Of a stretch of 64,000 bases of DNA, positions 1-64,000 are shown piece by piece. Each line of letters starts with the position of its first letter. The first letter of the stretch is position 1. The position numbers and the translations under genes were made by a program. The stretch comes from Planctomycetota bacterium (GTDB lineage Bacteria; Planctomycetota; Phycisphaerae; Phycisphaerales; UBA1924), in contig JAFEBP010000005.1 in the NCBI GenBank assembly GCA_018242605.1, positions 830,861 to 894,860 on the forward strand. Direction: 5' to 3'. The notes under the pieces were generated by a model. It had not been told where the DNA came from and did no database searches. It saw only the letters and a list, made by a program, of their open reading frames with translations.

Positions 1-453
1 GTAGAACGTCGAACCCTTCCAGCCGGCAAGCCGGTCCATGTCGAACGTGGAGTTCACGTCCCACAAATGCCGGGTCGACGCCCTGTTGTTCAATCCGCCC
101 GACCAGACGCTCGACCAGTGCATCGTGTACGAGGCGTCAACCGAGATTCCGTGCTGTTCAAGCCACGTGCGACCACCGAACCAGTCGCCGGTCGCACGCT
201 CCCACTTCCACCAGGGCTTGCCGCCGAACCAATCGCGTTCCTCCGGTTCAGGCGCGGCTTCCGGGGGCGTGCTCGATGGCTCGGGAGTTCTGGGGCCTTC
301 GACACGCCCCGGCAGATCGTGTGGGCCGCTCATCATCTCTTCGAGCGTCGTAGCTTCCAACCCTGCTACGTCTTGCGCATTGGCAATACCAGCCGCGCAC
401 ATCAGCGCGGCGACGCATCCGACCGGAACGACCGCGTTTTTTGTTTGGTTCAT
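1..453 (-). CDS. Carbohydrate porin, OprB family (N-terminal part, cut by window edge)
   Basis: The first 151 codons of an exported outer-membrane protein are visible; the gene continues past position 1. The ATG is at 453. Residues 1-26 form a signal peptide ending in an ANA cleavage site, followed by an acidic/proline-rich linker. Residues 89-102 read GDWFGGRTWLEQHG, then ISVDASY, WSGGL and LWDVNSTFDMD. That series matches the start of OprB-type carbohydrate-selective porins (GDWGG-R--L---GI, SGG, LD-D). The family forms a beta-barrel for passive uptake of sugars; the substrate cannot be read here. It is divergent from the gene at 547. Only the N-terminus is seen, so the barrel itself is inferred. 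Confidence 0.75.
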   Translation of the reverse strand, partial: MNQTKNAVVPVGCVAALMCAAGIANAQDVAGLEATTLEEMMSGPHDLPGRVEGPRTPEPSSTPPEAAPEPEERDWFGGKPWWKWERATGDWFGGRTWLEQHGISVDASYTMHWSSVWSGGLNNRASTRHLWDVNSTFDMDRLAGWKGSTFY

Positions 454-546
454 CACAAGCCGCTTCGTCGGCTCTTGACGCCCACAACCCAAGATACACC
501 CTGAAAGTCCGGTTCCGACTGCGCCGACTCGCTAAACTTTGCCAGA

Positions 547-1071
547 TTGAACGAAGCGCCGCCACCGCCCAAACAAGGTACGTCACGGATCGCCGGCTGG
601 TGGCGTTCGGTCGTTGCTTGGGCGAGCTTCAGATCGCTATGGCAAGCCGCCCATCAGGAAGGCCACGGCAAGAACAGCGTCGCCGCGAGCATCGGAATCG
701 GCGTCTTCATCGCCAACACCCCGTTGTGGGGGCTGCATTCTGCGATGTGCGTGATCGTCGCACGGATCCTGCGCATCCATCCGCTCCCGATGTTGGCGGG
801 GACCTTGGTGGGGTTGCCGCCGATCGGCCCCGCGCTGATCGCCGCGGCGATCTGGCTCGGCAGCATCATCGTCCACGGCCACGCGCCCGCGTGGGCAGAA
901 ATCAAAGCACACAAGCGCGGGTATTGGCACTTGATCGCGGATGTCGCCCTGGAGTGGACGATCGGATCCGTTCTAATCGGCGCGGCTCTTGGCGGGCTGG
1001 CCTTCTGCCTCGCATGGGTCGCGCTGCGCAAAGTGCACGCACTCCCGACTACCGACGCCGTCGCGAAGTAA
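547..1071 (+). CDS. DUF2062 membrane protein
   Basis: A 174-aa protein starting with TTG at 547; no in-frame ATG lies near the N-terminus. Around residues 47-105 the pattern SIGIGVFIANTPLWGLH followed by LAGTLVGLPPIGP is that of the DUF2062 domain: a short membrane-embedded domain with glycine/proline-rich turns, found alone or fused to glycosyltransferases. Three hydrophobic segments are visible (about 49-75, 80-105 and 137-160). The molecular function of DUF2062 is not established. The 3' end overlaps the convergent gene on the other strand by 23 bp. The start codon is the weakest part of the call. Confidence 0.72.
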   Translation: MNEAPPPPKQGTSRIAGWWRSVVAWASFRSLWQAAHQEGHGKNSVAASIGIGVFIANTPLWGLHSAMCVIVARILRIHPLPMLAGTLVGLPPIGPALIAAAIWLGSIIVHGHAPAWAEIKAHKRGYWHLIADVALEWTIGSVLIGAALGGLAFCLAWVALRKVHALPTTDAVAK

Positions 1072-2113
1072 CAAGAAGGCCGCCCAGCCCCATGAGCATG
1101 CCGGCCCCGGGCGTAGGCACCAGCGACGAGTTCACGAGGTAAACGCGGTCGCCGTCGGCGCGGAAGGCAAGTCCGTCATCGCCCCAGCGGATCAGGCTCT
1201 TTCCGTTCGCGGCACCAGACACTTCGATGGTGCCGAGCGGGATGTACGTCGACCGCTGGTAGACCTGGATCGTCGAGTTGTTCAGGAAAAAGACCCGATC
1301 GTTCGTGAGGTCGGCCACCACGCCGCCCAGTCCGTTGGCGCCGGTGAACGTGCCGGCGAGAGCGGGTGTGATCGGATCGAGTGCGCGGCCGGAACTGCTG
1401 ATCGCCAGCGAACCGTCGAACGTGAACGTGCCGCCGGCCCCGGTTCCCAGCGCGTTGCCCAATCCGCTCTGTGAACCAATACCGGCGCCCGTGACCGTGA
1501 TGCGACGGAACGATCCGGTCGCGGACTCCGTGTCCAAGCCCAGCAGCAGCGACGGGTTCGCGAACGCGATCCGATTGTTGAGCGGCGCGACGCCGGAGAC
1601 CGAGCCCCGTTGCGCGATGCTGTCGAAGATCGCGATGCCTTGGTGGCGAGGGGAGAGACCTTCCGCACGTCGGCTTACAGCGATGCTCGTCGGGATGCCC
1701 GGCATTACAGCGATGTCATCAGCAAAGAGCGGGCCGGCGGTTTCGTCAAAGCCCAGGGAGATCTGAATGTCTGCGGTTTGGCTAAGCACGTTGAAGCGAC
1801 GCACCGCCCCCGCGCCATCGAGCCCGGCGTACATGTACTGATTGTTCGATGAGATCGCCAGGCGATTGGGCTCGCTGCCGATGAAGATGGATGAGCCCAT
1901 GGTGCCCGCGACCGGGTTGATCCGGGTCAGCGAGTTGCCGCGCCCCACTCCCGCGGAACTGGGGACGGACGCGTAGATCGCGCCGCCCGTGGAATCAAAG
2001 ACCAGATCATTGGCCTTGAGGCTGAGTTGCCGGATCTGATCGGCGATGGAATAGGACGAAACAAGCGTGCCCGCCGCGACGGCAAAAACGCACCCCATGC
2101 TCTGAACGCGCAT
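1049..2113 (-). CDS. Exported beta-propeller-like protein with PEP-CTERM-like tail
   Basis: A 354-aa protein. The ATG at 2113 is preferred over an in-frame start 30 bp upstream because GAGGGA sits 8 bp before it and a signal peptide (residues 1-24) follows directly. The body is rich in short segments such as PNRLAISSNNQYMYAG and LFADDIAVMPG, which recall YVTN/lactonase-type beta-propeller blades. The C-terminus (about 332-354) has a VPTPGAG motif, a glycine-rich hydrophobic stretch and an arginine cluster. That is the architecture of a PEP-CTERM-like sorting signal. The protein is probably exported and anchored or processed at its tail. No catalytic motif is recognised. Confidence 0.65.
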   Translation of the reverse strand: MRVQSMGCVFAVAAGTLVSSYSIADQIRQLSLKANDLVFDSTGGAIYASVPSSAGVGRGNSLTRINPVAGTMGSSIFIGSEPNRLAISSNNQYMYAGLDGAGAVRRFNVLSQTADIQISLGFDETAGPLFADDIAVMPGIPTSIAVSRRAEGLSPRHQGIAIFDSIAQRGSVSGVAPLNNRIAFANPSLLLGLDTESATGSFRRITVTGAGIGSQSGLGNALGTGAGGTFTFDGSLAISSSGRALDPITPALAGTFTGANGLGGVVADLTNDRVFFLNNSTIQVYQRSTYIPLGTIEVSGAANGKSLIRWGDDGLAFRADGDRVYLVNSSLVPTPGAGMLMGLGGLLVTSRRRR

Positions 2114-2349
2114 CGGCACTTCCCTCACATAGCGGCGCCGCACGCCGTTGCTTCAGCGACGGCTGCGGAACCCCAACCTGGATGTGCCTTGACTCGTTCC
2201 CCCTTTGCGCACTACCGCACCATCAACATGCCACACGGAATTGAATTATGCAACAGAATTCCTGCATTTTGTGGAAAAAAGTCACAATTTTCCCGCCCCA
2301 GTTTCCGAATCTCGGAGACGGCCCGAACGGGCACTCGGGAGTGGGCGCC

Positions 2350-4491
2350 CTATTCGACATCCAGACCCGCCACGAAAGCAGCCAGCGATTCTTCGCGAGA
2401 CTGAAGTTCCTTTCGGGCCTTCTCCAGTTCCGTGGCTATCGCCTCCAGACGTGCCTCCTGATCGGTCAACTTCTGCATATACCGCCGGTACAGATCACTC
2501 TTGCCGTCAATTGTGTTCATATTGCTGCGGATGCGGCCCTGGTCGGCGTCGATGGTGGTCTTTTCCTTTTCGAGCGCCTCGATGCCCTTACGCGAATCTT
2601 CCACCAGCGCCTGGCGCTTCTGCACTTCCTTGAACGCGTCGACGACCTTGTCCGAGACTTTGCCGCCGCTCTGGCGGTACGACAGGAGCGTCGCCAATTC
2701 CACGGAGGTGACCGCGTAGGTGTGGGCTTCCACACGTTCAAAGGCCACGTCAACCGAACCTGTCTTTGCCTTCTCAAGCGGGAGTAAGAAGCGGTACAAC
2801 CCTTCGGTGGTCTCGTATGGCTTCTCGGGCGTTTTCAACTCCCAGCCCTCGCGTCTGGGTTCCTCGATGACCATGTCCCGACCACGTTGGGCGTCCTTAT
2901 TCGTGAAGGTGTGTTTGACGCCCTCGCGGCGCAGATAGGTTGCTTCCAACGCTCCCTTCACGATCCGCACCTTCTGAATATGCTGCTCGCCGCTGGTCTG
3001 GCCCACGTGCGTCACCGCGAGATCCACGCTGTACGCGAGCAGTCGCTTGTCGCCGGCGGGGACGTGCCCGATCTGGGCATCGCCGGCGTAGGTGCCGTGG
3101 TCGTAAACGCTGATGGGTCCGGGCAACAGTTCCAGTTTGGTGCTGTTGGTCATCTCGATGCCGCGCATCGGGTACAGACCGGGATCAGTCGAGCTGAAGA
3201 TGCTTACTCGCCGGCCGGTCACGGCGCCGGAGATGATCGGCAGCATGGCCGACCTCTGACGCTCTATGGTCACCGGGTGGTCTAACTGATACTCAAACAC
3301 CTCGCCGGATTCAACGGCCTTTGCCTGGGAGGACGCGGCGTACTGCGCCAGCTCCCCGGCGTCAGCGGTGCGGTACCCGCCGGGTCCGCCGCCGGCGATC
3401 ACCGGGGCGCCTGAGCGCAACCGTTCAGTGACACCGGCTCGATCGGCCTCGACTTTCTTGTACTTTTCCGACGGGTCATGGAGCCGCCCTTCGGCGATGT
3501 CCGCGAGCCCGGCCTTGAGCGCCACGCCTCCCTCAAAGATGCGTGAAGCCACGCCGGGAACTGTGGGTACCGGCACCTGCGGTCGCGCGACATACAGCGG
3601 TTCGTACAGGTCCATCCTGAAACTCACCGGTCGACCCGAGACCAGAGACAGCACCACCCCGCTCCAATCTTCGTCGGTGGTGTTCTCGACAATCGCCCAC
3701 CCCTGGAGCGTCACCTGTTCGCCTTTCCCGGGCGGCCCGGCTTCGTCGGGCAAGACCAGGCGGTAACTGGCCTTCCACACGGGCGATTCCTGCACGTAGC
3801 CCACCACGATCTCTCGGGATCCCTGTCCGCTCAGTGAAATATCAACCGTCTTTGTTCGATCCGCACGATGCTCAGCAACCGCGCTCAGCGCCTTCTGCAA
3901 CTCGGCCGCTAACTCCTTGTCCTGCAGATCCACGGACGAAGCCTGCGTCAGATTCAGCGACTTGATGCCCGCGGCGGTCAGGATGTTCACATACGGCACC
4001 TGCACGGGCTGGCCTTGCCCCTTGGTCTCGGCGCGATTCTCGCAACCGACCACGGTGCCGGTCCAGGGCCCCTCCGGCATCGTCATCGTGACCTTGGCGC
4101 CACGCAGCCTCGTCATGAGTGCGCCCAACGTGGGCTCGTCGGAGAGATCGATCCCGAAGCTTGAGAGCCGCTTGCTCAGCGGGTCGCGCGAGACGTAACT
4201 CACGCCGTCGATCCGACCGTTGCCGGAAAGATCCAGGACGACCATCGACTTCAGGATGTCGTTGACCTGCTCGGTGCTGAAACGAAGTTGCACCGCGGCA
4301 TCGCCGTCGATCACGCCGCGGCGCTCGAAGCTGGCCACGCCGGAGCGGTACAGAGTAATCGCACGGATCGGCAACGGGTCGGCCGCGCGGCCCGCGTCCT
4401 GCGACCACGCCGACGTGCACGCCAAGCCCGCGGCGACCATCAACAAAGAGGGAGGAATGTGCTTCAACATGAGTGGTTTCTCAATCGCCAC
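2350..4491 (-). CDS. Exported DUF4139 protein, copy 1 of tandem pair
   Basis: A 713-aa protein with a GTG start at 4491; GGAG lies 10 bp before it inside the upstream gene. An alternative ATG is at 4470. The N-terminus is a signal peptide ending near CTSAWSQ. The body shows the DUF4139-type series: LPIRAITLYRSGVASFERRG, NDILKSMVVLDLSGNGRIDG, then VWKASYRLVLPD and GWAIVENTTDEDW, a beta-sandwich family seen in exported proteins. The last 100 residues are charged and helical, predicted coiled coil. It begins 7 bp after the stop of a close paralogue, so the two are co-transcribed. Function is unknown; a cell-envelope role is inferred from export and family. Confidence 0.75.
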   Translation of the reverse strand: MAIEKPLMLKHIPPSLLMVAAGLACTSAWSQDAGRAADPLPIRAITLYRSGVASFERRGVIDGDAAVQLRFSTEQVNDILKSMVVLDLSGNGRIDGVSYVSRDPLSKRLSSFGIDLSDEPTLGALMTRLRGAKVTMTMPEGPWTGTVVGCENRAETKGQGQPVQVPYVNILTAAGIKSLNLTQASSVDLQDKELAAELQKALSAVAEHRADRTKTVDISLSGQGSREIVVGYVQESPVWKASYRLVLPDEAGPPGKGEQVTLQGWAIVENTTDEDWSGVVLSLVSGRPVSFRMDLYEPLYVARPQVPVPTVPGVASRIFEGGVALKAGLADIAEGRLHDPSEKYKKVEADRAGVTERLRSGAPVIAGGGPGGYRTADAGELAQYAASSQAKAVESGEVFEYQLDHPVTIERQRSAMLPIISGAVTGRRVSIFSSTDPGLYPMRGIEMTNSTKLELLPGPISVYDHGTYAGDAQIGHVPAGDKRLLAYSVDLAVTHVGQTSGEQHIQKVRIVKGALEATYLRREGVKHTFTNKDAQRGRDMVIEEPRREGWELKTPEKPYETTEGLYRFLLPLEKAKTGSVDVAFERVEAHTYAVTSVELATLLSYRQSGGKVSDKVVDAFKEVQKRQALVEDSRKGIEALEKEKTTIDADQGRIRSNMNTIDGKSDLYRRYMQKLTDQEARLEAIATELEKARKELQSREESLAAFVAGLDVE

Positions 4492-4498
4492 GGCCCGG

Positions 4499-6616
4499 TT
4501 ACTCCACGTCGAGCGACGCCAGGAAGTCGCTCAAATCAGCCTCGAGCCGGGTCTGCTCGGCGCGGGCCTTGTCCAGTTCCGTAGCGATCGATTCGAGCCG
4601 GCTCTCCTGCTCGGTCAGCTTCTTCATGTATCGTCCGTACAACTCGCTGGTCTTGTCGATCGTGCTCATGTTGCTCCGGATGCGCCCCTGATCGGTATCG
4701 ATCCCGGCTTTTTCCTTCTCGAGCGTCTCGATCTTCTTTCTCGCGTCCAGCACGAGGCCCTGCCGACGCTGCGCTTCACGCATCGCGTCCATGACCTTGT
4801 CCGACACCTTGCCGCCCGACTTCCTGTACTGGACCAGACCATCAACGCCGACCGACATCAGCGCGATCGTCGTCGACTCGATCCGCTCCTGCACGACTTC
4901 CAGCACGCCCTGCTTTCCTTTCTCCACGTTCAGCGCCAGGCGGTAGAGCGATTCGGTGGTTTCGTACGGCTTTTCAGGGGCCTTGAGGTCCCAGCCCGGT
5001 AGCAACGGGTGCTCAACGATCACGCTGCGACCTCTCGCGGCGTCCTTGTTCGTGAAAGAATACTGCCGAGTCACCCGCTTGAGCGAAGTGATCTCGGCCA
5101 GACCTTTCACGATCCGCACCTTCTGGATGCGATCTTCACCGCCGTCCTTGGTGTCGCAGGTCATTGATAGATCAACGCTGTACGCCAGGAGCCGCTTGTC
5201 GCCGGCCGGCACGTGACCGATCTGCGCATCTCCGGCGTACGTTCCATGGTCGTATACGCTAATGGGACCGGGGAGCAGTTCGAGCTTGGTACTGTTGGTC
5301 ATCTCGATGCCGCGCATCGGGTATTTGCTGCCGTCGGCGGCGCTAAAGATGCTCACTCGCTTGCCGGTCACCGCATCCGAGATGATCGGCAGCATCGCCG
5401 AACGTTGGCGTTCGATCGTCACCGGGTGATCCAACTGATACTCGAAGACCTCTCCGGACTCGACCGCGCTGGCCTGGCTCTTCGCTGCGTAGGACGCCAT
5501 GTCGTCGGCGCTCAGTGAGCCGAACGACTCTGACGCGCCGGTCTCCCTGAACGGGCTCGCCGACGCCGGTGCGGGCGCAGCCGCGGGCTTGCCGGGGGTG
5601 GCGACCGCGCGGCGTGCGGCCCGAACTTCCTTGCCCATGGCTTCGGCGTCCTGCTTTTCACCCGCGCCACCCGTGCCCCCTTCAAAGATGCGTGGGGCCA
5701 CGCCCGGCACCGTCGGCACAGGTACCTCCGGACGCGTCACGTACAACGGCTGGTACAGATCCATACGGAAGCTCACAGGCCGGCCGGATACCAGGGATAG
5801 GACGACACTCGACCAATCCTCGTCGGTTGTGTTCTCCACAATTGCCCACCCCTGCAACGTCACCTGGCCCGGCTTGGACGCGTCCTTGCCTTCATCGGGC
5901 AGCACGAGTCGGTAGCTGGCCTTCCAGACAGGAGCTTCCTGGACATACCCCACCACGATTTCCCTAGAACCCTGACCGCTCACGGTGACATCCACGGTCT
6001 TGGTGCGATCGGCGCGATGCTCCGCCACGGCGGTCAGGGCTCGCTGCAGCTCCGAAGCCAGGTCCTTGTCTTGCAGGTCCACCGACAGCGCTTGGGTGAG
6101 GTTGAGCGATTTGATGCCCGCGGCCGTCAGGATATTGACGTACGGCACTTGGATCGCTTGTCCCGGGCCTTTGGATTCTGGCCGCGTCTCTCCGCCCAGG
6201 ATCGTGCCGGTCCACGGCCCCTCGGGCATCGTCATCGTGACCTTGGCGCCACGCAGCCGGCCGAGCAGAGCGCCCAGCGAAGGCTCATCCGAGATGTCGA
6301 CGCCGAAACTCGACAGCCGTTTGGCGAGCGGGTCACGCGAGCCGTAACTCACGCCGTCGATCCGACCGTTCCCGGAGAGATCCAGAACGATCATCGACTT
6401 GAGAATGTCGTTGACCTGGTCGGTGTTGAAACGAAGCTGCACCGTCGCGTCGCCGTCGATCTGCCCCCGGCGTTCAAAGCTGCCCACGCCGGACCGGTAC
6501 AGTGTGATCGCCCGTATCGGCAGGCGATCGTCCTTGTCCGGCCCGGCCCACGCCCACCCACTCGCCGTGAAGTTCGCCGCCAGTACCAGGATCGCCGCGC
6601 TCGCATAAGTTCGCAT
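4499..6616 (-). CDS. Exported DUF4139 protein, copy 2 of tandem pair
   Basis: A 705-aa protein, first gene of the tandem pair in transcription order. The ATG at 6616 is chosen because GGAGA lies about 7 bp upstream and a clean signal peptide follows (residues 1-24, ending GWAWA). In-frame sequence upstream of it does not look like protein. It shares long identical blocks with the downstream copy (for example LPIRAITLYRSGV, SREIVVGYVQE, QRSAMLPIIS, IQKVRIVKG). It differs by an alanine/proline-rich linker around residues 340-390 and a diverged region around 500-590. The C-terminal 100 residues are a predicted coiled coil. It belongs to the same DUF4139 family of unknown function, and recent duplication is likely. 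Confidence 0.76.
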   Translation of the reverse strand: MRTYASAAILVLAANFTASGWAWAGPDKDDRLPIRAITLYRSGVGSFERRGQIDGDATVQLRFNTDQVNDILKSMIVLDLSGNGRIDGVSYGSRDPLAKRLSSFGVDISDEPSLGALLGRLRGAKVTMTMPEGPWTGTILGGETRPESKGPGQAIQVPYVNILTAAGIKSLNLTQALSVDLQDKDLASELQRALTAVAEHRADRTKTVDVTVSGQGSREIVVGYVQEAPVWKASYRLVLPDEGKDASKPGQVTLQGWAIVENTTDEDWSSVVLSLVSGRPVSFRMDLYQPLYVTRPEVPVPTVPGVAPRIFEGGTGGAGEKQDAEAMGKEVRAARRAVATPGKPAAAPAPASASPFRETGASESFGSLSADDMASYAAKSQASAVESGEVFEYQLDHPVTIERQRSAMLPIISDAVTGKRVSIFSAADGSKYPMRGIEMTNSTKLELLPGPISVYDHGTYAGDAQIGHVPAGDKRLLAYSVDLSMTCDTKDGGEDRIQKVRIVKGLAEITSLKRVTRQYSFTNKDAARGRSVIVEHPLLPGWDLKAPEKPYETTESLYRLALNVEKGKQGVLEVVQERIESTTIALMSVGVDGLVQYRKSGGKVSDKVMDAMREAQRRQGLVLDARKKIETLEKEKAGIDTDQGRIRSNMSTIDKTSELYGRYMKKLTEQESRLESIATELDKARAEQTRLEADLSDFLASLDVE

Positions 6617-6751
6617 TGTCTTCTCCGTAGGTGTCCCCCAAACCATACCGCCGAAGATCACGCCGTGTTGCCGCCGGGCCCACACAAGTGACAAATCGGT
6701 GACGCGAGCGAAACGGAGCGCGACCTTTGGATTCCTGCACGTCGCCCCCTG

Positions 6752-8251
6752 CTACTTCGTGCCCTCATCGGCCCCGCTGCTGGGATGGACGAGTTTCTCT
6801 TTTGCGATCTTGATGTAGTTCTCGTTGGTGGCCCGCACCGGCGGCGTGATTCCCTTGGTCAGCGGCTGCCCATCCGGCGGCAGCCAGTCGAACTCCGGGA
6901 TTCGGGCGATGAAGCCCTGGCCAACTTCGTGCTCGCGTGAAACACGCGGACGGCCCGCGGTGCGCTGGCCGATGAACATTCCTCGTCCGCGGCTCTTGAG
7001 GCACCACGCCAGAATCTCCGCGCTGGATCGCGTGCGAGAGAGCGTGCAAACCGCCAGCGGCCCCGTGTACGCGTGCGGGATCGGCGCCACACGCAGGCGA
7101 ACAATGCCGCGTTGCGAGAGAATGTGGTCCGCGGCGTCGTAGTCTTCCGGGCGAATGAGGTCGACGATCGACGCCTCGGCCTCGCCAGGGTTGGTGCGCT
7201 GCGCGGCACCAAAGAGCGTGCCCGCTTCGATCGGCGCGGAGTCCGGCGGCATGAGCCACGACAACGCTCGCAAAGCCGCGGCGTCGAAGCCCGTGCAACT
7301 GGTGATATCCAGGATGATCGCGCTGGGATTCTGCGCGATCGCCGCGGCGAACGCGGCGTCGACCGCCCGGCAGTCACGGAACGCGAGCGCCTCGATGGTC
7401 ACGATCCGCGTTTCGTTGTCCAGTTTCACGGTGAGGGGCTCGACCGGCACCGAGCAGGCGTTGAGCATCGGCACCGCTGAGGCGTCCCCCGCCCGATACG
7501 CGATCGGCAGCGGCAGCGTCGATCGCTTGCGCCAGGCCAGCCCGCCTGCGAACAGGTAGGAAATGTCGTCGTGCACATACGGCAGCGCGGCACGCAGATC
7601 CGCGAAGTACTCGCGGAACGCAGGCGAGACGGCGATGCTCGGGTCAAAGAGCCTCGCCGTCGTCTCTCGCTCAATGGAATCGGTCAACGCGGCGTAGTCG
7701 ACGGTTGCGGCATGATCCGCGGCGGGCGTCACCGTCATCGCCGCGATGGTGCGGTCGTCCGTGAATCGGATGCAAATGGGCCCGTCGGCCGTCGCCATCG
7801 TGGTGCGGGCGCGGTACGGCCCGACGGTGGATATGCCAATATACCCCTCGCCCGCGGCTCCGGTCTGCGGGTTGGGCAGCGTCGATTCCCACACCAACAA
7901 CATTCCCTGCGGGAAGATGAAAGGCGCCAGCACGGGCCCTAGCACCGATTCCACGCCGCCCACCATCTTCCAGGCTACGCCCGGATCGGTGTTGGCCTTG
8001 AATCCGGTGGGCGTCGGCTGGGCGGTCATGCGGGCGTGGATCGGGCCGAACCACGTGGAGTGAAACGTGACGTCGTATTCGCCGTTGAGGGGCCGCACCG
8101 GAGTCGCGGCGCTGGCGGCGGCCGGTAGTTCCGTCCGAGGCCGGGCCGGAGTGGCGCAACCTGTGAGCATGCTCGCCGCGATCGCCAGCGCGGCCTTCGC
8201 CCTGAAACATGGGGCGGAACAAACGAGGGACGTGGAGCGAGTAGAGATCAT
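6752..8251 (-). CDS. S41-peptidase-like lipoprotein
   Basis: A 499-aa protein with a lipoprotein signal: hydrophobic stretch then lipobox LTGC, with the modified cysteine at residue 32. The C-terminal half carries S41 (C-terminal processing peptidase / tail-specific protease) features. IILDITS is in the place of the usual RGNPGG strand, and SRTRSSAEILAWCLKSRGR then FIGQRTAGRP is in the place of the catalytic-Ser helix and GE-T-GK loop. The Ser is kept but the flanking motif is diverged, so activity is uncertain. An exported, membrane-tethered protease-like protein is inferred. Two copies of the window repeat (8259-8304 and 8378-8391) lie directly upstream. The DUF4139 pair follows 135 bp downstream on the same strand. 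Confidence 0.62.
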   Translation of the reverse strand: MISTRSTSLVCSAPCFRAKAALAIAASMLTGCATPARPRTELPAAASAATPVRPLNGEYDVTFHSTWFGPIHARMTAQPTPTGFKANTDPGVAWKMVGGVESVLGPVLAPFIFPQGMLLVWESTLPNPQTGAAGEGYIGISTVGPYRARTTMATADGPICIRFTDDRTIAAMTVTPAADHAATVDYAALTDSIERETTARLFDPSIAVSPAFREYFADLRAALPYVHDDISYLFAGGLAWRKRSTLPLPIAYRAGDASAVPMLNACSVPVEPLTVKLDNETRIVTIEALAFRDCRAVDAAFAAAIAQNPSAIILDITSCTGFDAAALRALSWLMPPDSAPIEAGTLFGAAQRTNPGEAEASIVDLIRPEDYDAADHILSQRGIVRLRVAPIPHAYTGPLAVCTLSRTRSSAEILAWCLKSRGRGMFIGQRTAGRPRVSREHEVGQGFIARIPEFDWLPPDGQPLTKGITPPVRATNENYIKIAKEKLVHPSSGADEGTK

Positions 8252-8258
8252 GTGTGCT

Positions 8259-8304
8259 GATGAACTTTTGGTGTGAGTGCGCGCCTCGCGAGAACTAACA
8301 TTAT
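8259..8304 (-). repeat. Repeat copy A (core ACCAAAAGTTCATC)
   Basis: Read on the minus strand it contains CTCGCGAGGCGCGCACTC, then ACACC, then AAAAGTTCATC. It matches the copy at 43934-43988 over about 34 nt with a handful of differences. It ends 8 bp before the ATG of the lipoprotein gene, on the same strand. Confidence 0.6.
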
Positions 8305-8377
8305 CGGACTTTCAGTGCCACCAACCGCGTTTCTGACGTGTTCAGGGGCTTTTCCTGCCCCCATCGTGCCCCGTCAT

Positions 8378-8391
8378 CATGAACTTTTGGT
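8378..8391 (-). repeat. Repeat copy D (core only)
   Basis: The exact 13-mer ACCAAAAGTTCAT on the minus strand at 8379-8391, preceded by GGCG. Only the 3' core of the longer repeat is conserved here. It lies 119 bp upstream of copy A in the same orientation. Confidence 0.5.
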
Positions 8392-8554
8392 CGCCCGTCG
8401 TCACTCCAACAAATGTTCAATGTACGGCCCTTGCGTCGGCGCCGCTTGAGCGTGCCTCGGAACATTGATACGCCTCGTGACCCAGAACGTCGCGCAGATT
8501 CCCAAGGCGAGCATCGAATGTGCGCATACATCGTGTCTGAAGGACCGCCACACC

Positions 8555-11281
8555 CTACCCCCTGACGCCGGCGAGCAACTCGCGCGGCCGCTGCCGGGAG
8601 ATCCCGAACGCGGCCGGACCGGCCGCGAGCAGCGTCACCGCGAGCACGCTCACCCAGCCGATCAGCAATGGCGTGAGGGGCGGACGCACGGATAGCTCGA
8701 GTCCGAACAGCAGGCGGTCGAGCCGCTGACCGCTCAGGATTCCCTGCAGGCCCAATGCCGTCCCCAACACCATCGCCGAAAGGGCGATCACGACCGCCTC
8801 CGCCAGGACCAGCCTCACCAGCAATCCCCGCGAACCGCCGATGGCACGCAGCACGCCAAACTCGAACCGCCGGGCGTGGATCCCCGCGACGATGATGTTG
8901 GCCACGCCGAAGCTGGCGATGAGCATCGCGAAAACGCCGATCGCCGACGCCACGAGCAACGAGCCACCGATGAACTTGGTGATTTCTTCCTTGATCCGCC
9001 GCCCGCTGCCCGCATCGAGCAGGCCGTAGTCGATCAACTCCGTACGCATCCGCATCACCGCTTCTGCGTCGTTGCAACTGGGGTCGAGCCCAACCTGGAT
9101 CAGATTGATCGCCTCGGAACCGAACACCTTTCGCAAATCGTCGCGAGATCCGAAGACGGCGTGGATCGCCTGGTCTGTGAAATCCTCGCCGATAGCGAAG
9201 AACTTGCTCACGATCTCAAGCCCAGGGCTCGTCACCACGCCGACGATCTCGAACTCGGCTTCGCGTCCTTCGGCAACCGCCTTGAACGAGTCGCCCACGT
9301 GCACCCCCCGCGCGACCTGAAACTCCCGGGCCACCAGCACCGCGCCGCCTTCCGCCAGCCGCCTCTGGGCCCGTTCCTGCCCGGCAGCGTCCGTCGGCTC
9401 CACCCACGTGAGCCGCGTCATTTCAAAGAACGGCTTGGGCTCGAACGCGATGAACATCGATTTGTACTTCTGCAGCGCCTTGACACCGAATGTGCCCGTT
9501 TCCACAGGGTGCAGTGTGATGGCACAGGTGCCGGTGACAAACGGCATGGCGTCGAGCTTGGCCTGCGCTTCCGGCTTTAAGTTAAGACCTGTCACGAATG
9601 CGTCGGGGAACTTGAATCGCCCCAGCCAGTCCTCGTTGATGGAGCGTCCCTGCGTCCACAACGCCACCAGGATCGCCAATCCCGACATCATCGCGCTGGC
9701 CGTGAATCCGTAGCGGTACGGGGTCGCACGGATCGTGCGCGACAGCGTGCCCGCGGGCAATCCCATCGCTTTGTTGATGACCCAGCCCAACACCCATACC
9801 ACCGCGAGCAGCACGGGCACTCCCAACAGGAAGTAGCCCACGAACATCGCGGGAAGGCCCGTTGTAGCGTACCCCCAGAACACCGTTTGGCCGTCCTTGG
9901 GCACGAATACCAAGCACAGTTCAAAGACGAGCAGCCCAAGACCCACCGCGAGCAGCGTCAGGATCGTCCGTGTCCTGGGTGGCGCGGCACGCACAGAAAG
10001 TCCCTCCAAGGGAGAAACACGCATCGCCCGCCACGCCGGATATGCCGCGCCCACCACACCGGCAAACACAGAGCCCACCACCGCCAACACCAGCCCGAAG
10101 CTGGATATGGCCAGCCCCACCGGAAGTTCATTGCGAAAGTGGTTTGCGAGTCCCCACGCCGCGAGCACACCCAAAGGCGTTCCGATGACGCCGCCCATTC
10201 CGCCGATGAGCACGCCGGTGAGCAACTGAACGGTGGCCAGTTGCCCCTTGTCCGCGCCGATGCACCGCAGCACCGCCAGTTCGCGCTGGCGCTCGGTCAC
10301 GGCCGTGGAGAGACCGGTGGCGATGATGAATGCCGCGGCCAGGAACGCCATGACGGTGGCGAGGACAAAGCCTAGTTGGCTGCTCTTGACGTTCTGATCC
10401 AGCCCGCTGGTGATTCGCTCTGTGGTCTGCAGCAGGCACGCGGGTCCCAGTTCGTCCCGCCTTGCCGCGGCGACCCGCTCCGCGTCCGCCGAGCCGCCCT
10501 TGAGAATGATGTCGATCTCGTCTACGCGGCCGGACTCGCCTGTCAACTTCGACAACCCTTCGAACGTGAGCAGGCATTGCCATCGGGCGCCGAAGGGCGG
10601 CTGCGCCACGAACCCCACGATCTTGAGCGGCGTGGGCGAACGGAAGAGTTTCACGAACTGCACGGTGTCGCCCAGTTTGGGCTGGTATGCGGCGTTGATG
10701 TTCGCCGCGGAGGCATCATCGGTCGGGTTCGGCAGCGCGGCGACCGGCGGATCCGACAGTTCCCGGAACATGCCCGGCCTGGGCTGTCCGAATCGCTGGG
10801 CCATCGCCTCGTCGATCACGATTTCATCCGGTGCCCGGGGCAGTCTGCCTTGGACCAGGTCGATCTGCCGAAACGTGGGCTCCAGGTCCGGGTCAAGCCC
10901 AGTGCCCGCGGCGGTGCCGAGGCATTCGACCATTTTCCAGGCAAAGGAACCGTCCTTGCCTTTCACCCACATCGGGCGAGGGAACGCGAGCGCGATCGAC
11001 GAGCCCGAACGCCCCACCGCCGCCGTGACCTCCGGCCATTTCCGAACTTTTTCCACCAACGCGGCGTCGAGGTACTTGCCGCTGCCCAGCGGCTTGATGC
11101 GCAGATGGGCCTTGCCGATACTCTGGTCCAGCCGCACTCCCACGGCGCGAGAGACTGACTCCATGGCGCACGCCACCGCCGCGATGAGCGCCGCCGACAG
11201 CACCACCGCCCCGACCAACAGCAACGTCCGGCTAAGCCGCGTGCGTGCTGTGCTGATAGCGAGCCGCCACGCCGGCCGCAT
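8555..11281 (-). CDS. ABC transporter permease, MacB/FtsX type
   Basis: A 908-aa inner-membrane protein with the duplicated FtsX architecture. There is an N-terminal membrane segment (about 18-40), a long periplasmic region, and a first FtsX block of three helices with RELAVLRCIGADKGQL and YPAWRAMRVSPLEGLS. A second periplasmic region follows, then a second FtsX block near the C-terminus (FEFGVLRAIGGSRGLL, RQRPRELLAGVRG). It pairs with the ATPase encoded immediately upstream, whose gene it overlaps by 50 bp. Such exporters move lipoproteins, peptides or other envelope cargo by mechanotransmission; the cargo here is unknown. No outer-membrane or adaptor partner is next to it. Confidence 0.88.
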   Translation of the reverse strand: MRPAWRLAISTARTRLSRTLLLVGAVVLSAALIAAVACAMESVSRAVGVRLDQSIGKAHLRIKPLGSGKYLDAALVEKVRKWPEVTAAVGRSGSSIALAFPRPMWVKGKDGSFAWKMVECLGTAAGTGLDPDLEPTFRQIDLVQGRLPRAPDEIVIDEAMAQRFGQPRPGMFRELSDPPVAALPNPTDDASAANINAAYQPKLGDTVQFVKLFRSPTPLKIVGFVAQPPFGARWQCLLTFEGLSKLTGESGRVDEIDIILKGGSADAERVAAARRDELGPACLLQTTERITSGLDQNVKSSQLGFVLATVMAFLAAAFIIATGLSTAVTERQRELAVLRCIGADKGQLATVQLLTGVLIGGMGGVIGTPLGVLAAWGLANHFRNELPVGLAISSFGLVLAVVGSVFAGVVGAAYPAWRAMRVSPLEGLSVRAAPPRTRTILTLLAVGLGLLVFELCLVFVPKDGQTVFWGYATTGLPAMFVGYFLLGVPVLLAVVWVLGWVINKAMGLPAGTLSRTIRATPYRYGFTASAMMSGLAILVALWTQGRSINEDWLGRFKFPDAFVTGLNLKPEAQAKLDAMPFVTGTCAITLHPVETGTFGVKALQKYKSMFIAFEPKPFFEMTRLTWVEPTDAAGQERAQRRLAEGGAVLVAREFQVARGVHVGDSFKAVAEGREAEFEIVGVVTSPGLEIVSKFFAIGEDFTDQAIHAVFGSRDDLRKVFGSEAINLIQVGLDPSCNDAEAVMRMRTELIDYGLLDAGSGRRIKEEITKFIGGSLLVASAIGVFAMLIASFGVANIIVAGIHARRFEFGVLRAIGGSRGLLVRLVLAEAVVIALSAMVLGTALGLQGILSGQRLDRLLFGLELSVRPPLTPLLIGWVSVLAVTLLAAGPAAFGISRQRPRELLAGVRG

Positions 11282-12071
11282 CGAGCCCCTCCGTGTCGAA
11301 AGTGGTTGTCATCCGGCCGTCCTTGAGGACGAAGACGCGTCTGCAATGCACCGCCGCGGCGGGCTCGTGCGTCACCATCAGCACCAGCATGCCGTTCTCG
11401 GCCGCGATCTCGCCCAACAAGGTCCAGAGACGCTCGCTGGTGGCGGAATCAAGGTTCCCGGTGGGTTCGTCCGCGAACAACACCGGAGGAGAGAACAGCA
11501 GGGCCCTGGCGATGGCGACCCGTTGCTGCTCACCGCCCGAGAGAGCGTCGGGCCGATGCCCCTCGCGGCCGGCCAGTCCGAGGCGGTTGAGCAGTTCTGT
11601 GCTGCGGGCGGCGAGCGTCTTGGGATCGTCTCCGGCGAGAAGACCCGGGAGTTCAGCGTTCTCCCTCGCTGTGAGCGTCGGAATGAGGTTGAACTGCTGA
11701 AAAACGATGCCGATTTCGCGCCGCCGGAACGCTGTGGACTCTCGCTCGGAAAGCGATTGAATGGCCTTGCCCGCCACCTCGATCTCGCCCGCGTCGGGCC
11801 GGTCAAGGGCGGCCAGCAGATGCAGGAGCGTGGACTTGCCGCTGCCGGATTGGCCCATGACGGCGTAGAAGCCCGGTTCGTCGATGGTGAGATCAACGCC
11901 CCGGAGGGCCTCGACGGCGCGGCCGGCGATGCTGTAACTCTTTTGCACGCCCCGGCAGGCGATCAGCGGACCGCCGCCCGCGCGGGGCGCCGTCCCGGCC
12001 TGTTGGGTGGCGGAAGATGGAGTTGAGTTCAATGTCGTCACGTCGCCGCAATCATTCGGGCCGATGGTCAA
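11232..12071 (-). CDS. ABC transporter ATP-binding protein, LolD/MacB type
   Basis: A 279-aa ATPase with Walker A GQSGSGKS at residues 73-80, signature LSGGEQQRVAIARAL, Walker B VLFADEPTGNLD and an H-loop in MVTHEP. It belongs to the LolD/MacB/FtsE branch that works with FtsX-type permeases, and the partner permease overlaps its 3' end. The start taken is TTG at 12071, overlapping the gcvH stop as TTGA; the first 35 residues are low-complexity. A later start (GTG or TTG within 45 bp) is possible, as the conserved domain begins near residue 35. It acts at the inner face of the cytoplasmic membrane to power export. Confidence 0.9.
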   Translation of the reverse strand: MTIGPNDCGDVTTLNSTPSSATQQAGTAPRAGGGPLIACRGVQKSYSIAGRAVEALRGVDLTIDEPGFYAVMGQSGSGKSTLLHLLAALDRPDAGEIEVAGKAIQSLSERESTAFRRREIGIVFQQFNLIPTLTARENAELPGLLAGDDPKTLAARSTELLNRLGLAGREGHRPDALSGGEQQRVAIARALLFSPPVLFADEPTGNLDSATSERLWTLLGEIAAENGMLVLMVTHEPAAAVHCRRVFVLKDGRMTTTFDTEGLDAAGVAARYQHSTHAA

Positions 12072-12448
12072 CCCGGATGCTGAGCGTCGTACGCCTTGGA
12101 ATCCAGGCAGTTCGCGAGACCGGCCTTATCGGCGACGCGAACCTTCACGAGCCAGCCCTTGCCGTACGGATCACGGTTGAGCAGGCCCGGATCGTCCGAA
12201 AGGGCGGCGTTGGTCTCTACCACTTCGCCGGAAACCGCGCAGTAGATGTCGCTGGTTGTCTTGACGGACTCGACTTCGCCGACGATTTCACCGGCCTTGA
12301 ACTTGAAACCGGCCTTCTTCATCTCGACGTAGGTGACGTCGGTGAGTTGATCGACAGCGAACTGCGTGAGGCCCAGGATCAAGGTGTCACCCTCGGTCTT
12401 GTGCCATTCGTGGGTCTGCGAGTAGACGCGGTCGGAAGGAGTTGGCAT
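12068..12448 (-). CDS. gcvH: Glycine cleavage system H protein
   Basis: A 126-aa protein of normal GcvH length. It carries a lipoyl group that shuttles the aminomethyl intermediate between the P, T and L proteins. The lipoyl-lysine is K63 within GEVESVKTTSDIY, and the family-typical HEWHK near the N-terminus and DLTDVTYVE-like segment (here QLTDVTYVEM) are present. The ATG at 12448 is chosen because the conserved domain begins right after it. No gcvP, gcvT or lpd is adjacent. Instead the stop codon overlaps the TTG start of an ABC transporter ATPase, so the three genes likely form one transcript. Confidence 0.93.
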   Translation of the reverse strand: MPTPSDRVYSQTHEWHKTEGDTLILGLTQFAVDQLTDVTYVEMKKAGFKFKAGEIVGEVESVKTTSDIYCAVSGEVVETNAALSDDPGLLNRDPYGKGWLVKVRVADKAGLANCLDSKAYDAQHPG

Positions 12449-12607
12449 GGGAATGGTCTCTGTTCGCGGGCGTTGTGAAGCGTTGCAAGGGCGGTCGCGC
12501 TCGGGAATTGCGATCCGCCAAGACACCATCCTATCTGTGCGCCAGCGGCGTTGGCAATGGGGGCGCGGAATTCCCCTTGCGGCCCCGGGCAGTCCCCGGA
12601 AGCCGGG

Positions 12608-12648
12608 TAGGAATTCCTATTGACAGGGGACCCAAGACCGAATAACGT
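12608..12648 (+). promoter_or_regulatory. Candidate promoter with adjoining palindrome
   Basis: The perfect palindrome TAGGAATTCCTA (12608-12619) directly abuts a consensus -35 box TTGACA (12620-12625). A 17-bp spacer separates that from TAACGT (12643-12648), a weak -10 match. A second GGAATTCC lies about 43 bp upstream. The arrangement looks like a promoter with a possible dyad operator. Confidence 0.4.
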
Positions 12649-12677
12649 GTGGGTTACAACTTTGTTTCTCCCCTCCG

Positions 12678-12711
12678 GACGGTCGGCGCCTTTGGCCCGG
12701 CCGTCTTTTTT
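12678..12711 (+). terminator. Hairpin plus T-tract, terminator or attenuator
   Basis: GACGGTCGG (from 12678) pairs with the reverse-complementary CCCGGCCGTC arm ending at 12705, with one G-U pair, and is followed by TTTTTT (12706-12711). No plus-strand gene lies upstream. It would therefore end either a small RNA or a leader transcript starting near 12655. Confidence 0.5.
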
Positions 12712-12908
12712 CCCGCCGAATCCGATGGTGACTCTTGCAACGAGCCGGCACAATGTGAGCGAGCGCGGGGCGGAAGCACCTTCGAGAAGGCGGTCGATTC
12801 CGGGGGATACATGCCTGCGGATCGATCCCACGAAAACTCACGCCAACCCTCCGCCGCCGGGGTACTCTCTTGGGCGCTGACGGTCTGACCGTTCTCCGCC
12901 GCCCAACC

Positions 12909-13835
12909 ATGCTGCTCACACTCACCGCCAGTTGTCTCAAGTCGATGCTCGTGCCCGCGGGCAGAGCAAAGAAAGCCAAACTCGATCTGCTCGACCTGCC
13001 CGCGTACACGCGGGAGACTCTGGGTCTCAGCGGGTTCAATCTCTCCACGGACTTGCTCGCCGGAGCCAACCGCTCCCGGTTGGAGGCGATCCGCGAGCGG
13101 GCCGACCGCGCCAGTTGCTCGTGCCTCCTGCTCATCGAGCCGGAGGCCCAGAACTTCGGAGCCAAGGACGACCGCGCGGCGCTCGCCGCGGCGGAGCGCA
13201 TGAGCCGCGTCATCGATGCCGCCCAGATCCTGGGGTGCAGCGCCGCCTCGATGCGGGTGGTGGCCACGGACGACGACGAGTCGCTGGTGAAGGTGGCCTC
13301 GCGGCTGCGACCGATCATGGAGCGGGCGGAAAAGCTGGATATCAATCTCGTGCTCTCGCCGGACAAGGGCCTCACCCAGCGTCCCGAGCGAGTGACTGAA
13401 CTGCTCAAGAAGGTCGGCGGCTTCCGGATCGGCACCTATCCGGATTTCGAAACCGCCGCGGGACAGAAAGACCCGGTGGCCTATTTGCACCGGCTGACGC
13501 CGTACGCCTCGGCGGTGTGCGCCTCGACGGTGAAGTTCATCGCGGCGGGCAAGAGCGCCAAGGCGGACACCCCGCTGGAGCACCTTTCCGCCAAGGGCGC
13601 GGCGCACGAAACGTACGAGTTGCGCCCCCTGATCGAAGCGGTGATCTCCGTGGGGTACGACGGCCCGCTGGCCCTGGACTACCGGGGAGCCGGGGACGTT
13701 GCCGTCGGCCTAGCCTTGTCAAGAGATATGATGCTGGCGGCGTTGGGAGCCGACGAGGAGGAGGACGACGACGACGATCTGGGACTTGAAGAGGAAGAGG
13801 AAGAAGCAGCGCCCGGCGAGGGAGATGAGGAGTAA
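12909..13835 (+). CDS. Sugar phosphate isomerase/epimerase-like TIM-barrel protein
   Basis: A 308-aa protein from the ATG at 12909; a TTG at 12870 is a possible earlier start. The middle resembles AP-endonuclease-2/xylose-isomerase-type TIM barrels. ALAAAERMSRVIDAAQILGCSA is followed by ERAEKLDINLVLSP, GGFRIGTYPDFETA and a C-terminal YDGPLALDYRG, the usual order of the strand-end motifs. The classical metal ligands (His, Glu) are not all obvious, so catalysis is doubtful. The last 35 residues are almost entirely Asp/Glu, an unusual acidic tail encoded by GA-rich repeats. The next gene, cmk, starts 37 bp downstream, suggesting co-transcription. Confidence 0.6.
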   Translation: MLLTLTASCLKSMLVPAGRAKKAKLDLLDLPAYTRETLGLSGFNLSTDLLAGANRSRLEAIRERADRASCSCLLLIEPEAQNFGAKDDRAALAAAERMSRVIDAAQILGCSAASMRVVATDDDESLVKVASRLRPIMERAEKLDINLVLSPDKGLTQRPERVTELLKKVGGFRIGTYPDFETAAGQKDPVAYLHRLTPYASAVCASTVKFIAAGKSAKADTPLEHLSAKGAAHETYELRPLIEAVISVGYDGPLALDYRGAGDVAVGLALSRDMMLAALGADEEEDDDDDLGLEEEEEEAAPGEGDEE

Positions 13836-13872
13836 CCCATCGCTCGCCGGACTTGAGTCAGGAGTGACGCCA

Positions 13873-14703
13873 ATGCCCGACACGGTTGAGCCAATCTCCC
13901 AGTCGAACTCCCAGACAGATACCCTCACCAACCCGCAAGTCGCTTCTTCGCCGCGTGTTTCCCGGTCGTTGTTCCGAACGCTCGGAAAATCAACCCCAGA
14001 TCCCGCCGTGTTCAGACTCGACCAACCCATCGTGATCACGATCGACGGACCCGCCGGGACGGGCAAGTCGTCCGTCGCGCGATCCTTGGCACGCAAGCTC
14101 GGTTTGGATTTCCTGGATACGGGCGCGATGTACCGCGCCGCCGCGGCGATCTGCATCGATCACAAGATCGATCCCGCGGACCATACCGCGTTGGTGCAGA
14201 AGGTGATGAACGCGGACCTGCACTTTGACTGGACGCTGGACCCGCCGACCATACTGGCCTGGGGCAAACCGATCATCGGCCGCATCCGCGACCCGGACGT
14301 CACCGCGATCGTCTCGCCGCTGTCGGCGATCCCCGCGCTCCGCCAGCACATGGTGGCCAAGCAGCGGATCATCGCCCGCCAGCACCCCCGATTGGTAACC
14401 GAAGGCCGCGACCAGGGATCGGTGGTGTTCCCTGACGCCAAGGTGAAGTTCTATCTGGACGCGTCGGCCGAGGTTCGAGCCGCCCGCCGCGCCCGGCAGC
14501 TGGCCAACGAGGGCAAACCATCCAACGAGGCCGATGAACTCCGCAAGATCATCGAACGCGACCGCAGCGACATGAACCGCGCCGACGGCCCCCTCCTGCG
14601 TCCGCAGGGCGGAACAGTCGTCGACACCTCGTTGCTCGAGTTCGACCAGGTCGTGTCCGAACTGGAACGGATCGTGCGACTCAGAGCGCAGGCGCCCGAC
14701 TGA
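13873..14703 (+). CDS. cmk: Cytidylate kinase
   Basis: A 276-aa (d)CMP kinase that phosphorylates CMP/dCMP using ATP. The ATG at 13873 has AGGAG 9 bp upstream. After a 55-residue low-complexity N-terminal extension the P-loop IDGPAGTGKSSVARSLA appears, then LDFLDTGAMYRA (CMP-binding region), TEGRDQGSVVFPDA and KFYLDASAEVRAARR, all characteristic of Cmk. The extension makes it about 50 residues longer than usual. It is followed 33 bp later by plsC, the frequent bacterial cmk-plsC order. Confidence 0.93.
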   Translation: MPDTVEPISQSNSQTDTLTNPQVASSPRVSRSLFRTLGKSTPDPAVFRLDQPIVITIDGPAGTGKSSVARSLARKLGLDFLDTGAMYRAAAAICIDHKIDPADHTALVQKVMNADLHFDWTLDPPTILAWGKPIIGRIRDPDVTAIVSPLSAIPALRQHMVAKQRIIARQHPRLVTEGRDQGSVVFPDAKVKFYLDASAEVRAARRARQLANEGKPSNEADELRKIIERDRSDMNRADGPLLRPQGGTVVDTSLLEFDQVVSELERIVRLRAQAPD

Positions 14704-14736
14704 ACCCGCGGCACCGCCGCACTGATTGCACCGACG

Positions 14737-15513
14737 ATGTTCGCACGACTCCGAAGCAAACAGCCCGGCGCCTCGCTCCCGCGTCTGCTCTTTTACGAGT
14801 TCGCGTGCGTGGTATTCCGGGCGGTCTCCCGAATGTGTTTCAAGGCCAGGGTTCATTTCCCGGAACGCGTGCCCGCGACCGGTCCGTTGCTCCTGGCCGC
14901 GAACCACCAGTCGTTTCTGGATCCCCCGCTCATCGGGATCCGGCTGCGGCAGCGGCACCTGACGTTCATCGCTCGCTCGGGACTGTTCAAATCTCCGGCG
15001 TTCGCGGCGGTCATTTCGTGGCTCAACGCGCTGCCCATCCGCGAGGATGCCAGCGACGCCGGGGCGATCAAGGAAACCATCGCCCGGCTGCAAGGCGGGA
15101 GCGCGGTGCTGATATTCCCGGAAGGGTCCCGTTGTGACGACGGAGCGATCGGGCCGTTCAAACGCGGCGTGGCGCTGCTCATGAAAAAGGCCCGGTGCCC
15201 GGTCGTGCCGGTGGCGATCGAGGGCGCGTTCGACGCGTGGCCGAACTCCCGAAAACGACCACGCTTCACCGGGTGCCGCGTCGAGGTGATGTACGGAGCG
15301 CCGATCTCGCACGAAGAGCTCATGAAAGACGGGCCGGACGCGGCACTGGCGCGTCTGGCCCTTGAGATCGATTCGATGCGGATGCAGCTCCGTCGCGGTT
15401 TGCGGGAGGCCACCGCGGGGAAGTTCCCCGCGGCCGGCGCGGGGGATGCTCCTTTCACGCCGCGAAACGACCCGCGGCCTGCATCTCGTTCCGCAGAGCC
15501 GACAGCGCCATGA
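14737..15513 (+). CDS. plsC: 1-acylglycerol-3-phosphate acyltransferase (PlsC family)
   Basis: A 258-aa acyltransferase acting in phospholipid synthesis at the membrane. The catalytic H57-X4-D62 motif (NHQSFLD) and the glycerophosphate-binding FPEGSR motif are intact, and VVPVAIEGA fits motif IV. The N-terminus has a hydrophobic patch. The C-terminal 35 residues are Pro/Ala-rich and overlap the 3' end of htpX on the opposite strand by 59 bp. It follows cmk on the same transcript. Confidence 0.9.
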   Translation: MFARLRSKQPGASLPRLLFYEFACVVFRAVSRMCFKARVHFPERVPATGPLLLAANHQSFLDPPLIGIRLRQRHLTFIARSGLFKSPAFAAVISWLNALPIREDASDAGAIKETIARLQGGSAVLIFPEGSRCDDGAIGPFKRGVALLMKKARCPVVPVAIEGAFDAWPNSRKRPRFTGCRVEVMYGAPISHEELMKDGPDAALARLALEIDSMRMQLRRGLREATAGKFPAAGAGDAPFTPRNDPRPASRSAEPTAP

Positions 15514-16336
15514 CGCGCTTCTCGGTGGGCGGGTGCGAGGCGAACAAGTTCATGAGCGATCCGCCGGTGAGCGGCTCGATGATGAACATGTTGTTCTGAG
15601 CGGGGTTGGGGTTGTGGAGCGGAACACGCCCCGCTACGACCTCAAGCTTCTGGAGCGCGGAGATCAGTCCGTCGGGCGAACCGGCGATCATCGCGCCGTC
15701 GTGGTCCGCGACGTACTCGCGGCTGCGGCTGATCATCGCCTTGATCACGGCGGCCCCCACCGCGGCGATGATGACCGTGAGCAACGCCACGAGCGGGTTG
15801 CTGCCTTCGCGGTCGCGTCCGCCGCCGCCGAACCACATCGACATCTGCGCGAGGTACGCCAGAACGCCGGCGAGCGTCGCCGCGATGCAAGATGTCAGCG
15901 TGTCGCGGTTCTTGACGTGGGCCAGTTCATGGCCGATCACGCCGCGGAGTTCGTTGAGCGTGAGCAGGCGCATCGCCCCTTCGGTCACCGCAACGGCGGC
16001 CTTGGAGGGGGAGCGTCCGGTCGCGAACGCGTTGGGAGCGTCGTGGGGGCAGATGCAAACCTTGGGCATGGGCAGTCCCGCGCGTGTACGCAGTTCATCC
16101 ACCATGCGGTAAAGCTCGCCGCCGACACCCGGGGTGTCGGGGCCCACTTCCTGGGCGCCCATGCTGGCCAACGCGATCTTGTCGGAGAAGAACCAGGCGA
16201 CCAGGTTCATCACTCCGCCCATCACCAGCGCGATGGTCATGCCCTGCTGGCCGTACATCGAACCGACGAGCAGAAACAGCCCCATCATGCCGCCCATCAG
16301 CAGCGCCGTCTTGACGTTGTTGAAAAAGCGTGTCAT
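15455..16336 (-). CDS. htpX: Membrane zinc metalloprotease HtpX
   Basis: A 293-aa protein with the ATG at 16336, supported by AAGGAG about 9 bp upstream. Two N-terminal membrane segments (about 7-27 and 33-50) precede the zinc motif HELAH at residues 136-140. Two further hydrophobic segments and SREYVADHDGA, which supplies the third zinc-ligand Glu, follow. HPPTEKRV near the C-terminus is typical of HtpX. The family degrades misfolded membrane proteins with its active site facing the cytoplasm. It is transcribed toward plsC, with overlapping 3' ends. Confidence 0.93.
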   Translation of the reverse strand: MTRFFNNVKTALLMGGMMGLFLLVGSMYGQQGMTIALVMGGVMNLVAWFFSDKIALASMGAQEVGPDTPGVGGELYRMVDELRTRAGLPMPKVCICPHDAPNAFATGRSPSKAAVAVTEGAMRLLTLNELRGVIGHELAHVKNRDTLTSCIAATLAGVLAYLAQMSMWFGGGGRDREGSNPLVALLTVIIAAVGAAVIKAMISRSREYVADHDGAMIAGSPDGLISALQKLEVVAGRVPLHNPNPAQNNMFIIEPLTGGSLMNLFASHPPTEKRVMALSALRNEMQAAGRFAA

Positions 16337-16850
16337 CACATCATCTCCTTGGGAAACTCGGTGTGCAACCTGCACGCCAGTTCCGGGACCATCCCGGTAG
16401 CAAGTTCCCCGAACAGCGCACCTACGGCCCCAGCGGAGCTTTGTTCGCACTGCGGTGCGGTTAGATGCGACACCTTCCCATAACCCTCATCGGGCTGCTC
16501 GGAACTGGCCTTAAAGGCAGATTTGACAGTGGTTTAGCGTGTGATTCCGTGCTGGTTCACTGGCTTCATCCGGGAGAGTGCTGCATACTTCACCTACAGC
16601 GGTACCGGCGGGTGCGGGGTCAATGGTCTGTCGAAACGGCAGTTCGAATCGCCAATATACTAACTTACTTCAAACAAATAGTTGGCCCGCAACATGTGAA
16701 ACTGGGGACTTTCAGGCGGACTCCCCAACCGTCTCGTACTTGTACTGTGGCTAAACTCACGACCCCTTGGAATGGGTCGTAGGCCCGATTGTTGAACCCC
16801 GATGGGGTTCCGGCGGAAGGTGGACTCGCCGAATTCAGTCGGGTGGGCTA
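16337..16850. other. Gene-free divergent intergenic region
   Basis: About 510 bp between the divergent htpX and 3D-domain genes. Frames on the plus strand (for example from 16465) lack protein-like composition. A relatively AT-rich patch near 16655-16685 may carry promoter elements. A small hairpin GAACCCCGATGGGGTTC lies near 16793. Nothing else was recognised. Confidence 0.5.
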
Positions 16851-17582
16851 GTGGTGGAGACTGAAAAAGTGGATAAACAGTCAACTGCGCCCGCACTGCG
16901 CCCGCATGGGCAACGTCCGCACGAAGTGGCCTGGCCTGTCGCGTTCCGGACGGCACTCCAGATTGCCGCCGTGTCCACGATCGTGGCCTTGGTGATCTGG
17001 TCGGCAATCCTCGCCAAGACCGCCCGCCACGCGGTACCCCTGGCCGATGTTCGCCTCATCCCGATCCAGACCGACGCCCCGACCAGTCAGGAGCCGGCGA
17101 TCACGTTTGACGACTCTCCCGTGGCACAGGCTGACGCCGCGCCCCAGATGGGTCCCCCTGCCCCCGTCACGGACAATCCGTTCGCCTTTGACGCTTCGGT
17201 CCGGTGGTTCAACGGCCGCCCCGTGAAGCCTGCCAAGCAAATGTGGATGACCGTCACGGCGTATTCGCCCGATTCCCGTTCTTGCGGGACTTCCGACGAC
17301 GGCATGACCGCGACGATGCACTCCGTGGAAACCAACGGCTTCCGACTGGTCGCGGCCGATCCGACGATCCTGCCGTATGGCACGATGCTCAGCATCGACG
17401 GGTACGACAAGGGTCAGGTCGTGCCGGTGCTGGACTGCGGCAGCGCCATCAAGGGCCATCGGCTTGACGTGCTCTTCCCCAGCCACGAGCAAGCTCGATC
17501 CTGGGGCGTCCGAAAGATCAAGGTCACGGTCTGGAAGTACGCCGACGGCAAGGCCGCGGAGAATCCCCGCCGCGTCCGTTGA
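16851..17582 (+). CDS. Membrane-anchored 3D-domain protein
   Basis: A 243-aa protein with a likely GTG start at 16851, or GTG three bases later; upstream in-frame codons do not look like protein. One membrane helix (about 34-54) is followed by a proline-rich linker and a C-terminal domain. That domain carries VTAYSPDS, ILPYGTMLSI, VPVLDCGSAIKGHRLDVLF and WGVRKIKVTVW. This is the 3D (three-Asp) domain, related to the double-psi barrel of RlpA and MltA and found in cell-wall-associated proteins. An envelope role with possible peptidoglycan contact is inferred. The exact reaction cannot be read. Confidence 0.72.
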   Translation: MVETEKVDKQSTAPALRPHGQRPHEVAWPVAFRTALQIAAVSTIVALVIWSAILAKTARHAVPLADVRLIPIQTDAPTSQEPAITFDDSPVAQADAAPQMGPPAPVTDNPFAFDASVRWFNGRPVKPAKQMWMTVTAYSPDSRSCGTSDDGMTATMHSVETNGFRLVAADPTILPYGTMLSIDGYDKGQVVPVLDCGSAIKGHRLDVLFPSHEQARSWGVRKIKVTVWKYADGKAAENPRRVR

Positions 17583-17585
17583 TCG

Positions 17586-18227
17586 TCAGAGCCCCGCGGC
17601 GTCCATCCACACGCTTGGCTTTCGTCCCAACGCGATCGACACCGCCACGAGCGATTCGATGCTCGGGAGGTGCGTTCCACGTTCGATGGAGCTCAACTGG
17701 CTGACGCTGACTCCGGACGATTCAGAGAGATCCTTGAGGGTCCACCCCCGCTCGATGCGGGCCAGCCGCATCTGCCGGCCTAACTCGGCGCGCAAGCGAT
17801 CCTGTGGCCTCTGCCCGAGCCCGAGGGCCGCCACCGCCTGCGACAGCGCGCGGCGCAGATCGGAGAGCGAAAAGGGCTTGGCAAGGTAGTCGAACACCGC
17901 CTGCTTGAACGTCTGCCGCATCGAATCCAACGACGGATAGCCGGTCACAACGATGACGCACAGTTTGCTCCATCGTTCGCGGATCTCCGCCAACACCTCC
18001 TCGCCGCTTCGTCGCCCCATCTTGATGTCGAGCAGCACCACGTCCGGCAGGCGGTCTTCGCACACGGAGAAGAACTCCTCCGGGGTCGACACCGCACGAA
18101 CGTCGTGTCCGTCGGCTTCGAGCACGCCGCGGATGTACTGCCGGAAGTCGTCATCATCATCCAGCGCGACAATTGAAAGCGCGGGCACCTGGGTCGGTGG
18201 GGGTGTTGTCGCGCCGGCGTCTGGCAT
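17586..18227 (-). CDS. Response regulator with XRE-type HTH output domain
   Basis: A 213-aa two-domain regulator. Residues 17-130 form a receiver domain with acidic pocket DDDDD, phospho-acceptor D67 in LLDIKM, T95 in VVTGY and K117 in LAKPF. Residues 148-205 form a helix-turn-helix of the XRE/Cro (HTH_3) type: LARIERGWTLKDLSESSGVS then QLSSIERG and LPSIESLVAVSIALG. Most response regulators use OmpR-, NarL- or Fis-type outputs, so this pairing is unusual. No histidine kinase is adjacent. Its 3' end lies 4 bp from the convergent 3D-domain gene. Confidence 0.85.
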   Translation of the reverse strand: MPDAGATTPPPTQVPALSIVALDDDDDFRQYIRGVLEADGHDVRAVSTPEEFFSVCEDRLPDVVLLDIKMGRRSGEEVLAEIRERWSKLCVIVVTGYPSLDSMRQTFKQAVFDYLAKPFSLSDLRRALSQAVAALGLGQRPQDRLRAELGRQMRLARIERGWTLKDLSESSGVSVSQLSSIERGTHLPSIESLVAVSIALGRKPSVWMDAAGL

Positions 18228-18300
18228 TCCCGAGGATATGCGTTCGCCTTCTAGTCCCGCGACCGGTACACGGGTGTGTTGTTCGACCGGACATCGCCGC

Positions 18301-19617
18301 TCAACGGCCGTCGATCAGGCCCTTCGCCGCCAGCGACGCGGCGGCGGGGAGGTGCCCGTTCTTGCCTGGCGCTTCGGGCAACGGCCAACGGACTACCACG
18401 CGGGACGACATCGCCGGGAAAGGCATCTGGACCCTGTAGCCGCGAAACTCCGACGGCGTCCACCCCATTCGCTCGTAAATGCGGGCGATGAGTTGCCGGT
18501 AGTTAGGCACCAGAGGCGTCGCCACGGCCGGGGGCGATCCGGCGAGCTCGATGATGTCCTGGTTGATGGGCAGTTCATTCTGAACCGTTTGGCTGCCGGG
18601 CCCGTCCGCGCCGCCGTGAGGAAAGCCGTACGTCAGAAACTCCGGCTTGTGGGGCATCGGCACGCCGCGGTGAATGATCAGGTCGCAGAGCAAAGTCTCG
18701 GCGGGCAGCGTGATGGAAGTGCCCGAAGAACCGAACATATTGGTGTTGTCACGGTACATCGGCAAGCCGCGTGCGATGAACCCGAAGAACACGTCGAACG
18801 CACCCTGGTTCCCCACCGGGCCGCCCGGGAGAATGTACTCAAGCCCTTCAGGACCGGGCACCATCTCGATCTGTGGCACGCCCGGCGAGCAGAACTCCTT
18901 CACGATGAAGGGGGTATCGCCGGGACCACGAGCCTCGATCTCTTCCAGGCCGATGTTGGCCATTTCTTTGCCGCTGTCGTCCTGCACCTGGCGCCGGGCC
19001 AGACGCCAACGCGCGGTGGGGCGCAATCGGCGGAAGCCGATCAGGCCGGCGACCTGTGCAAAGCCCATCGCTCCTTCGCCATCGGGACCAACGACCGTCA
19101 CGGCGAATCGGGTGCGAGCCTGCACACCCCAGATCATGCTGTTGCCGCGGTACGCAAGTTCGCGGCCGGTCTCCAGGCGGGACTCCCGCTCGAACAGCCC
19201 CATGCTCTCGAGGGCGAGTTCGAGATGATCCCGGTCACCGACATGCCGCTGCGCCACTTCGACGAAGTTCTTCATCGCGTTGCGCACCGCATCCAACAGC
19301 TGTTGCGGAGCTCCCGCCTTGCCCATGGCAGCCAAGGCGAGGTCGAGCCCCTGCTGGCCGGGGAGATGATTGAGCGCAGCGAAAGGCGCCTGGGCGGTCA
19401 TCACGCGGGAGAGCTTCCAGGTGAGATTGCGGTTCATTCCGAACCGACGCGCGACATCCTGAGGAGATTCTGGATCAGCACCCACAGCGGCGTAGAGATC
19501 GATCAGTGAGCCGCGAACCGTTTGAAGCGCTTCGCGGCACTGATGGACTAGGGATTCAGAATTTGTTTGGCTTCCATCCTGCACATCGTGTCCTTTGAGT
19601 TCGGCTCCGTCAGCCAT
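18301..19617 (-). CDS. Uncharacterised 438-aa protein with HTH-like N-terminus
   Basis: Not recognised as a named family. Residues about 25-75 include SPQDVARRFGMNRNLTWKLSRVM, which reads like a helix-turn-helix (DVARRFGMN as helix-turn, NLTWKLSR as recognition helix). The rest is a soluble mixed alpha/beta sequence with no signal peptide, including RHVGDRDHLELALESMG, MANIGLEEIEARGPGD and a proline-rich C-terminus. It is divergent from the secreted protein at 19797, and the spacer holds dyad sequences that could be its operator. A transcription regulator is a guess from the N-terminus and context only. Confidence 0.55.
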   Translation of the reverse strand: MADGAELKGHDVQDGSQTNSESLVHQCREALQTVRGSLIDLYAAVGADPESPQDVARRFGMNRNLTWKLSRVMTAQAPFAALNHLPGQQGLDLALAAMGKAGAPQQLLDAVRNAMKNFVEVAQRHVGDRDHLELALESMGLFERESRLETGRELAYRGNSMIWGVQARTRFAVTVVGPDGEGAMGFAQVAGLIGFRRLRPTARWRLARRQVQDDSGKEMANIGLEEIEARGPGDTPFIVKEFCSPGVPQIEMVPGPEGLEYILPGGPVGNQGAFDVFFGFIARGLPMYRDNTNMFGSSGTSITLPAETLLCDLIIHRGVPMPHKPEFLTYGFPHGGADGPGSQTVQNELPINQDIIELAGSPPAVATPLVPNYRQLIARIYERMGWTPSEFRGYRVQMPFPAMSSRVVVRWPLPEAPGKNGHLPAAASLAAKGLIDGR

Positions 19618-19664
19618 TTTACCAAAGTAAGCCCCCGATTGCCACGTTCATCGGTCGAATTCCC

Positions 19665-19698
19665 AGAAATATTTCTAAAAACAGTCTTGTAAACTGTT
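19665..19698. promoter_or_regulatory. Two dyads, candidate operator
   Basis: The perfect 12-bp palindrome AGAAATATTTCT (19665-19676) is followed by AACAGT-N7-ACTGTT (19680-19698). They lie between the divergent genes at 19617 and 19797 and overlap the -35 of the promoter candidate for the latter. Confidence 0.4.
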
Positions 19699-19715
19699 TG
19701 CAGACACGATATCCT
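19687..19715 (+). promoter_or_regulatory. Candidate sigma70-type promoter
   Basis: TTGTAA (19687-19692), 17-bp spacer, TATCCT (19710-19715), placed 82 bp upstream of the ATG of the large secreted protein. It matches consensus moderately; its position and the overlapping dyad support it. Confidence 0.4.
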
Positions 19716-19796
19716 AAAGAAAACCCCGCTGCCCGCGCATCGCGTCGCAAGGGCAATCTGTGCATCCAGGGGCAGTTCCCCTTGAGGAGACTCTCG

Positions 19797-22571
19797 ATGG
19801 TTCGAATCAGTCATCAGACGTGTGCTGCGGCACTTCTTGCGCTTTCTGGCCTGGCTCTAGCCCAGCCGAGCATCACCTCGCTCGGCGGTGGCGTGGCTGT
19901 ATCCGTCACCGACAACATCGGCGGCGCCTACTACCTGGGCGGTAGCGGCGCAGCCACGACCGCCGCGTGCCGGTGGGTCCTGGGCCCCAGCGGCTTGACC
20001 CTCACCGAAATCGGCGGCGCTGGCCCCGGCTACATGTCAACAGACGGGTCGATCATCGCGGGAACGATGCTCAACACGGCCCCCCAGATTCTCGGCAACA
20101 CCGCCACGGGTGTGTCGCCCGCGTTCCGCACCGACCCGACGCTGGTCGTTGCGAACAACCTGCCCGCCAGCAACGAGTTCGCGTTCCGTCGTTGGACCGC
20201 TTCGAACTCCGCATGGCAGAGCGCGGGCGGGTTGCCCATCGTCCCGAGCCTGATGGTCTACGGCTCCGGTTCCAGCGGCGGCAGCGGCGGCACGTTCCTC
20301 TCCCCCAACGGCATGTCGCCCAACGGCCGCTTCGTCGTCGGCCAGGGGTACATCTCTTCCAATAGCAATAGCGCGGGCACCACGATCAGCGCGAACACAT
20401 TCACCTGGCGTCCCTGGATCTGGGACGCGCAGGCCAACGGCGGGGCCGGTCAGTTCACCGTCCTCCCCACGCCCTTCCGCACGTCGAGCAACACGTGGCG
20501 TCGCCGCACGGGCGCCGCGTATGTCGTCAGCAACGACGGCTCTGTGATCATCGGCGCCCAGGAGCACAACGTTGGCACCACCCCCACCGCGGACCCCGAC
20601 GGCGGCCGCTTGGTTGAGTGGCGTTACAACGTTGGCTCCGGCTCCTACGTCATGAACTTCCTGCCCAACGGCACCAACGCCTCGGGCTTCCCCTACACCT
20701 ACTCGTTCACACCCGGCGCGGTCGCGATGAACGCCGCCGGCACGACCGTCGTCAGCCGCGCTGCGGACTCCTCCGGCGGCCTCTATATCGCCAGGTGGAA
20801 CTGGAACAGCGGAACGGGCAACTGGGACAATCCGGTGACGATCGGTTCCAACCTCAACACACCGGCGACGTGGTTGCCCGTCTCGGTCACGAGCTGCGGC
20901 GTTCCCCCGAACGTCGGCGGCACCCTCGCGATGTCCGATGATGCCAGCGTCATCGTCGGCTCCGCGGTCTACAGCACGTGCGGCAGCTTCATGTCCGGCG
21001 GCTTCATTTGGCGCCAGTCCGACGGCCAGATCCGCGACTGGTACGACTACCTCAACTCCCTGAACACTCCGGGCGTGGCCCCGGGCGGCGTGTACGGCCC
21101 GATCGGCGATGTCGGCGACCCCACCAGGGGCCTGCCCGCTCTCGGCTACCCCACCGCCATGTCTCCCTCGGGCGATATGGTCGCGGGCTTCCAGGGCGGC
21201 ACGCAGCGCATCCCCGGCGCTCAACCCTGGGTTCTCAAGTTCAGCGGCGGCCTTGGCTGCGTGGCTCCCGCCATCAGCCTCAACCCCAGCGCCACGACCA
21301 CCTTCTCCGCCTGCACCTCTCAGATCATCTTGAACGTCGCAGCGTCGGGTTCTGCCCCCTTCACCTACCAGTGGTACAAGGACGGCAACCCGATCTTCAA
21401 CGGCACCACCGCGAGCGGCTCGGTCGTTACCGGCGCTGACGCCAGCCAGATCCGCATCAGCGCACCGCTAACCCCCGCCGACACCGGCACGTACTACGCC
21501 CGTGTCACGGGTCAGTGCGGCTCTCCCGCGCAGAGCACCAACGCCGTCGTCTCCCTCGATCCCGCCTTCAACGTCGTCGCCACCAACGATACCTGCGCCA
21601 CCGCCCAGGTCGTGACCGTCGGAACGAACGTGCTGGGCGCCGGACAGAGCCCCTGCAACGCGTACATCAACGACGCGACCAACTACTCCTCCTGCACCAG
21701 CACGCCGCCGAAGGCCGACCGCTGGTTCTCCTTCACGCCCACCACTTCCGGCAACTACCGCCTTGAAACCTGCGGCTCCAACTACGACACGCTCCTGTCG
21801 ATCTTTGACGGCTGCCTGGGCAGCGAGATCGCCTGCAACAACGACTACACCACCGGCCCCTCCTCGGGCTGCTCCAGCGCCCGCAGCCGCATCGGTTCGG
21901 TCGGCCTCAACGCCAACCAGACCTACCTGATTCGTCTGGCCGCTCCGTCCTCCGCGTTCTTGTCCACCACCAACCTCATGAACCTGTCGATCTCGACGGC
22001 CCCGGCTTCCGCGGCCAACGACAGCTGCTTCACCGCGGCGACCGCCGTCATCGGCACCAACCCCTTCGACACCACCGAAGCCAGCAACGACTGGACGCCT
22101 ACCTGCCAGACCAACACGACGCTCCTGGCCCGCGACGTGTGGTTCGCCTTCACGCCCACCGGCCGCGGCAAGCTCCGCGCGGCGACCTGCCCGGGCACTT
22201 CCTACAACACCGTTCTGAGCATCCACGACGCCTGCGGCGGCGGCAACCAGATCGCCTGCAACGATGACGCTTCGATCTCCGGCTGCAGCAGCCAGAGCAT
22301 CGTTTCCAACGTCCCCGTGGCCGGCGGCGTCACCTACTACATCCGCGTCGGCGGCGGCAGTTCCACCGCGTTCGGCGCGGGCGTGCTCACTCTTGATTTC
22401 CAGTGCCTCGCCGACTTCAACGAAGACGGCGGCGTTGACGGCTCCGACGTGGGCGCGTTCTTCACCGTCTGGGAACTGGGCGACACCCAGGCCGACATGA
22501 ATCTCGACGGCGGCGTCGACGGCGCTGACGTTGAAGTGTTCTACACCCTGTGGGCCAACGGCGGCTGCTGA
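19797..22571 (+). CDS. Large secreted protein: HAF-like, Ig-like, PPC-like repeats, dockerin-like C-terminus
   Basis: A 924-aa exported protein. The ATG at 19797 has GAGGAG 8 bp upstream and is followed by a signal peptide ending ALAQ (about residue 22). Residues 25-480 contain repeated blocks with VSxDGSxxxG-like cores (MSTDGSIIAG, VSNDGSVIIG, MSDDASVIVG), typical of HAF repeats. Residues about 490-590 form an Ig-like domain (YQWYKDGNPI, DTGTYYARV). Two PPC-like repeats follow (NDTCATAQ, YDTLLSIFDGCLGSEIACNND; then NDSCFTAAT, YNTVLSIHDACGG, IACNDD). The C-terminus has two Ca-binding-like loops, DFNEDGGVDGSDV and NLDGGVDGADV, as in planctomycete dockerin-like tails. It is a surface or secreted protein; no catalytic domain is seen. 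Confidence 0.8.
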   Translation: MVRISHQTCAAALLALSGLALAQPSITSLGGGVAVSVTDNIGGAYYLGGSGAATTAACRWVLGPSGLTLTEIGGAGPGYMSTDGSIIAGTMLNTAPQILGNTATGVSPAFRTDPTLVVANNLPASNEFAFRRWTASNSAWQSAGGLPIVPSLMVYGSGSSGGSGGTFLSPNGMSPNGRFVVGQGYISSNSNSAGTTISANTFTWRPWIWDAQANGGAGQFTVLPTPFRTSSNTWRRRTGAAYVVSNDGSVIIGAQEHNVGTTPTADPDGGRLVEWRYNVGSGSYVMNFLPNGTNASGFPYTYSFTPGAVAMNAAGTTVVSRAADSSGGLYIARWNWNSGTGNWDNPVTIGSNLNTPATWLPVSVTSCGVPPNVGGTLAMSDDASVIVGSAVYSTCGSFMSGGFIWRQSDGQIRDWYDYLNSLNTPGVAPGGVYGPIGDVGDPTRGLPALGYPTAMSPSGDMVAGFQGGTQRIPGAQPWVLKFSGGLGCVAPAISLNPSATTTFSACTSQIILNVAASGSAPFTYQWYKDGNPIFNGTTASGSVVTGADASQIRISAPLTPADTGTYYARVTGQCGSPAQSTNAVVSLDPAFNVVATNDTCATAQVVTVGTNVLGAGQSPCNAYINDATNYSSCTSTPPKADRWFSFTPTTSGNYRLETCGSNYDTLLSIFDGCLGSEIACNNDYTTGPSSGCSSARSRIGSVGLNANQTYLIRLAAPSSAFLSTTNLMNLSISTAPASAANDSCFTAATAVIGTNPFDTTEASNDWTPTCQTNTTLLARDVWFAFTPTGRGKLRAATCPGTSYNTVLSIHDACGGGNQIACNDDASISGCSSQSIVSNVPVAGGVTYYIRVGGGSSTAFGAGVLTLDFQCLADFNEDGGVDGSDVGAFFTVWELGDTQADMNLDGGVDGADVEVFYTLWANGGC

Positions 22572-22600
22572 GCCTGACCGACAGAGAACACACACACTGA

Positions 22601-22638
22601 GCCGGGGCGACGCGCACACGTCGCCCCGGCTGTTTTTT
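22601..22638 (+). terminator. Strong intrinsic terminator
   Basis: A 12-bp perfect GC-rich stem (22601-22612 with 22619-22630) and 6-nt loop are followed by TGTTTTTTT. It lies 30 bp after the stop of the large secreted protein gene. Confidence 0.93.
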
Positions 22639-22846
22639 TGCGTACACCCAAAGCAATGCAGGCCCGTCAATGGCACATCAGGCCCGCCGCGATGCGAACT
22701 CGGATCGATACGTCGGTCACTGTTGTTGACTCGAAACCGCGACCCCAATCGCCGCACTCGCGACGAGTGTCAATCTCGTTCGGCGCGCGACCCCCCGGAA
22801 TTCGACCTTCGGGGCGTCACGCGCCCCCACCCACGCTCGGTCGCGT

Positions 22847-23251
22847 TCAGTTGTCCACCCGTTGATCCCCGAACGCCTCTTCAAAGTCAAAGACCGAGCG
22901 GAACTCTTCGGGAGTGTCTTCCGGGCGTTTGTACAGTTTCTTGGCCTCGATCATCGCGAAGACGATCCGGCCAAAGTCATCGGTTTCCTGGATGTTCCAG
23001 CGCCTGAGCACCGTTCCCGCCAAACGTCCGTATTGGCGGATGGCGAAGTCCCGCAACCCCATGCACAGTTGCCTGCCGCTCACATGGTGCGAAGGCTCAG
23101 GCTCGCCGTCGGGGCTCACCGCCACCTGCTCGCCGTGGACGATTCGGACGGTGTGGGCCAGCCCGTCGAGGACAAACTGGAACGCGGCCGGAGGGAATGG
23201 CCCTGCGTGCGGTTTGATACCGTCCCACATGTCAACGTGTTGCTCTGACAC
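22847..23251 (-). CDS. Minf_1886 family protein
   Basis: A 134-aa soluble protein matching the Minf_1886 family pattern: AFQFVLDGLAHTV, then HHVSGRQLCMGLRDFAIRQYG, WNIQETDDFGRIVFAMIEAK and FDFEEAF at the end. The family is small and widespread in Planctomycetes, Verrucomicrobia and some other phyla; its function is unknown. The GTG start at 23251 is preferred because GGAGAA lies 8 bp upstream; an ATG at 23230 is possible. It is not obviously in an operon. Confidence 0.82.
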   Translation of the reverse strand: MSEQHVDMWDGIKPHAGPFPPAAFQFVLDGLAHTVRIVHGEQVAVSPDGEPEPSHHVSGRQLCMGLRDFAIRQYGRLAGTVLRRWNIQETDDFGRIVFAMIEAKKLYKRPEDTPEEFRSVFDFEEAFGDQRVDN

Positions 23252-23349
23252 CGACAGTTCTCCACAAGGGCACCGGTGCTCACCACGCCAACCGGTCCCC
23301 GACGTGCGTACGACGATGCTAGCCGGTACGTTCGCGTTCGGCTAGGTCT

Positions 23350-24060
23350 TTATCGGCTCTTCCCGCCCCGCCGTTGCAGCGGTTTTTTCCTCACTCCCTG
23401 CTCCCCCGACCGGGCCGCGGCCCCTGCACTCACGTGCGGGTGGCCCGCAACGAACCACCGCAGCGGCTTGTCCACCCATTCTCCAGCGTTCGGAATCCCG
23501 ATACGCGGGGACGTTTCCAACCTCAATCTCCCAAAGCCCCCCCGCTCCACCCAAATTTGATCACTCTCCACGAGATCCACACCGTTCAGAGCACGGTCAA
23601 TCGCCAGGGCGCGGCAGAGGTTCCCCGGGCCACTACACAGGTCGGTGTCGGCCGGGGCGGGTCGCGAAGGCGTGGCCCGGAAGAGACGCATCCGGGCGAG
23701 CCCCTCGGATGGCTCCAACGCACGCAACAGCACGGCCGCGGGCTCATCCACCGCTCCGCAGACCACATTCATGCAGAAGTGCATGCCGTAGGTGAAGTAG
23801 ACGTACGACGTGCCCGGCGGCGAGTACATCGCCTCGTTGCGGGCTGTTCTGCGCCCGCCGAACGCATGGCTGGCCCGATCCTGAACGCCTAGGTAGGCCT
23901 CGGTCTCGACGATGACGCCGCTCAACCGCTCGCCATCGGACAACACCCGAACCAGACGGCAGCCGATCAGCCGCTTCGCGAGCGTTGCGGCGTCCGTCGC
24001 GAAGAACCGCCGGTTGGGGCGCGTTACCAACCCCGAATCGGACGCCTCACGCGTACGCAT
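23350..24060 (-). CDS. DNA-3-methyladenine glycosylase (AAG/MPG family)
   Basis: A 236-aa base-excision-repair enzyme that removes alkylated purines. The alkyladenine glycosylase signature is clear: LAKRLIGCRLVR, VETEAYLGVQDRASHAFGG, MYSPPGTSYVYFTYGMHFCMNVV, LLRALEP and GPGNLCRALAID. The Glu in VETEAY occupies the catalytic position. The ATG at 24060 overlaps the 3' end of ccsA by 14 bp, so translation is coupled to the cytochrome biogenesis genes, an odd functional pairing. The C-terminal 20 residues are basic. Confidence 0.92.
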   Translation of the reverse strand: MRTREASDSGLVTRPNRRFFATDAATLAKRLIGCRLVRVLSDGERLSGVIVETEAYLGVQDRASHAFGGRRTARNEAMYSPPGTSYVYFTYGMHFCMNVVCGAVDEPAAVLLRALEPSEGLARMRLFRATPSRPAPADTDLCSGPGNLCRALAIDRALNGVDLVESDQIWVERGGFGRLRLETSPRIGIPNAGEWVDKPLRWFVAGHPHVSAGAAARSGEQGVRKKPLQRRGGKSR

Positions 24061-25849
24061 GCAACCCCGGGAGCAACAGATTGACGCCGAAATAGGTCCA
24101 CAGCATGACGATGAACCCCGCCACGCTGAGCCACGCGCTGGTGATTCCCTTTTTCTGCGGACTGGCGATCCGCACGTGCACCACGATCAGGTACACGATC
24201 CAGGTGATGAGCGCCCAAGTCTCCTTGGGATCAAACGCCCACCACCGGCCCCATGAGTGATCGGCCCACCACGCACCCAGCAGAATCCCGACTCCGAGCG
24301 TCCAGAAGGCCAACTGCAGCACGATCATCTGCGCGGTGTCCAGGTCGGCCAGCGTCTTGGCTCGGGTGCCGCCGAAGCCCTCTCCCAACGCCACCGAGAT
24401 GCCCGTTCCTCCGCCCACGCCGGCCAGCGAGGCCGTCGCGCTCCCCTGGAAGTAATGCACGCCGAGATAGAACAGGCTGATGATAAAGCCCAGGGCGATC
24501 AGCCCGTACGAGACGAGCACCGTTGTGACGTGGTACTTGAGCAGCACGCTCGTGTTCAGAATCGCCGCTTCACGCTCGATGAACACACCGGGGATTCCGG
24601 TCTGCGTCGCGGTGATGAGCACCAGGAAGCCGACCCCGGCCGCCGCGGCCCCGAACAGCCACTGCCGCCGCAGCAGCATCACGACGGTGCCCACCGTCAC
24701 CGCGAAGAGAGACAGCCCGGTCATCGATTCGAACTGATTCTGGATCGCGAATCGCTCCGCGATGATGCAGCGTGCTACAAAGCCGAACGCGTGCAACGCC
24801 AGCCCCACCGCCAGCAACCCCACCCCCGCGCAGGCGAGTCCCTTGCGGGCGGTTCCGAACGCCAGCAACAGCGTCACGAGCGACAGGAAATACGCCCAGT
24901 ACCCCCACTCGAAGGCGTTCACCTTGTTGTACAACACTTCCAGTTCCCGCTTGGCCGCGGGGTAGGTTGAGGGGTTGATCTTGGGCAGTTCAGACGCCAG
25001 CGTCGCCGCCGCGGCGTTCACTTTCGCGGCGTCACGGGCTCTCCACGCTGCGCCCAACTCCGCGGCGGCCTTTCGCGCCGCCGCGTCTTCGGGCAATCGC
25101 GACAGGTGCTGCCACGGATCGGTGCGGTTGGGCGGGGCCACCACTTCCCAGTTCGACTTGCCTTCCATGTACAACTGAACGCCGTCGTACACGCGGCTCA
25201 TCGCCCGAGAGTACGACTCCTCGGACATGTGCTTGGCGGCGATGTCCTGCGCGTGCTGCTCGATCATCATCGGGGTCACACGGGTCACCCGCATCCAGCG
25301 TTCCTGGGTTTCCGAGTCGTCGGGGAACTGGGCCTCCAGGAAGGCCCGGCGCAGTGGCAGGTAGTCCACTCCGACGAGCGGCTTGTCCAGGTAATACGCG
25401 GGATCGATCACCAGATCCAGAAGGGTGAAGAGCGGATCGAACGAAGCTTCCTTCACGATCTCGCCGCCACCGGCCCTGGGAGTCTTGATGTAGTCCACGT
25501 AGCGGCGCTTGCCGGTAATGCGGTTCACCGTCTCCTTGGCCAGCGTGCCGATCACTTTGACGCGCCCGTTGTGGAACACCGCGAGCCCCCGCAGAGGTTC
25601 GAGGTCGACCGCCGCGGCGAACGCGGCCTTGTCTGCAACGGTCCCCACTTTCGTGAGGTCAACATTGTGCTGGCCGAACGGGCTGGGCAGCGCCGAGTTG
25701 TCAGCCGTCAGATTCTGGGTGCGCGGGTGCGCGTTGCCCTCCGGCGCGGTCTGGGCCCCGGCCCGACGCGTGAAGGCAAACACGCCGACGACAACCAACG
25801 CCGACACCAGGCGCAGCATGCCCGACACAGAGTCCGTTGACATGTTCAT
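24047..25849 (-). CDS. ccsA: Cytochrome c biogenesis protein CcsA/ResC with N-terminal extension
   Basis: A 600-aa System II (Ccs) haem-handling membrane protein. The C-terminal half has multiple membrane helices and the tryptophan-rich haem-binding WWD motif WGRWWAFDPKETWALITWIVY, here read as consecutive short blocks, plus flanking conserved histidines. About 300 residues precede the helices. After a signal-like segment comes LRGLAVFHNGRVKVIGTLA, a domain seen in large CcsA proteins that have a periplasmic N-terminal part. The start overlaps the resB stop as ATGA. It delivers haem to apocytochrome c at the outer face of the membrane with ResB. Confidence 0.9.
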   Translation of the reverse strand: MNMSTDSVSGMLRLVSALVVVGVFAFTRRAGAQTAPEGNAHPRTQNLTADNSALPSPFGQHNVDLTKVGTVADKAAFAAAVDLEPLRGLAVFHNGRVKVIGTLAKETVNRITGKRRYVDYIKTPRAGGGEIVKEASFDPLFTLLDLVIDPAYYLDKPLVGVDYLPLRRAFLEAQFPDDSETQERWMRVTRVTPMMIEQHAQDIAAKHMSEESYSRAMSRVYDGVQLYMEGKSNWEVVAPPNRTDPWQHLSRLPEDAAARKAAAELGAAWRARDAAKVNAAAATLASELPKINPSTYPAAKRELEVLYNKVNAFEWGYWAYFLSLVTLLLAFGTARKGLACAGVGLLAVGLALHAFGFVARCIIAERFAIQNQFESMTGLSLFAVTVGTVVMLLRRQWLFGAAAAGVGFLVLITATQTGIPGVFIEREAAILNTSVLLKYHVTTVLVSYGLIALGFIISLFYLGVHYFQGSATASLAGVGGGTGISVALGEGFGGTRAKTLADLDTAQMIVLQLAFWTLGVGILLGAWWADHSWGRWWAFDPKETWALITWIVYLIVVHVRIASPQKKGITSAWLSVAGFIVMLWTYFGVNLLLPGLHAYA

Positions 25850-28428
25850 CGCGTCGCTCCCGCCGGCTCTTGCGCCGGCTCATGCTCCGCCTCGGGCGCG
25901 GAACGCTTGCGTGGGGCTCGGTACGTCCCCGCGGCCAGTTCATCCTGAATCCGCTTCTTCTCGCGTCTCACCAGCCAGGGCTTCACGTAGAACGCCCAGG
26001 GGATGCCCACTCCCATCAGGATTCCGCCCAGCGCGATGATGTGGATGCCGGGGTTGTTCCCGACTCCCAGAATCGTGAAGCTCGCGAACGGGCGGGGGAT
26101 CATCCCGGCGTCGGCTTGCTGCTGAGTCTTGGCCCATCCCTGCGCATCCCACCCGGCCTGGCTGAACTTGAACTGGTACGGCGAGAGACCCGAACGCAGC
26201 CGTCCGAAGAAGTTGGTGATCCAGAACCGATCGTCCTTCCAATAAAACGGCGCGGTGAGCGGGGCGTTGAGTTTGGTCACATGCTCGAAAGTCTCGAACG
26301 TGGGGCGATCCGAGGTGGGAGTCACCCGCAGGACACTCTGATAGTCACGCGGCGATCCGCGATGGTCGTACGCGATCATCTCAAAGTCGGCGAGTTGGAT
26401 CGCGAAACCCGGCAGCGCGTGCTGCAACCTGCCGAACGCGAGCACCAGGGTGCGTCCATCCGGAAGCATCACGTCACGCTCTGAGTCCGCGCCCATGCCG
26501 AAGTACTTGGAGAACGGCAACCATGCAATCTGGGGCTCGCCGCCTTTGCTCGACGACACCTCTACCCCCAGCATCGCCTTGTCGTGCGTGCCGACCGCTT
26601 CTTTGTCGCGCCGGATTGCCTGTTCGTCGGCCGGGACCGGCCGCTGCACCTGGGCCGCGTTCTCCCATCGCTCGCCGATGCGCAGCGACACGGCCTTGAT
26701 CCCCAGGTCAATCCAGCCGTCGGCGGGCACGGGATCGATCACTCGAACGGCGCCCGCTTTCTGCCTCACGATCGCCCGAGTGTGCCCCGGGGTTGGCTCG
26801 TCCATGTAAACGTTGAGTTGGTCCGACTCGATCAACGAGATGCGGATCGCGGGGTCCGCGTCGCGCCGCTTGGGCATGCCGCGAGCGTTGAGTTCCTTGA
26901 GCATGTCCTGGCTGATCTGCGGAAACCTGTGATACACCCACCGGTCGAACGCTTCGCCGCCCGGAGGAGTCACCTGCACCACCGCCATACTGCTCTGCGC
27001 GTTCTCGTACCCCTTGGTAATGATCGGGAACGGAGGTTCTTCCTTGAGCTCCTTCACTGAGATGGCGTACCCGGTATCGCCGACGGAGATGCTCGCTCCC
27101 GCCGACGCAGGGAACACGGCCCGGAAGTTCTTGGCCGGGACCTCCACCACCAACGCGTGCAGCGTGCCCGGGGGCACCGCCTCGGACAAGTCCCGCCAAC
27201 GTTCGTCGCTCATACCGCCGGCGGCGCCGAGCGTGTACTCCAGCGAGACGGCGCCGCGGCTCTCGGCGATGCGCTCTTTGGGCAACAACGGCGGAAGCGT
27301 GAACGCGAACACAGGCTTGTCCGACACCTGCCCCTTGTCGTCCGGGATGCTGCTGTGCATGTACACCAGGCGTAGCGGCATGTTCTGACCCGACGACAAC
27401 GGCGGCAGTCGCTTCCAATCGATGACCGGGTCCGCGAAGAAGCAATAGCCCACCACGCGTATCGAAATGTCCGGATCGACGACCCCTCCGAGCACCGGCT
27501 TGCACGCGATGTTCAACGCACCGCGGCTGGGAACCGCCCACGGCTCCTCGCGCCCGCTCACATCCCACGCGGACTCGCCCGAGAAAGCCCCCAGGTTGTA
27601 GTTGTTGTACCGGGGCACGCCGGTGAGCGGGCAGTAGTCCCACACTCCGCCGCCGGGGCCCACGTACAGAGCGACGCGCGTATTGTCGAAGAAGCGGTCC
27701 TGAGGCGGACCGATCGTGGGCTTGCCGGTCGTCGGATCGACGCGGCCCGCGAACAGGATGGTGTCGCCCTCACGCTTGAGGCCGCTGTAATACACGCTGC
27801 CCAGTGCGATTGTCACGATGCCCGTGTGCACGGTCAGCACGCCCAGGTTCTTGAAGGTGAACTCAATCCGCCGGATCGTCGAAACGACCATGTTCACCAC
27901 GAACAGCAGCAGGATCACTCGCAGCGGCCACCACGAGTAATACTCCAGTTCCGACATCTCCATTCCCGGCAGCCGGCGAACGGTCACCGCGCCGTACTCC
28001 TTGACGAACGCCGCGAAGAGTCGGAATCCCTTTCCGGTCGCCGGGTCGTATTGCAGGACCGGCCACACGAACGCCCACCAGAGCCAGGCGCCAAAGGCGA
28101 TGAGGCTCAGCCCCGCGACAAACGTTGCGATGAAGAGCACCGGGCTGCGGCGTGACCGGTTGGCCTTCACCGCCAACCACATCGGGACCGCCGCGACGGC
28201 CGCGACGACGCCCAGCAGCGTGAGCCCGTAGAGCAGCACCGTGGGCACCAGGGCCAGCAGCCCGACCGGCACGCTGGCCGAGATCCCGTATAGCACGACC
28301 AGCAGCAGGAGCACCACCGCGAGCGTGATGGTGCTGAACACATGCAACAGCACCCGCACGGGCCACAGGAGCGGCCCTTTCAGGTTGGCTTGGTCCCAGG
28401 CTTGAGATTCTCTCCACTTGGCGCTCAT
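25846..28428 (-). CDS. resB: Cytochrome c biogenesis protein ResB-like
   Basis: An 860-aa membrane protein forming the System II haem lyase with CcsA. The ATG at 28428 is chosen; codons upstream look non-coding. Two N-terminal membrane segments (about 25-55 and 58-85), a third near 105-130 and a fourth near 195-225 (RIEFTFKNLGVLTVHTGIV) are followed by a periplasmic domain of roughly 550 residues and a final helix near 805-825 (HIIALGGILMGVGIPWAFYV). That matches ResB topology with an unusually large periplasmic insert. The basic C-terminal tail lies in the cytoplasm. It is co-transcribed and translationally coupled with ccsA. Confidence 0.85.
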   Translation of the reverse strand: MSAKWRESQAWDQANLKGPLLWPVRVLLHVFSTITLAVVLLLLVVLYGISASVPVGLLALVPTVLLYGLTLLGVVAAVAAVPMWLAVKANRSRRSPVLFIATFVAGLSLIAFGAWLWWAFVWPVLQYDPATGKGFRLFAAFVKEYGAVTVRRLPGMEMSELEYYSWWPLRVILLLFVVNMVVSTIRRIEFTFKNLGVLTVHTGIVTIALGSVYYSGLKREGDTILFAGRVDPTTGKPTIGPPQDRFFDNTRVALYVGPGGGVWDYCPLTGVPRYNNYNLGAFSGESAWDVSGREEPWAVPSRGALNIACKPVLGGVVDPDISIRVVGYCFFADPVIDWKRLPPLSSGQNMPLRLVYMHSSIPDDKGQVSDKPVFAFTLPPLLPKERIAESRGAVSLEYTLGAAGGMSDERWRDLSEAVPPGTLHALVVEVPAKNFRAVFPASAGASISVGDTGYAISVKELKEEPPFPIITKGYENAQSSMAVVQVTPPGGEAFDRWVYHRFPQISQDMLKELNARGMPKRRDADPAIRISLIESDQLNVYMDEPTPGHTRAIVRQKAGAVRVIDPVPADGWIDLGIKAVSLRIGERWENAAQVQRPVPADEQAIRRDKEAVGTHDKAMLGVEVSSSKGGEPQIAWLPFSKYFGMGADSERDVMLPDGRTLVLAFGRLQHALPGFAIQLADFEMIAYDHRGSPRDYQSVLRVTPTSDRPTFETFEHVTKLNAPLTAPFYWKDDRFWITNFFGRLRSGLSPYQFKFSQAGWDAQGWAKTQQQADAGMIPRPFASFTILGVGNNPGIHIIALGGILMGVGIPWAFYVKPWLVRREKKRIQDELAAGTYRAPRKRSAPEAEHEPAQEPAGATR

Positions 28429-28542
28429 GCTGTATCTTCGGCCTTCCGGCAAGGTGCTGCTGATGACCCCAGTTGCGTACTTCTCTTCGCAGCGGGACAT
28501 CCGCCGGAGTACAGCCAACATCCATTTTTCCGCCGGATCGGG

Positions 28543-29940
28543 CTATTTCCCGATCAACAGCAGTTCGGGGCGTTGGTTCCCCATCATGATACGGTCCAGC
28601 GGAAGGTCCAGTGCCTGCCCGCCTTCGGGCTTCTGCACCGCCACCGCCACGATCCCGGCGATGTGCGCCCCTCGTTTGAACGTGAAAGACAGGGGATCCA
28701 GCCCCAGCACCGTCGCCCCGTCCATGGTCGCCATCCCCAGTAGGGTGATCGCCCTGATTGCGTCCCGTCTGTAGAGCAGCCGCATTTCCTCCAGAATCGA
28801 CATTGATGCGGTCGTGGAGCCGGTCTCGGGGTCGCGTGTGGGCGGCAGATTCACGATCGAGTCGGTGCCCATGCCGACATGCACGCCGCAGAACATCATG
28901 TCCAGGTACCGGTGCGGTCCGAACTTTTCGGCCGCTTCAAAGTACGATGCGCATCGCGGGCAAAATACGACCCCCGTCCGTGAACCCGCGAGTTCAAAGA
29001 TGTCCCGGTCCGTCGCGTAGTTCACGTGAGCCGCCGTGAAGTCGCCGTAGTTCAGCACGGGGGACAGGTGCTCGACCGGCGACTTCTCCTGCCCCACGTC
29101 GCTCACGATCGCATCGTCCCACACGCCCAGTTTCGTCAGCAGGTCTCTCTGCGGGCCGGTGCCCCGGGCCACGAACTCGACTTCTGACGGCGACTCGGAG
29201 AGGTGGGTGGAGAGCGGCAAGCCGTAGCGTTGGGCCAGTTCCACGCCCTTCATGTACGCCCGGCGCGACACGGAGTACGGAGCGTGCGGCTGCACACCGA
29301 ACCGCATCCGAGAGCCCGCGCCGCGCGACGCCGCGAAGCGGACGCCCTCTTCAACTGCCTCTGCCATGCCCCGGGTGCCGGCCTCTTCCCCCTTGCCGAT
29401 CGCGAAGTACTCCAGATAACTGACGCCCCACAGCGGCGACCGCAGCAATTCCTCGTAGGGAGCCAGTCGGGGCACCCCCGCGGCGGAACCGGCGATATCC
29501 CCCACCGCCACGACGCCCCCGGCAAGCGCTAGTTCGACTCCCATCCGCACCGCCGCGGCGATCGATTCGTCGTCCTGCCTGCGTCCGGCGCGCACAACGT
29601 CTACAAACCCCACGAATCCGCGGGCGGGGTCGTACGGCCTGGGACCGATGTGCGTGAGGTCAAGATGCGTGTGCGCGTTGACAAGGCCGGGGATCAGCAC
29701 CGAGTTGGGCAGATTGACCACCCGTGCACCCGCCGCGGCGGCATGGCGATCGACCATCGAGGTGGGCCCGGCGGCGAGTACTTTGGTCTTGGCGTGGATC
29801 GCCGCGTGATCGCGGATCGCGATCGGCGAGTCATCGGAAATTTCGATGAGCAGCGAGCCCGGCGACGCGGACACGGCGAGCGCGTCTTCGATCGCCAGGC
29901 AGTTGAAACGGAGAATCGACGTGGCGGTGTGATCGGGCAT
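28543..29940 (-). CDS. Metal-dependent amidohydrolase / deaminase
   Basis: A 465-aa protein of the TRZ/ATZ/aminodeoxyfutalosine-deaminase branch of the amidohydrolase superfamily. Metal and catalytic motifs are in order: LIPGLVNAHTHLDL, QPHAPYSVS, STHLSESPSE, FTAAHVNYA and HVGMGTDSIVNLP. The typical substrate is an amino-purine or triazine, deaminated with release of ammonia. A role in the futalosine menaquinone route (MqnX) or in S-adenosylhomocysteine/adenosine salvage is possible, but no mqn genes are nearby. The ATG at 29940 is preferred, since the small N-terminal beta domain starts just after it. Confidence 0.82.
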   Translation of the reverse strand: MPDHTATSILRFNCLAIEDALAVSASPGSLLIEISDDSPIAIRDHAAIHAKTKVLAAGPTSMVDRHAAAAGARVVNLPNSVLIPGLVNAHTHLDLTHIGPRPYDPARGFVGFVDVVRAGRRQDDESIAAAVRMGVELALAGGVVAVGDIAGSAAGVPRLAPYEELLRSPLWGVSYLEYFAIGKGEEAGTRGMAEAVEEGVRFAASRGAGSRMRFGVQPHAPYSVSRRAYMKGVELAQRYGLPLSTHLSESPSEVEFVARGTGPQRDLLTKLGVWDDAIVSDVGQEKSPVEHLSPVLNYGDFTAAHVNYATDRDIFELAGSRTGVVFCPRCASYFEAAEKFGPHRYLDMMFCGVHVGMGTDSIVNLPPTRDPETGSTTASMSILEEMRLLYRRDAIRAITLLGMATMDGATVLGLDPLSFTFKRGAHIAGIVAVAVQKPEGGQALDLPLDRIMMGNQRPELLLIGK

Positions 29941-30207
29941 TGGACAGTGCCGGGAGGGTACGCGCGTACTCCTTGGCACTTTCCGCCTGATCAGGTTCTT
30001 ACTGCCACCGACGCGAAGCCTTGACGCAACGCCGCGGCCCTCAGAGGACGGCAACAGTGCGTGCGGCGGAACGCGCGTGAACCCTCAATAGCACTGCACC
30101 GACGAGTTTGCACCGCGCCCGCACGACCGCCCGCCGGCATCGGCCCGCGTGAAACGCGGGGGATGAACGAGAGGCGTGGTCGCTGCGGCGCATGCCGCCG
30201 CCGATTA

Positions 30208-30423
30208 TCAAACCGGGGGAATCGGTGTCGCCCGGCCGAACGCGCTGTTGGAACGCGGCGGCTGTGCCGGCTGAGGAATCGGGATCGGCCGGCTGGTTTC
30301 ACCCACCGTCTGGTGCATCGGCGGAGCGGGTGTGGTCCGCTTCTGCCGAAGCTGATCGATCGAGCGATCCAGCTTGCCGAGGATGTTCTTGACTTGGTTG
30401 AATGTTTTCTCTGATGGACCCAT
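30208..30423 (-). CDS. Small 71-aa protein, unknown
   Basis: A short gene that stands out because of a perfect Shine-Dalgarno AAGGAGG 10 bp before its ATG at 30423. The predicted protein starts MGPSEKTFNQVKNILGKLDR, a basic amphipathic helix continuing through SIDQLRQKR. It then turns into a Pro/Ser-rich unstructured tail (TPAPPMHQT, PIPIPQPAQPP). No signal peptide or membrane helix is present. It is divergent from the UgpC-type ATPase gene at 30637. The function is not recognised. A helix of this kind could mediate protein or nucleic-acid binding; that is conjecture. Confidence 0.62.
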   Translation of the reverse strand: MGPSEKTFNQVKNILGKLDRSIDQLRQKRTTPAPPMHQTVGETSRPIPIPQPAQPPRSNSAFGRATPIPPV

Positions 30424-30636
30424 AACGAATGTGCCTCCTTGCACGGGACAACCATCGGAGGCTGCGGGCTTCCGCTGGTGTTTCGCGGCATCGCAAATCC
30501 CATTCGGCGTTGAAACGTGCCGGTTGTGCGGATTACGCCGCCGCGAGTGCGGCTCGGCGCTGTCGGGTTGGGTCGGATTTCTCCCCTCCGGCCCTACTTG
30601 GCAGAACGCCAGACTAGTTGGTACCCTGATGCACCA

Positions 30637-31755
30637 ATGGCTCAGGTCACACTCTCCAACGTACGCAAGGCATACCCCAGCGGTTTCGAGGCAGTCAAAG
30701 ACCTCAGTCTCGACATCCGGGACGGGGAGTTCCTTGTGCTGGTCGGACCATCGGGCTGCGGGAAATCGACCACTCTGCGGATGATCGCGGGACTGGAGGA
30801 AGTCACCTCGGGCAACATCTCGATCGGCGGGCGGATAGTCAACGATGTGCACCCCAAGGACCGGGACATCGCGATGGTGTTCCAGAACTACGCGCTGTAC
30901 CCCCACATGACGGTGTACAAAAACATGGCCTTCGCGCTCTCGCTGCGGAAGGTCCCCAAGGCCGAGATCGAACGCCGCGTGCATGAAGCGGCACGCACGC
31001 TGGGCATCGAGGAGTTGCTCGATCGCAAGCCCAAGGCCCTCTCGGGCGGGCAGCGCCAGCGTGTGGCCGTGGGCCGCGCCATCGTGCGTGAACCCAAGGC
31101 CTTCCTGTTCGATGAGCCCCTCTCGAACCTCGACGCCAAGCTCCGCGTGACGACACGCGCGGAACTCAAGGCGCTGCACCTGCGCCTCAAGACCACGACC
31201 ATCTACGTCACCCACGACCAGGAGGAGGCGATGACCTTGGGAGACCGGATCGTGGTGATGAGCAAGGGCACGATCCAACAGGCCGGGCCGCCGCTGGAGG
31301 TGTACCGGACGCCCGCGAACAGGTTTGTCGCCGGATTCGTCGGCACCCCCCCCATGAACTTCTTCGATGGGCAGTTCTCACGCGACAGCGAGGGACTGTG
31401 GTTCGTCGAAGGATCCAACGACGCGCAGGGACGTCCGTGTCGCGCACGGGTCCCCGATGATCGCGCCCGATCTCTCGAGCCGTACGCCGGCAAGCCGGTG
31501 GTGATGGGCGTCCGCCCCCAGATGCTCCACGAGGCGGCGGATTCCCCGCAGGCCTGGCGTCTGCCCGTTCGGGTGATCGAACCGCTGGGCGACGCGATGG
31601 ACGTCTACTGCTCCACGCCCAAGCACTCCCACATCGTCGCCCGCATCCAGGCCCACGCGCGGCTGGCCGCGGGAGCCGTCGCGTCGTTCACGATCGATAT
31701 GGGAGCGACGCACTTCTTCGAGCCCGGCGAGTACGGCAAGGCGCTCGGACGATAA
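30637..31755 (+). CDS. ABC transporter ATP-binding protein, UgpC/MalK type
   Basis: A 372-aa ATPase of the carbohydrate-importer (MalK/UgpC/MsmX) group. Walker [10 protein letters not shown] is at residues 37-45, Q-loop [14 protein letters not shown], signature [15 protein letters not shown], Walker [15 protein letters not shown] and switch His in [10 protein letters not shown]. The C-terminal TOBE-like regulatory domain is present ([18 protein letters not shown]). No permease or solute-binding gene is adjacent. It may therefore be a shared ATPase serving importers elsewhere in the genome, as known for MsmX-type proteins. The ATG at 30637 starts right at the conserved domain; no strong ribosome site is visible. 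Confidence 0.92.
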
Positions 31756-31914
31756 CCCAAAAACTCCGCCCGGGACGGGTGTGCGAGAAAAGGCGTTGAC
31801 GCCTGCAAACACCTCGCGCTGTCTATAGAAGCAGCCTCCGAACGCCGATCAACACCGCGGCGGCCCGCACCCCGCGGGTCTTGCCATTGCGCTTGCGTTC
31901 TCGGAGCGGTGAGC

Positions 31915-33981
31915 ATGACCGTGCCCTCGGGCCCAGAATCTTCAAACAACGCGAAGCCGGCGGCCCCCACGCCGCAGGCCGCGCCTGACATGCTCTCGGC
32001 CTTTTCAGAGATCGAGACGCGCATGGCGTCCTTCAAGGCGCTGTACGCCCAATGCCAGACGCTCGAGGCCGAACTGAGCACGCGTCAGGCCGAGATTACC
32101 CAGCGAGAGCAGAACGCCGCACGCCAGGCCGAAGAGCTGGCCGAGCGTGAACGCCACCTTCGGGATCAGGCCGACAAAGTCAAGTTGCAGGAGGCCGCCG
32201 CGCTCGAAGCGATGGAGCAGGCCAACGCGCTCACCCTGCAGTTGAAACAGCGTGAAGCCGCGGCGGCCGAGGAGTCTCAACGCCGGGAAACCGAACTGGC
32301 ATCGCGCGACGCCTCACTGAACGCGACAGCCGCGACGCTCGCCGAGCGAGAACGCAAGGCCGCCGCGGCGGAGGATTCGGCACGCAAGATCCGCGAGGCC
32401 GAGCAATCTCTCTCCAAACGCATCGCCGAGATTAATCAGCGTCAGCAACAGCTCAAAGAAGAGGCCGCGGCGATCGCCGAGTCGCGTCGCGCTACCGTCG
32501 AGCAAGCCGCCGCGCTCGAACGCGACCGTGCCCTGTTCGCGGACCAGCAGCACGATCTGGCGGTTCGCACCGATGCCCTCGCCGCGGACCGCCTCGCCCT
32601 CGAAACGCTCGAACGCGAACTCACCGAGCAGCAGCAACGCATCGCCGATCAGGCACGCGAACTGCAGGCCCGTTCGCAGCAGGCCCAGCGTCTGGCGGCC
32701 GAGGCCGCGGCCGGTCAGTCCGCCGACACGCAGAAGCTCGCCGCTCAACTCGCGGACGCCAACGAGCGAGAGCGGCTGGCGCGTGAAGCCCTCGCCGAGC
32801 AGAAAAACGCCGCGGAATCACTTCTCGAACTCTCCCGCGAGTACGAGGCCCTCTGGCTGCTCGAGCTCGAGGCCGGGGCCGAACGCTCCCCCGCATCCTC
32901 CCCGCAACCCGCTGCGAGCGACAGCGACGCCGAGCTCGTCAGCGTTATCGAGGGGCTCAAGGCCAGGCTCAAGGCCGAGATCGAGGCCCGCCAGTCCGCC
33001 CGGCAGGAAGCCCAGGCCGCGCTGAGCGAGCGTGATCAGGCCGCGACACGCGCGACGCGTGCGGAAGAACTGCTGCGAAAGGCCCGCGCCGAGGGCGGCG
33101 TCTCGCCTCCGGCCTTCGCATCGCTCGAGCGCCGCCGCAAGCGGCTGCGTGTCTACCGCGACCTGGTTCGCAAGCAGGCCATCAAGGTGCGCAAAGCTGG
33201 CGAAGCCGTGAAGCGTCGCTACGAGCAGACCGACCAGATCCTCTCCCAGCGCGCCGAGCTCGCCGCGGCCAGAAACAAAGTCCTCGAGCAGGAGCGCCGC
33301 CTCGCCAGCAACAAGGCTGTCTCCCGCGCCGCCGTGTTCGTTCTATGCGCCGTGACCATCCTGGGTCTGCTGGGCGGCATGAGTTGGGCGGTCTCTCGCG
33401 AGATCGCTCCGGCCACCTTTGAGGCCACGTCCGTGGTCAAAGCCGAGGGCCGCGATCGCGAGCTCTCGGAAGCCGAGTTGCATGAGTGGCAGAAGTTCCA
33501 CGAAGAAACGCTCGCCGATCCTCGCTTCCACGAAGCGGCCGCCGAGCGCTTCCGCAGGCAGGGCGACCCGACACTGTCCACTCCCGCCGCCGTCACAGAG
33601 CTGGTCACCACCCGCGTGACGACCGAATCCAACGCCGATGGTGAGCTTCGCATCCGCCTCAAGGGCAAGGGAGCCGAGCCCACCGCCCGCACACTCGAAA
33701 CACTCACGGCCGGGCTGCTCTCGTACGCCAACTCGGGCAACGGCCGCCGCGTCGACGGGGGCGCCTCGGTCGCCGCTCAAACCGCAATGGCCGGAGCGGA
33801 ACCGATCGATAAAGTCCGGACCATGTACGCGTTGGCCATGTTTGCCGGCGCTTCCCTGCTCGCACTCGTCTGCACGATCTTTGTCTGGAAACGCCTGGCC
33901 GGCGCCAAGACCGCATTCGAGCAGGACACCGAAATCGAGGGCATCCTGGACGAGAAGCGTTGGGTTCGTCCGGACCAGTGA
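31915..33981 (+). CDS. Membrane-anchored coiled-coil protein with Wzz-like C-terminus
   Basis: A 688-aa protein; the ATG at 31915 has GGAG 9 bp upstream. Residues about 25-360 are a nearly continuous coiled coil rich in Ala, Glu, Gln and Arg. After a break (about 320-345) a shorter coil precedes two membrane helices, near 475-500 (AAVFVLCAVTILGLLGGMSW) and near 640-665. Between them lies a periplasmic segment of about 140 residues that begins PATFEATSVVKAEG. That reads like the start of the chain-length-determinant (Wzz/GNVR) region after the first helix. A cytoplasmic coiled coil with a small Wzz-like module is inferred; the function is unknown. Confidence 0.65.
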   Translation: MTVPSGPESSNNAKPAAPTPQAAPDMLSAFSEIETRMASFKALYAQCQTLEAELSTRQAEITQREQNAARQAEELAERERHLRDQADKVKLQEAAALEAMEQANALTLQLKQREAAAAEESQRRETELASRDASLNATAATLAERERKAAAAEDSARKIREAEQSLSKRIAEINQRQQQLKEEAAAIAESRRATVEQAAALERDRALFADQQHDLAVRTDALAADRLALETLERELTEQQQRIADQARELQARSQQAQRLAAEAAAGQSADTQKLAAQLADANERERLAREALAEQKNAAESLLELSREYEALWLLELEAGAERSPASSPQPAASDSDAELVSVIEGLKARLKAEIEARQSARQEAQAALSERDQAATRATRAEELLRKARAEGGVSPPAFASLERRRKRLRVYRDLVRKQAIKVRKAGEAVKRRYEQTDQILSQRAELAAARNKVLEQERRLASNKAVSRAAVFVLCAVTILGLLGGMSWAVSREIAPATFEATSVVKAEGRDRELSEAELHEWQKFHEETLADPRFHEAAAERFRRQGDPTLSTPAAVTELVTTRVTTESNADGELRIRLKGKGAEPTARTLETLTAGLLSYANSGNGRRVDGGASVAAQTAMAGAEPIDKVRTMYALAMFAGASLLALVCTIFVWKRLAGAKTAFEQDTEIEGILDEKRWVRPDQ

Positions 33982-33999
33982 ACCAGGCCCTTCCTCAAC

Positions 34000-34031
34000 A
34001 AAAAACCGCCGCCCAAAATCGGACAGCGGTT
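34000..34031 (-). terminator. Intrinsic terminator after the sigma/anti-sigma operon
   Basis: On the minus strand an 11-bp stem (AACCGCTGTCC with GGGCGGCGGTT, two G-U pairs) and 6-nt loop is followed by a run of T residues. It lies about 80 bp past the stop of the anti-sigma gene. Confidence 0.85.
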
Positions 34032-34112
34032 CGTGCGTGACACGATGCGGGCCGCGGGTGTGGGTCGCCGCCGGCGTCGTGAATAGAGAGGGCCGAAGGA
34101 ACTGGATATCAA

Positions 34113-34910
34113 TCAGACCCGCGCGACCATCAGAATCGTGCCGGTGGATGCCTCGGCGCCGTTCACCGCGGCGACCAGCGCGATCCGCGCGCCTGCGTGC
34201 AGGCTCTTGGCCGAGAGATTTAGAAAACGCAGGCCGCGAGACCCTGCCGCGGGAACCTCGGCTACCTGCTGACCGACCTTGCCCGAATCGTCGACCATCG
34301 CGATTCGGTAGGTCTGGCCGGACCGCTCCGGCAGATCGCGGAAGACGATGCGTGCTTCCTTCCAATCAAAGTTGACGAGCACCGACCCCTGACCCCTGAA
34401 GCCCGGTTCCATCGGTGTGAACGCAACTCGCCTGGTCGCGGGCGAGAAGAACATGTCGTTCATCTCGTCCCCGCCCAGCGCGGAGAATACCTCGCGCTGC
34501 ACATCGGGCGTCACCATATTGCGGCGCATTTCTTCGTTCTGTCCCATCACCGAGAGGAAGGCCGCGCCCAGAACGACGCACACGCCGATCAGTCCCATCG
34601 AAGACGTACGCCAACCCCGCGACACCCTGGCGCTTGGCCGCATGACGATCTCGGAAGACTCGGAGCCCGCCTCGGTCTCGAGCATCGCGGCCTGAACCGC
34701 CGCGACGACCCGTGCACGCAGGTATTCCGGCGGCTCTACCCGCGGGAGCAGAAAGTCCAGATTGGCCCATCTCGCCTGCTCGGAGCGCACGTGCGCCTGC
34801 ACTGCGGGAGATGCGGCCGCGAACGCGGCGTTGAACTCCGCCAGTTCGCGTTCTTCGAGCAGGCCGAGCGCGTCGAGATGTGCATTTTCAAGCAAGCCTT
34901 GCAACGTCAT
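34113..34910 (-). CDS. Anti-sigma factor, RskA-like
   Basis: A 265-aa protein whose ATG at 34910 overlaps the stop of the sigma gene as ATGA. The N-terminal 100 residues are helical and cytoplasmic (LEERELAEFNAAFAAA is the anti-sigma-like zinc-less helical domain). One membrane helix follows (about 135-155, GLIGVCVVLGAAFLSVMG). The external C-terminal domain (about 180-265) has NFDWKEARIVFRDLP, TYRIAMVDDSGKVG and ends near STGTILMVARV, the pattern of the RskA C-terminal domain. RskA proteins hold their ECF sigma factor at the membrane until proteolysis. Gene order and topology fit that role. Confidence 0.8.
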   Translation of the reverse strand: MTLQGLLENAHLDALGLLEERELAEFNAAFAAASPAVQAHVRSEQARWANLDFLLPRVEPPEYLRARVVAAVQAAMLETEAGSESSEIVMRPSARVSRGWRTSSMGLIGVCVVLGAAFLSVMGQNEEMRRNMVTPDVQREVFSALGGDEMNDMFFSPATRRVAFTPMEPGFRGQGSVLVNFDWKEARIVFRDLPERSGQTYRIAMVDDSGKVGQQVAEVPAAGSRGLRFLNLSAKSLHAGARIALVAAVNGAEASTGTILMVARV

Positions 34911-35494
34911 AAAACCAACTCCTCGCCACTTCTCTCTCGCAACCGCACCAGCGCCCTGCTCAGCGCCGACTTGACAGTTCCAAGCGGCGTGTTCAGCTCT
35001 TCGCCGATCTGCCGCAACGTCTGACCACCCAAGTACGCTCTCGTCACCACAGTCTTCTGCAACTCGGGCAACTGCTCGATCTTGCCCATCAGGTACTTGA
35101 GCTTCTCCTGGACATCCAACCCCGAATCGGCCTCGTCCGGGGCCGGCACCACCGCCGCCGCGGGCTGTTCGATCGAGGATGTTCGCAGGCGGGCCTTTGT
35201 CCGCCTGAGCTTGTCCACCAGGTGCCTCCTGGCGATGAGCATGACCCACGTGACCAGGGCGGCACGTGATTCGTCATATCGACCGGCGGTTCTCCAGAGC
35301 CTGACGAAAACTTCCTGAACCGCGTCCTCCGCTTCCATCCGAGTCGGCATCGCCTGGTACGCCATCCGGAACACGAGTGAACCGAACCGGTCGTACAACT
35401 CAGCGACGGCGGATTCATCACCCGACGCCACGCGCTGCATGAGCGCGAAGTCGCCGCGATCTGATCCTTCGGGCTGGCCTGGCCTTGCCCCCAT
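34907..35494 (-). CDS. ECF RNA polymerase sigma factor (SigK-like)
   Basis: A 195-aa sigma-70 family protein. Region 2 is seen in AVAELYDRFGSLVFRMAYQ then MEAEDAVQEVFVRLWRTAGRY and VTWVMLIARRHLVDKLRR. Region 4 is seen in LPELQKTVVTRAYLGGQTLRQIG and LNTPLGTVKSALSRALVRLRE. The ATG at 35494 is preferred (AGGTG 9 bp upstream); a GTG at 35506 is an alternative. It directs transcription of a stress regulon and is presumably inhibited by the anti-sigma factor that follows, with a 4-bp overlap. The targets cannot be read from this window. Confidence 0.92.
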   Translation of the reverse strand: MGARPGQPEGSDRGDFALMQRVASGDESAVAELYDRFGSLVFRMAYQAMPTRMEAEDAVQEVFVRLWRTAGRYDESRAALVTWVMLIARRHLVDKLRRTKARLRTSSIEQPAAAVVPAPDEADSGLDVQEKLKYLMGKIEQLPELQKTVVTRAYLGGQTLRQIGEELNTPLGTVKSALSRALVRLRERSGEELVL

Positions 35495-35907
35495 CGGGTC
35501 GCGCACCTTTCAGATATCCTTCCCGAACCCGTTGAAGAAACCGCTGACGCGAGAACGACTCGCGGCCGCAAATCTCAGGAGAGGGTCCGGACCCACACGA
35601 CCTTCTATACGCCCGTCCACACGACGGGGATGCCAAAATCGCCAGTCTTTCCACGATCAACGCCTCCCTTCAATCTGGTTTATTGAGGCCGAGATACTGA
35701 ATCGTTACCGAAAGCCAACCCGAATTTCGCATTGGACATCGAAAGGACAACTGGCGATTGATGCCCGGAAACCTAGCAAACTACAAACCTGCAAACTGAG
35801 GCACAAACCCTACACGAAAACTGAAAGAAAAGACTTGTATCCCGGAAACACTTCGGGTACGCTCTGTATGGTGTAGCGTCCTTTCCAGCCCTCGAAGGGG
35901 TGTACGA
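35495..35907. other. Gene-free divergent region
   Basis: About 410 bp between the divergent sigma factor and pseudopilin-like genes, noticeably less GC-rich than the surroundings between 35640 and 35850. A weak promoter candidate on the plus strand is TTGTAT (35835-35840), 17 bp, TACGCT. No supported gene was found in it. Confidence 0.5.
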
Positions 35908-36711
35908 GTGGTCATCAGCGGTCGCACATACCAGTCGCCGAACAAGGCTCGCGGGTTATCCCGTGCCGGTTTGGGCTATGCAGCGTTTACGATGATCGAC
36001 CTCATGGTCAGCATCGCCGTTATCGCGGTGTTGATCGGTCTCCTCCTCCCCAGTTTGGCATCTGTCAACGAAACCGCCCGCCGCGTGGTGTGTCAGTCGA
36101 ACGTCCGCCAGATCGGGCTGGGTTTGGTCATGTACGCCAACGATCACGACGGGCAACTGCCCAGCAGCCGCTTCATCAGCACCGGCTTGATGTCGCGGGC
36201 CGTGGCGCGCCCCGACAAGATGCTCATGTTGCGGGTGGGCGATGAAGACAGTCGGCCAGATTTGGCGCCTTGGGACGGCTTGGGCGTCCTCTACTCCAAC
36301 GAATACATCCCCGCTGCAAAAGTCTTCTACTGCCCGTCTCACCGCGGCGATAACCCGTATTCCGCGTACGCCACCAGCTGGAACGGTCTGCCCGGCGAGA
36401 TCGTCTGCAACTACCACTTCCGTGGCGAAGGGCCTTCCAGCATCGGCGTGGGCGCCCGCACCACTAACAATCTGTGGGCCATCGACCCCGCACAGTCTTC
36501 ACTCATCGCCGACGGCATGCGTGTGCGCTCTGATTGCAACCATCAGGTGGGCGTAAACTTCTTTCGAGCCGACCTCACCGTCCACTGGTTTAACGACCCC
36601 ACCGGCAACTTTGCTGATCGCCTGCCGATCACCAAGAACGAGGCCAGCCCTGAGGTCGTCATCGACGCTTGGCAGGCTTTCGATCAGTCCGCCAACGCCG
36701 AGCGGAACTGA
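35908..36711 (+). CDS. Type II secretion/pseudopilin-like protein (planctomycete type)
   Basis: A 267-aa protein. GTG start at 35908 with AAGGGG 8 bp upstream. A prepilin-like N-terminus is present: basic leader, then AAFTMIDLMVSIAVIAVLIG, a hydrophobic helix followed by LLLPSL, ARRVVCQSNVRQIGLGLVMYANDH. This is the signature of the abundant planctomycete prepilin-type proteins with a C-terminal beta domain (YCPSHRG, YHFRGEG, WAIDPAQSSLIADG). The usual Glu five residues after the cleavage point is Asp here (FTMIDL). Family members are processed by a prepilin peptidase; the individual role is unknown. A terminator follows. Confidence 0.8.
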   Translation: MVISGRTYQSPNKARGLSRAGLGYAAFTMIDLMVSIAVIAVLIGLLLPSLASVNETARRVVCQSNVRQIGLGLVMYANDHDGQLPSSRFISTGLMSRAVARPDKMLMLRVGDEDSRPDLAPWDGLGVLYSNEYIPAAKVFYCPSHRGDNPYSAYATSWNGLPGEIVCNYHFRGEGPSSIGVGARTTNNLWAIDPAQSSLIADGMRVRSDCNHQVGVNFFRADLTVHWFNDPTGNFADRLPITKNEASPEVVIDAWQAFDQSANAERN

Positions 36712-36737
36712 ATCCCATTCTCACGACGATTCCAACG

Positions 36738-36761
36738 CACGCCCGCAAGGCGTGTTTTTTT
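36738..36761 (+). terminator. Intrinsic terminator
   Basis: CACGCC (36738-36743), loop CGCAA, GGCGTG (36749-36754) and then seven T residues. It is 27 bp after the stop of the pseudopilin-like gene. Confidence 0.85.
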
Positions 36762-36812
36762 CGCGCCCGTCACACCGAACTTGACGCCCGTCACGCGAAT
36801 AGCATCCGCGCC

Positions 36813-37844
36813 ATGATTTCGCGAATCCTGCTCCCAACTCTCTTCATCTCGCTCGGCACCTCCCTGGCGCTGGCGCAGCTCTCGCCCGACCGCGCCTACT
36901 TCGGCGTGAACCGTCCCATGCCGGTCACGATCGCCGTGCCCAAGGCCGCGGAAGGCGAGGCCCGCATCGACCTGTTCGTATGGGGAGAGGGAACGCCAAT
37001 CGCCACCGCGCATGTGGTCAAAGGCGGCGCGGACTTTGCCGCCTTGTTCCCATCGCTCTGGACTCAGCCCCCACGAGTGCTCTACGCCCAGCTCACGGTG
37101 GGTGACACCAAGGTCGGGCCGGCCGTCGTCCTTCAGCCCATGAGCGTGCCGCGCAAGGCCGTGATTTTCAACCACGAATCGCGCCAGGCTTGGTTCATCG
37201 ACCCCACCACCAACAAGGCCAACTTCGATCCCCGCAGCGGTGCTGAGATTATCTACACCAATCCCCCGCAGGCCTTTGCCGGCTTTCGCGCCTGGGTCGA
37301 CCAGAACGTCGTCTTCTCAACCGAACTGGGCGACATCGAGTTTCGCATGCGGCCGGACCAGGCGCCCAACACCGTGTGGAACCTTCTGGAACTGGTCAAG
37401 GGCGGCTTTTACACAGACATCAACATCCACCGGATCGTCCCCAAGACCCCCACCGGCGCGCCCTTCGTCATCCAGTTCGGCGACCCCACCGCGAGCGGCG
37501 ACGGCACGCCAGGCTACTCGATTGCGCTCGAGCCCAGCACGCTCGCCCACGACTTCGGCGTGCTCAGCATGGCCCGTGACGACGATCCCGACACCAACGG
37601 CAGCCAGGTCTTCATCTGTCTGTCACGCGAAGGCACCCAGCGTCTGGACGGCAAGTACACCTCCTTCGGCGAGGCCGTCCGCGGCGCCGAAGTGATCACC
37701 GGTCTGTCCAAGGTCGAAACCGATCCCAAGACCCAAAAGCCCCTCAAGCCCGTGCTCGTCAAGTCAGCAAAGCTCGTTCCCGCGGCCCCGTTCGCCACCG
37801 GCCCCGCACCCGTCCGCCCCGCCGACGCGACCAAAGAGCGGTAA
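36813..37844 (+). CDS. Exported peptidyl-prolyl cis-trans isomerase, cyclophilin type
   Basis: A 343-aa exported protein. The ATG at 36813 opens a signal peptide ending SLALAQ (about residue 22). Residues 23-165 form an N-terminal domain of unknown type. The cyclophilin domain spans about 168-320: VVFSTELGDIEFRMRPDQAPNTV, FYTDINIHRIVP, FVIQFGDPTASGDGTPGY, LSMARDDDPDTNGSQVFICLS and YTSFGEAVRGAEVI. The catalytic Arg region (HRIV) and Q-x-G-D are present. It catalyses proline isomerisation during folding of exported proteins. The tail is Pro/Ala-rich. Confidence 0.88.
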   Translation: MISRILLPTLFISLGTSLALAQLSPDRAYFGVNRPMPVTIAVPKAAEGEARIDLFVWGEGTPIATAHVVKGGADFAALFPSLWTQPPRVLYAQLTVGDTKVGPAVVLQPMSVPRKAVIFNHESRQAWFIDPTTNKANFDPRSGAEIIYTNPPQAFAGFRAWVDQNVVFSTELGDIEFRMRPDQAPNTVWNLLELVKGGFYTDINIHRIVPKTPTGAPFVIQFGDPTASGDGTPGYSIALEPSTLAHDFGVLSMARDDDPDTNGSQVFICLSREGTQRLDGKYTSFGEAVRGAEVITGLSKVETDPKTQKPLKPVLVKSAKLVPAAPFATGPAPVRPADATKER

Positions 37845-37877
37845 GCGGCGTAAGCGCCGGGTGAAAGGCCTCTCGCG

Positions 37878-38873
37878 TTAGAAACGCCATTCGAGCGAAG
37901 CGCCGGCGAACGGCGCGACCCCGGCGTCATCCTGGAACACCCGGTTCCCCTCGCGGTCGTCGAGCGTGTACTCCTGCCACACCTGAGCGCCGCCGTACAC
38001 GCCCAGAGTCACCTGGTCGGAGATCTTCCACGCCACCTCAACGCCCACCGGGATGCGGCGGTACCGCCCGACGCCCTCGCTCGTGGCCGCGTCGCTGTCG
38101 AGCCTGAAATCCAGAAACTCAACGCCGCCGCCGAAGGAGATCGTCGCCGATTCGCACGGCTTGTACGAGAGTGAGAATAAACGCCGCCCGATGCTCGGCG
38201 AGGTCCCAAGGCTCCACTTGTCGCTGATCTTCCAATCAAGCAGCAGCACCGGGAAGACCGACACGTTGTCTTCCAGTCGGGTCCGCACCGAAACGCCCAA
38301 CCCAGCCGTGAACGTGTCGGAGAACTTGTACGACGCAGCGACGAAGCCGCCGCCCGAAAGCGAATCGCCGAAGTTCGCGCCGTCCGCGAACGCCGATTCC
38401 AATCCGCCTCCCACCGACGCCGACCATCTGTCAGTGCATTGGTGCTTGAAGCTCAGCAGCATCGCAAAGTCGTTGATGTCCGTCCAGGGCTCCCCATCCG
38501 CGGCGAAGCCCGTCGCATTATCAAAGTTGAACCCCCACCGCTCGCCCCGCAGCGAAGCGCCAAAATCCGACCGTTCCCCCACCGGGAACAGCATGTCCAA
38601 CGAGGCGCCCGCCCGCCACACCGAGACGTCGCCGTTGCTGTCGCTAAAGTCCGACGAAAACGTGTAATCTCCGTACACGTCGAACGAAGCACGAGCCTTT
38701 CGCCCTTCTGCGGGCGCGGTCGCCGCCGGCTCAGCCTGTTTCACCGCATCCTTTTCAGGTGTCGACGCGGCGGTCTGCGCAGCCTCCTGTGGCGCCGACT
38801 GCGCGAGGGCCGCGCCGGCCCCGGCCGAAAGAACCAGCATCAGGATGAAGAAACGAGGAGTTCGCTGAATCAT
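37878..38873 (-). CDS. Outer-membrane beta-barrel-like protein
   Basis: A 331-aa exported protein. The ATG at 38873 has CGGAGA 6 bp upstream and is followed by a signal peptide ending AALAQ. An Ala/Glu/Thr-rich linker (about 26-60) precedes a series of alternating aromatic/polar strands (ASFDVYGDYTFSSDF, SDFGASLRGERWGFNF, KISDKWSLGTSPSIG, ISDQVTLGVYGGAQVW). The final residues SLEWRF end in the C-terminal Phe typical of barrels inserted by Bam. Transport or structural function is unknown. It lies last in a three-gene same-strand run. Confidence 0.68.
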   Translation of the reverse strand: MIQRTPRFFILMLVLSAGAGAALAQSAPQEAAQTAASTPEKDAVKQAEPAATAPAEGRKARASFDVYGDYTFSSDFSDSNGDVSVWRAGASLDMLFPVGERSDFGASLRGERWGFNFDNATGFAADGEPWTDINDFAMLLSFKHQCTDRWSASVGGGLESAFADGANFGDSLSGGGFVAASYKFSDTFTAGLGVSVRTRLEDNVSVFPVLLLDWKISDKWSLGTSPSIGRRLFSLSYKPCESATISFGGGVEFLDFRLDSDAATSEGVGRYRRIPVGVEVAWKISDQVTLGVYGGAQVWQEYTLDDREGNRVFQDDAGVAPFAGASLEWRF

Positions 38874-38946
38874 GACATCTCCGAAGGTGAGGGGCAGAGT
38901 GTACCACCCACAACCCGCGGAGCACCGACTTGCCCGAGCGGCGATC

Positions 38947-40161
38947 TCAGTCCTCACCGCCATCGGCGTCTTCAAGGCCACGGATATCAGTCTCGAAATC
39001 GAACAGAATGTCCTCGATCGGGCTGCCCCGGCCTTCTTGCTCATTCACCGCCGCCTTCGCGATATCTTTCTGCTGACTTTCGTTCAGCGTCTTGGAAATT
39101 CGCTCTTTCCATCCCGCGTCCAGCTTGGTCCGCTCCGCCCGGGCCATTGTCAGCGGGTCCTGCACGTCTTCACGGTCCATCGTCATCAGCGCCGCCTCCC
39201 CCTTCTCCGCCACGGTCCGCTGCTTGGCCTCCACCGCGTCCGCTAGCCGCTTGTTCACACCCACCGCGTCGCGGGCATACGCCTCGCCGAACGACTCCAG
39301 TTCCTTGCGCTGCTCGGCCGAGAGCGAATCCAGTTTCATCGCCGCGGCGAGCATTTTTTCCACAGGGCCAACGCCGTACACGCGCGGAAAACTCCTTTGC
39401 AGCACCAGCCGGCCGAACTTCTCGCGATCCGAGTCGGACATGAACCCTTCCACTCGGCGCGTGGTTTCGCGGTTCACATCGCGGATCACGTAGGACTTCT
39501 CCGCAACCGACTTGAGGAATGAGTCCAGCACCTCGTGATCCGGAGAATCCCCCTTGACCTCCGCCTCACCCACCTTTTTGAATATCTCCTTGAACACGCG
39601 GCGCTTGTCGGCGATCGCCCGATCCAGCCTCTGCTCGTACTCGTCCAGCACCTCGCCCAGTTCCGGCGTGCGGCGCACGCCGATCTCTTCGCAGATCCTG
39701 ACCAGATCCAACCGCTCCCCCGCCGCGAACGAGAACTTCAGCCCCACCTCTCGAACCCGGGCCCGCTCAACTCGTTGAAACTCGGCGCTCTTTGCCGGAC
39801 CCGCCAGCGCCGCGGCGTCTTCGAACAGCGACTTCTCCAGCGTCTCGGCCTTCGCAACATATGCCGTCACCGCATCCCACTTTGCCTGGCTTCTGTCCTT
39901 TCCGTCGGCCTTGTTCGCACGTTCAACAGCCTCGTTCCCCTGTTTCTGGGCGTCCCGCAGCGCTACGCGATATCCACGAAACAGCTCCAGCAACGATGCC
40001 TTCTGCCCGGCATCCAGCCCCAGCATCGCCGCGTACCGGTCCATTTCCGACCGCATCACGGGTGCCACCAGCGGCCCGGCCTCCTGCGCCACCTGCGCCG
40101 GGGCCGGTGCCAAGGCCGCCAACCATCCCACCAGAAATGCCAGAACACACCGATACGACAT
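38947..40161 (-). CDS. Exported helical protein of unknown function
   Basis: A 404-aa protein. The ATG at 40161 has a perfect AGGAGG 6 bp upstream; signal peptide residues 1-23 end APAPAQ. The mature part is almost wholly helical and highly charged. It contains repeated short stretches of the LxxxQ / LDAGQKASLLELFRGYR kind (near 50-66 and near 310), reminiscent of LTXXQ motifs of periplasmic Spy/CpxP proteins. No catalytic motif is visible. The C-terminus is acidic. It lies between the M14 peptidase and the outer-membrane barrel genes with 60-75 bp gaps. Confidence 0.62.
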   Translation of the reverse strand: MSYRCVLAFLVGWLAALAPAPAQVAQEAGPLVAPVMRSEMDRYAAMLGLDAGQKASLLELFRGYRVALRDAQKQGNEAVERANKADGKDRSQAKWDAVTAYVAKAETLEKSLFEDAAALAGPAKSAEFQRVERARVREVGLKFSFAAGERLDLVRICEEIGVRRTPELGEVLDEYEQRLDRAIADKRRVFKEIFKKVGEAEVKGDSPDHEVLDSFLKSVAEKSYVIRDVNRETTRRVEGFMSDSDREKFGRLVLQRSFPRVYGVGPVEKMLAAAMKLDSLSAEQRKELESFGEAYARDAVGVNKRLADAVEAKQRTVAEKGEAALMTMDREDVQDPLTMARAERTKLDAGWKERISKTLNESQQKDIAKAAVNEQEGRGSPIEDILFDFETDIRGLEDADGGED

Positions 40162-40224
40162 CACCCGCCTCCTGGTTGAGAGCCCTGCGCCGCACCACCC
40201 CGTGGCCGCCGCATCACCATTCCA

Positions 40225-41832
40225 CTACGGCCCGTCCGCGTTTTTCTTGCGTTCGAGCGCGGTCGCGATGCGCAACACCGGGAACTTCGCCCCATCCTTG
40301 AGCCAGGGGTCGTAGTAGTTCCACGTGCCTACTCCATCCTCGCTCCCGGGCTCCAGTAGGTACACCACCAACGTCCCCAATCTCTGACCGGTCTTCACCA
40401 CCCAGCCCCCGGCGCTGCACTTCGCCGTCTTGGTCTGCTCGATCGAAGCGTCGATCGTCACCAGCACGTGCCCCTGGAATCGCCGACTCGCCTGCTTCGA
40501 TGAACTGATCACGTACCCCTGCGTCGCCGCGTCAAAGTCTGTGTCCACCGACTCGACGGCGATCCCGTGCCTCACCAGCACGTCTTTGATTGCATCGCAC
40601 TCCTTCGGCAAGTAGTACCCCCACGGCCGCGGCACGCTCAGGGTCGACTCAAACCGGTCGAAATGTTCGCATACGAACTGCGCTCGCTCTCCGGTGGGGA
40701 TGCTCCGCCCATTCTCGATTCGTTCAACGAAGCCCGGGATCGTCACCGTTCCCGACGACACCATCTTCGTCCGCAGCGCAACGGTGTCCCCATCCCGGGG
40801 CGACTCCCCCGCGCGGATCGTCTGCTCATCCGCCACGCGCAGAATCTCCCGGATCTGGTCCTTGTCGCCGGTCGCCACATCCAGCACCGCCTTCACGAAC
40901 TCGTTGGTCGCAATCACCCGATCCTTGTACGAGGCGTACGAGTAACTCTCCGTCAATACCGACATCCGGTTTCGCAAGCCCACGTACGTGGTGCCGTACC
41001 GGCCCTCTGCCGGAAACGTTTCCCACCGTGTATGGCTCCGCGGCGTCTCTGGCGCACGCTCGAACTCATCCTCGAAGTTGCCGTAAAAGAACGACTTCCA
41101 TCCGGTTGCAAGCCCGAACCGATGCGACACCTCCGGAAACAACTGCGTCCGGGTGAACTCCGCAACCAGCGCCGATCCGGGCGGCGCCTTGGGACCGCAA
41201 TACGTCATGTGATACTGGTGAAAGCTGCCGTCTGTCGTGTGGGTGTCGATGAACAGGTGCGGATCCCACTCTGCCATGAATCGCACCAGCCCCTGCGTTT
41301 CCGGGCACTCCACCTTGATGAAGTCCCGGTTGAGGTCAAAGCCCTGCCCATTCTCACGCTGCCCCTGCCCCTCTTCCGGCCCCACCTGCCCCGGCCGGCT
41401 CGTCTTTGAGAACCGTTCGTTACCGTCGGCGTTGTAGATCGGCGCAATCGCGATCACCGCTTTCTTGAGCCAGTCGGGATGCTCCCCATCGCCGATCGAC
41501 CTGGCGAGCATCAGCAGCGCCTCCTTGCCGTCCACCTCGCCCGCGTGGATGTTCCCGATCGCGAGCACCACGAGTTTCCCCGCTTCCTTCGCGTTCGCCG
41601 CGTCCTGCGCCGTCGCCACAGGCGGATCGGCGTACACCAGGACCGGGATGTCCCGCCCCTCGCTCGTCTTGCCCAGCGATATGCGCCGCACGTTCGCCGT
41701 CGCCGACGCGAGCGCATCCACCATCTTGACCACATCCTCATACCGCGAGGTGGCCTTCCAGCCGCTCGACTCGGCCACCGTCAGAGGCGGCTCCACCAGG
41801 CACATCACGCACGAGGCGATCAACTCAAGCAT
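40225..41832 (-). CDS. M14 family zinc carboxypeptidase, exported
   Basis: A 535-aa protein from the ATG at 41832 (a GTG at 41853 is possible) with a hydrophobic export signal containing LIASCVMCLVEPP. Zinc-ligand motif H-x-x-E is in GNIHAGEVDGKEALL, and the third ligand His is in FIDTHTTDGSF. Substrate-binding DLNRDF and the general-base Glu in LTESYSYASY are in the expected order, so the catalytic set is complete. The C-terminal 200 residues form an extra domain. Family members cleave C-terminal residues from peptides or peptidoglycan stems; the substrate is not determined. It is the first gene of a three-gene run. Confidence 0.85.
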   Translation of the reverse strand: MLELIASCVMCLVEPPLTVAESSGWKATSRYEDVVKMVDALASATANVRRISLGKTSEGRDIPVLVYADPPVATAQDAANAKEAGKLVVLAIGNIHAGEVDGKEALLMLARSIGDGEHPDWLKKAVIAIAPIYNADGNERFSKTSRPGQVGPEEGQGQRENGQGFDLNRDFIKVECPETQGLVRFMAEWDPHLFIDTHTTDGSFHQYHMTYCGPKAPPGSALVAEFTRTQLFPEVSHRFGLATGWKSFFYGNFEDEFERAPETPRSHTRWETFPAEGRYGTTYVGLRNRMSVLTESYSYASYKDRVIATNEFVKAVLDVATGDKDQIREILRVADEQTIRAGESPRDGDTVALRTKMVSSGTVTIPGFVERIENGRSIPTGERAQFVCEHFDRFESTLSVPRPWGYYLPKECDAIKDVLVRHGIAVESVDTDFDAATQGYVISSSKQASRRFQGHVLVTIDASIEQTKTAKCSAGGWVVKTGQRLGTLVVYLLEPGSEDGVGTWNYYDPWLKDGAKFPVLRIATALERKKNADGP

Positions 41833-41950
41833 GAGCAAGGATACCACTCGCACCCCGGCGTGCCGGTGCGAACGTTACTTCCATACACTCCGCCGGTTCG
41901 GTCATTCCATCTTCCACTACCACACCCCGCGAATCACCCGGAGGTCACGC

Positions 41951-42463
41951 ATGGCAAAGAAGCCCACCAAGAAAACCCCGAAGAAGTCCCCCGCCAGGAA
42001 GCCCGCCTCGAAGAAGCCCATCAGAAAGCCCGCGCCTTCGAAGTCGTCAGCCAAGAAGCCTGCCGCCGCGTCCAGCGATCCCCGCCCCGTCACCACCGGC
42101 AAGGGCGCCGCGCCGCTGGAGATCGGCACACGCCTCGTTCGCGATTTCAACAACGGCAAGTTCGAAATCAACGACGATCTCTGGAGCAAGGACATCGTCA
42201 GCACCGAGGGTCTGGGTGTGAGCAGCGCCTGGCACGGCCGCAAAGCGGTCGACGCCAAGAACGCATGGTGGAACAGCACGCACAAGATCCACGGAGCCAG
42301 CGCCGATGGACCATACGTCGGCGCCACCGGCTTCGCCGTCAAGTTCCGCATGGACATCGAAGACACCACGAGCGGCGCCCGCAGCGAAATGGTTGAGATC
42401 GGTGTCTACAGCGTGCAGGACGGCAAGATCGTGCGCGAGGAGTTCATGTACGCCGCGTGCTGA
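41951..42463 (+). CDS. NTF2-like (SnoaL-type) protein with lysine-rich N-terminal tail
   Basis: A 170-aa protein. The ATG at 41951 has GGAGG 6 bp upstream. Residues 1-45 are almost all Lys, Pro, Ala and Ser (KKPTKKTPKKSPARKPASKK), like histone H1 or SWIB-tail sequences. Residues 55-170 form an NTF2/SnoaL-like cone fold: RLVRDFNNGKFEINDDLWS, AWHGRKAVDAKNAWW, MVEIGVYSVQDGKIVREEFMY. SnoaL-like domains bind small ligands or act as isomerases. The basic tail suggests nucleic-acid or polyphosphate contact. The combination is unusual and the function unknown. Confidence 0.75.
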   Translation: MAKKPTKKTPKKSPARKPASKKPIRKPAPSKSSAKKPAAASSDPRPVTTGKGAAPLEIGTRLVRDFNNGKFEINDDLWSKDIVSTEGLGVSSAWHGRKAVDAKNAWWNSTHKIHGASADGPYVGATGFAVKFRMDIEDTTSGARSEMVEIGVYSVQDGKIVREEFMYAAC

Positions 42464-42521
42464 TGGCACGTTCCGCCGCCGCGAAAATGCGACGCGGTCC
42501 ACCGCACCGACCTCGCAATCC

Positions 42522-42564
42522 AAAAAGGACATCGCCGCACCAAGGGGTGCGGCGATGTGTTTTT
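42522..42564. terminator. Bidirectional terminator between convergent genes
   Basis: A perfect 13-bp stem (42529-42541 with 42546-42558) and AAGG loop are flanked by AAAAA on the left (42522-42526) and GTTTTT on the right. It ends the NTF2-like gene on the plus strand and the rpsL-rpsG transcript on the minus strand. Confidence 0.92.
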
Positions 42565-42601
42565 GACTGAACTTTTAGAGCGGTCCGCCCGTGCGAGCGG
42601 A

Positions 42602-43099
42602 TCAGTTCGCGAAGTGGGCGAACGCGCGGTTCGCTTCGGCCATGCGGTGCGTCTGGTCACGCGTCTGCATCGCCTTGCCCTCGCCGCGTGCCGCGGCGTA
42701 CAGCTCGTCGGCCAGGCGGCTGGCGATCGGCCGGCCCTTCTCGCCGCGGGCCGCCTCGAGGATCCAGCGGAACGCCAGCGACTGCTGACGTTTCTTGTTG
42801 ACCTGCATGGGCACCTGGTAGTTGGCGCCGCCGATGCGCTTGCTGCGGACTTCAACGTACGGCTTGACGTTCTCCATCGCCCGCTGGAAGACCTCGAACG
42901 CCTCCTTGGGCGCTTCGGGAGAGGTTTCCTTGCTGAGCTTCAGGTTGATGATGTCAAAGCAGTCGTACACCGCGCGCTGCGCAACGGCCTTCTTGCCGTC
43001 CTGCATCACGCAGTTGATGAACCGGGCGACCACGCGATCGTTGTACCGCGGATCGGGACGCAGCTGGAAATCGGCCTTGGTGAAACTCTTGGCGCCCAT
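42602..43099 (-). CDS. rpsG: 30S ribosomal protein S7
   Basis: A 165-aa S7 that nucleates assembly of the 30S head by binding 16S rRNA. Diagnostic blocks: [60 protein letters not shown] and [13 protein letters not shown]. It is a little longer than the 156-residue E. coli protein. The ATG at 43099 has GGAG 6 bp upstream. It follows rpsL by 122 bp. No fusA or tuf follows; the transcript ends at the bidirectional terminator. Confidence 0.97.
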
Positions 43100-43221
43100 G
43101 TGAACTCCTGAGTGGCTGCGGGGCCGGGCCCCTGACTGTTCACCGTCGGGGGCCGGGCGGGCCTGATCCGACGATTACTGCCTGTGAAACCCCGCCGGCG
43201 ACTCGCCCGCGGGAAACGAGA

Positions 43222-43596
43222 TTAAGACTTGCCCTTCTTCGCGCCGTACTTGCTGCGGCCCTGCTTGCGGTTCTCGACGCCCAGGCAGTCGAGCGAGCCG
43301 CGGACGATGTGGTACCGCACACCGGGAAGGTCACGCACGCGGCCGCCACGCACGAGCACGATGCTGTGCTCCTGCAGATTGTGGCCTTCGCCGCCGATGT
43401 AGGCGGTGACTTCCTTGCCGTTGGAAAGACGCACACGGGCGATCTTCCGCAGAGCCGAGTTCGGCTTCTTGGGGGTCGTGGTGCGCACGTTGAGGCAGAC
43501 ACCGCGCTTCTGCGGGCACTCAACCAAGTCCTTGACCTTGGACTTGGTGGGCAACGGGCGACGCGGATTGCGAACCAACTGGTTGATCGTCGGCAT
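43222..43596 (-). CDS. rpsL: 30S ribosomal protein S12
   Basis: A 124-aa S12, normal length, a decoding-centre protein. Diagnostic blocks: [60 protein letters not shown] and [20 protein letters not shown] then [11 protein letters not shown]. The lysine in TPKKPN, the classical streptomycin-resistance position, is the wild-type residue. It is the first gene of a two-gene rpsL-rpsG unit. Confidence 0.98.
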
Positions 43597-44134
43597 GAGT
43601 CAATGATCCGTGAGTGACAACACACCCCAACCAAATTCGGTCGGGGCAAGGGGGGAAAGTGTAGCGTCCTGCCGGCCGGAAGCAAGGGGAACGCCTCCCC
43701 TACTCACCGATGGCAGCCGGGCTCTGCGGGGACCCCCGCCGATGCAGAAAATCCGACCGCGTTCGGCCGCACCCGTGCGCAAAATGGCGGCGTTCACCAA
43801 TCACCGACCCTGCCGCCTCGAAGACCAAGCGTACATCCACTTATGCGTCCGGTCGCGCGCCGCTGGCTCCCGATTTGGACTTCTGCTGCTCGCCTATTGA
43901 CCTCGCGCGACCGTCCTGACTCCGACATGTGGGATACGCCCTATAACTACTCATCCTCGCGCGGCGCACACTCGACCAGAAGTTCATCGTGCATTCGGAT
44001 CTCGTTCGCAACACCAACCGACGTTCAGGAATTTGCAATCTTCGCCCTCATTTTGCGGCCGAAACGCCGCCAGAGACCAGCCTCCGGGGCGTGAAGGGCC
44101 TATCCATAGCTACCTGCCTTCCGGAGCATGCCCC
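43597..44134. other. Gene-free divergent region upstream of rpsL and the beta-helix gene
   Basis: About 540 bp with no supported gene. It must hold the rpsL promoter on one strand and the promoter of the secreted beta-helix protein on the other. Repeat copy B lies at 43934-43988, oriented with the beta-helix gene. Short frames here lack ribosome sites and protein-like composition. Confidence 0.5.
43934..43988 (+). repeat. Repeat copy B
   Basis: Begins ATACGCCCTATAACT and ends ACCAGAAGTTCATC. It aligns with copy C (44144-44199) over about 55 nt with one gap. Its 3' 34 nt (CTCGCGCGGCGCACACTCG onward) match copy A on the other side of the window. It sits in the leader of the beta-helix gene. 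Confidence 0.6.
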
Positions 44135-46501
44135 ATGTCCGCAATACGTCTTATAACTTGTACTCGTCGCGGTGGCGCACACAGGACCAAAAGTTCATCT
44201 CGCGTCCTCGCCGTGATCGCCGGGGCACTTCTCTCCCAGTTCGGGTTCGCTCAGGCGCCCGCCGAACTTCCGGTCGTCAAAGTCACCCGAGACAACACCG
44301 CCATCGATCACTCTTGCCGAGTCGTCATCGAACCCGGCGCCCTGATCGCCGATCCGGACAACAACGGCGTCATCCAGATCAAGGGCCGCGGCATCACGGT
44401 CGAGTTTGAACCCGGCTCTGTCCTCCAGGGCGGCCCCACGACTACCGATCCTGACCAGTTCACCGGCGTCGGCATCACCGTGACCGATTCCCCCGGCGTG
44501 ACGCTGCGGAACCTGAGAGTCAACGGCTTCAAGGTGGGGCTGCTCGCGCAGAACTGCGATTCTCTCACGCTCGACAACGCGGGCTTCGCCGACAACTACC
44601 GCCAGCGCCTCCGCTCCACGCCATCGGCCGAGGACGGCCAGGACTGGCTCTTCCCTCACGAGAACGACAAGCACGAGTGGCGCACCCAGCACGGTGCCGC
44701 GGTGTGCATCGAAAGATCCTCCGGCGTCACCGTGAAAAACGTCACGGTCCGGCGCGGCCAGAACGGCATCATCCTCGACCGCGTCAACGACTCTCGCATC
44801 TACGACAACGACTGCTCCTTCCTCTCCGGCTGGGGAATCGCGATGTGGCGTTCCTGCGGCAACATCATCTCCCGCAACGCCGTGGACTTCTGCGTCCGAG
44901 GGCACAGCGAGGGCGTCTACAACCGGGGCCAGGATTCCGCAGGTTTCCTGTTCTTTGAGCAGTGCCACCGCAACGCCTTCCTCGAGAACTCCGCCACCCA
45001 TGGCGGCGACTGCTTCTTTGGCTTCGCGGGCAAGGAGGCCATCGGCGAGCGCCCCCCCGCCGACGGCACTCCGGTCGCGCCGGAAAACGCCGGCTGCAAC
45101 GACAACCTGCTCATGGAGAACGACTTCTCCTACGCCCCCGCGCACGGCATCGAGATGACGTTCAGCCGCCGCAACCGCTTCATCCACAACCGCATCGTCG
45201 GTAACGCCATCTGCGGGGTCTGGGGCGGCTACTCCAACGACACCACCATCGCCGAGAACAACTTCAGCGATAACGGCGGTATGGCGTACGGCCTCGAGTG
45301 CGGCGGAGTGAACATCGAGCACGGCAGCGGCAACCGAATCATCGCCAACTCGTTCATCAACAACCGGTGCGCCGTCCACCTGTGGTGGGACGATGACGGC
45401 AACCTCCTCAAGCTCCCGGGCGTCGCCGGGATGCACCGGGGGGTGGTCGGCAACATCATCGCCCAGAACCACTTCGAGATCAACCCGAACCACCCGTTCA
45501 CTTCGCCCCGCGAGAGGAACTCCCCGCTCGTCGTCATCCGCCTGCGTGACACCGGTGATGGACACGTGAAGGACAATCTCTACACCGTAAATGCCCTGCA
45601 ACTCACCGATCCCCGCGCGACCGAGTTTGATGTGAAGCCCGGCATCGAGCCAACCACCACGGGCAAGTTCGATGCCGTGTATCAGGAGGAGAACCACGCG
45701 GTAGGCGAGAAACACCCGGTGGGCGCGAGGCCCCAGCTCCGCGGCCGCGACCAGATCATCATGGGGCCTTGGGGGCCTTGGGACCATGAATCGCCGATGG
45801 TCCGCACCCGTTCGCGAGAGGGCGGCAAGCACGTGTACGAAGTCTTCGGCAACATGCCCGAGGGGTTGGGTCTGACCTGTTCCGTGACCGCCGAAGCCGT
45901 GGCGCCGACCGCCCCCGGCCGTCCGACGGTCGTCACCGTCACCCCCAAGGGCGGCGCAGATGTCCAGCCGTACAGACTCTCACTCAAGGCCAAGGACCTC
46001 AACTTCACCGCCAAAGATGTGCTCATCGCCGCCTCATGGGAAGTCGTCGCCTTCCCATGGTCAAAGGATCCCCGCACCGATTTCGAGGGCTACACCGCCG
46101 ATCGCAAGCGTGTGCCCAAGGCCGCCGTCACACTGCCTTCGCTCGATCTCAACTTCGGCGGCCGCGGCCCGCGAGATATGCCCCAGTTCGCCGAAGTACG
46201 CGACAAAGCGCCCGGTCCCGATCACTTCGGCATTGTCGCCGTGAGCACCATGAATCTGCCCAAGGGCGTCTGGAAAATCACAACGCTCACCGACGACGGA
46301 ATCCGCGTAAAGGCCACGACCAAGGCCGGCACCACCACAGTTATCGAGAACTGGACGTGGCACGGGCCCACCCGCGACCAGGGCATTTTCAAGGTCGAAG
46401 AGGACCAGCCCGTCACGCTGGCCGTCGAGTACTTCGAGATCGACGGCCACGCGGTGCTTCAACTCAACATCGAGCCCGACAGCGCTCGCCCCAATCCATA
46501 A
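44135..46501 (+). CDS. Exported right-handed beta-helix protein with PA14-like C-terminus
   Basis: A 788-aa exported protein. The ATG at 44135 has GGAG 9 bp upstream; a signal peptide follows a basic stretch and ends FGFAQ (about residue 40). Residues about 50-480 carry many short N-x-I/V repeats (GITVTDSPGVTLRNLRVNG, SSGVTVKNVTVRRGQNGIIL, NDSRIYDNDCS, CGNIISRNAV), the pattern of parallel beta-helix proteins such as NosD or pectate lyases. The last 150 residues (WKITTLTDDGIRVKA, VEYFEIDGHAVLQLNI) resemble a PA14 carbohydrate-binding domain. A carbohydrate-directed surface function is inferred. Repeat copy C lies inside its first codons. Confidence 0.75.
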   Translation: MSAIRLITCTRRGGAHRTKSSSRVLAVIAGALLSQFGFAQAPAELPVVKVTRDNTAIDHSCRVVIEPGALIADPDNNGVIQIKGRGITVEFEPGSVLQGGPTTTDPDQFTGVGITVTDSPGVTLRNLRVNGFKVGLLAQNCDSLTLDNAGFADNYRQRLRSTPSAEDGQDWLFPHENDKHEWRTQHGAAVCIERSSGVTVKNVTVRRGQNGIILDRVNDSRIYDNDCSFLSGWGIAMWRSCGNIISRNAVDFCVRGHSEGVYNRGQDSAGFLFFEQCHRNAFLENSATHGGDCFFGFAGKEAIGERPPADGTPVAPENAGCNDNLLMENDFSYAPAHGIEMTFSRRNRFIHNRIVGNAICGVWGGYSNDTTIAENNFSDNGGMAYGLECGGVNIEHGSGNRIIANSFINNRCAVHLWWDDDGNLLKLPGVAGMHRGVVGNIIAQNHFEINPNHPFTSPRERNSPLVVIRLRDTGDGHVKDNLYTVNALQLTDPRATEFDVKPGIEPTTTGKFDAVYQEENHAVGEKHPVGARPQLRGRDQIIMGPWGPWDHESPMVRTRSREGGKHVYEVFGNMPEGLGLTCSVTAEAVAPTAPGRPTVVTVTPKGGADVQPYRLSLKAKDLNFTAKDVLIAASWEVVAFPWSKDPRTDFEGYTADRKRVPKAAVTLPSLDLNFGGRGPRDMPQFAEVRDKAPGPDHFGIVAVSTMNLPKGVWKITTLTDDGIRVKATTKAGTTTVIENWTWHGPTRDQGIFKVEEDQPVTLAVEYFEIDGHAVLQLNIEPDSARPNP
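44144..44199 (+). repeat. Repeat copy C, within the 5' end of the beta-helix gene
   Basis: Begins ATACGTCTTATAACT and ends ACCAAAAGTTCATC. It contains the exact 13-mer ACCAAAAGTTCAT at 44186-44198. It starts 9 bp after the ATG, so here the repeat is translated as part of the pre-signal-peptide region. Confidence 0.6.
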
Positions 46502-46622
46502 TCGCGGGCCGTGCAACCAATGAGAGTTCCGGCTCGAACCCAGTAAGCGCGGCCACAGCCCGAACTTTGTCACGGCCGTTGATACTGTTCTTCATCCGTC
46601 CTGCTCGCCGTCGCGGCCATCC

Positions 46623-47336
46623 ATGCTCCTCGCCCCGCTTCCAACCCGAGTTCTCTCGCACGAACTCATGGATGCCCCGGACCTCGCGCCCGATCAGACG
46701 CACCTCGCCCTGCGAGGCCTCGCCCGGCTTAACACCTTCAGCGGCGCGGCGCGAACTCTGTGGCGAGCCATCGAGCCTGTCGCCCGCACCCATAATCCCC
46801 TCTCGCTGCTGGACATCGCGACGGGCTCCGCCGACGTGCCGCTGGAAGTCGCACGGCTCGCCCGTCGCCGCGGTTGCACGCTCAACCTCGCGGCGTGCGA
46901 CATCCGCCCCGAGATGCGTGCCGCCGCCGCCGCCAATGCCGCCCGCCGCGGCCAATCCCTCCGGCTGTTCTCGTTCGACGCCCTCCGCGACCAGATCCCC
47001 GATCGCTTCGACATCATCACCATTTCTCTGTTCACGCACCACCTCGATGATCCCGCCGTCGTCCGCCTGCTCAGCACCGCTCGCCAAGCGACGCGGCGAC
47101 TGCTCATCGTGAGCGATCTGCACCGCACGCCCGTCAACCTCGCCCTCGTCGCAACCACCAGCCGGCTCATCACCACGAGCCGAATCGTGCACACCGACGC
47201 GGTGCTCTCCGTCCGCGCGGCATTCTCCATCCCGGAAATGGCCGCTCTCGCATCGCAGGCCGGGCTGGTCAACGCTCGGGTCACGCGAACCTTCCCATGC
47301 CGCCTGCTCCTGACCTGGAGCCCGCCCGATGCCTGA
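46623..47336 (+). CDS. SAM-dependent methyltransferase, class I
   Basis: A 237-aa protein, first gene of the type III PKS set. SAM motif I is LLDIATGSADVPLEVARLA, the acidic residue of motif II is in NLAACDIRPEM, and post-motifs DIITISLFTHHLDD and LLIVSDLHRT follow in class I order. The sequence is close in style to UbiE-like C/O-methyltransferases. Its stop overlaps the start of the FAD oxidoreductase by 8 bp. In context it probably methylates the polyketide product or a derived phenol/quinone, as SrsB does in the Streptomyces srs pathway; this is inference by analogy. Confidence 0.82.
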   Translation: MLLAPLPTRVLSHELMDAPDLAPDQTHLALRGLARLNTFSGAARTLWRAIEPVARTHNPLSLLDIATGSADVPLEVARLARRRGCTLNLAACDIRPEMRAAAAANAARRGQSLRLFSFDALRDQIPDRFDIITISLFTHHLDDPAVVRLLSTARQATRRLLIVSDLHRTPVNLALVATTSRLITTSRIVHTDAVLSVRAAFSIPEMAALASQAGLVNARVTRTFPCRLLLTWSPPDA

Positions 47337-48477
47337 CGCGGCTCCCACCGATCTCCCGGAATCATGCGATGTGGCCGTCGTCGGCGCCGGCCCCGCCGGT
47401 GCTCTCGCCGCCCTGCTCCTCGCACGCCGCGGCGTTCGCACACTCCTCATCGACAAGGCCACCTTCCCTCGCGCCAAAGTCTGCGGGTGCTGCCTCAATG
47501 AAGCTGCGCTCACCATCTTGGACGACGCCGGGCTCTCGCACATTGCACGCTCCGCGCCGCAGCTGAATCGACTCCGCCTGCACACCTCCGGCCGAACCGC
47601 GGAGATCTCGCTTCGACCCGGCGCCGCACTCTCTCGCGGCACCCTTGATCTCGCCATCGCCACAGCCGCGTCAAACGCCGGAGCGACATTTATCCAAGGG
47701 TCTTCCGCCAACATCGGCCCCACCGAACCGGCGGGACGGGTCATTCACCTCGGCGATCGCAAGGTCGCCGCGCGAGTTGTCCTGTGCGCCACCGGCCTCG
47801 CATCGAACGCCTCGACAGATCAACAGCCGGAGCTTGCTGCCGGCTCCCGCATCGGCTTGGGTGCATTGCTCGCCGCTGACGCGTCCTTTTCACCAGCGCA
47901 CACAATCTCGATGGCCTGCACGAGGAACGGATACGTAGGCGCGGTCACGCTCGAAACCGGCGACATCGACATCGCCGCCGCGATCGATCCAGAGTTCGTC
48001 CGACGCTGCGGATCTGCCTGCGCCGCCGTCTGTGACATTCTCGATCACGCAGGCGTCGGAGTGCCGGCGGCGTTGCACGCCGCGCGTTTCCGCGGCACAC
48101 CGCCGCTCACTCGCCACCGTCGCAGCCTTGAATCGCCCTGCCTCTTCTTCATCGGCGACGCCGCGGGGTATGTGGAGCCATTCACCGGCGAGGGTATTTC
48201 CTGGGCGCTTGCGTCCGCCGTCTGCGTCGTTCCGCACGTGCTCGCGTGCCTGGAAAGCACCTACGAGTCCGGCGCCTTCACTCACAATCTTCAACGCCTC
48301 CTTGCCCCTCGCCACCGGCGCTGCAGAGTTGTTTCCGCGCTTCTGAGATCGCCCGCCGCGACGCTCTTCGCCGCTTCCTGCGCGGCTCACCTTCCTCGGC
48401 TCGCCGCGGCGATTTCACATCGCTTCGGCGCCCCTTGGCCTTCAATCAAGCAGGAGCCCCACGGAGCCGTCGCGTGA
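47329..48477 (+). CDS. FAD-dependent oxidoreductase (geranylgeranyl-reductase-like)
   Basis: A 382-aa flavoprotein. The dinucleotide motif VAVVGAGPAGALAALLLARR opens the Rossmann fold, followed by LLIDKATFPRAKVCGCCLN (usually KVCGDGL; here C-x-C-C) and the second FAD motif FIGDAAGYVEPFTGEGISWAL. This architecture is shared by the geranylgeranyl reductase and aromatic monooxygenase group of p-hydroxybenzoate-hydroxylase-fold enzymes. Between the methyltransferase and the polyketide synthase, with overlaps on both sides, it is a candidate hydroxylase or reductase acting on the polyketide-derived ring. The substrate is unknown. Confidence 0.85.
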   Translation: MPDAAPTDLPESCDVAVVGAGPAGALAALLLARRGVRTLLIDKATFPRAKVCGCCLNEAALTILDDAGLSHIARSAPQLNRLRLHTSGRTAEISLRPGAALSRGTLDLAIATAASNAGATFIQGSSANIGPTEPAGRVIHLGDRKVAARVVLCATGLASNASTDQQPELAAGSRIGLGALLAADASFSPAHTISMACTRNGYVGAVTLETGDIDIAAAIDPEFVRRCGSACAAVCDILDHAGVGVPAALHAARFRGTPPLTRHRRSLESPCLFFIGDAAGYVEPFTGEGISWALASAVCVVPHVLACLESTYESGAFTHNLQRLLAPRHRRCRVVSALLRSPAATLFAASCAAHLPRLAAAISHRFGAPWPSIKQEPHGAVA

Positions 48478-49580
48478 ACACTCCCAGGCTCCATGCCATC
48501 GGCCTCGCGGAACCCGCACACTCCATCGGCCAGGACGCGGCCGCGAAGTTCGCCGTCGCCAGATCGAACGCCATCGGTTCCGATCCCCGTTTCGTTGAAC
48601 GAATCTACAGAAACTCAAAGGTCACCACCCGAGGCAGCGTGCTCCTCGCGCCCACCCCGCTCCGCCCCGACGCGGTTCCGCTATTCGATGAAGCTACCGG
48701 CAACTCCGGCCCCACCACCGCCGACCGGCTCCGAGCGTTTGAACAGTGCGCCGGCCCGCTCGCCGCGCAAGCCGTTCGCAAGGCGCTCAGCAGCGCCCAA
48801 CTCACGCCCACTGACATCACCCACCTCATCGTCGTCTCTTGCACCGGCATGTCAGCGCCCGGCGTTGACTGCGAGCTCGTGGCTGAACTCGGCCTCTCTC
48901 CCACCACCTCACGCACCAATCTGGGGTTCATGGGCTGCTACGGCGGAATCGCAGGCCTCCGAACCGCAGCAGCGTTCGCCAAGGCCGAACTCGGCGCGGT
49001 CGTCCTGCTCGTCTGCGTAGAGCTCTGCTCGCTGCACTTCCAATACGACGCCGCACCCGATCAGGCGATCGCCAACTCCCTCTTCGCTGACGGCGCCGCG
49101 GCGACAATCATCTCCTGCCGCAGCCCCGTCTCCGTCCACGCCGCTTCCATCTCCGCGTCGGCCTCCGCCATCCTCCCCGACTCCGCCGACCTCATGTCCT
49201 GGCGCATCGGCAACCACGGCTTCGAGATGACTCTGGCCCCAAAGGTCCCGGAGCACATCAAAGCCCATCTGCGCCCCTGGCTCGAGCCGTGGCTCGCTGG
49301 AGTCGGCCTCGCCGTGCCCGCCATCGCTTCCTGGGCCATCCACCCCGGTGGGCCCAAGATCATCGCCGCCGCCCTTGAAGGTCTGGGACTGCCCGACTCG
49401 GCCGCGGCCGAATCCGCCGCCATCCTGAGCTCCCGCGGCAACATGTCCTCCGCCACCGTCTTCTTCGTCCTCGATGCTCTCCTCAAGTCCCGCGGCGCCA
49501 GCAGCCTCCCAAGCGTCCTCTTGGCATTCGGCCCCGGCCTCTCCGCCGAAGCAGCTCTCCTCACCCCGCCCCCACCATAA
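48474..49580 (+). CDS. Type III polyketide synthase
   Basis: A 368-aa chalcone/stilbene-synthase-family enzyme that extends an acyl-CoA starter with malonyl-CoA and cyclises the product. The catalytic triad is intact: Cys155 in GFMGCYGG, His290 in WAIHPGGPKI and Asn323 in SSRGNMSSAT. The length is normal. The start is taken as GTG at 48474, overlapping the previous stop as GTGA with GGAG 9 bp upstream. Co-transcription with a methyltransferase and flavoprotein matches the gene content of bacterial alkylresorcinol/alkylquinone pathways (srsA-srsB-srsC type). The starter and ring pattern cannot be read from sequence alone. Confidence 0.92.
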   Translation: MNTPRLHAIGLAEPAHSIGQDAAAKFAVARSNAIGSDPRFVERIYRNSKVTTRGSVLLAPTPLRPDAVPLFDEATGNSGPTTADRLRAFEQCAGPLAAQAVRKALSSAQLTPTDITHLIVVSCTGMSAPGVDCELVAELGLSPTTSRTNLGFMGCYGGIAGLRTAAAFAKAELGAVVLLVCVELCSLHFQYDAAPDQAIANSLFADGAAATIISCRSPVSVHAASISASASAILPDSADLMSWRIGNHGFEMTLAPKVPEHIKAHLRPWLEPWLAGVGLAVPAIASWAIHPGGPKIIAAALEGLGLPDSAAAESAAILSSRGNMSSATVFFVLDALLKSRGASSLPSVLLAFGPGLSAEAALLTPPPP

Positions 49581-49641
49581 CCCACCCCAAACCGAAACCC
49601 CACTTTTCAACCCAAGAAGTGCCGCGTATACTTGCCCGTTC

Positions 49642-49716
49642 GCCGAGGTAGCTCAGCTGGTTTAGAGCGCTGGATTCATAACCCGGAGGTCGGCGGTTCG
49701 AGTCCGCCTCTCGGCA
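49642..49716 (+). tRNA. tRNA with CAU anticodon (Met, or Ile2)
   Basis: A 75-nt cloverleaf: acceptor GCCGAGG (49642-49648) pairs with TCTCGGC (one G-U), D-stem GCTC/GAGC, anticodon CAT at 49677-49679 in TTCATAA, T-arm GGCGG-TTCGAGT-CCGCC, discriminator A, no encoded CCA. The anticodon stem has an A-C apposition next to the loop. The G1-C72 pair argues against the initiator. Elongator Met and lysidine-modified Ile2 cannot be told apart here. Confidence 0.92.
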
Positions 49717-50246
49717 TTCAACTCCGTATTCTCGCAGATTCTCAGGCACCGACGCACGAACCCCTAGATCAAGGGGTTTTTTGCGTTTATGAGCCCGGCT
49801 GTGGAGTGGGCCGTGCCTGCGGGTACTTCGCCGTCAAGGTCACCGCAAGGGTGTGAACAGTGCTCCGGTGCCTGCCAATCCCTCCCCCTACGTGCTTGCG
49901 AATGGCGGATTTGCGAAATAAAGCGCCGGCCTACCAATGCTCGGAGTTCCTCTGCGGAAACACGCGTGTGACCTTCGCGTCCAAGGCCTTGTGGAGCCAG
50001 CACGATCCAATCGCGGCGCTCCGAGTTTGCACCCAACAGCGGCGCGGTATCGGACTCATTTCTCGGCGTTGACCTTGCCGGGTCTCCCTAGCATTCCCCA
50101 GTTGGCGTCGCTCGATGCCCACAACTGATTTCCGGATTGGCAGACGCGATCTGTAGCTCCGCCGAGTGCACTGATCGCAGCAAAAATGCGTGAACTTCGA
50201 TGCAGCCCGGCCGTTCACGTCCGCCGACTTCCACGACCCATTCGCC
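49717..50246. other. Gene-free stretch after the tRNA
   Basis: About 530 bp. It holds the tRNA terminator at 49759-49782 and then no convincing gene on either strand; short frames have no ribosome site and no family resemblance. tRNA 3' ends are common integration points, but no integrase or duplicated tRNA end is visible. Confidence 0.5.
49759..49782 (+). terminator. Intrinsic terminator after tRNA
   Basis: AACCCCT (49759-49765), loop AGATCA, AGGGGTT (49772-49778), T-run to 49782. It lies 43 bp past the tRNA 3' end. Confidence 0.85.
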
Positions 50247-50813
50247 ATGAGCCAGCCCGCCGATCAAGACGTCACGCAGCTACTTGAACGCATCCGTTCG
50301 GGCGATGACGCGGCGACCAGCGAACTTCTGGGTATCGCCTACCACGAGCTGCGCGCCCTCGCGGGTCACGTGTGGCGCGATCAGCCCGGCGACCACACCC
50401 TTCAGCCCACCGCCCTCGTCAACGAAGCGTGCATGCGGCTCCTCAAGACCAATCCGAACGGCTGGAATGATCGAAAGCACTTCTTCCGCGTCGCCGCCCG
50501 GGCCATGCGCAACCTGCTCACCGATCACGCCCGAGCCAAAGGCGCACAACGCCGCGGCGGGCACGATATCCGCGTTTCCATTGACAACACCCAGGTCGCG
50601 TCACTCGACCAGGGCGTCGATCTTGTCATACTCAACGACACCCTAACAAAGCTCTCCGATCTGGACTCTCGCCTCGGTCAGATCTTTGAGTTGCGCTTCC
50701 TGGTCGGTCTTTCCGTTACTCAAACGGCGGAGATCATCGAAGTATCACCCCGGACGATCGAACTGGATACGCAGTTCATCCGGGCCTGGCTTCAGAAGGA
50801 AATGTCGGCGTGA
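50247..50813 (+). CDS. ECF sigma factor (Sigma70_ECF type) paired with a kinase
   Basis: A 188-aa sigma factor. Region 2 contains LLGIAYHELRALAGHVWRDQ and HTLQPTALVNEACMRLL, the diagnostic block of the planctomycete-rich Sigma70_ECF group, then FFRVAARAMRNLLTDHARAK. Region 4 is LGQIFELRFLVGLSVTQTAE with VSPRTIELDTQFIRAWL. The ATG at 50247 is taken; a GTG at 50190 is possible and neither has a good ribosome site. Its stop overlaps the kinase start (GTGA), so kinase and sigma factor are made together. This gene pairing is known for ECF groups thought to be controlled by phosphorylation. Confidence 0.9.
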   Translation: MSQPADQDVTQLLERIRSGDDAATSELLGIAYHELRALAGHVWRDQPGDHTLQPTALVNEACMRLLKTNPNGWNDRKHFFRVAARAMRNLLTDHARAKGAQRRGGHDIRVSIDNTQVASLDQGVDLVILNDTLTKLSDLDSRLGQIFELRFLVGLSVTQTAEIIEVSPRTIELDTQFIRAWLQKEMSA

Positions 50814-53479
50814 AAGCCATGGCGAGCAACATGACACGAGAACACTTCGCGGCCATCCGCGAGTTGTTCCATCGAGCGTTTGAACTGCCCGAGCGAGAAC
50901 GGACCGCTCTGCTGCAGCGCGAATGCGTGGGCCGCGATGACCTTCGGACCGCGGTCGAGGAGTTGCTCCGCGCTGAACAGACCGCCTCGGAACATCTCAA
51001 TCCGGATGGCGGCCTCATCGTGCGCTGCCTCATGACCGAGTCCGCGAACAACAGGGGCGACACCGCACTCCCGGAGTTCATTGGGCCATACCGCGTCCGC
51101 AACCTGCTGGGACGGGGTGGGATGGGCGAGGTATATCTCGCGGAGCAGACCAATCCGCGCCGCGATGTTGCGCTCAAGGTGCTTCATCGGGGCGCGACGC
51201 GTCGAAGCCTGTTCGACAGATTCTCTCGCGAGATACGGGCGTTGGGCCGTTTGGAGCATCCCGGCATCGCCCGCATATACGAGGCGGGCCAGGTCGAACA
51301 CTCCGACTCCCGGATCCCGTACTTCGCCATGGAGTTCGTGAGCGGACAGAACCTGACCGAGTTCGCCCGCTCTCAATCGCTCGATCTACCTTCGCGGTTG
51401 GAACTGGTGGCCAAAATCGCCGACGCTGTGCAGCACGCCCACACCAAGGGAGTCATCCACCGAGATCTCAAGCCTTCGAACATACTGATGGCCACCGCAG
51501 ACGTCTCCAAGGTCGGAGATGCCAAGGGAAGCCGCTGCGAAACCCGCACAGGCTTCTCGGGCCCTCAGCCAAAGATCCTTGACTTTGGAGTCGCCCGCGT
51601 GCTTGAGCCCGAAGTCACCGAGTCCGCCGCTACCGAGGCCGGATTGCTCATCGGCACGGTCGCTTACATGAGCCCCGAGCAACTCAACGGCGACAGCGCG
51701 GGCGTCGACGCCCGCGCCGATGTCTACGCCATCGGTGTCATCCTCTACGAGCTCCTGACCGGCCGTCTGCCGCACGAAGTCCGGAGCAAGCCGCTTTCGG
51801 AGGCCGCGCTCATCGTCTGCGAACACGACCCGGCGCCGTTGTACCGGCGCGGCCAAACGCCTCTGGGCCCCTTCGACCGCGACATTCAGACCATCGTCGC
51901 CCGCGCTCTCACCCGAGACCGCGAACAGCGATATTCGACCGCGGCGGCGTTGTGCGACGACCTGCGTCGGTACCTTCGAAGCGAGCCGGTCCTCGCACGT
52001 CGGCCGACGGTGACTTACCAACTCTCCAAGTTCGCTCGCCGCAACAAGGGTCTCGTGACCGGAGCGGCGGTGGCGCTGCTCGCGCTGGTGGCGGGCCTGA
52101 TCGCCAGCACCGTGCTGTACGCCCGCGAGCAGGAGGCCCATCAACGAGCGGACGCCAAGGAACGACTGAGCAGCGCGGTGCAGACATATCTGGTGGACGG
52201 TTTGCTGATGGCCGCGGCCCCTGAACGCATGGGCCATGAAGTCAAGATGCTCGATGTGCTCACCCTGGCGGCCGACGGATTGGAAGACCGGTTTGCCGAC
52301 CAACCGGACGTCGAAGCGACGATCCGCGCCGAACTCGCCGAGGTACTCAGCAAGGTCGGCAAGTTCGAGGAGAGCGAGGCCCAGTTCGCCCTTGCCATTC
52401 CTCTGATGGAGCGGGTTTTCGGCATTGACGATCCCCGGACAATCCGGGCGTTGTTGAGCCGCAGTTCCAACGCCCACCAACTGAAGAAGCTGCCCGCCTC
52501 GGCCCAGACCGCCAACGAAGCGCTCACACGAACCCGACGTTCCCTCCCGACCGGCAGCGATCTCGAAATCGCGGCCCTGCAGCAACTGGGCGCCACGAAC
52601 ATCGCCCAAGGCCGCTTCAAGCCCGCCAAAGCCGCGCTGCACGAGGCGTTAGACCTTGCTCAACTGGCACCGGACGAACACCAGGCCGCCATCATCGCCA
52701 TCCAGGCGTTGATCGCCGTCGCCGACGGTCACCGCGCCGCTGGCGACTCTGAGTCCATCGGTGAAATCGCCGAAGCCGCCGCGGTCACGCTCGGCCCCGA
52801 CAACCCCACCACCATCAACACCCGCAGCAACCTGCTCATCAGACTCAACGCGGCGGGCAAGGCGGCCGAAGCGGTCGCCATCGCGGCGGAACTCCCGGCT
52901 TCCGCGGAACGCACTTTCGCGCCCGGCCATCCGATGCGGGGCCACGTGTATCGCAACAGCGCGGAGTCATACCGCATCGCGGGGCAGTTCGAGCAAGCCG
53001 AACGCCTGGCTTTGATGGCCAACGACATCTTTTCGCAGTTGCAGCCCGAGCAGTTGCCCGAGCAGGAGGTCTGCATGGCCCAGATGCGAGCCATCTACTC
53101 CCAATGGCCGGGGCATCAGGACCAGTTGCAATCCTGGAGCGTGAATTCAATCGGCGCCCGATTGAAGATGGCCTTGCCCGGCCGTTGGTTCACGGTCCGT
53201 AACACGCTCCAGAAGGTCATTTCCGACCTGGCTACTGGCGGAATTCAGATGACCGATTGCGACCTGCTGGCATCCGTCTGGGATTCCCGCGACACTTTCG
53301 CGCCACCCGGGAACAAACGCCGAGCCATGTTCTTCGCCAACTTCGCCCGCGCGGCTGCCGCCGCGGGAGACCTTTCCCATCATCAGGAAGCTCTCGCGAT
53401 GGCCCAGGCTGCTTTGTCGGACGCTGAAAAGCCCAATGTGGTGTCGAGGATGATCGAGAACGCAGCGTCTCAGCGGTGA
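50810..53479 (+). CDS. Membrane Ser/Thr protein kinase with TPR-like sensor region
   Basis: An 889-aa PknB-type kinase. The kinase domain spans about 92-400: Gly loop LGRGGMGEVYLAEQ, Lys in VALKVLH, catalytic loop IHRDLKPSNIL, DFG in ILDFGVARV, and SPEQ in VAYMSPEQLNG. A 20-residue insert precedes the DFG. One membrane helix near 415-435 (AAVALLALVAGLIASTVLYA) separates it from a C-terminal helical region of about 440 residues with TPR-like repeats (EESEAQFALAIPLMERVFG, PAKAALHEALDLAQ, GQFEQAERLALMANDI). It probably controls the sigma factor encoded by the overlapping upstream gene. Confidence 0.9.
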   Translation: MKAMASNMTREHFAAIRELFHRAFELPERERTALLQRECVGRDDLRTAVEELLRAEQTASEHLNPDGGLIVRCLMTESANNRGDTALPEFIGPYRVRNLLGRGGMGEVYLAEQTNPRRDVALKVLHRGATRRSLFDRFSREIRALGRLEHPGIARIYEAGQVEHSDSRIPYFAMEFVSGQNLTEFARSQSLDLPSRLELVAKIADAVQHAHTKGVIHRDLKPSNILMATADVSKVGDAKGSRCETRTGFSGPQPKILDFGVARVLEPEVTESAATEAGLLIGTVAYMSPEQLNGDSAGVDARADVYAIGVILYELLTGRLPHEVRSKPLSEAALIVCEHDPAPLYRRGQTPLGPFDRDIQTIVARALTRDREQRYSTAAALCDDLRRYLRSEPVLARRPTVTYQLSKFARRNKGLVTGAAVALLALVAGLIASTVLYAREQEAHQRADAKERLSSAVQTYLVDGLLMAAAPERMGHEVKMLDVLTLAADGLEDRFADQPDVEATIRAELAEVLSKVGKFEESEAQFALAIPLMERVFGIDDPRTIRALLSRSSNAHQLKKLPASAQTANEALTRTRRSLPTGSDLEIAALQQLGATNIAQGRFKPAKAALHEALDLAQLAPDEHQAAIIAIQALIAVADGHRAAGDSESIGEIAEAAAVTLGPDNPTTINTRSNLLIRLNAAGKAAEAVAIAAELPASAERTFAPGHPMRGHVYRNSAESYRIAGQFEQAERLALMANDIFSQLQPEQLPEQEVCMAQMRAIYSQWPGHQDQLQSWSVNSIGARLKMALPGRWFTVRNTLQKVISDLATGGIQMTDCDLLASVWDSRDTFAPPGNKRRAMFFANFARAAAAAGDLSHHQEALAMAQAALSDAEKPNVVSRMIENAASQR

Positions 53480-53627
53480 GGCGATCAGCAACGAGCACTC
53501 CCGGGACGAGTCGGCACGCTTGCGAGTTTCAGTTTCGAGAAGTCCGCGCCGCGATCGGGGCGAACGCTACCTCCTCGCGTGAAACTCACCGGCAGCAGTC
53601 GAACTCCGCAGTCAGGTCTTGGTCGGC

Positions 53628-55790
53628 CTACCGGGATTTGCTGTCACCGCGGGCGAAAATGCTCGCCACGTAGTTCAGCACGTCCGTTGCAGACGTCTCG
53701 TTGTACCCGAACTGCTTGATGAGCCGCTGCTTGACGACATCGATCTTGGCCTGGGTCTCGTCGTCTACCACGGACGAGACCAGGTTCTTGAGCTTGATCG
53801 TGTCGCGCTGGTCCTCGAAGAGTTTGAGTTCCAGCGCGCGGTAGAGCCGCGCGTTGGTGTTGTACTCGAACTTCTTCCCGTCCAGCGCGAGAGCGCCGAT
53901 GTAGTTCATGATCTCCTGGCGGAAGTCGTCCTTGCGGGATTCGGGGATGTCGATCTTCTCCTCGATGCTCCGCATGAGGCGTTCGTCCGGCTCCTCGTCG
54001 CGCCCGGTGTAGCGGTTCTTCACGCGTTCCTTCTGGGTGTACGCGCGGACGCTCTCGATGTAGTTGGCGCATAGGCGGCGGATGGCGTCCTCGTCGGCCG
54101 AGATCGCCCGCTGCACTTCGCCCTTGATGATGTCCTCGTATTCCTCTTTGATCACCGCCAACAGCTCGCGGAACCGCTTCTTGGTGTTCTCGTCGGAGAT
54201 AAGAGAGTGGTGCGACAGCCCGCTCTCGAGCTCGTTGAGCACCATGAACGGGTTGATCGCCTTCTCCTCGATCGCCTGCCGGCTCACGAGCGTGTTGCTG
54301 ATCTTGTCCTGGATGTACCGGGGTGAGATGCCGCTCATGCCCTCTCGGGGAGCCTCTTCCTTGAGCTCACGAACGCTATCCTCGGTGAACCCCGGGATGC
54401 TCTTGCCGTTGTACAGCTTGAGTTTCTGCATCACCGTCAGGCCCGCCTTCTTGGGCTCGTCCAGCCGGGTGAGCACAGCCCACATGGCCGCCACCTCGAG
54501 GGTGTGCGGGGCGATGTGGATGTTGCGGATGCGTCCCTCGCCGAAGTCCTTCTGGTAGATCTTGATCTCGTCGTCGAGCTTGATGTTGTACGGCACATCG
54601 ATCTTGATGGTGCGGTCGCGGAACGCCTCCATCATCTCGTTGCTCTGGAGTCGCTTGTATTCCGGCTCGTTGGTGTGTCCCAGGATCACCTCGTCGATAT
54701 ACGTCTGGGCGAACTTCTTGGGCTTGATCGTGTGCTCCTGGCTGGCGCCCAGCAGATCGTACAGGAACGCCACGTCGAGCTTGAGCACCTCGATAAACTC
54801 GCAGATGCCGCGGTTGGCGATGTTCAGTTCGCCGTCGAAGTTGAACGCCCTGGGATCGGAGTCCGACCCGTACATAGCGATCTTTCGGTAGTTGATATCG
54901 CCGGTGAGTTCGGTGGAGTCCTGATTCTTCTCGTCCTTAGGCTGGAACGTGCCGATTCCCACGCGGTCCTTCTCGGAGAGCACGATGCGGCGGACCTTGA
55001 CGTGCTCCATCACCTTGCGCCAGTCACCGTCGTAGAACGACATCAGGTTCTCAACGATCCGACGGCAGAATGGGTCAGGCTCGCCGGTCACCCGGAGTTT
55101 GCCGTTGTGGTTCTTGGGCTTGTACACCGCGTTGAGCTTGGCCAGAACGTCCTCTCGCGCCTCACGCGGGATCAGCACCAGCGGGTCCTCGTGCATCGGG
55201 CACGCGAACGCGTGGGAACGCACCGCCTCGCGCGGGTTGGAGTCCTGCGGAACGATATCGCAATGCTCATCCAGCATCCAGGAGAACGAATACAGAGCGC
55301 CGTCGGGGGTGCGGCTGTAGTGTTCCAGCCCCTTCTTGAGCAGGCGAGCCATCGTCGACTTGCTGGAGCCCACCGGCCCATGCAGCAGAAGAATTCGCTT
55401 GTCGGTGCCGTACCCCTCCGCCGCGGCACGCAGGCAGTCCACCAGACTCATCAGGGCGAAGTCCAGTCCGAAGATGCCATCGGCCCCCTTGTCGAAGGGA
55501 TCAGAGAAGAAGTGGTACCGCGTCACGTCCTTCTTGAACAGGCGGTACTTCTCGCTGCCCTGGCTCAGGATCGCGTCGTACAGCCGCTGGTACGCGTTAC
55601 GCACCACAGAGGGGTTCTGCGCCGCCAGATCCAGGTACTCCCAGAACGTGCCGCTCCAGTGCTGATCCTGAAAACGACGGCGATCCAGGCGCGCCTCCAC
55701 CGCGCCGACAAGATCCTTGCCCGCGAGTCCGGAGACCGCGGTCGAAACGTCCCTGTTCTGCGGCGAGTTGCCGGTACGGAACTCGTTCAT
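53628..55790 (-). CDS. prkA: PrkA-type serine protein kinase / AAA+ protein
   Basis: A 720-aa protein; the ATG at 55790 has GGAGG 9 bp upstream. The N-terminal AAA-like part contains the P-loop [20 protein letters not shown], and PrkA-family blocks follow: [45 protein letters not shown] and [13 protein letters not shown]-like (here [14 protein letters not shown]). The C-terminal third is the PrkA C-terminal domain ([14 protein letters not shown]). PrkA is a stress- and starvation-linked kinase or protease-like ATPase, usually encoded with yeaH and spoVR. Neither partner is adjacent here. Confidence 0.93.
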
Positions 55791-56070
55791 GGCTCCTGCC
55801 CTCCGCGTATGCGTGTGGAGTTGAGAATATGGCCAAGCCGCGGCGTGGGGCTGCGCCCTCCGCGGCATCCTTTTTCTATCGGCCCTGGGCGCGTTGCACA
55901 CGAGCCCCCCCAAGGCGATTCCACGACACACTGTTATACGTCTGACCGGAGCATGGGGGTTCGCAAATCCGATCCGCTGATTGCTCGCCTTCCCCCACCG
56001 AATCGCTCTAGGGCGGAATCCTCAAGCACCCACCGCCATCCGCCCCCCACCCCCGCAATCATTACTCTGA

Positions 56071-56781
56071 ATGTGGGACGAGATCGCCCTGCTGGACTGC
56101 ATCCTTGATGACCTGGCGCACCGCGAACGCCAACTGGTGGCGGAACGCGCCGTTCGAGGGCTCGATGCCCTCGATGAACTCGAACTCCACGACGCGATTG
56201 GTGAGGCGCTCGCCGCCGCCGGGCTTGGCGTGTGGCGAGAGCAGCCGTACCCGGGCGAGATCACTTCCCGCCGCCGCAAGAGCGAACGAGAACGCTGCGA
56301 CTTCGTGCTCACCCGCGCCCCCGACGATCCGCCGCGGGACCCCATGATTGAGTTCGCTGAGGCGATGGACGCCAGGGCGACGCTCTTCGCCAACGCTCCG
56401 ACTCCCGATCCTCCCGGCACTCCCGCGTCGGAGTGCTACTGGTTGGAGGTCAAGGTCGTCGGCCAGTTCGCGTACGCCGACGGCGTACCGCGTGCCAACT
56501 CCGGCTATGCCTCTGACCTGGTCCGCAGCCTCGCCACCGACCTCCAGAAGCTCCGCCGGGAGCCCATCGTTCAGCATGGGGCTGTGCTTCTCCTTCTGTT
56601 TACAGCCGATGAGACCACCGCGAAGCACGACCTCCCGCTCGCTCTGCACCGCGTCCTGGACCGTGACATCTACTTCCGCCCCCACCGACAAGGCGGCTTT
56701 GCGATCACCGACCGCATCGGAAACGCCTGGTGCTCCGCCGCGTGGGTTGGAGTGGTGCCGGGGTTGGGGCAAGGGGAATAG
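56071..56781 (+). CDS. Uncharacterised protein, possible PD-(D/E)XK nuclease fold
   Basis: A 236-aa soluble protein from the ATG at 56071. It is not a recognised family. The order ELHDAIGEALAAAG, then ERCDFVLTRA and, 45 residues on, ECYWLEVKVV fits the helix-strand-strand core of PD-(D/E)XK enzymes (an Asp on one strand, E-x-K on the next). Downstream SDLVRSLATDLQKLR resembles the helix that follows the core, and GAVLLLLFTAD a further strand. If correct it would be a nuclease-like or nuclease-derived protein. Its gene is 80 bp from the TPR-like protein gene and 280 bp from prkA. Confidence 0.5.
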   Translation: MWDEIALLDCILDDLAHRERQLVAERAVRGLDALDELELHDAIGEALAAAGLGVWREQPYPGEITSRRRKSERERCDFVLTRAPDDPPRDPMIEFAEAMDARATLFANAPTPDPPGTPASECYWLEVKVVGQFAYADGVPRANSGYASDLVRSLATDLQKLRREPIVQHGAVLLLLFTADETTAKHDLPLALHRVLDRDIYFRPHRQGGFAITDRIGNAWCSAAWVGVVPGLGQGE

Positions 56782-56861
56782 ACACAAGGGGTACGGTGGG
56801 GCCGCCTCCTTCCGCGCGCCTAAACTTCCCTCTTCCCCCGACAGATACCGAGAATACCCGT

Positions 56862-57797
56862 ATGGACGAAAGACAAGCACAAATCCGCGAACGAGCCGGC
56901 CTTGAAGAGTCGAGGCTCAATGAGGATTTCATTGAGTTTCTTCGCAAGTACGGGTTCTGGTTGCTCCTGATCGCCGCCGGCGCTGGTGGATTCACCTCCG
57001 CGAAGCGCTGGTACACGCAGTACAACGAGAAGAAGGTCGACGCCGCGTTCCAGGATCTGGAAGCCGCGCGTGCGGGCGGCAACGGCAGCCCCGAGGCCCT
57101 GGCGAACGTCGCGAACGAACACCGAGGCATCCGCGCCGTCACGCTTCTGGCCAATCTCGAAGCTGGCGACGCCTACCTGCGAGCCATCCGCAAGGGTGTC
57201 AAGGTCGGGGCCGAAATCGACGCTGCGGGCGTTCCAAAGAACGCAGACGACATTCTCAACGACGCGGATCGAGATAACTACCTGTCGCAGGCCGCCGCGA
57301 TGTATCAGGCAGCCGCGGACGCGGCGTCGAGCAATCCGGGCATGGTGACGCTCAAGACGGGCGCACTCTTCGGCCTTGCCGCGATCGCCGAGTGCAAACG
57401 AGACATCGAGAAGGCCAAGGGCTTCTACGAGCAGATCCAGAAGGCGGTTGAAGGCACCGCCTTTGCCGCTCAAGGCGAGGTCGCCAAAGAGCGGATCGCC
57501 AAGCTTCCGACGCTCGCCAGTGAGCCCAAGCTGCTTGCCAAAGCCGATCTTCCCGACCTCGCACCGGAGGAGAAGGTCGACACCCCGACCACCCCTCAGC
57601 TGAATCTTGAACCCGTGCAGGTGACCCCGGGCAACGGTACTGGCGCCCCCGCAGCGACGCCAGTGCCCCCGACCGGCGAGAAGCCCGCTGAGAAGCCCGC
57701 CGAGCCCCCCAAGACTGACCCGGCCCAACCGGCGGCGACTCCTCCTGCCCAGCCGTCCACTCCCCCCACTGCTCCGCCCGCCCCCGCCCCCAAATGA
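56862..57797 (+). CDS. Membrane-anchored TPR-like protein (YfgM-like)
   Basis: A 311-aa protein with a short cytoplasmic N-terminus, one membrane helix (about 31-48, YGFWLLLIAAGAGGFTSA) and an external helical region. NYLSQAAAMYQAAADAASS, GALFGLAAIAECKRDIEKAKGFYEQI and GTAFAAQGEVAKERIAKL match the layout of YfgM/TPR_21-type proteins. The last 75 residues are a Pro/Ala-rich tail. YfgM-like proteins assist folding at the translocon; this role is inferred. The stop overlaps the rluA-type gene start as ATGA. Confidence 0.68.
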   Translation: MDERQAQIRERAGLEESRLNEDFIEFLRKYGFWLLLIAAGAGGFTSAKRWYTQYNEKKVDAAFQDLEAARAGGNGSPEALANVANEHRGIRAVTLLANLEAGDAYLRAIRKGVKVGAEIDAAGVPKNADDILNDADRDNYLSQAAAMYQAAADAASSNPGMVTLKTGALFGLAAIAECKRDIEKAKGFYEQIQKAVEGTAFAAQGEVAKERIAKLPTLASEPKLLAKADLPDLAPEEKVDTPTTPQLNLEPVQVTPGNGTGAPAATPVPPTGEKPAEKPAEPPKTDPAQPAATPPAQPSTPPTAPPAPAPK

Positions 57798-59029
57798 GCC
57801 GAACGCACGATTCGGGCGATGACTCTCCCGACGTCGTTTCCACCGGCGGCTTCATCCTTCCCGGCGGCCACGTGGACGGCGAAGCGATGCACCGCGCCAT
57901 CGAGGCGGCGCAGGAACAAGGCGTTGAGGACGACACCGCCCTCCGGCGCGTTGTGTTCTCGCTTCGACGCGATCTTTGCAAGCGACTCGACCGGTACTTG
58001 ACGGACCGCATCTCGTTCATGAGCCGCACGCAGTTGCAGCGGCTGATCGATGAGGGCGGCGTGCTCGTCAACCAGCGGCAGCCCAAGGCCTCCACCGTGC
58101 TGCGCCTGGGCGATGTCGTTGAAGTTGTAGTTCCCCCGCCGCCGAGCACGGCCGTCGCACCCGAGGACATCCCTCTCGATGTGATGTACGAGGATCAGCA
58201 CATCATCGTGCTGAACAAGCAGGCCGACTTCATCGTGCACCCCGCCCGTTCGCACCTGGGGGGCACGATGGTCAACGCGTTAGCGTACCACTTCCAGCAC
58301 CGCTCGCAGGTCGGCGGTGCGCTCTCGGCGGTGGGCAAGGAACTTGCACGCCCCGGGGTGGTGCACCGTCTGGACCGCCACACCAGCGGCTGCATCGTCT
58401 TCGCCAAGTGCGACGAAGCCCACTGGAAGCTGGGCCATCAGTTCGAACACCGCACCGTCGACAAACGCTACCTCGCGGTTGTCCGCGGCAAGGTAGAGCC
58501 AGATATTCAGGTGATCGATCTGCCCATCGGGTCGCACGCCTCTCGCGAAAAGGGCTTCCGCGAGAAGTACGTCGTTCGGTACGACGAACAGGGCAAACCC
58601 GCCGTCACGATCTGCCGCGTACGAGAGCGATATCAGATCCCTCCCCGCCGCCCGCGCACCCCGGAAGGTCACGAGGCCCCGCTCGAAGACTACACGCTCG
58701 TGGAGTTGGAACTCAAGACCGGGCGCACCCATCAGATCCGCGTGCACCTGTCGTACAACCTCTGGCCCATCGTCGGAGACGACATGTACGGCGGAAAGCC
58801 CTTTCACGATGAGACGGGCAAGGCGATCATCTCCCATCCCGCTCTGCACGCGTGCACCCTGGGCTTCCGCCACCCCATGAGCCAGGAACCCATGGAGTTC
58901 ACCGCACCCCTGCGCGGCGAGATCTCCGCCGTTGTCAACGCCCTCCGCCGGATGAGCGGCGGCGGACAGCGCCTCCAGGTGCACGGCGCGACTGTGAACC
59001 TCGACAAAGCTGTCGGCGAGGCGCGGTAG
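57794..59029 (+). CDS. RluA-family pseudouridine synthase
   Basis: A 411-aa RNA-modifying enzyme. An S4 RNA-binding domain (about 60-115, RLIDEGGVLVNQRQPK) precedes the catalytic domain. That has VMYEDQHIIVLNKQADFIVHP, the active-site block VHRLDRHTSGCIVFAK containing the catalytic Asp, KRYLAVVRG and LELKTGRTHQIRVHL. These are the RluA/RluC/RluD signatures; the target uridines (23S rRNA or tRNA) cannot be assigned. A 45-residue N-terminal extension is Asp/Gly-rich. It is coupled to the upstream membrane protein by a 4-bp overlap. Confidence 0.93.
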   Translation: MSRTHDSGDDSPDVVSTGGFILPGGHVDGEAMHRAIEAAQEQGVEDDTALRRVVFSLRRDLCKRLDRYLTDRISFMSRTQLQRLIDEGGVLVNQRQPKASTVLRLGDVVEVVVPPPPSTAVAPEDIPLDVMYEDQHIIVLNKQADFIVHPARSHLGGTMVNALAYHFQHRSQVGGALSAVGKELARPGVVHRLDRHTSGCIVFAKCDEAHWKLGHQFEHRTVDKRYLAVVRGKVEPDIQVIDLPIGSHASREKGFREKYVVRYDEQGKPAVTICRVRERYQIPPRRPRTPEGHEAPLEDYTLVELELKTGRTHQIRVHLSYNLWPIVGDDMYGGKPFHDETGKAIISHPALHACTLGFRHPMSQEPMEFTAPLRGEISAVVNALRRMSGGGQRLQVHGATVNLDKAVGEAR

Positions 59030-59170
59030 CACCTTTCTCTGCATGCTTCACCGGAATTCGTGATCGTCTTCTGACGGTTTCTCGAACTGGGTATGTGACC
59101 GCACCGCCGTGGAGAGTCCAAGGCGTCCGCCGCGTCGCACACCCAGCCCGGAATCAGCCAGGAGACACCC

Positions 59171-60544
59171 ATGAACCGCGCACTCCGTCCTGCACTCGCC
59201 CTCCTCGTTGGCCACGCCCTCACAGCGGCAGCGTGGGGGCAGACCACCACCGCGTTCACCTATCAGGGCCGCCTCGAATCGGGCGGGAACCCGGCCAACG
59301 GCGTTTATGACATGCAGTTTGGGCTCTTCTCCGCCGCGTCGGGCGGGTCGCCTGTAAGAACCGTCTGCGTCAACGATGTCAACGTCGTTGGCGGCCTTTT
59401 CACCGCCACCGTGGACTTCGGCGTGAACACGACCTCGCCGTTCGTGGACACGTACATCGGCCTGCGTGTGCGAACCGATGGTGCGAACGCATCGTGCAAC
59501 TTCACCGATCCGGAGTTCACGACTCTCTCCCCGCGGCAGCAGATCACGCCCGCGCCCATGGCCGCGTCGCTGCGCAACGTCGCCGTCGACGCCACGGGCC
59601 GCCTGGGCGTGGGATCGACTGCTCCGCTGAGCAGGGTTGAAGTGCAGGGCGGAGCGAACTCCGACGGCACCCTCGATCCGGTCGCGATGTCTCTGGCCTG
59701 GCGCTCGGGCGGCTTCCGCCACTTCATCCGCAGCCGTCACGACGGCATCGCCGGCGGGGGCAACGCGATCGACTTCTACATGAACAGCAGTTCGGCCGCT
59801 AGCGGCTCGACCTCCCCCGGTGTTGGTAACGTCCAGGCGCTCACGATTTCGGGCGCCCAGAACGGCTCGGTGGGCATCCGCAACACCAACCCCACCGCGC
59901 CGCTCTCGATCACCGGTCGCACCGGCGGACCGTCGAGCAGCGACTCGCTTCTCTCTCTTCGCAACAACGCCAACAGCGAACTCTGGAACATCAATCTCAA
60001 GGGCGACGACCTGACGATCTGGGACACGACATCTTCGCTCCCGCGCATCACCGTGGGCCACACGAGCGCGACGGCGCTGCGAGTAGCCGGCACCACAACC
60101 ACGGGCGTCCTGACCATCACCGGCGGCTCCGACATCGCCGAACCATTCGAAATCGCCGGCGATGTTGCCGCACGCCCCGGCATGGTGGTCAGCATCGACG
60201 CCGCCCGTACCGGCGGGCTGTGCGTCAGCACCGGCGCTTACGACCATGCTGTCGCAGGGGTCATCTCGGGCGCCAACGGGATCAACGCGGGGTTGACGCT
60301 CACGCAGGAGGGCTCCGTTGCGGACGGCAAGCATCCTGTTGCGCTCACGGGCCGCGTGTGGGTGTTGGCAGACGCGACCAGCGCCCCGATCCGCCGCGGC
60401 GACCTGCTCACGACTTCGGACCTGCCCGGCCACGCGATGAAAGCCGCCGACCGCGAGCGTGCCTCGGGCGCGACGATCGGCAAGGCAATGTCCACCCTCG
60501 ATTCCGGCACCGGCTATGTGCTCGTCCTGGTGAACCTGCAGTAA
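59171..60544 (+). CDS. Exported protein with fibre-like C-terminal domain
   Basis: A 457-aa exported protein; the ATG at 59171 has AGGAG 7 bp upstream and a signal peptide ending AAAWGQ. The N-terminal part (about 25-125) reads TAFTYQGRLESGGNPANGVYDMQF, a domain common at the start of large planctomycete surface proteins. The middle contains GIRNTNPTAPLSI-type repeats like those of tail-fibre or intramolecular-chaperone proteins. The C-terminal block (GGSDIAEPFEIAGDVAARPGM, GKAMSTLDSGTGYVLVLVNLQ) is a conserved module often seen in such proteins. Its function is unknown. It is 37 bp upstream of the phosphodiesterase-fold gene. Confidence 0.7.
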   Translation: MNRALRPALALLVGHALTAAAWGQTTTAFTYQGRLESGGNPANGVYDMQFGLFSAASGGSPVRTVCVNDVNVVGGLFTATVDFGVNTTSPFVDTYIGLRVRTDGANASCNFTDPEFTTLSPRQQITPAPMAASLRNVAVDATGRLGVGSTAPLSRVEVQGGANSDGTLDPVAMSLAWRSGGFRHFIRSRHDGIAGGGNAIDFYMNSSSAASGSTSPGVGNVQALTISGAQNGSVGIRNTNPTAPLSITGRTGGPSSSDSLLSLRNNANSELWNINLKGDDLTIWDTTSSLPRITVGHTSATALRVAGTTTTGVLTITGGSDIAEPFEIAGDVAARPGMVVSIDAARTGGLCVSTGAYDHAVAGVISGANGINAGLTLTQEGSVADGKHPVALTGRVWVLADATSAPIRRGDLLTTSDLPGHAMKAADRERASGATIGKAMSTLDSGTGYVLVLVNLQ

Positions 60545-60581
60545 TCCCCGCCAACACAGGCCCGAACTCAGGAGTCCTCCC

Positions 60582-61769
60582 ATGACCATCAAGCACCTGT
60601 CCGCACTCGGCGGCGCCGCTATGACGGCCGCCCTCGCCTTCGCCCAGCCGGTGTACGTTCGCCCCACGCCGTGGTTCAACCCCAACGGTCAATCCACCGC
60701 GCCGTTCTCCAACATTCGGGCCGCGATCTGCGGCTCGTTCCAGAGCCCCATCGACATGCGGTTGAACCCGGGCACGTACTACGAGTCCATCAGCATTTCG
60801 GCGCCAGGCACGTATACAGCGCCGAACGGCCCCGCCACGATCGATTCGGGGGTCGTCAGCACGACCGATTTCCGGATCGTCAGCTACAACGTTCGACTCT
60901 GGCCGGGCTTCTTCGTCAGCCTCACGCTCTCGGACCAGGATCGTGCCGAATGGATCGGTCCGCGCCTTTCCACGGAGAACGCGGATGTGGTGGCGATGCA
61001 GGAGTCCTGGGACTACAAGCTTGATTCCTTCGACGCCAGTTCCCGGAACGACGCCCTTCGAGGCAACTACACCTTCCAGTACTACGGCTCGCAGTTCTAT
61101 TCCGGGGACAATGTCAACTGCGGACTGCTCACCCAATCGATCCATCCGCTCTTTGGCGGCACACAGTTCAAGTACACAGAGTGCGACGGCAACGATTGCC
61201 AGGCGAGCAAGGGGTACACGCGGGTGCTGCTCAACAAAGGCGGCTTCAACATCGCCGTCTACAACACCCACACGCAGGCCGGAAACGACGCCAGCAACCC
61301 GGCCACGCGCCTCAGCCAGATCACCGAACTCGCAAACGACGTCGTCATCTTCCGCAGTCTGAACCCCACCTACGCGGTCTTCGTCGCCGGGGACTTCAAC
61401 ATCGACGGCTACACCTCCGAGTTCTCGGGGAACATGAGCCTTGCCCTGGGCGGGATCGCCGGCCTCGCCGACGGAGCGCTGAATGAGCAGTGCAGCCCCA
61501 AGACCAACTCCTGCACCACCTGCACCTACAACACCATCAAGGCGATTTTCGGCAACGACGGCATCAACGCCATCCTCGACCACATCCTGTACATCGGGTC
61601 TCTCGACGGACAGGTCAAGATCCTACCCAAGAGCTACGACATCAAGCAGTACCGCCGCTCGGATGGTGGCCAATGGTGCCGCACCGTCACGCCCACGGGG
61701 TGCGCGAACGACTTCTCGGATCACGAACCGATCATGATGGACTTTGAACTGCGCCGCGTCACGCCTTGA
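60582..61769 (+). CDS. Exported endonuclease/exonuclease/phosphatase-fold enzyme, sphingomyelinase-like
   Basis: A 395-aa exported protein; the ATG at 60582 has AGGAG 8 bp upstream and a signal peptide ending ALAFAQ. Residues 24-95 form an extra N-terminal part. The DNase-I-like fold follows: FRIVSYNVRLWPG, VVAMQESWD (metal-binding Glu), FNIAVYNTHTQAG, VFVAGDFNIDG (Asp/Asn pair), LDHILYIG and FSDHEPIMMD (catalytic Asp-His). This set matches secreted neutral sphingomyelinase C and related phosphodiesterases. The actual substrate, phospholipid or nucleic acid, is not determined. It is followed by a terminator-like hairpin. Confidence 0.85.
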   Translation: MTIKHLSALGGAAMTAALAFAQPVYVRPTPWFNPNGQSTAPFSNIRAAICGSFQSPIDMRLNPGTYYESISISAPGTYTAPNGPATIDSGVVSTTDFRIVSYNVRLWPGFFVSLTLSDQDRAEWIGPRLSTENADVVAMQESWDYKLDSFDASSRNDALRGNYTFQYYGSQFYSGDNVNCGLLTQSIHPLFGGTQFKYTECDGNDCQASKGYTRVLLNKGGFNIAVYNTHTQAGNDASNPATRLSQITELANDVVIFRSLNPTYAVFVAGDFNIDGYTSEFSGNMSLALGGIAGLADGALNEQCSPKTNSCTTCTYNTIKAIFGNDGINAILDHILYIGSLDGQVKILPKSYDIKQYRRSDGGQWCRTVTPTGCANDFSDHEPIMMDFELRRVTP

Positions 61770-61787
61770 ACTGCACGCCCCACACCC

Positions 61788-61834
61788 GACGTCCGCGGCA
61801 GCGCCTTACAACAGGCAATGCCCCGGACGTTTTT
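61788..61834 (+). terminator. Probable terminator between convergent genes
   Basis: ACGTCCG (61789-61795) pairs with CGGACGT (61824-61830) around an inner GGCA/TGCC and GCC/GGC stem, followed by a short T-run. It sits 19 bp after the phosphodiesterase-fold gene stop and touches the stop of the convergent gene. Confidence 0.55.
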
Positions 61835-62295
61835 CATGCGCACAGCCTCAACCAATACGCCGGCCAATCGTGCTTCGCGGCCAGAATCCACGCCGCGTTC
61901 TCATCGATGACCCACGAATCATCCCACCACAGCACTGCCTCAAAGTCGATGAGATCCCTCATCCGCAACCTCGCGGCGTTTTCTGATCCCCGCCAGAGGT
62001 AGACCGCGCCGTCCCTTGGCACACCCAATCGCGTCGACGCAAGACTGATCAGCTCGGTGTGACCGCGGTACGCCCCTTCATCCCCACGAGGTGGATCCAT
62101 CCGCTCCCACGCGAACCTGCACACGCGATCGAGACATATCGATGACGGCAGCATCCCCAGCCTCCGGCCCACCGCCCACGCGAGTTCATCCAGCGCGGAT
62201 ACCTGCACCAGGTCGCACCACGGCGGTGGACGGTTGTACCGTCTTTTGAACTCGCAGCGGGCGAGCTCGTTGTCTTCGAGAATTGGGATCGGCAT
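61834..62295 (-). CDS. Uncharacterised 153-aa protein coupled to thiC
   Basis: Not recognised. The ATG at 62295 shares one base with the thiC stop (TGATG), strong evidence for translational coupling. The protein is soluble and rich in Trp, Arg and acidic residues: CEFKRRYNRPPPWCDLVQVS, LASTRLGVPRDGAVYLWRGS, FEAVLWWDDSWVIDENAAWI. There is no signal peptide or membrane helix. Position in the thiC transcript suggests, but does not show, a link to thiamine metabolism. Confidence 0.7.
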   Translation of the reverse strand: MPIPILEDNELARCEFKRRYNRPPPWCDLVQVSALDELAWAVGRRLGMLPSSICLDRVCRFAWERMDPPRGDEGAYRGHTELISLASTRLGVPRDGAVYLWRGSENAARLRMRDLIDFEAVLWWDDSWVIDENAAWILAAKHDWPAYWLRLCA

Positions 62296-63992
62296 CACAC
62301 CAGCCGATCTTCCTTGGCGATACCCAAGGCCGGCCGTACGTCCACCTGCACCAGCGCGCCACCGCGCTCCTCCTGGAGTTTCTTCGCCGCGTCGGGATCC
62401 ACGTAATCGCTGTGGCATCCGGCCTTTCCGGCCTGCGCCCCCACCGCTTTCTTGGTCTTGCTCGCGAGGCGGTGGATCTCATCCGGGCTCAGGACTCCGC
62501 GTTTGGCCAGGATTTCCTGCTGCTCGGCCGTCAGCGCGGCGCTTTTCACCGGCGCGCCGGCCTTGCCGTTGGCGCCAATCCGCTCAAACCCGTCGGCCTT
62601 TCCGCTGGCGAACTCCTGGATCTCCTTGCTGATGCGGACGCTGCACCAATCGTGGCCGCACATGGCGCAGAAATCGGTGTCAACGTCGAGATCCTCGTCG
62701 TGGTACGCGCGGGCGGTGTCGGGATCGAACGACAGTTCGAAGTGCTTTTCCCAGTTGAGCGCGGCTCTGGCCTTGGTGAGTTCATCATCCCGGTCGCGGC
62801 TGCCGGGAATGCCCAGGGCCACATCCGCGGCGTGAGCCGCGATCTTGTACGCGATGCACCCCTGCTTCACATCATCCTTCTTCGGCAGCCCAAGGTGCTC
62901 CTTGGGGGTCACGTAGCAGAGCATCGCCGCGCCGTGGTAGGCCATCGCGGTGGCGCCGATGCAACTGGTGATGTGGTCGTAGCCGGGGAACATGTCCGTC
63001 ACCAGCGGTCCCAGCACATAGAACGGAGCGCCGTGGCAGAGCGTCCGCTGAATCTTTGCGTTGTACTCGATCTGGTCGAAGGGAACGTGCCCCGGACCCT
63101 CGATCATCACCTGCACACCCCTGCGCCAAGCCCGCTCGGTCAGTTCGCCAAGCGTTTCCAGTTCGGCCAACTGCGCATCGTCCGTCGCGTCCGCCAGCCC
63201 GCCGGGACGAAGCCCGTCGCCGATTGAGAAGGTCACATCATGCTCGCGCAGGATGTCGCAGATGTCGTCCCATCGCTCGTACATGATGTTCTCTTTGTTG
63301 TGCACGAGCATCCACTTGGCGAGCAGGGAGCCCCCCCGGGAGACGATGCCGATCAGGCGGTCCTTGACGAACTTGAGGTGCCCGCGGCGGACGCCCGCGT
63401 GGATCGTGAAGTAGTCGACGCCCTGGCGGGCCTGGTGTTTGAGCGAAGCCTCAATCGTGGGCCAGTCCAGATCTTCGATCTTCTTCCCGATGATCATCGA
63501 GTAGATCGGGACCGTGCCGATCGGCACGGTGGAGTGCCGGCAGAAGGCGTCTCGGCAGGCGTCGATATCACCGCCCGTGGAAAGGTCCATCACGGTGTCC
63601 GCACCCCATTTGACGGACCACGCGAGCTTTTCCAGTTCTTCGTCGGTACCGCTCGAGACAGGGCTGGCGCCCATGTTGGCGTTGATCTTCGTCTTGCTTG
63701 CGCGGCCGATGCACATCGGATCGAGCTTGTGCCTGAGGTGGTTGATGTTCGCGGGGATCACCATCCGTCCAGCCGCTATCTCGTCCCTCACCTGATCCGG
63801 AGAGAGGTGCGGCTCTCGCTCGCTCACCCGCCGCATCTCACGCGTGATCTCTCCCACTCGGGCGCGTTCAAGCTGAGTCACCGGCGTGAAACTGGCGGGA
63901 TAGGTTACCCGCACCGGCAGCCCACGCGCGGTGGTAAACGCGGCGACCTTGGTGCCAGCGGGACCCGCACCTGCATGTGTCCCGAACGTCAC
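62295..63992 (-). CDS. thiC: Phosphomethylpyrimidine synthase ThiC
   Basis: A 565-aa radical-SAM enzyme that rearranges aminoimidazole ribotide into the HMP-P moiety of thiamine. The C-terminal iron-sulfur motif CAMCGHDWC (CX2CX4C) and the family blocks [55 protein letters not shown] and [14 protein letters not shown] are all present. An extra C-terminal segment of about 90 residues follows the cluster motif. The start is GTG at 63992, but only eight bases precede it and the frame stays open to the edge, so the true start may lie outside. A TPP riboswitch, if any, would also be outside. Confidence 0.95.
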
Positions 63993-64000
63993 GCTCCATC

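Follow-up and report, generated by a model that had tools for sequence, protein, structure and literature searches.

The three genes at positions 46623-49580 of the window, the 64,000-nucleotide stretch of DNA analyzed here, very likely form a hidABC-type alkylresorcinol operon in a planctomycete of the class Phycisphaerae. Its gene order, gene-by-gene homology, PKS clade, and gatekeeper methionine are all those of the hidABC type. The preliminary description, made from the letters alone, had proposed a pathway to methylated, possibly oxidized phenolic lipids, and this is still the best reading given the order of the trio, the clade of the PKS, and the behavior of relatives that have been expressed.

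All three genes lie contiguously on the forward strand with head-to-tail overlaps. The first, in the HidA position, encodes a 237 aa class I SAM-dependent methyltransferase (46623-47336, + strand, ATG start). It is followed in the HidB position by a 382 aa FAD-dependent oxidoreductase with the motif K50-V-C52-G-C-C (47329-48477, + strand, ATG start) and in the HidC position by a 368 aa type III PKS (48474-49580, + strand, GTG start). The overlap is 8 bp between the methyltransferase and FAD genes and 4 bp between the FAD gene and the PKS, whose GTG start sits within GTGA. On rechecking the sequence, the coordinates, order, strand, and overlaps in the preliminary description were all correct. 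Since the genes overlap, they are probably transcribed as a single unit. A mechanical ORF list contains a longer PKS frame opening at 48246; we prefer the start at 48474 because the gene lengths and overlaps in relatives support it. Third-position GC is strong and typical of real genes (0.82 for the methyltransferase, 0.73 for the FAD gene, and 0.81 for the PKS). Together with family matches and conservation, codon-position GC rules out chance ORFs.

The PKS matches Pfam families PF00195 (E=2e-27) and PF02797 (E=1e-18), both above cut-off. The Cys155-His290-Asn323 triad, previously noted as intact, is indeed found at these positions and is invariant across all 112 aligned PKSs. AlphaFold models of the PKS and the FAD enzyme were built from alignments of the window proteins and their relatives. 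The PKS model (mean pLDDT 91.8) has a CHS-like thiolase fold and aligns with solved type III PKSs at TM scores of 0.86-0.91; the highest-ranking matches include Ectocarpus PKS1, Mycobacterium PKS18, and chalcone-synthase-like enzymes. The triad and the predicted fold identify the protein as a type III PKS. Met252 occupies the gatekeeper column, where 104/112 aligned PKSs share a methionine that is absent from PKS18, DpgA, and Steely1 in the alignment. This column appears to be the position of CHS Phe265, which is reported to be replaced by methionine in the HidC clade (PMC8086630).

Phylogeny, the check originally suggested for this gene, places the window PKS in the hid/planctomycete family and not with unrelated thiolase-fold enzymes. 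The references in the trees, standing in for HidC, SrsA, and ArsB, were picocyanobacterial hid loci, PKS18, DpgA, Steely1, and an Ectocarpus PKS. A branch with an SH-aLRT of 100 separates the PKS from the PKS18-type alkylpyrone enzymes, and with a wider outgroup the hid/planctomycete grouping is supported at 94/90. This separation bears on whether the PKS makes alkylpyrones (lactonized tri- or tetraketides) like PKS18 and PKS11, with the partner enzymes decorating a pyrone. PKS18 and its Mycobacterium marinum homolog are close among solved structures (30-31% identity, TM about 0.87), and the cyclization mode of a type III PKS is rarely settled by sequence alone. However, the gatekeeper column holds Met in the window PKS and Cys in PKS18, and the product-forming enzymes of trio-type operons all gave resorcinols (PMC10896814). 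With the SH-aLRT 100 branch added, we regard alkylpyrone synthesis as very unlikely.

The position of the PKS within the family is less sharply defined. Its closest tree neighbors are, weakly, Phycisphaeraceae sequences. Identity is 38-50% to the hid/planctomycete trio loci as a set, about 38-47% to planctomycete members and 44-50% to picocyanobacterial copies, and falls to 32-40% for Streptomyces DpgA, PKS18-like enzymes, and other plasmid-borne type III PKSs. A deepest-branching position of the window PKS in the family was not rejected by AU tests (p 0.15-0.63); the constraint, which joins it to the outgroup, asks only about deepest-branch position within the family, and long branches in the outgroup weakened the first of these tests. 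Two genomes of the window's genus (L044 and L047) have PKSs that sit in a different subgroup from the window PKS, and a joint clade of all three was not rejected either (p 0.147). Gene exchange or old paralogy may account for this split. The window PKS could also be a divergent branch whose product differs in chain length, extender, or ring closure, giving a new phenolic lipid in Phycisphaerae. We consider this unlikely. What appears to set the trio apart from the family is only sequence divergence, with identity in the 40% range.

Gene order also links the trio to the hidABC type. We searched the window's own genome together with 40 relatives, which range from members of its genus to members of its order; 35 of these 41 genomes gave a PKS match, strong in about 20. 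Of the 20 genomes with the best matches, which cover the same taxonomic span, 19 keep the methyltransferase-FAD-PKS order, and in most cases the PKS overlaps the gene before it by 4 bp. One same-family genome (G012) carries a divergent FAD-PKS pair (L049, 4464-6775) where a methyltransferase was undetected. A scan of named genomes gave 80 relatives, mainly from planctomycetes and picocyanobacteria, with minor groups in Omnitrophota, Elusimicrobia, Gemmatimonadota, Acidobacteria, and Halomonadaceae. The trio order is kept in 88/108 related loci, which is not an unbiased frequency because the loci were selected by PKS similarity, and the genes mostly overlap or nearly do so. Loci with the order include those of Synechococcus, Cyanobium, Gimesia, Lacipirellula, and Paludisphaera; several of the remainder end at contig edges. 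In Paludisphaera borealis, the trio is plasmid-borne, and plasmids of Deinococcus and Psychrobacter carry rearranged versions.

The FAD enzyme matches PF01494 above the Pfam cut-off (E=8e-16) and is 29-44% identical to family loci that include Cyanobium, Synechococcus, a Gimesia MAG, and Lacipirellula. The C52-G-C-C sequence is present as first described, but it was wrong to call it unusual. Among 91 FAD enzymes of trio loci, C-G-C-C is the commonest form (37), followed by C-G-G-C (31), C-G-A-C (11), and C-G-S-C (7); Cys52 and Gly53 are conserved among relatives, and Cys55 is nearly always present. The C-x-C-C motif is a family trait of these enzymes, so it is ruled out as a distinguishing feature of this locus.

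The AlphaFold model of the FAD enzyme (mean pLDDT 91.5) is nearest to solved group A aromatic hydroxylases and flavin halogenases, with TM scores of 0.62-0.77 and named matches to PqsL, PltA, PnpA, and 3-hydroxybenzoate 6-hydroxylase. The top matches by profile point elsewhere. In NCBIfam, the highest-scoring model is that of the geranylgeranyl reductase subfamily (TIGR02032) at 109 bits, under the cut-off of 159, and the best PDB profile match is the digeranylgeranylglycerophospholipid reductase 3oz2, which has a Cys-Gly at the equivalent place and aligns with the model at a TM of 0.70. The protein might therefore be a geranylgeranyl-reductase-related reductase acting on the alkyl chain or a quinone. 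This would contest one step of the proposed pathway and leave the rest intact. We think a reductase possible and still the less favored assignment, since the model resembles aromatic hydroxylases and flavin halogenases more closely, and since hierridin B has an extra ring hydroxyl such as a hydroxylase would add (PMC10896814). An aromatic ring hydroxylase is more likely on the modeled fold.

The methyltransferase matches PF13649 above the Pfam cut-off (E=1e-8) and the NCBIfam model PRK06202 at 194 bits, under the cut-off of that model. Orthologs hold the same place in related loci, mostly at 30-49% identity, and identity to the family loci of Cyanobium, Synechococcus, a Gimesia MAG, Lacipirellula, and others spans 27-49%. 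The family of this enzyme also bears on an initial comparison of the trio to srsABC of Streptomyces griseus. At the level of function the likeness stands, as both systems combine an alkylresorcinol synthase, methylation, and monooxygenase-type hydroxylation. However, the srs core is reported to consist of a PKS, an isoprenylcysteine-carboxyl-type (ICMT) methyltransferase of the SrsB type, and a monooxygenase (PMC6669644), whereas the window enzyme matches class I SAM families only in Pfam, and no ICMT-type methyltransferase was found beside the PKS and FAD genes in that search. In srsABC, the PKS is named first; in the window, the trio opens with the methyltransferase and closes with the PKS. 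Methyltransferase family and gene order thus lead us to reject homology to the srs operon and to treat the likeness as a functional analogy only.

The nearest characterized systems are instead planctomycetal and cyanobacterial. Milke et al. 2024 (PMC10896814) surveyed 131 planctomycete genomes, counted 96 type III PKS genes, of which 58 lie in a methyltransferase-FAD-PKS trio (mtr-fdo-t3pks), and noted the likeness of this trio to Cyanobium hidABC. The window trio shares with this cluster the phylum, the same three families in the same order, and the same PKS family with its triad. In that study, expression in C. glutamicum gave alkylresorcinols with the PKSs of Gimesia maris, Rhodopirellula baltica, and Stieleria maiorica, the trio-operon enzymes making pentadecyl- and heptadecylresorcinols, and two of the six planctomycete PKSs assayed, both from outside a trio operon, gave no product. 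When the methyltransferase and FAD genes of G. maris were expressed as well, the ring was methylated, probably on carbon, and the role of the FAD enzyme was left open (PMC10896814). These assayed PKSs make C15/C17 alkylresorcinols. The host of the window trio is a different species and belongs to Phycisphaerae, where Milke et al. found such genes rarer. The hierridin operon hidABC of Cyanobium and Synechococcus has the same gene order and the same methionine at the gatekeeper column; Larsen et al. 2021 (PMC8086630) count 47 clusters of the hierridin-like type among cyanobacteria.

By analogy with the assayed relatives, the PKS would load a C16-C18 fatty acyl thioester onto Cys155, extend it with three malonyl-CoA units, and close the tetraketide by C2-C7 aldol condensation and decarboxylation to give a 5-alkylresorcinol. 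Gene content suggests that the methyltransferase would act on the ring hydroxyls, as does HidA, which O-methylates both phenols, or instead on a ring carbon, as proposed for G. maris. The FAD enzyme would hydroxylate the ring, yielding a methylated alkyl-hydroquinone or quinone, or a hierridin-like lipid. Most likely, the final lipid would be a methylated, probably hydroxylated, C15-C17 alkylresorcinol.

What such a lipid does for the cell is a matter of role and not of chemistry. In Mycobacterium, quinones made through type III PKSs serve in electron transport (cited in PMC10896814), and the trio is located amid housekeeping genes, so the product might have a primary role, for example as an electron carrier or an alternative quinone in the membrane, and not be a secreted or defensive compound. 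We find this rather unlikely: the distribution is patchy, with a family member in 42 of 198 sampled genomes of the class, and knocking out the PKS in S. maiorica produced no phenotype in growth or with ampicillin (PMC10896814).

The pathway was also first described as probably little studied, which does not hold. A 2024 study surveyed this same operon and expressed PKSs from it (PMC10896814), and hidABC/hierridin, its cyanobacterial form, had been reported before that. The alkylresorcinol kit is thus on record from many planctomycetes and cyanobacteria; the window trio is another ordinary copy and extends the operon to a further Phycisphaerae lineage. Our literature search found no product for this operon or for any of its relatives in Phycisphaerae. 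Products reported so far all come from the class Planctomycetia (PMC12078418), so a chemical product from this trio would be a modest first. The questions of FAD function, methyl position, and lipid role are common to the whole family and not specific to this locus.

The genes around the trio appear to lie outside the pathway. Upstream are the ribosomal protein genes rpsG and rpsL (S7 and S12; 42602-43596, - strand), a few kilobases away, and a right-handed beta-helix/NosD-like protein (44033-46501, + strand). Downstream, the gene for an ECF sigma factor (PF07638) overlaps one for a TPR-repeat Ser/Thr kinase (50190-53479, + strand). The beta-helix gene recurs at none of the 108 related trio loci, the sigma factor has one weak match, and the kinase has four, two of them on the same contig. 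Because these genes hardly or never recur, we place them outside the pathway, and the 108-locus search rules out a larger cluster that includes them. In Paludisphaera borealis, a sigma factor-kinase pair also directly adjoins the trio; given kinase matches in only 4/108 loci, its presence beside both trios is probably a coincidence. A tRNA-Met gene (anticodon CAT; 49642-49716, + strand) begins 62 bp 3' of the PKS, with a promoter-like site ahead of it at 49604-49632 and a terminator-like hairpin past it at 49758-49779.
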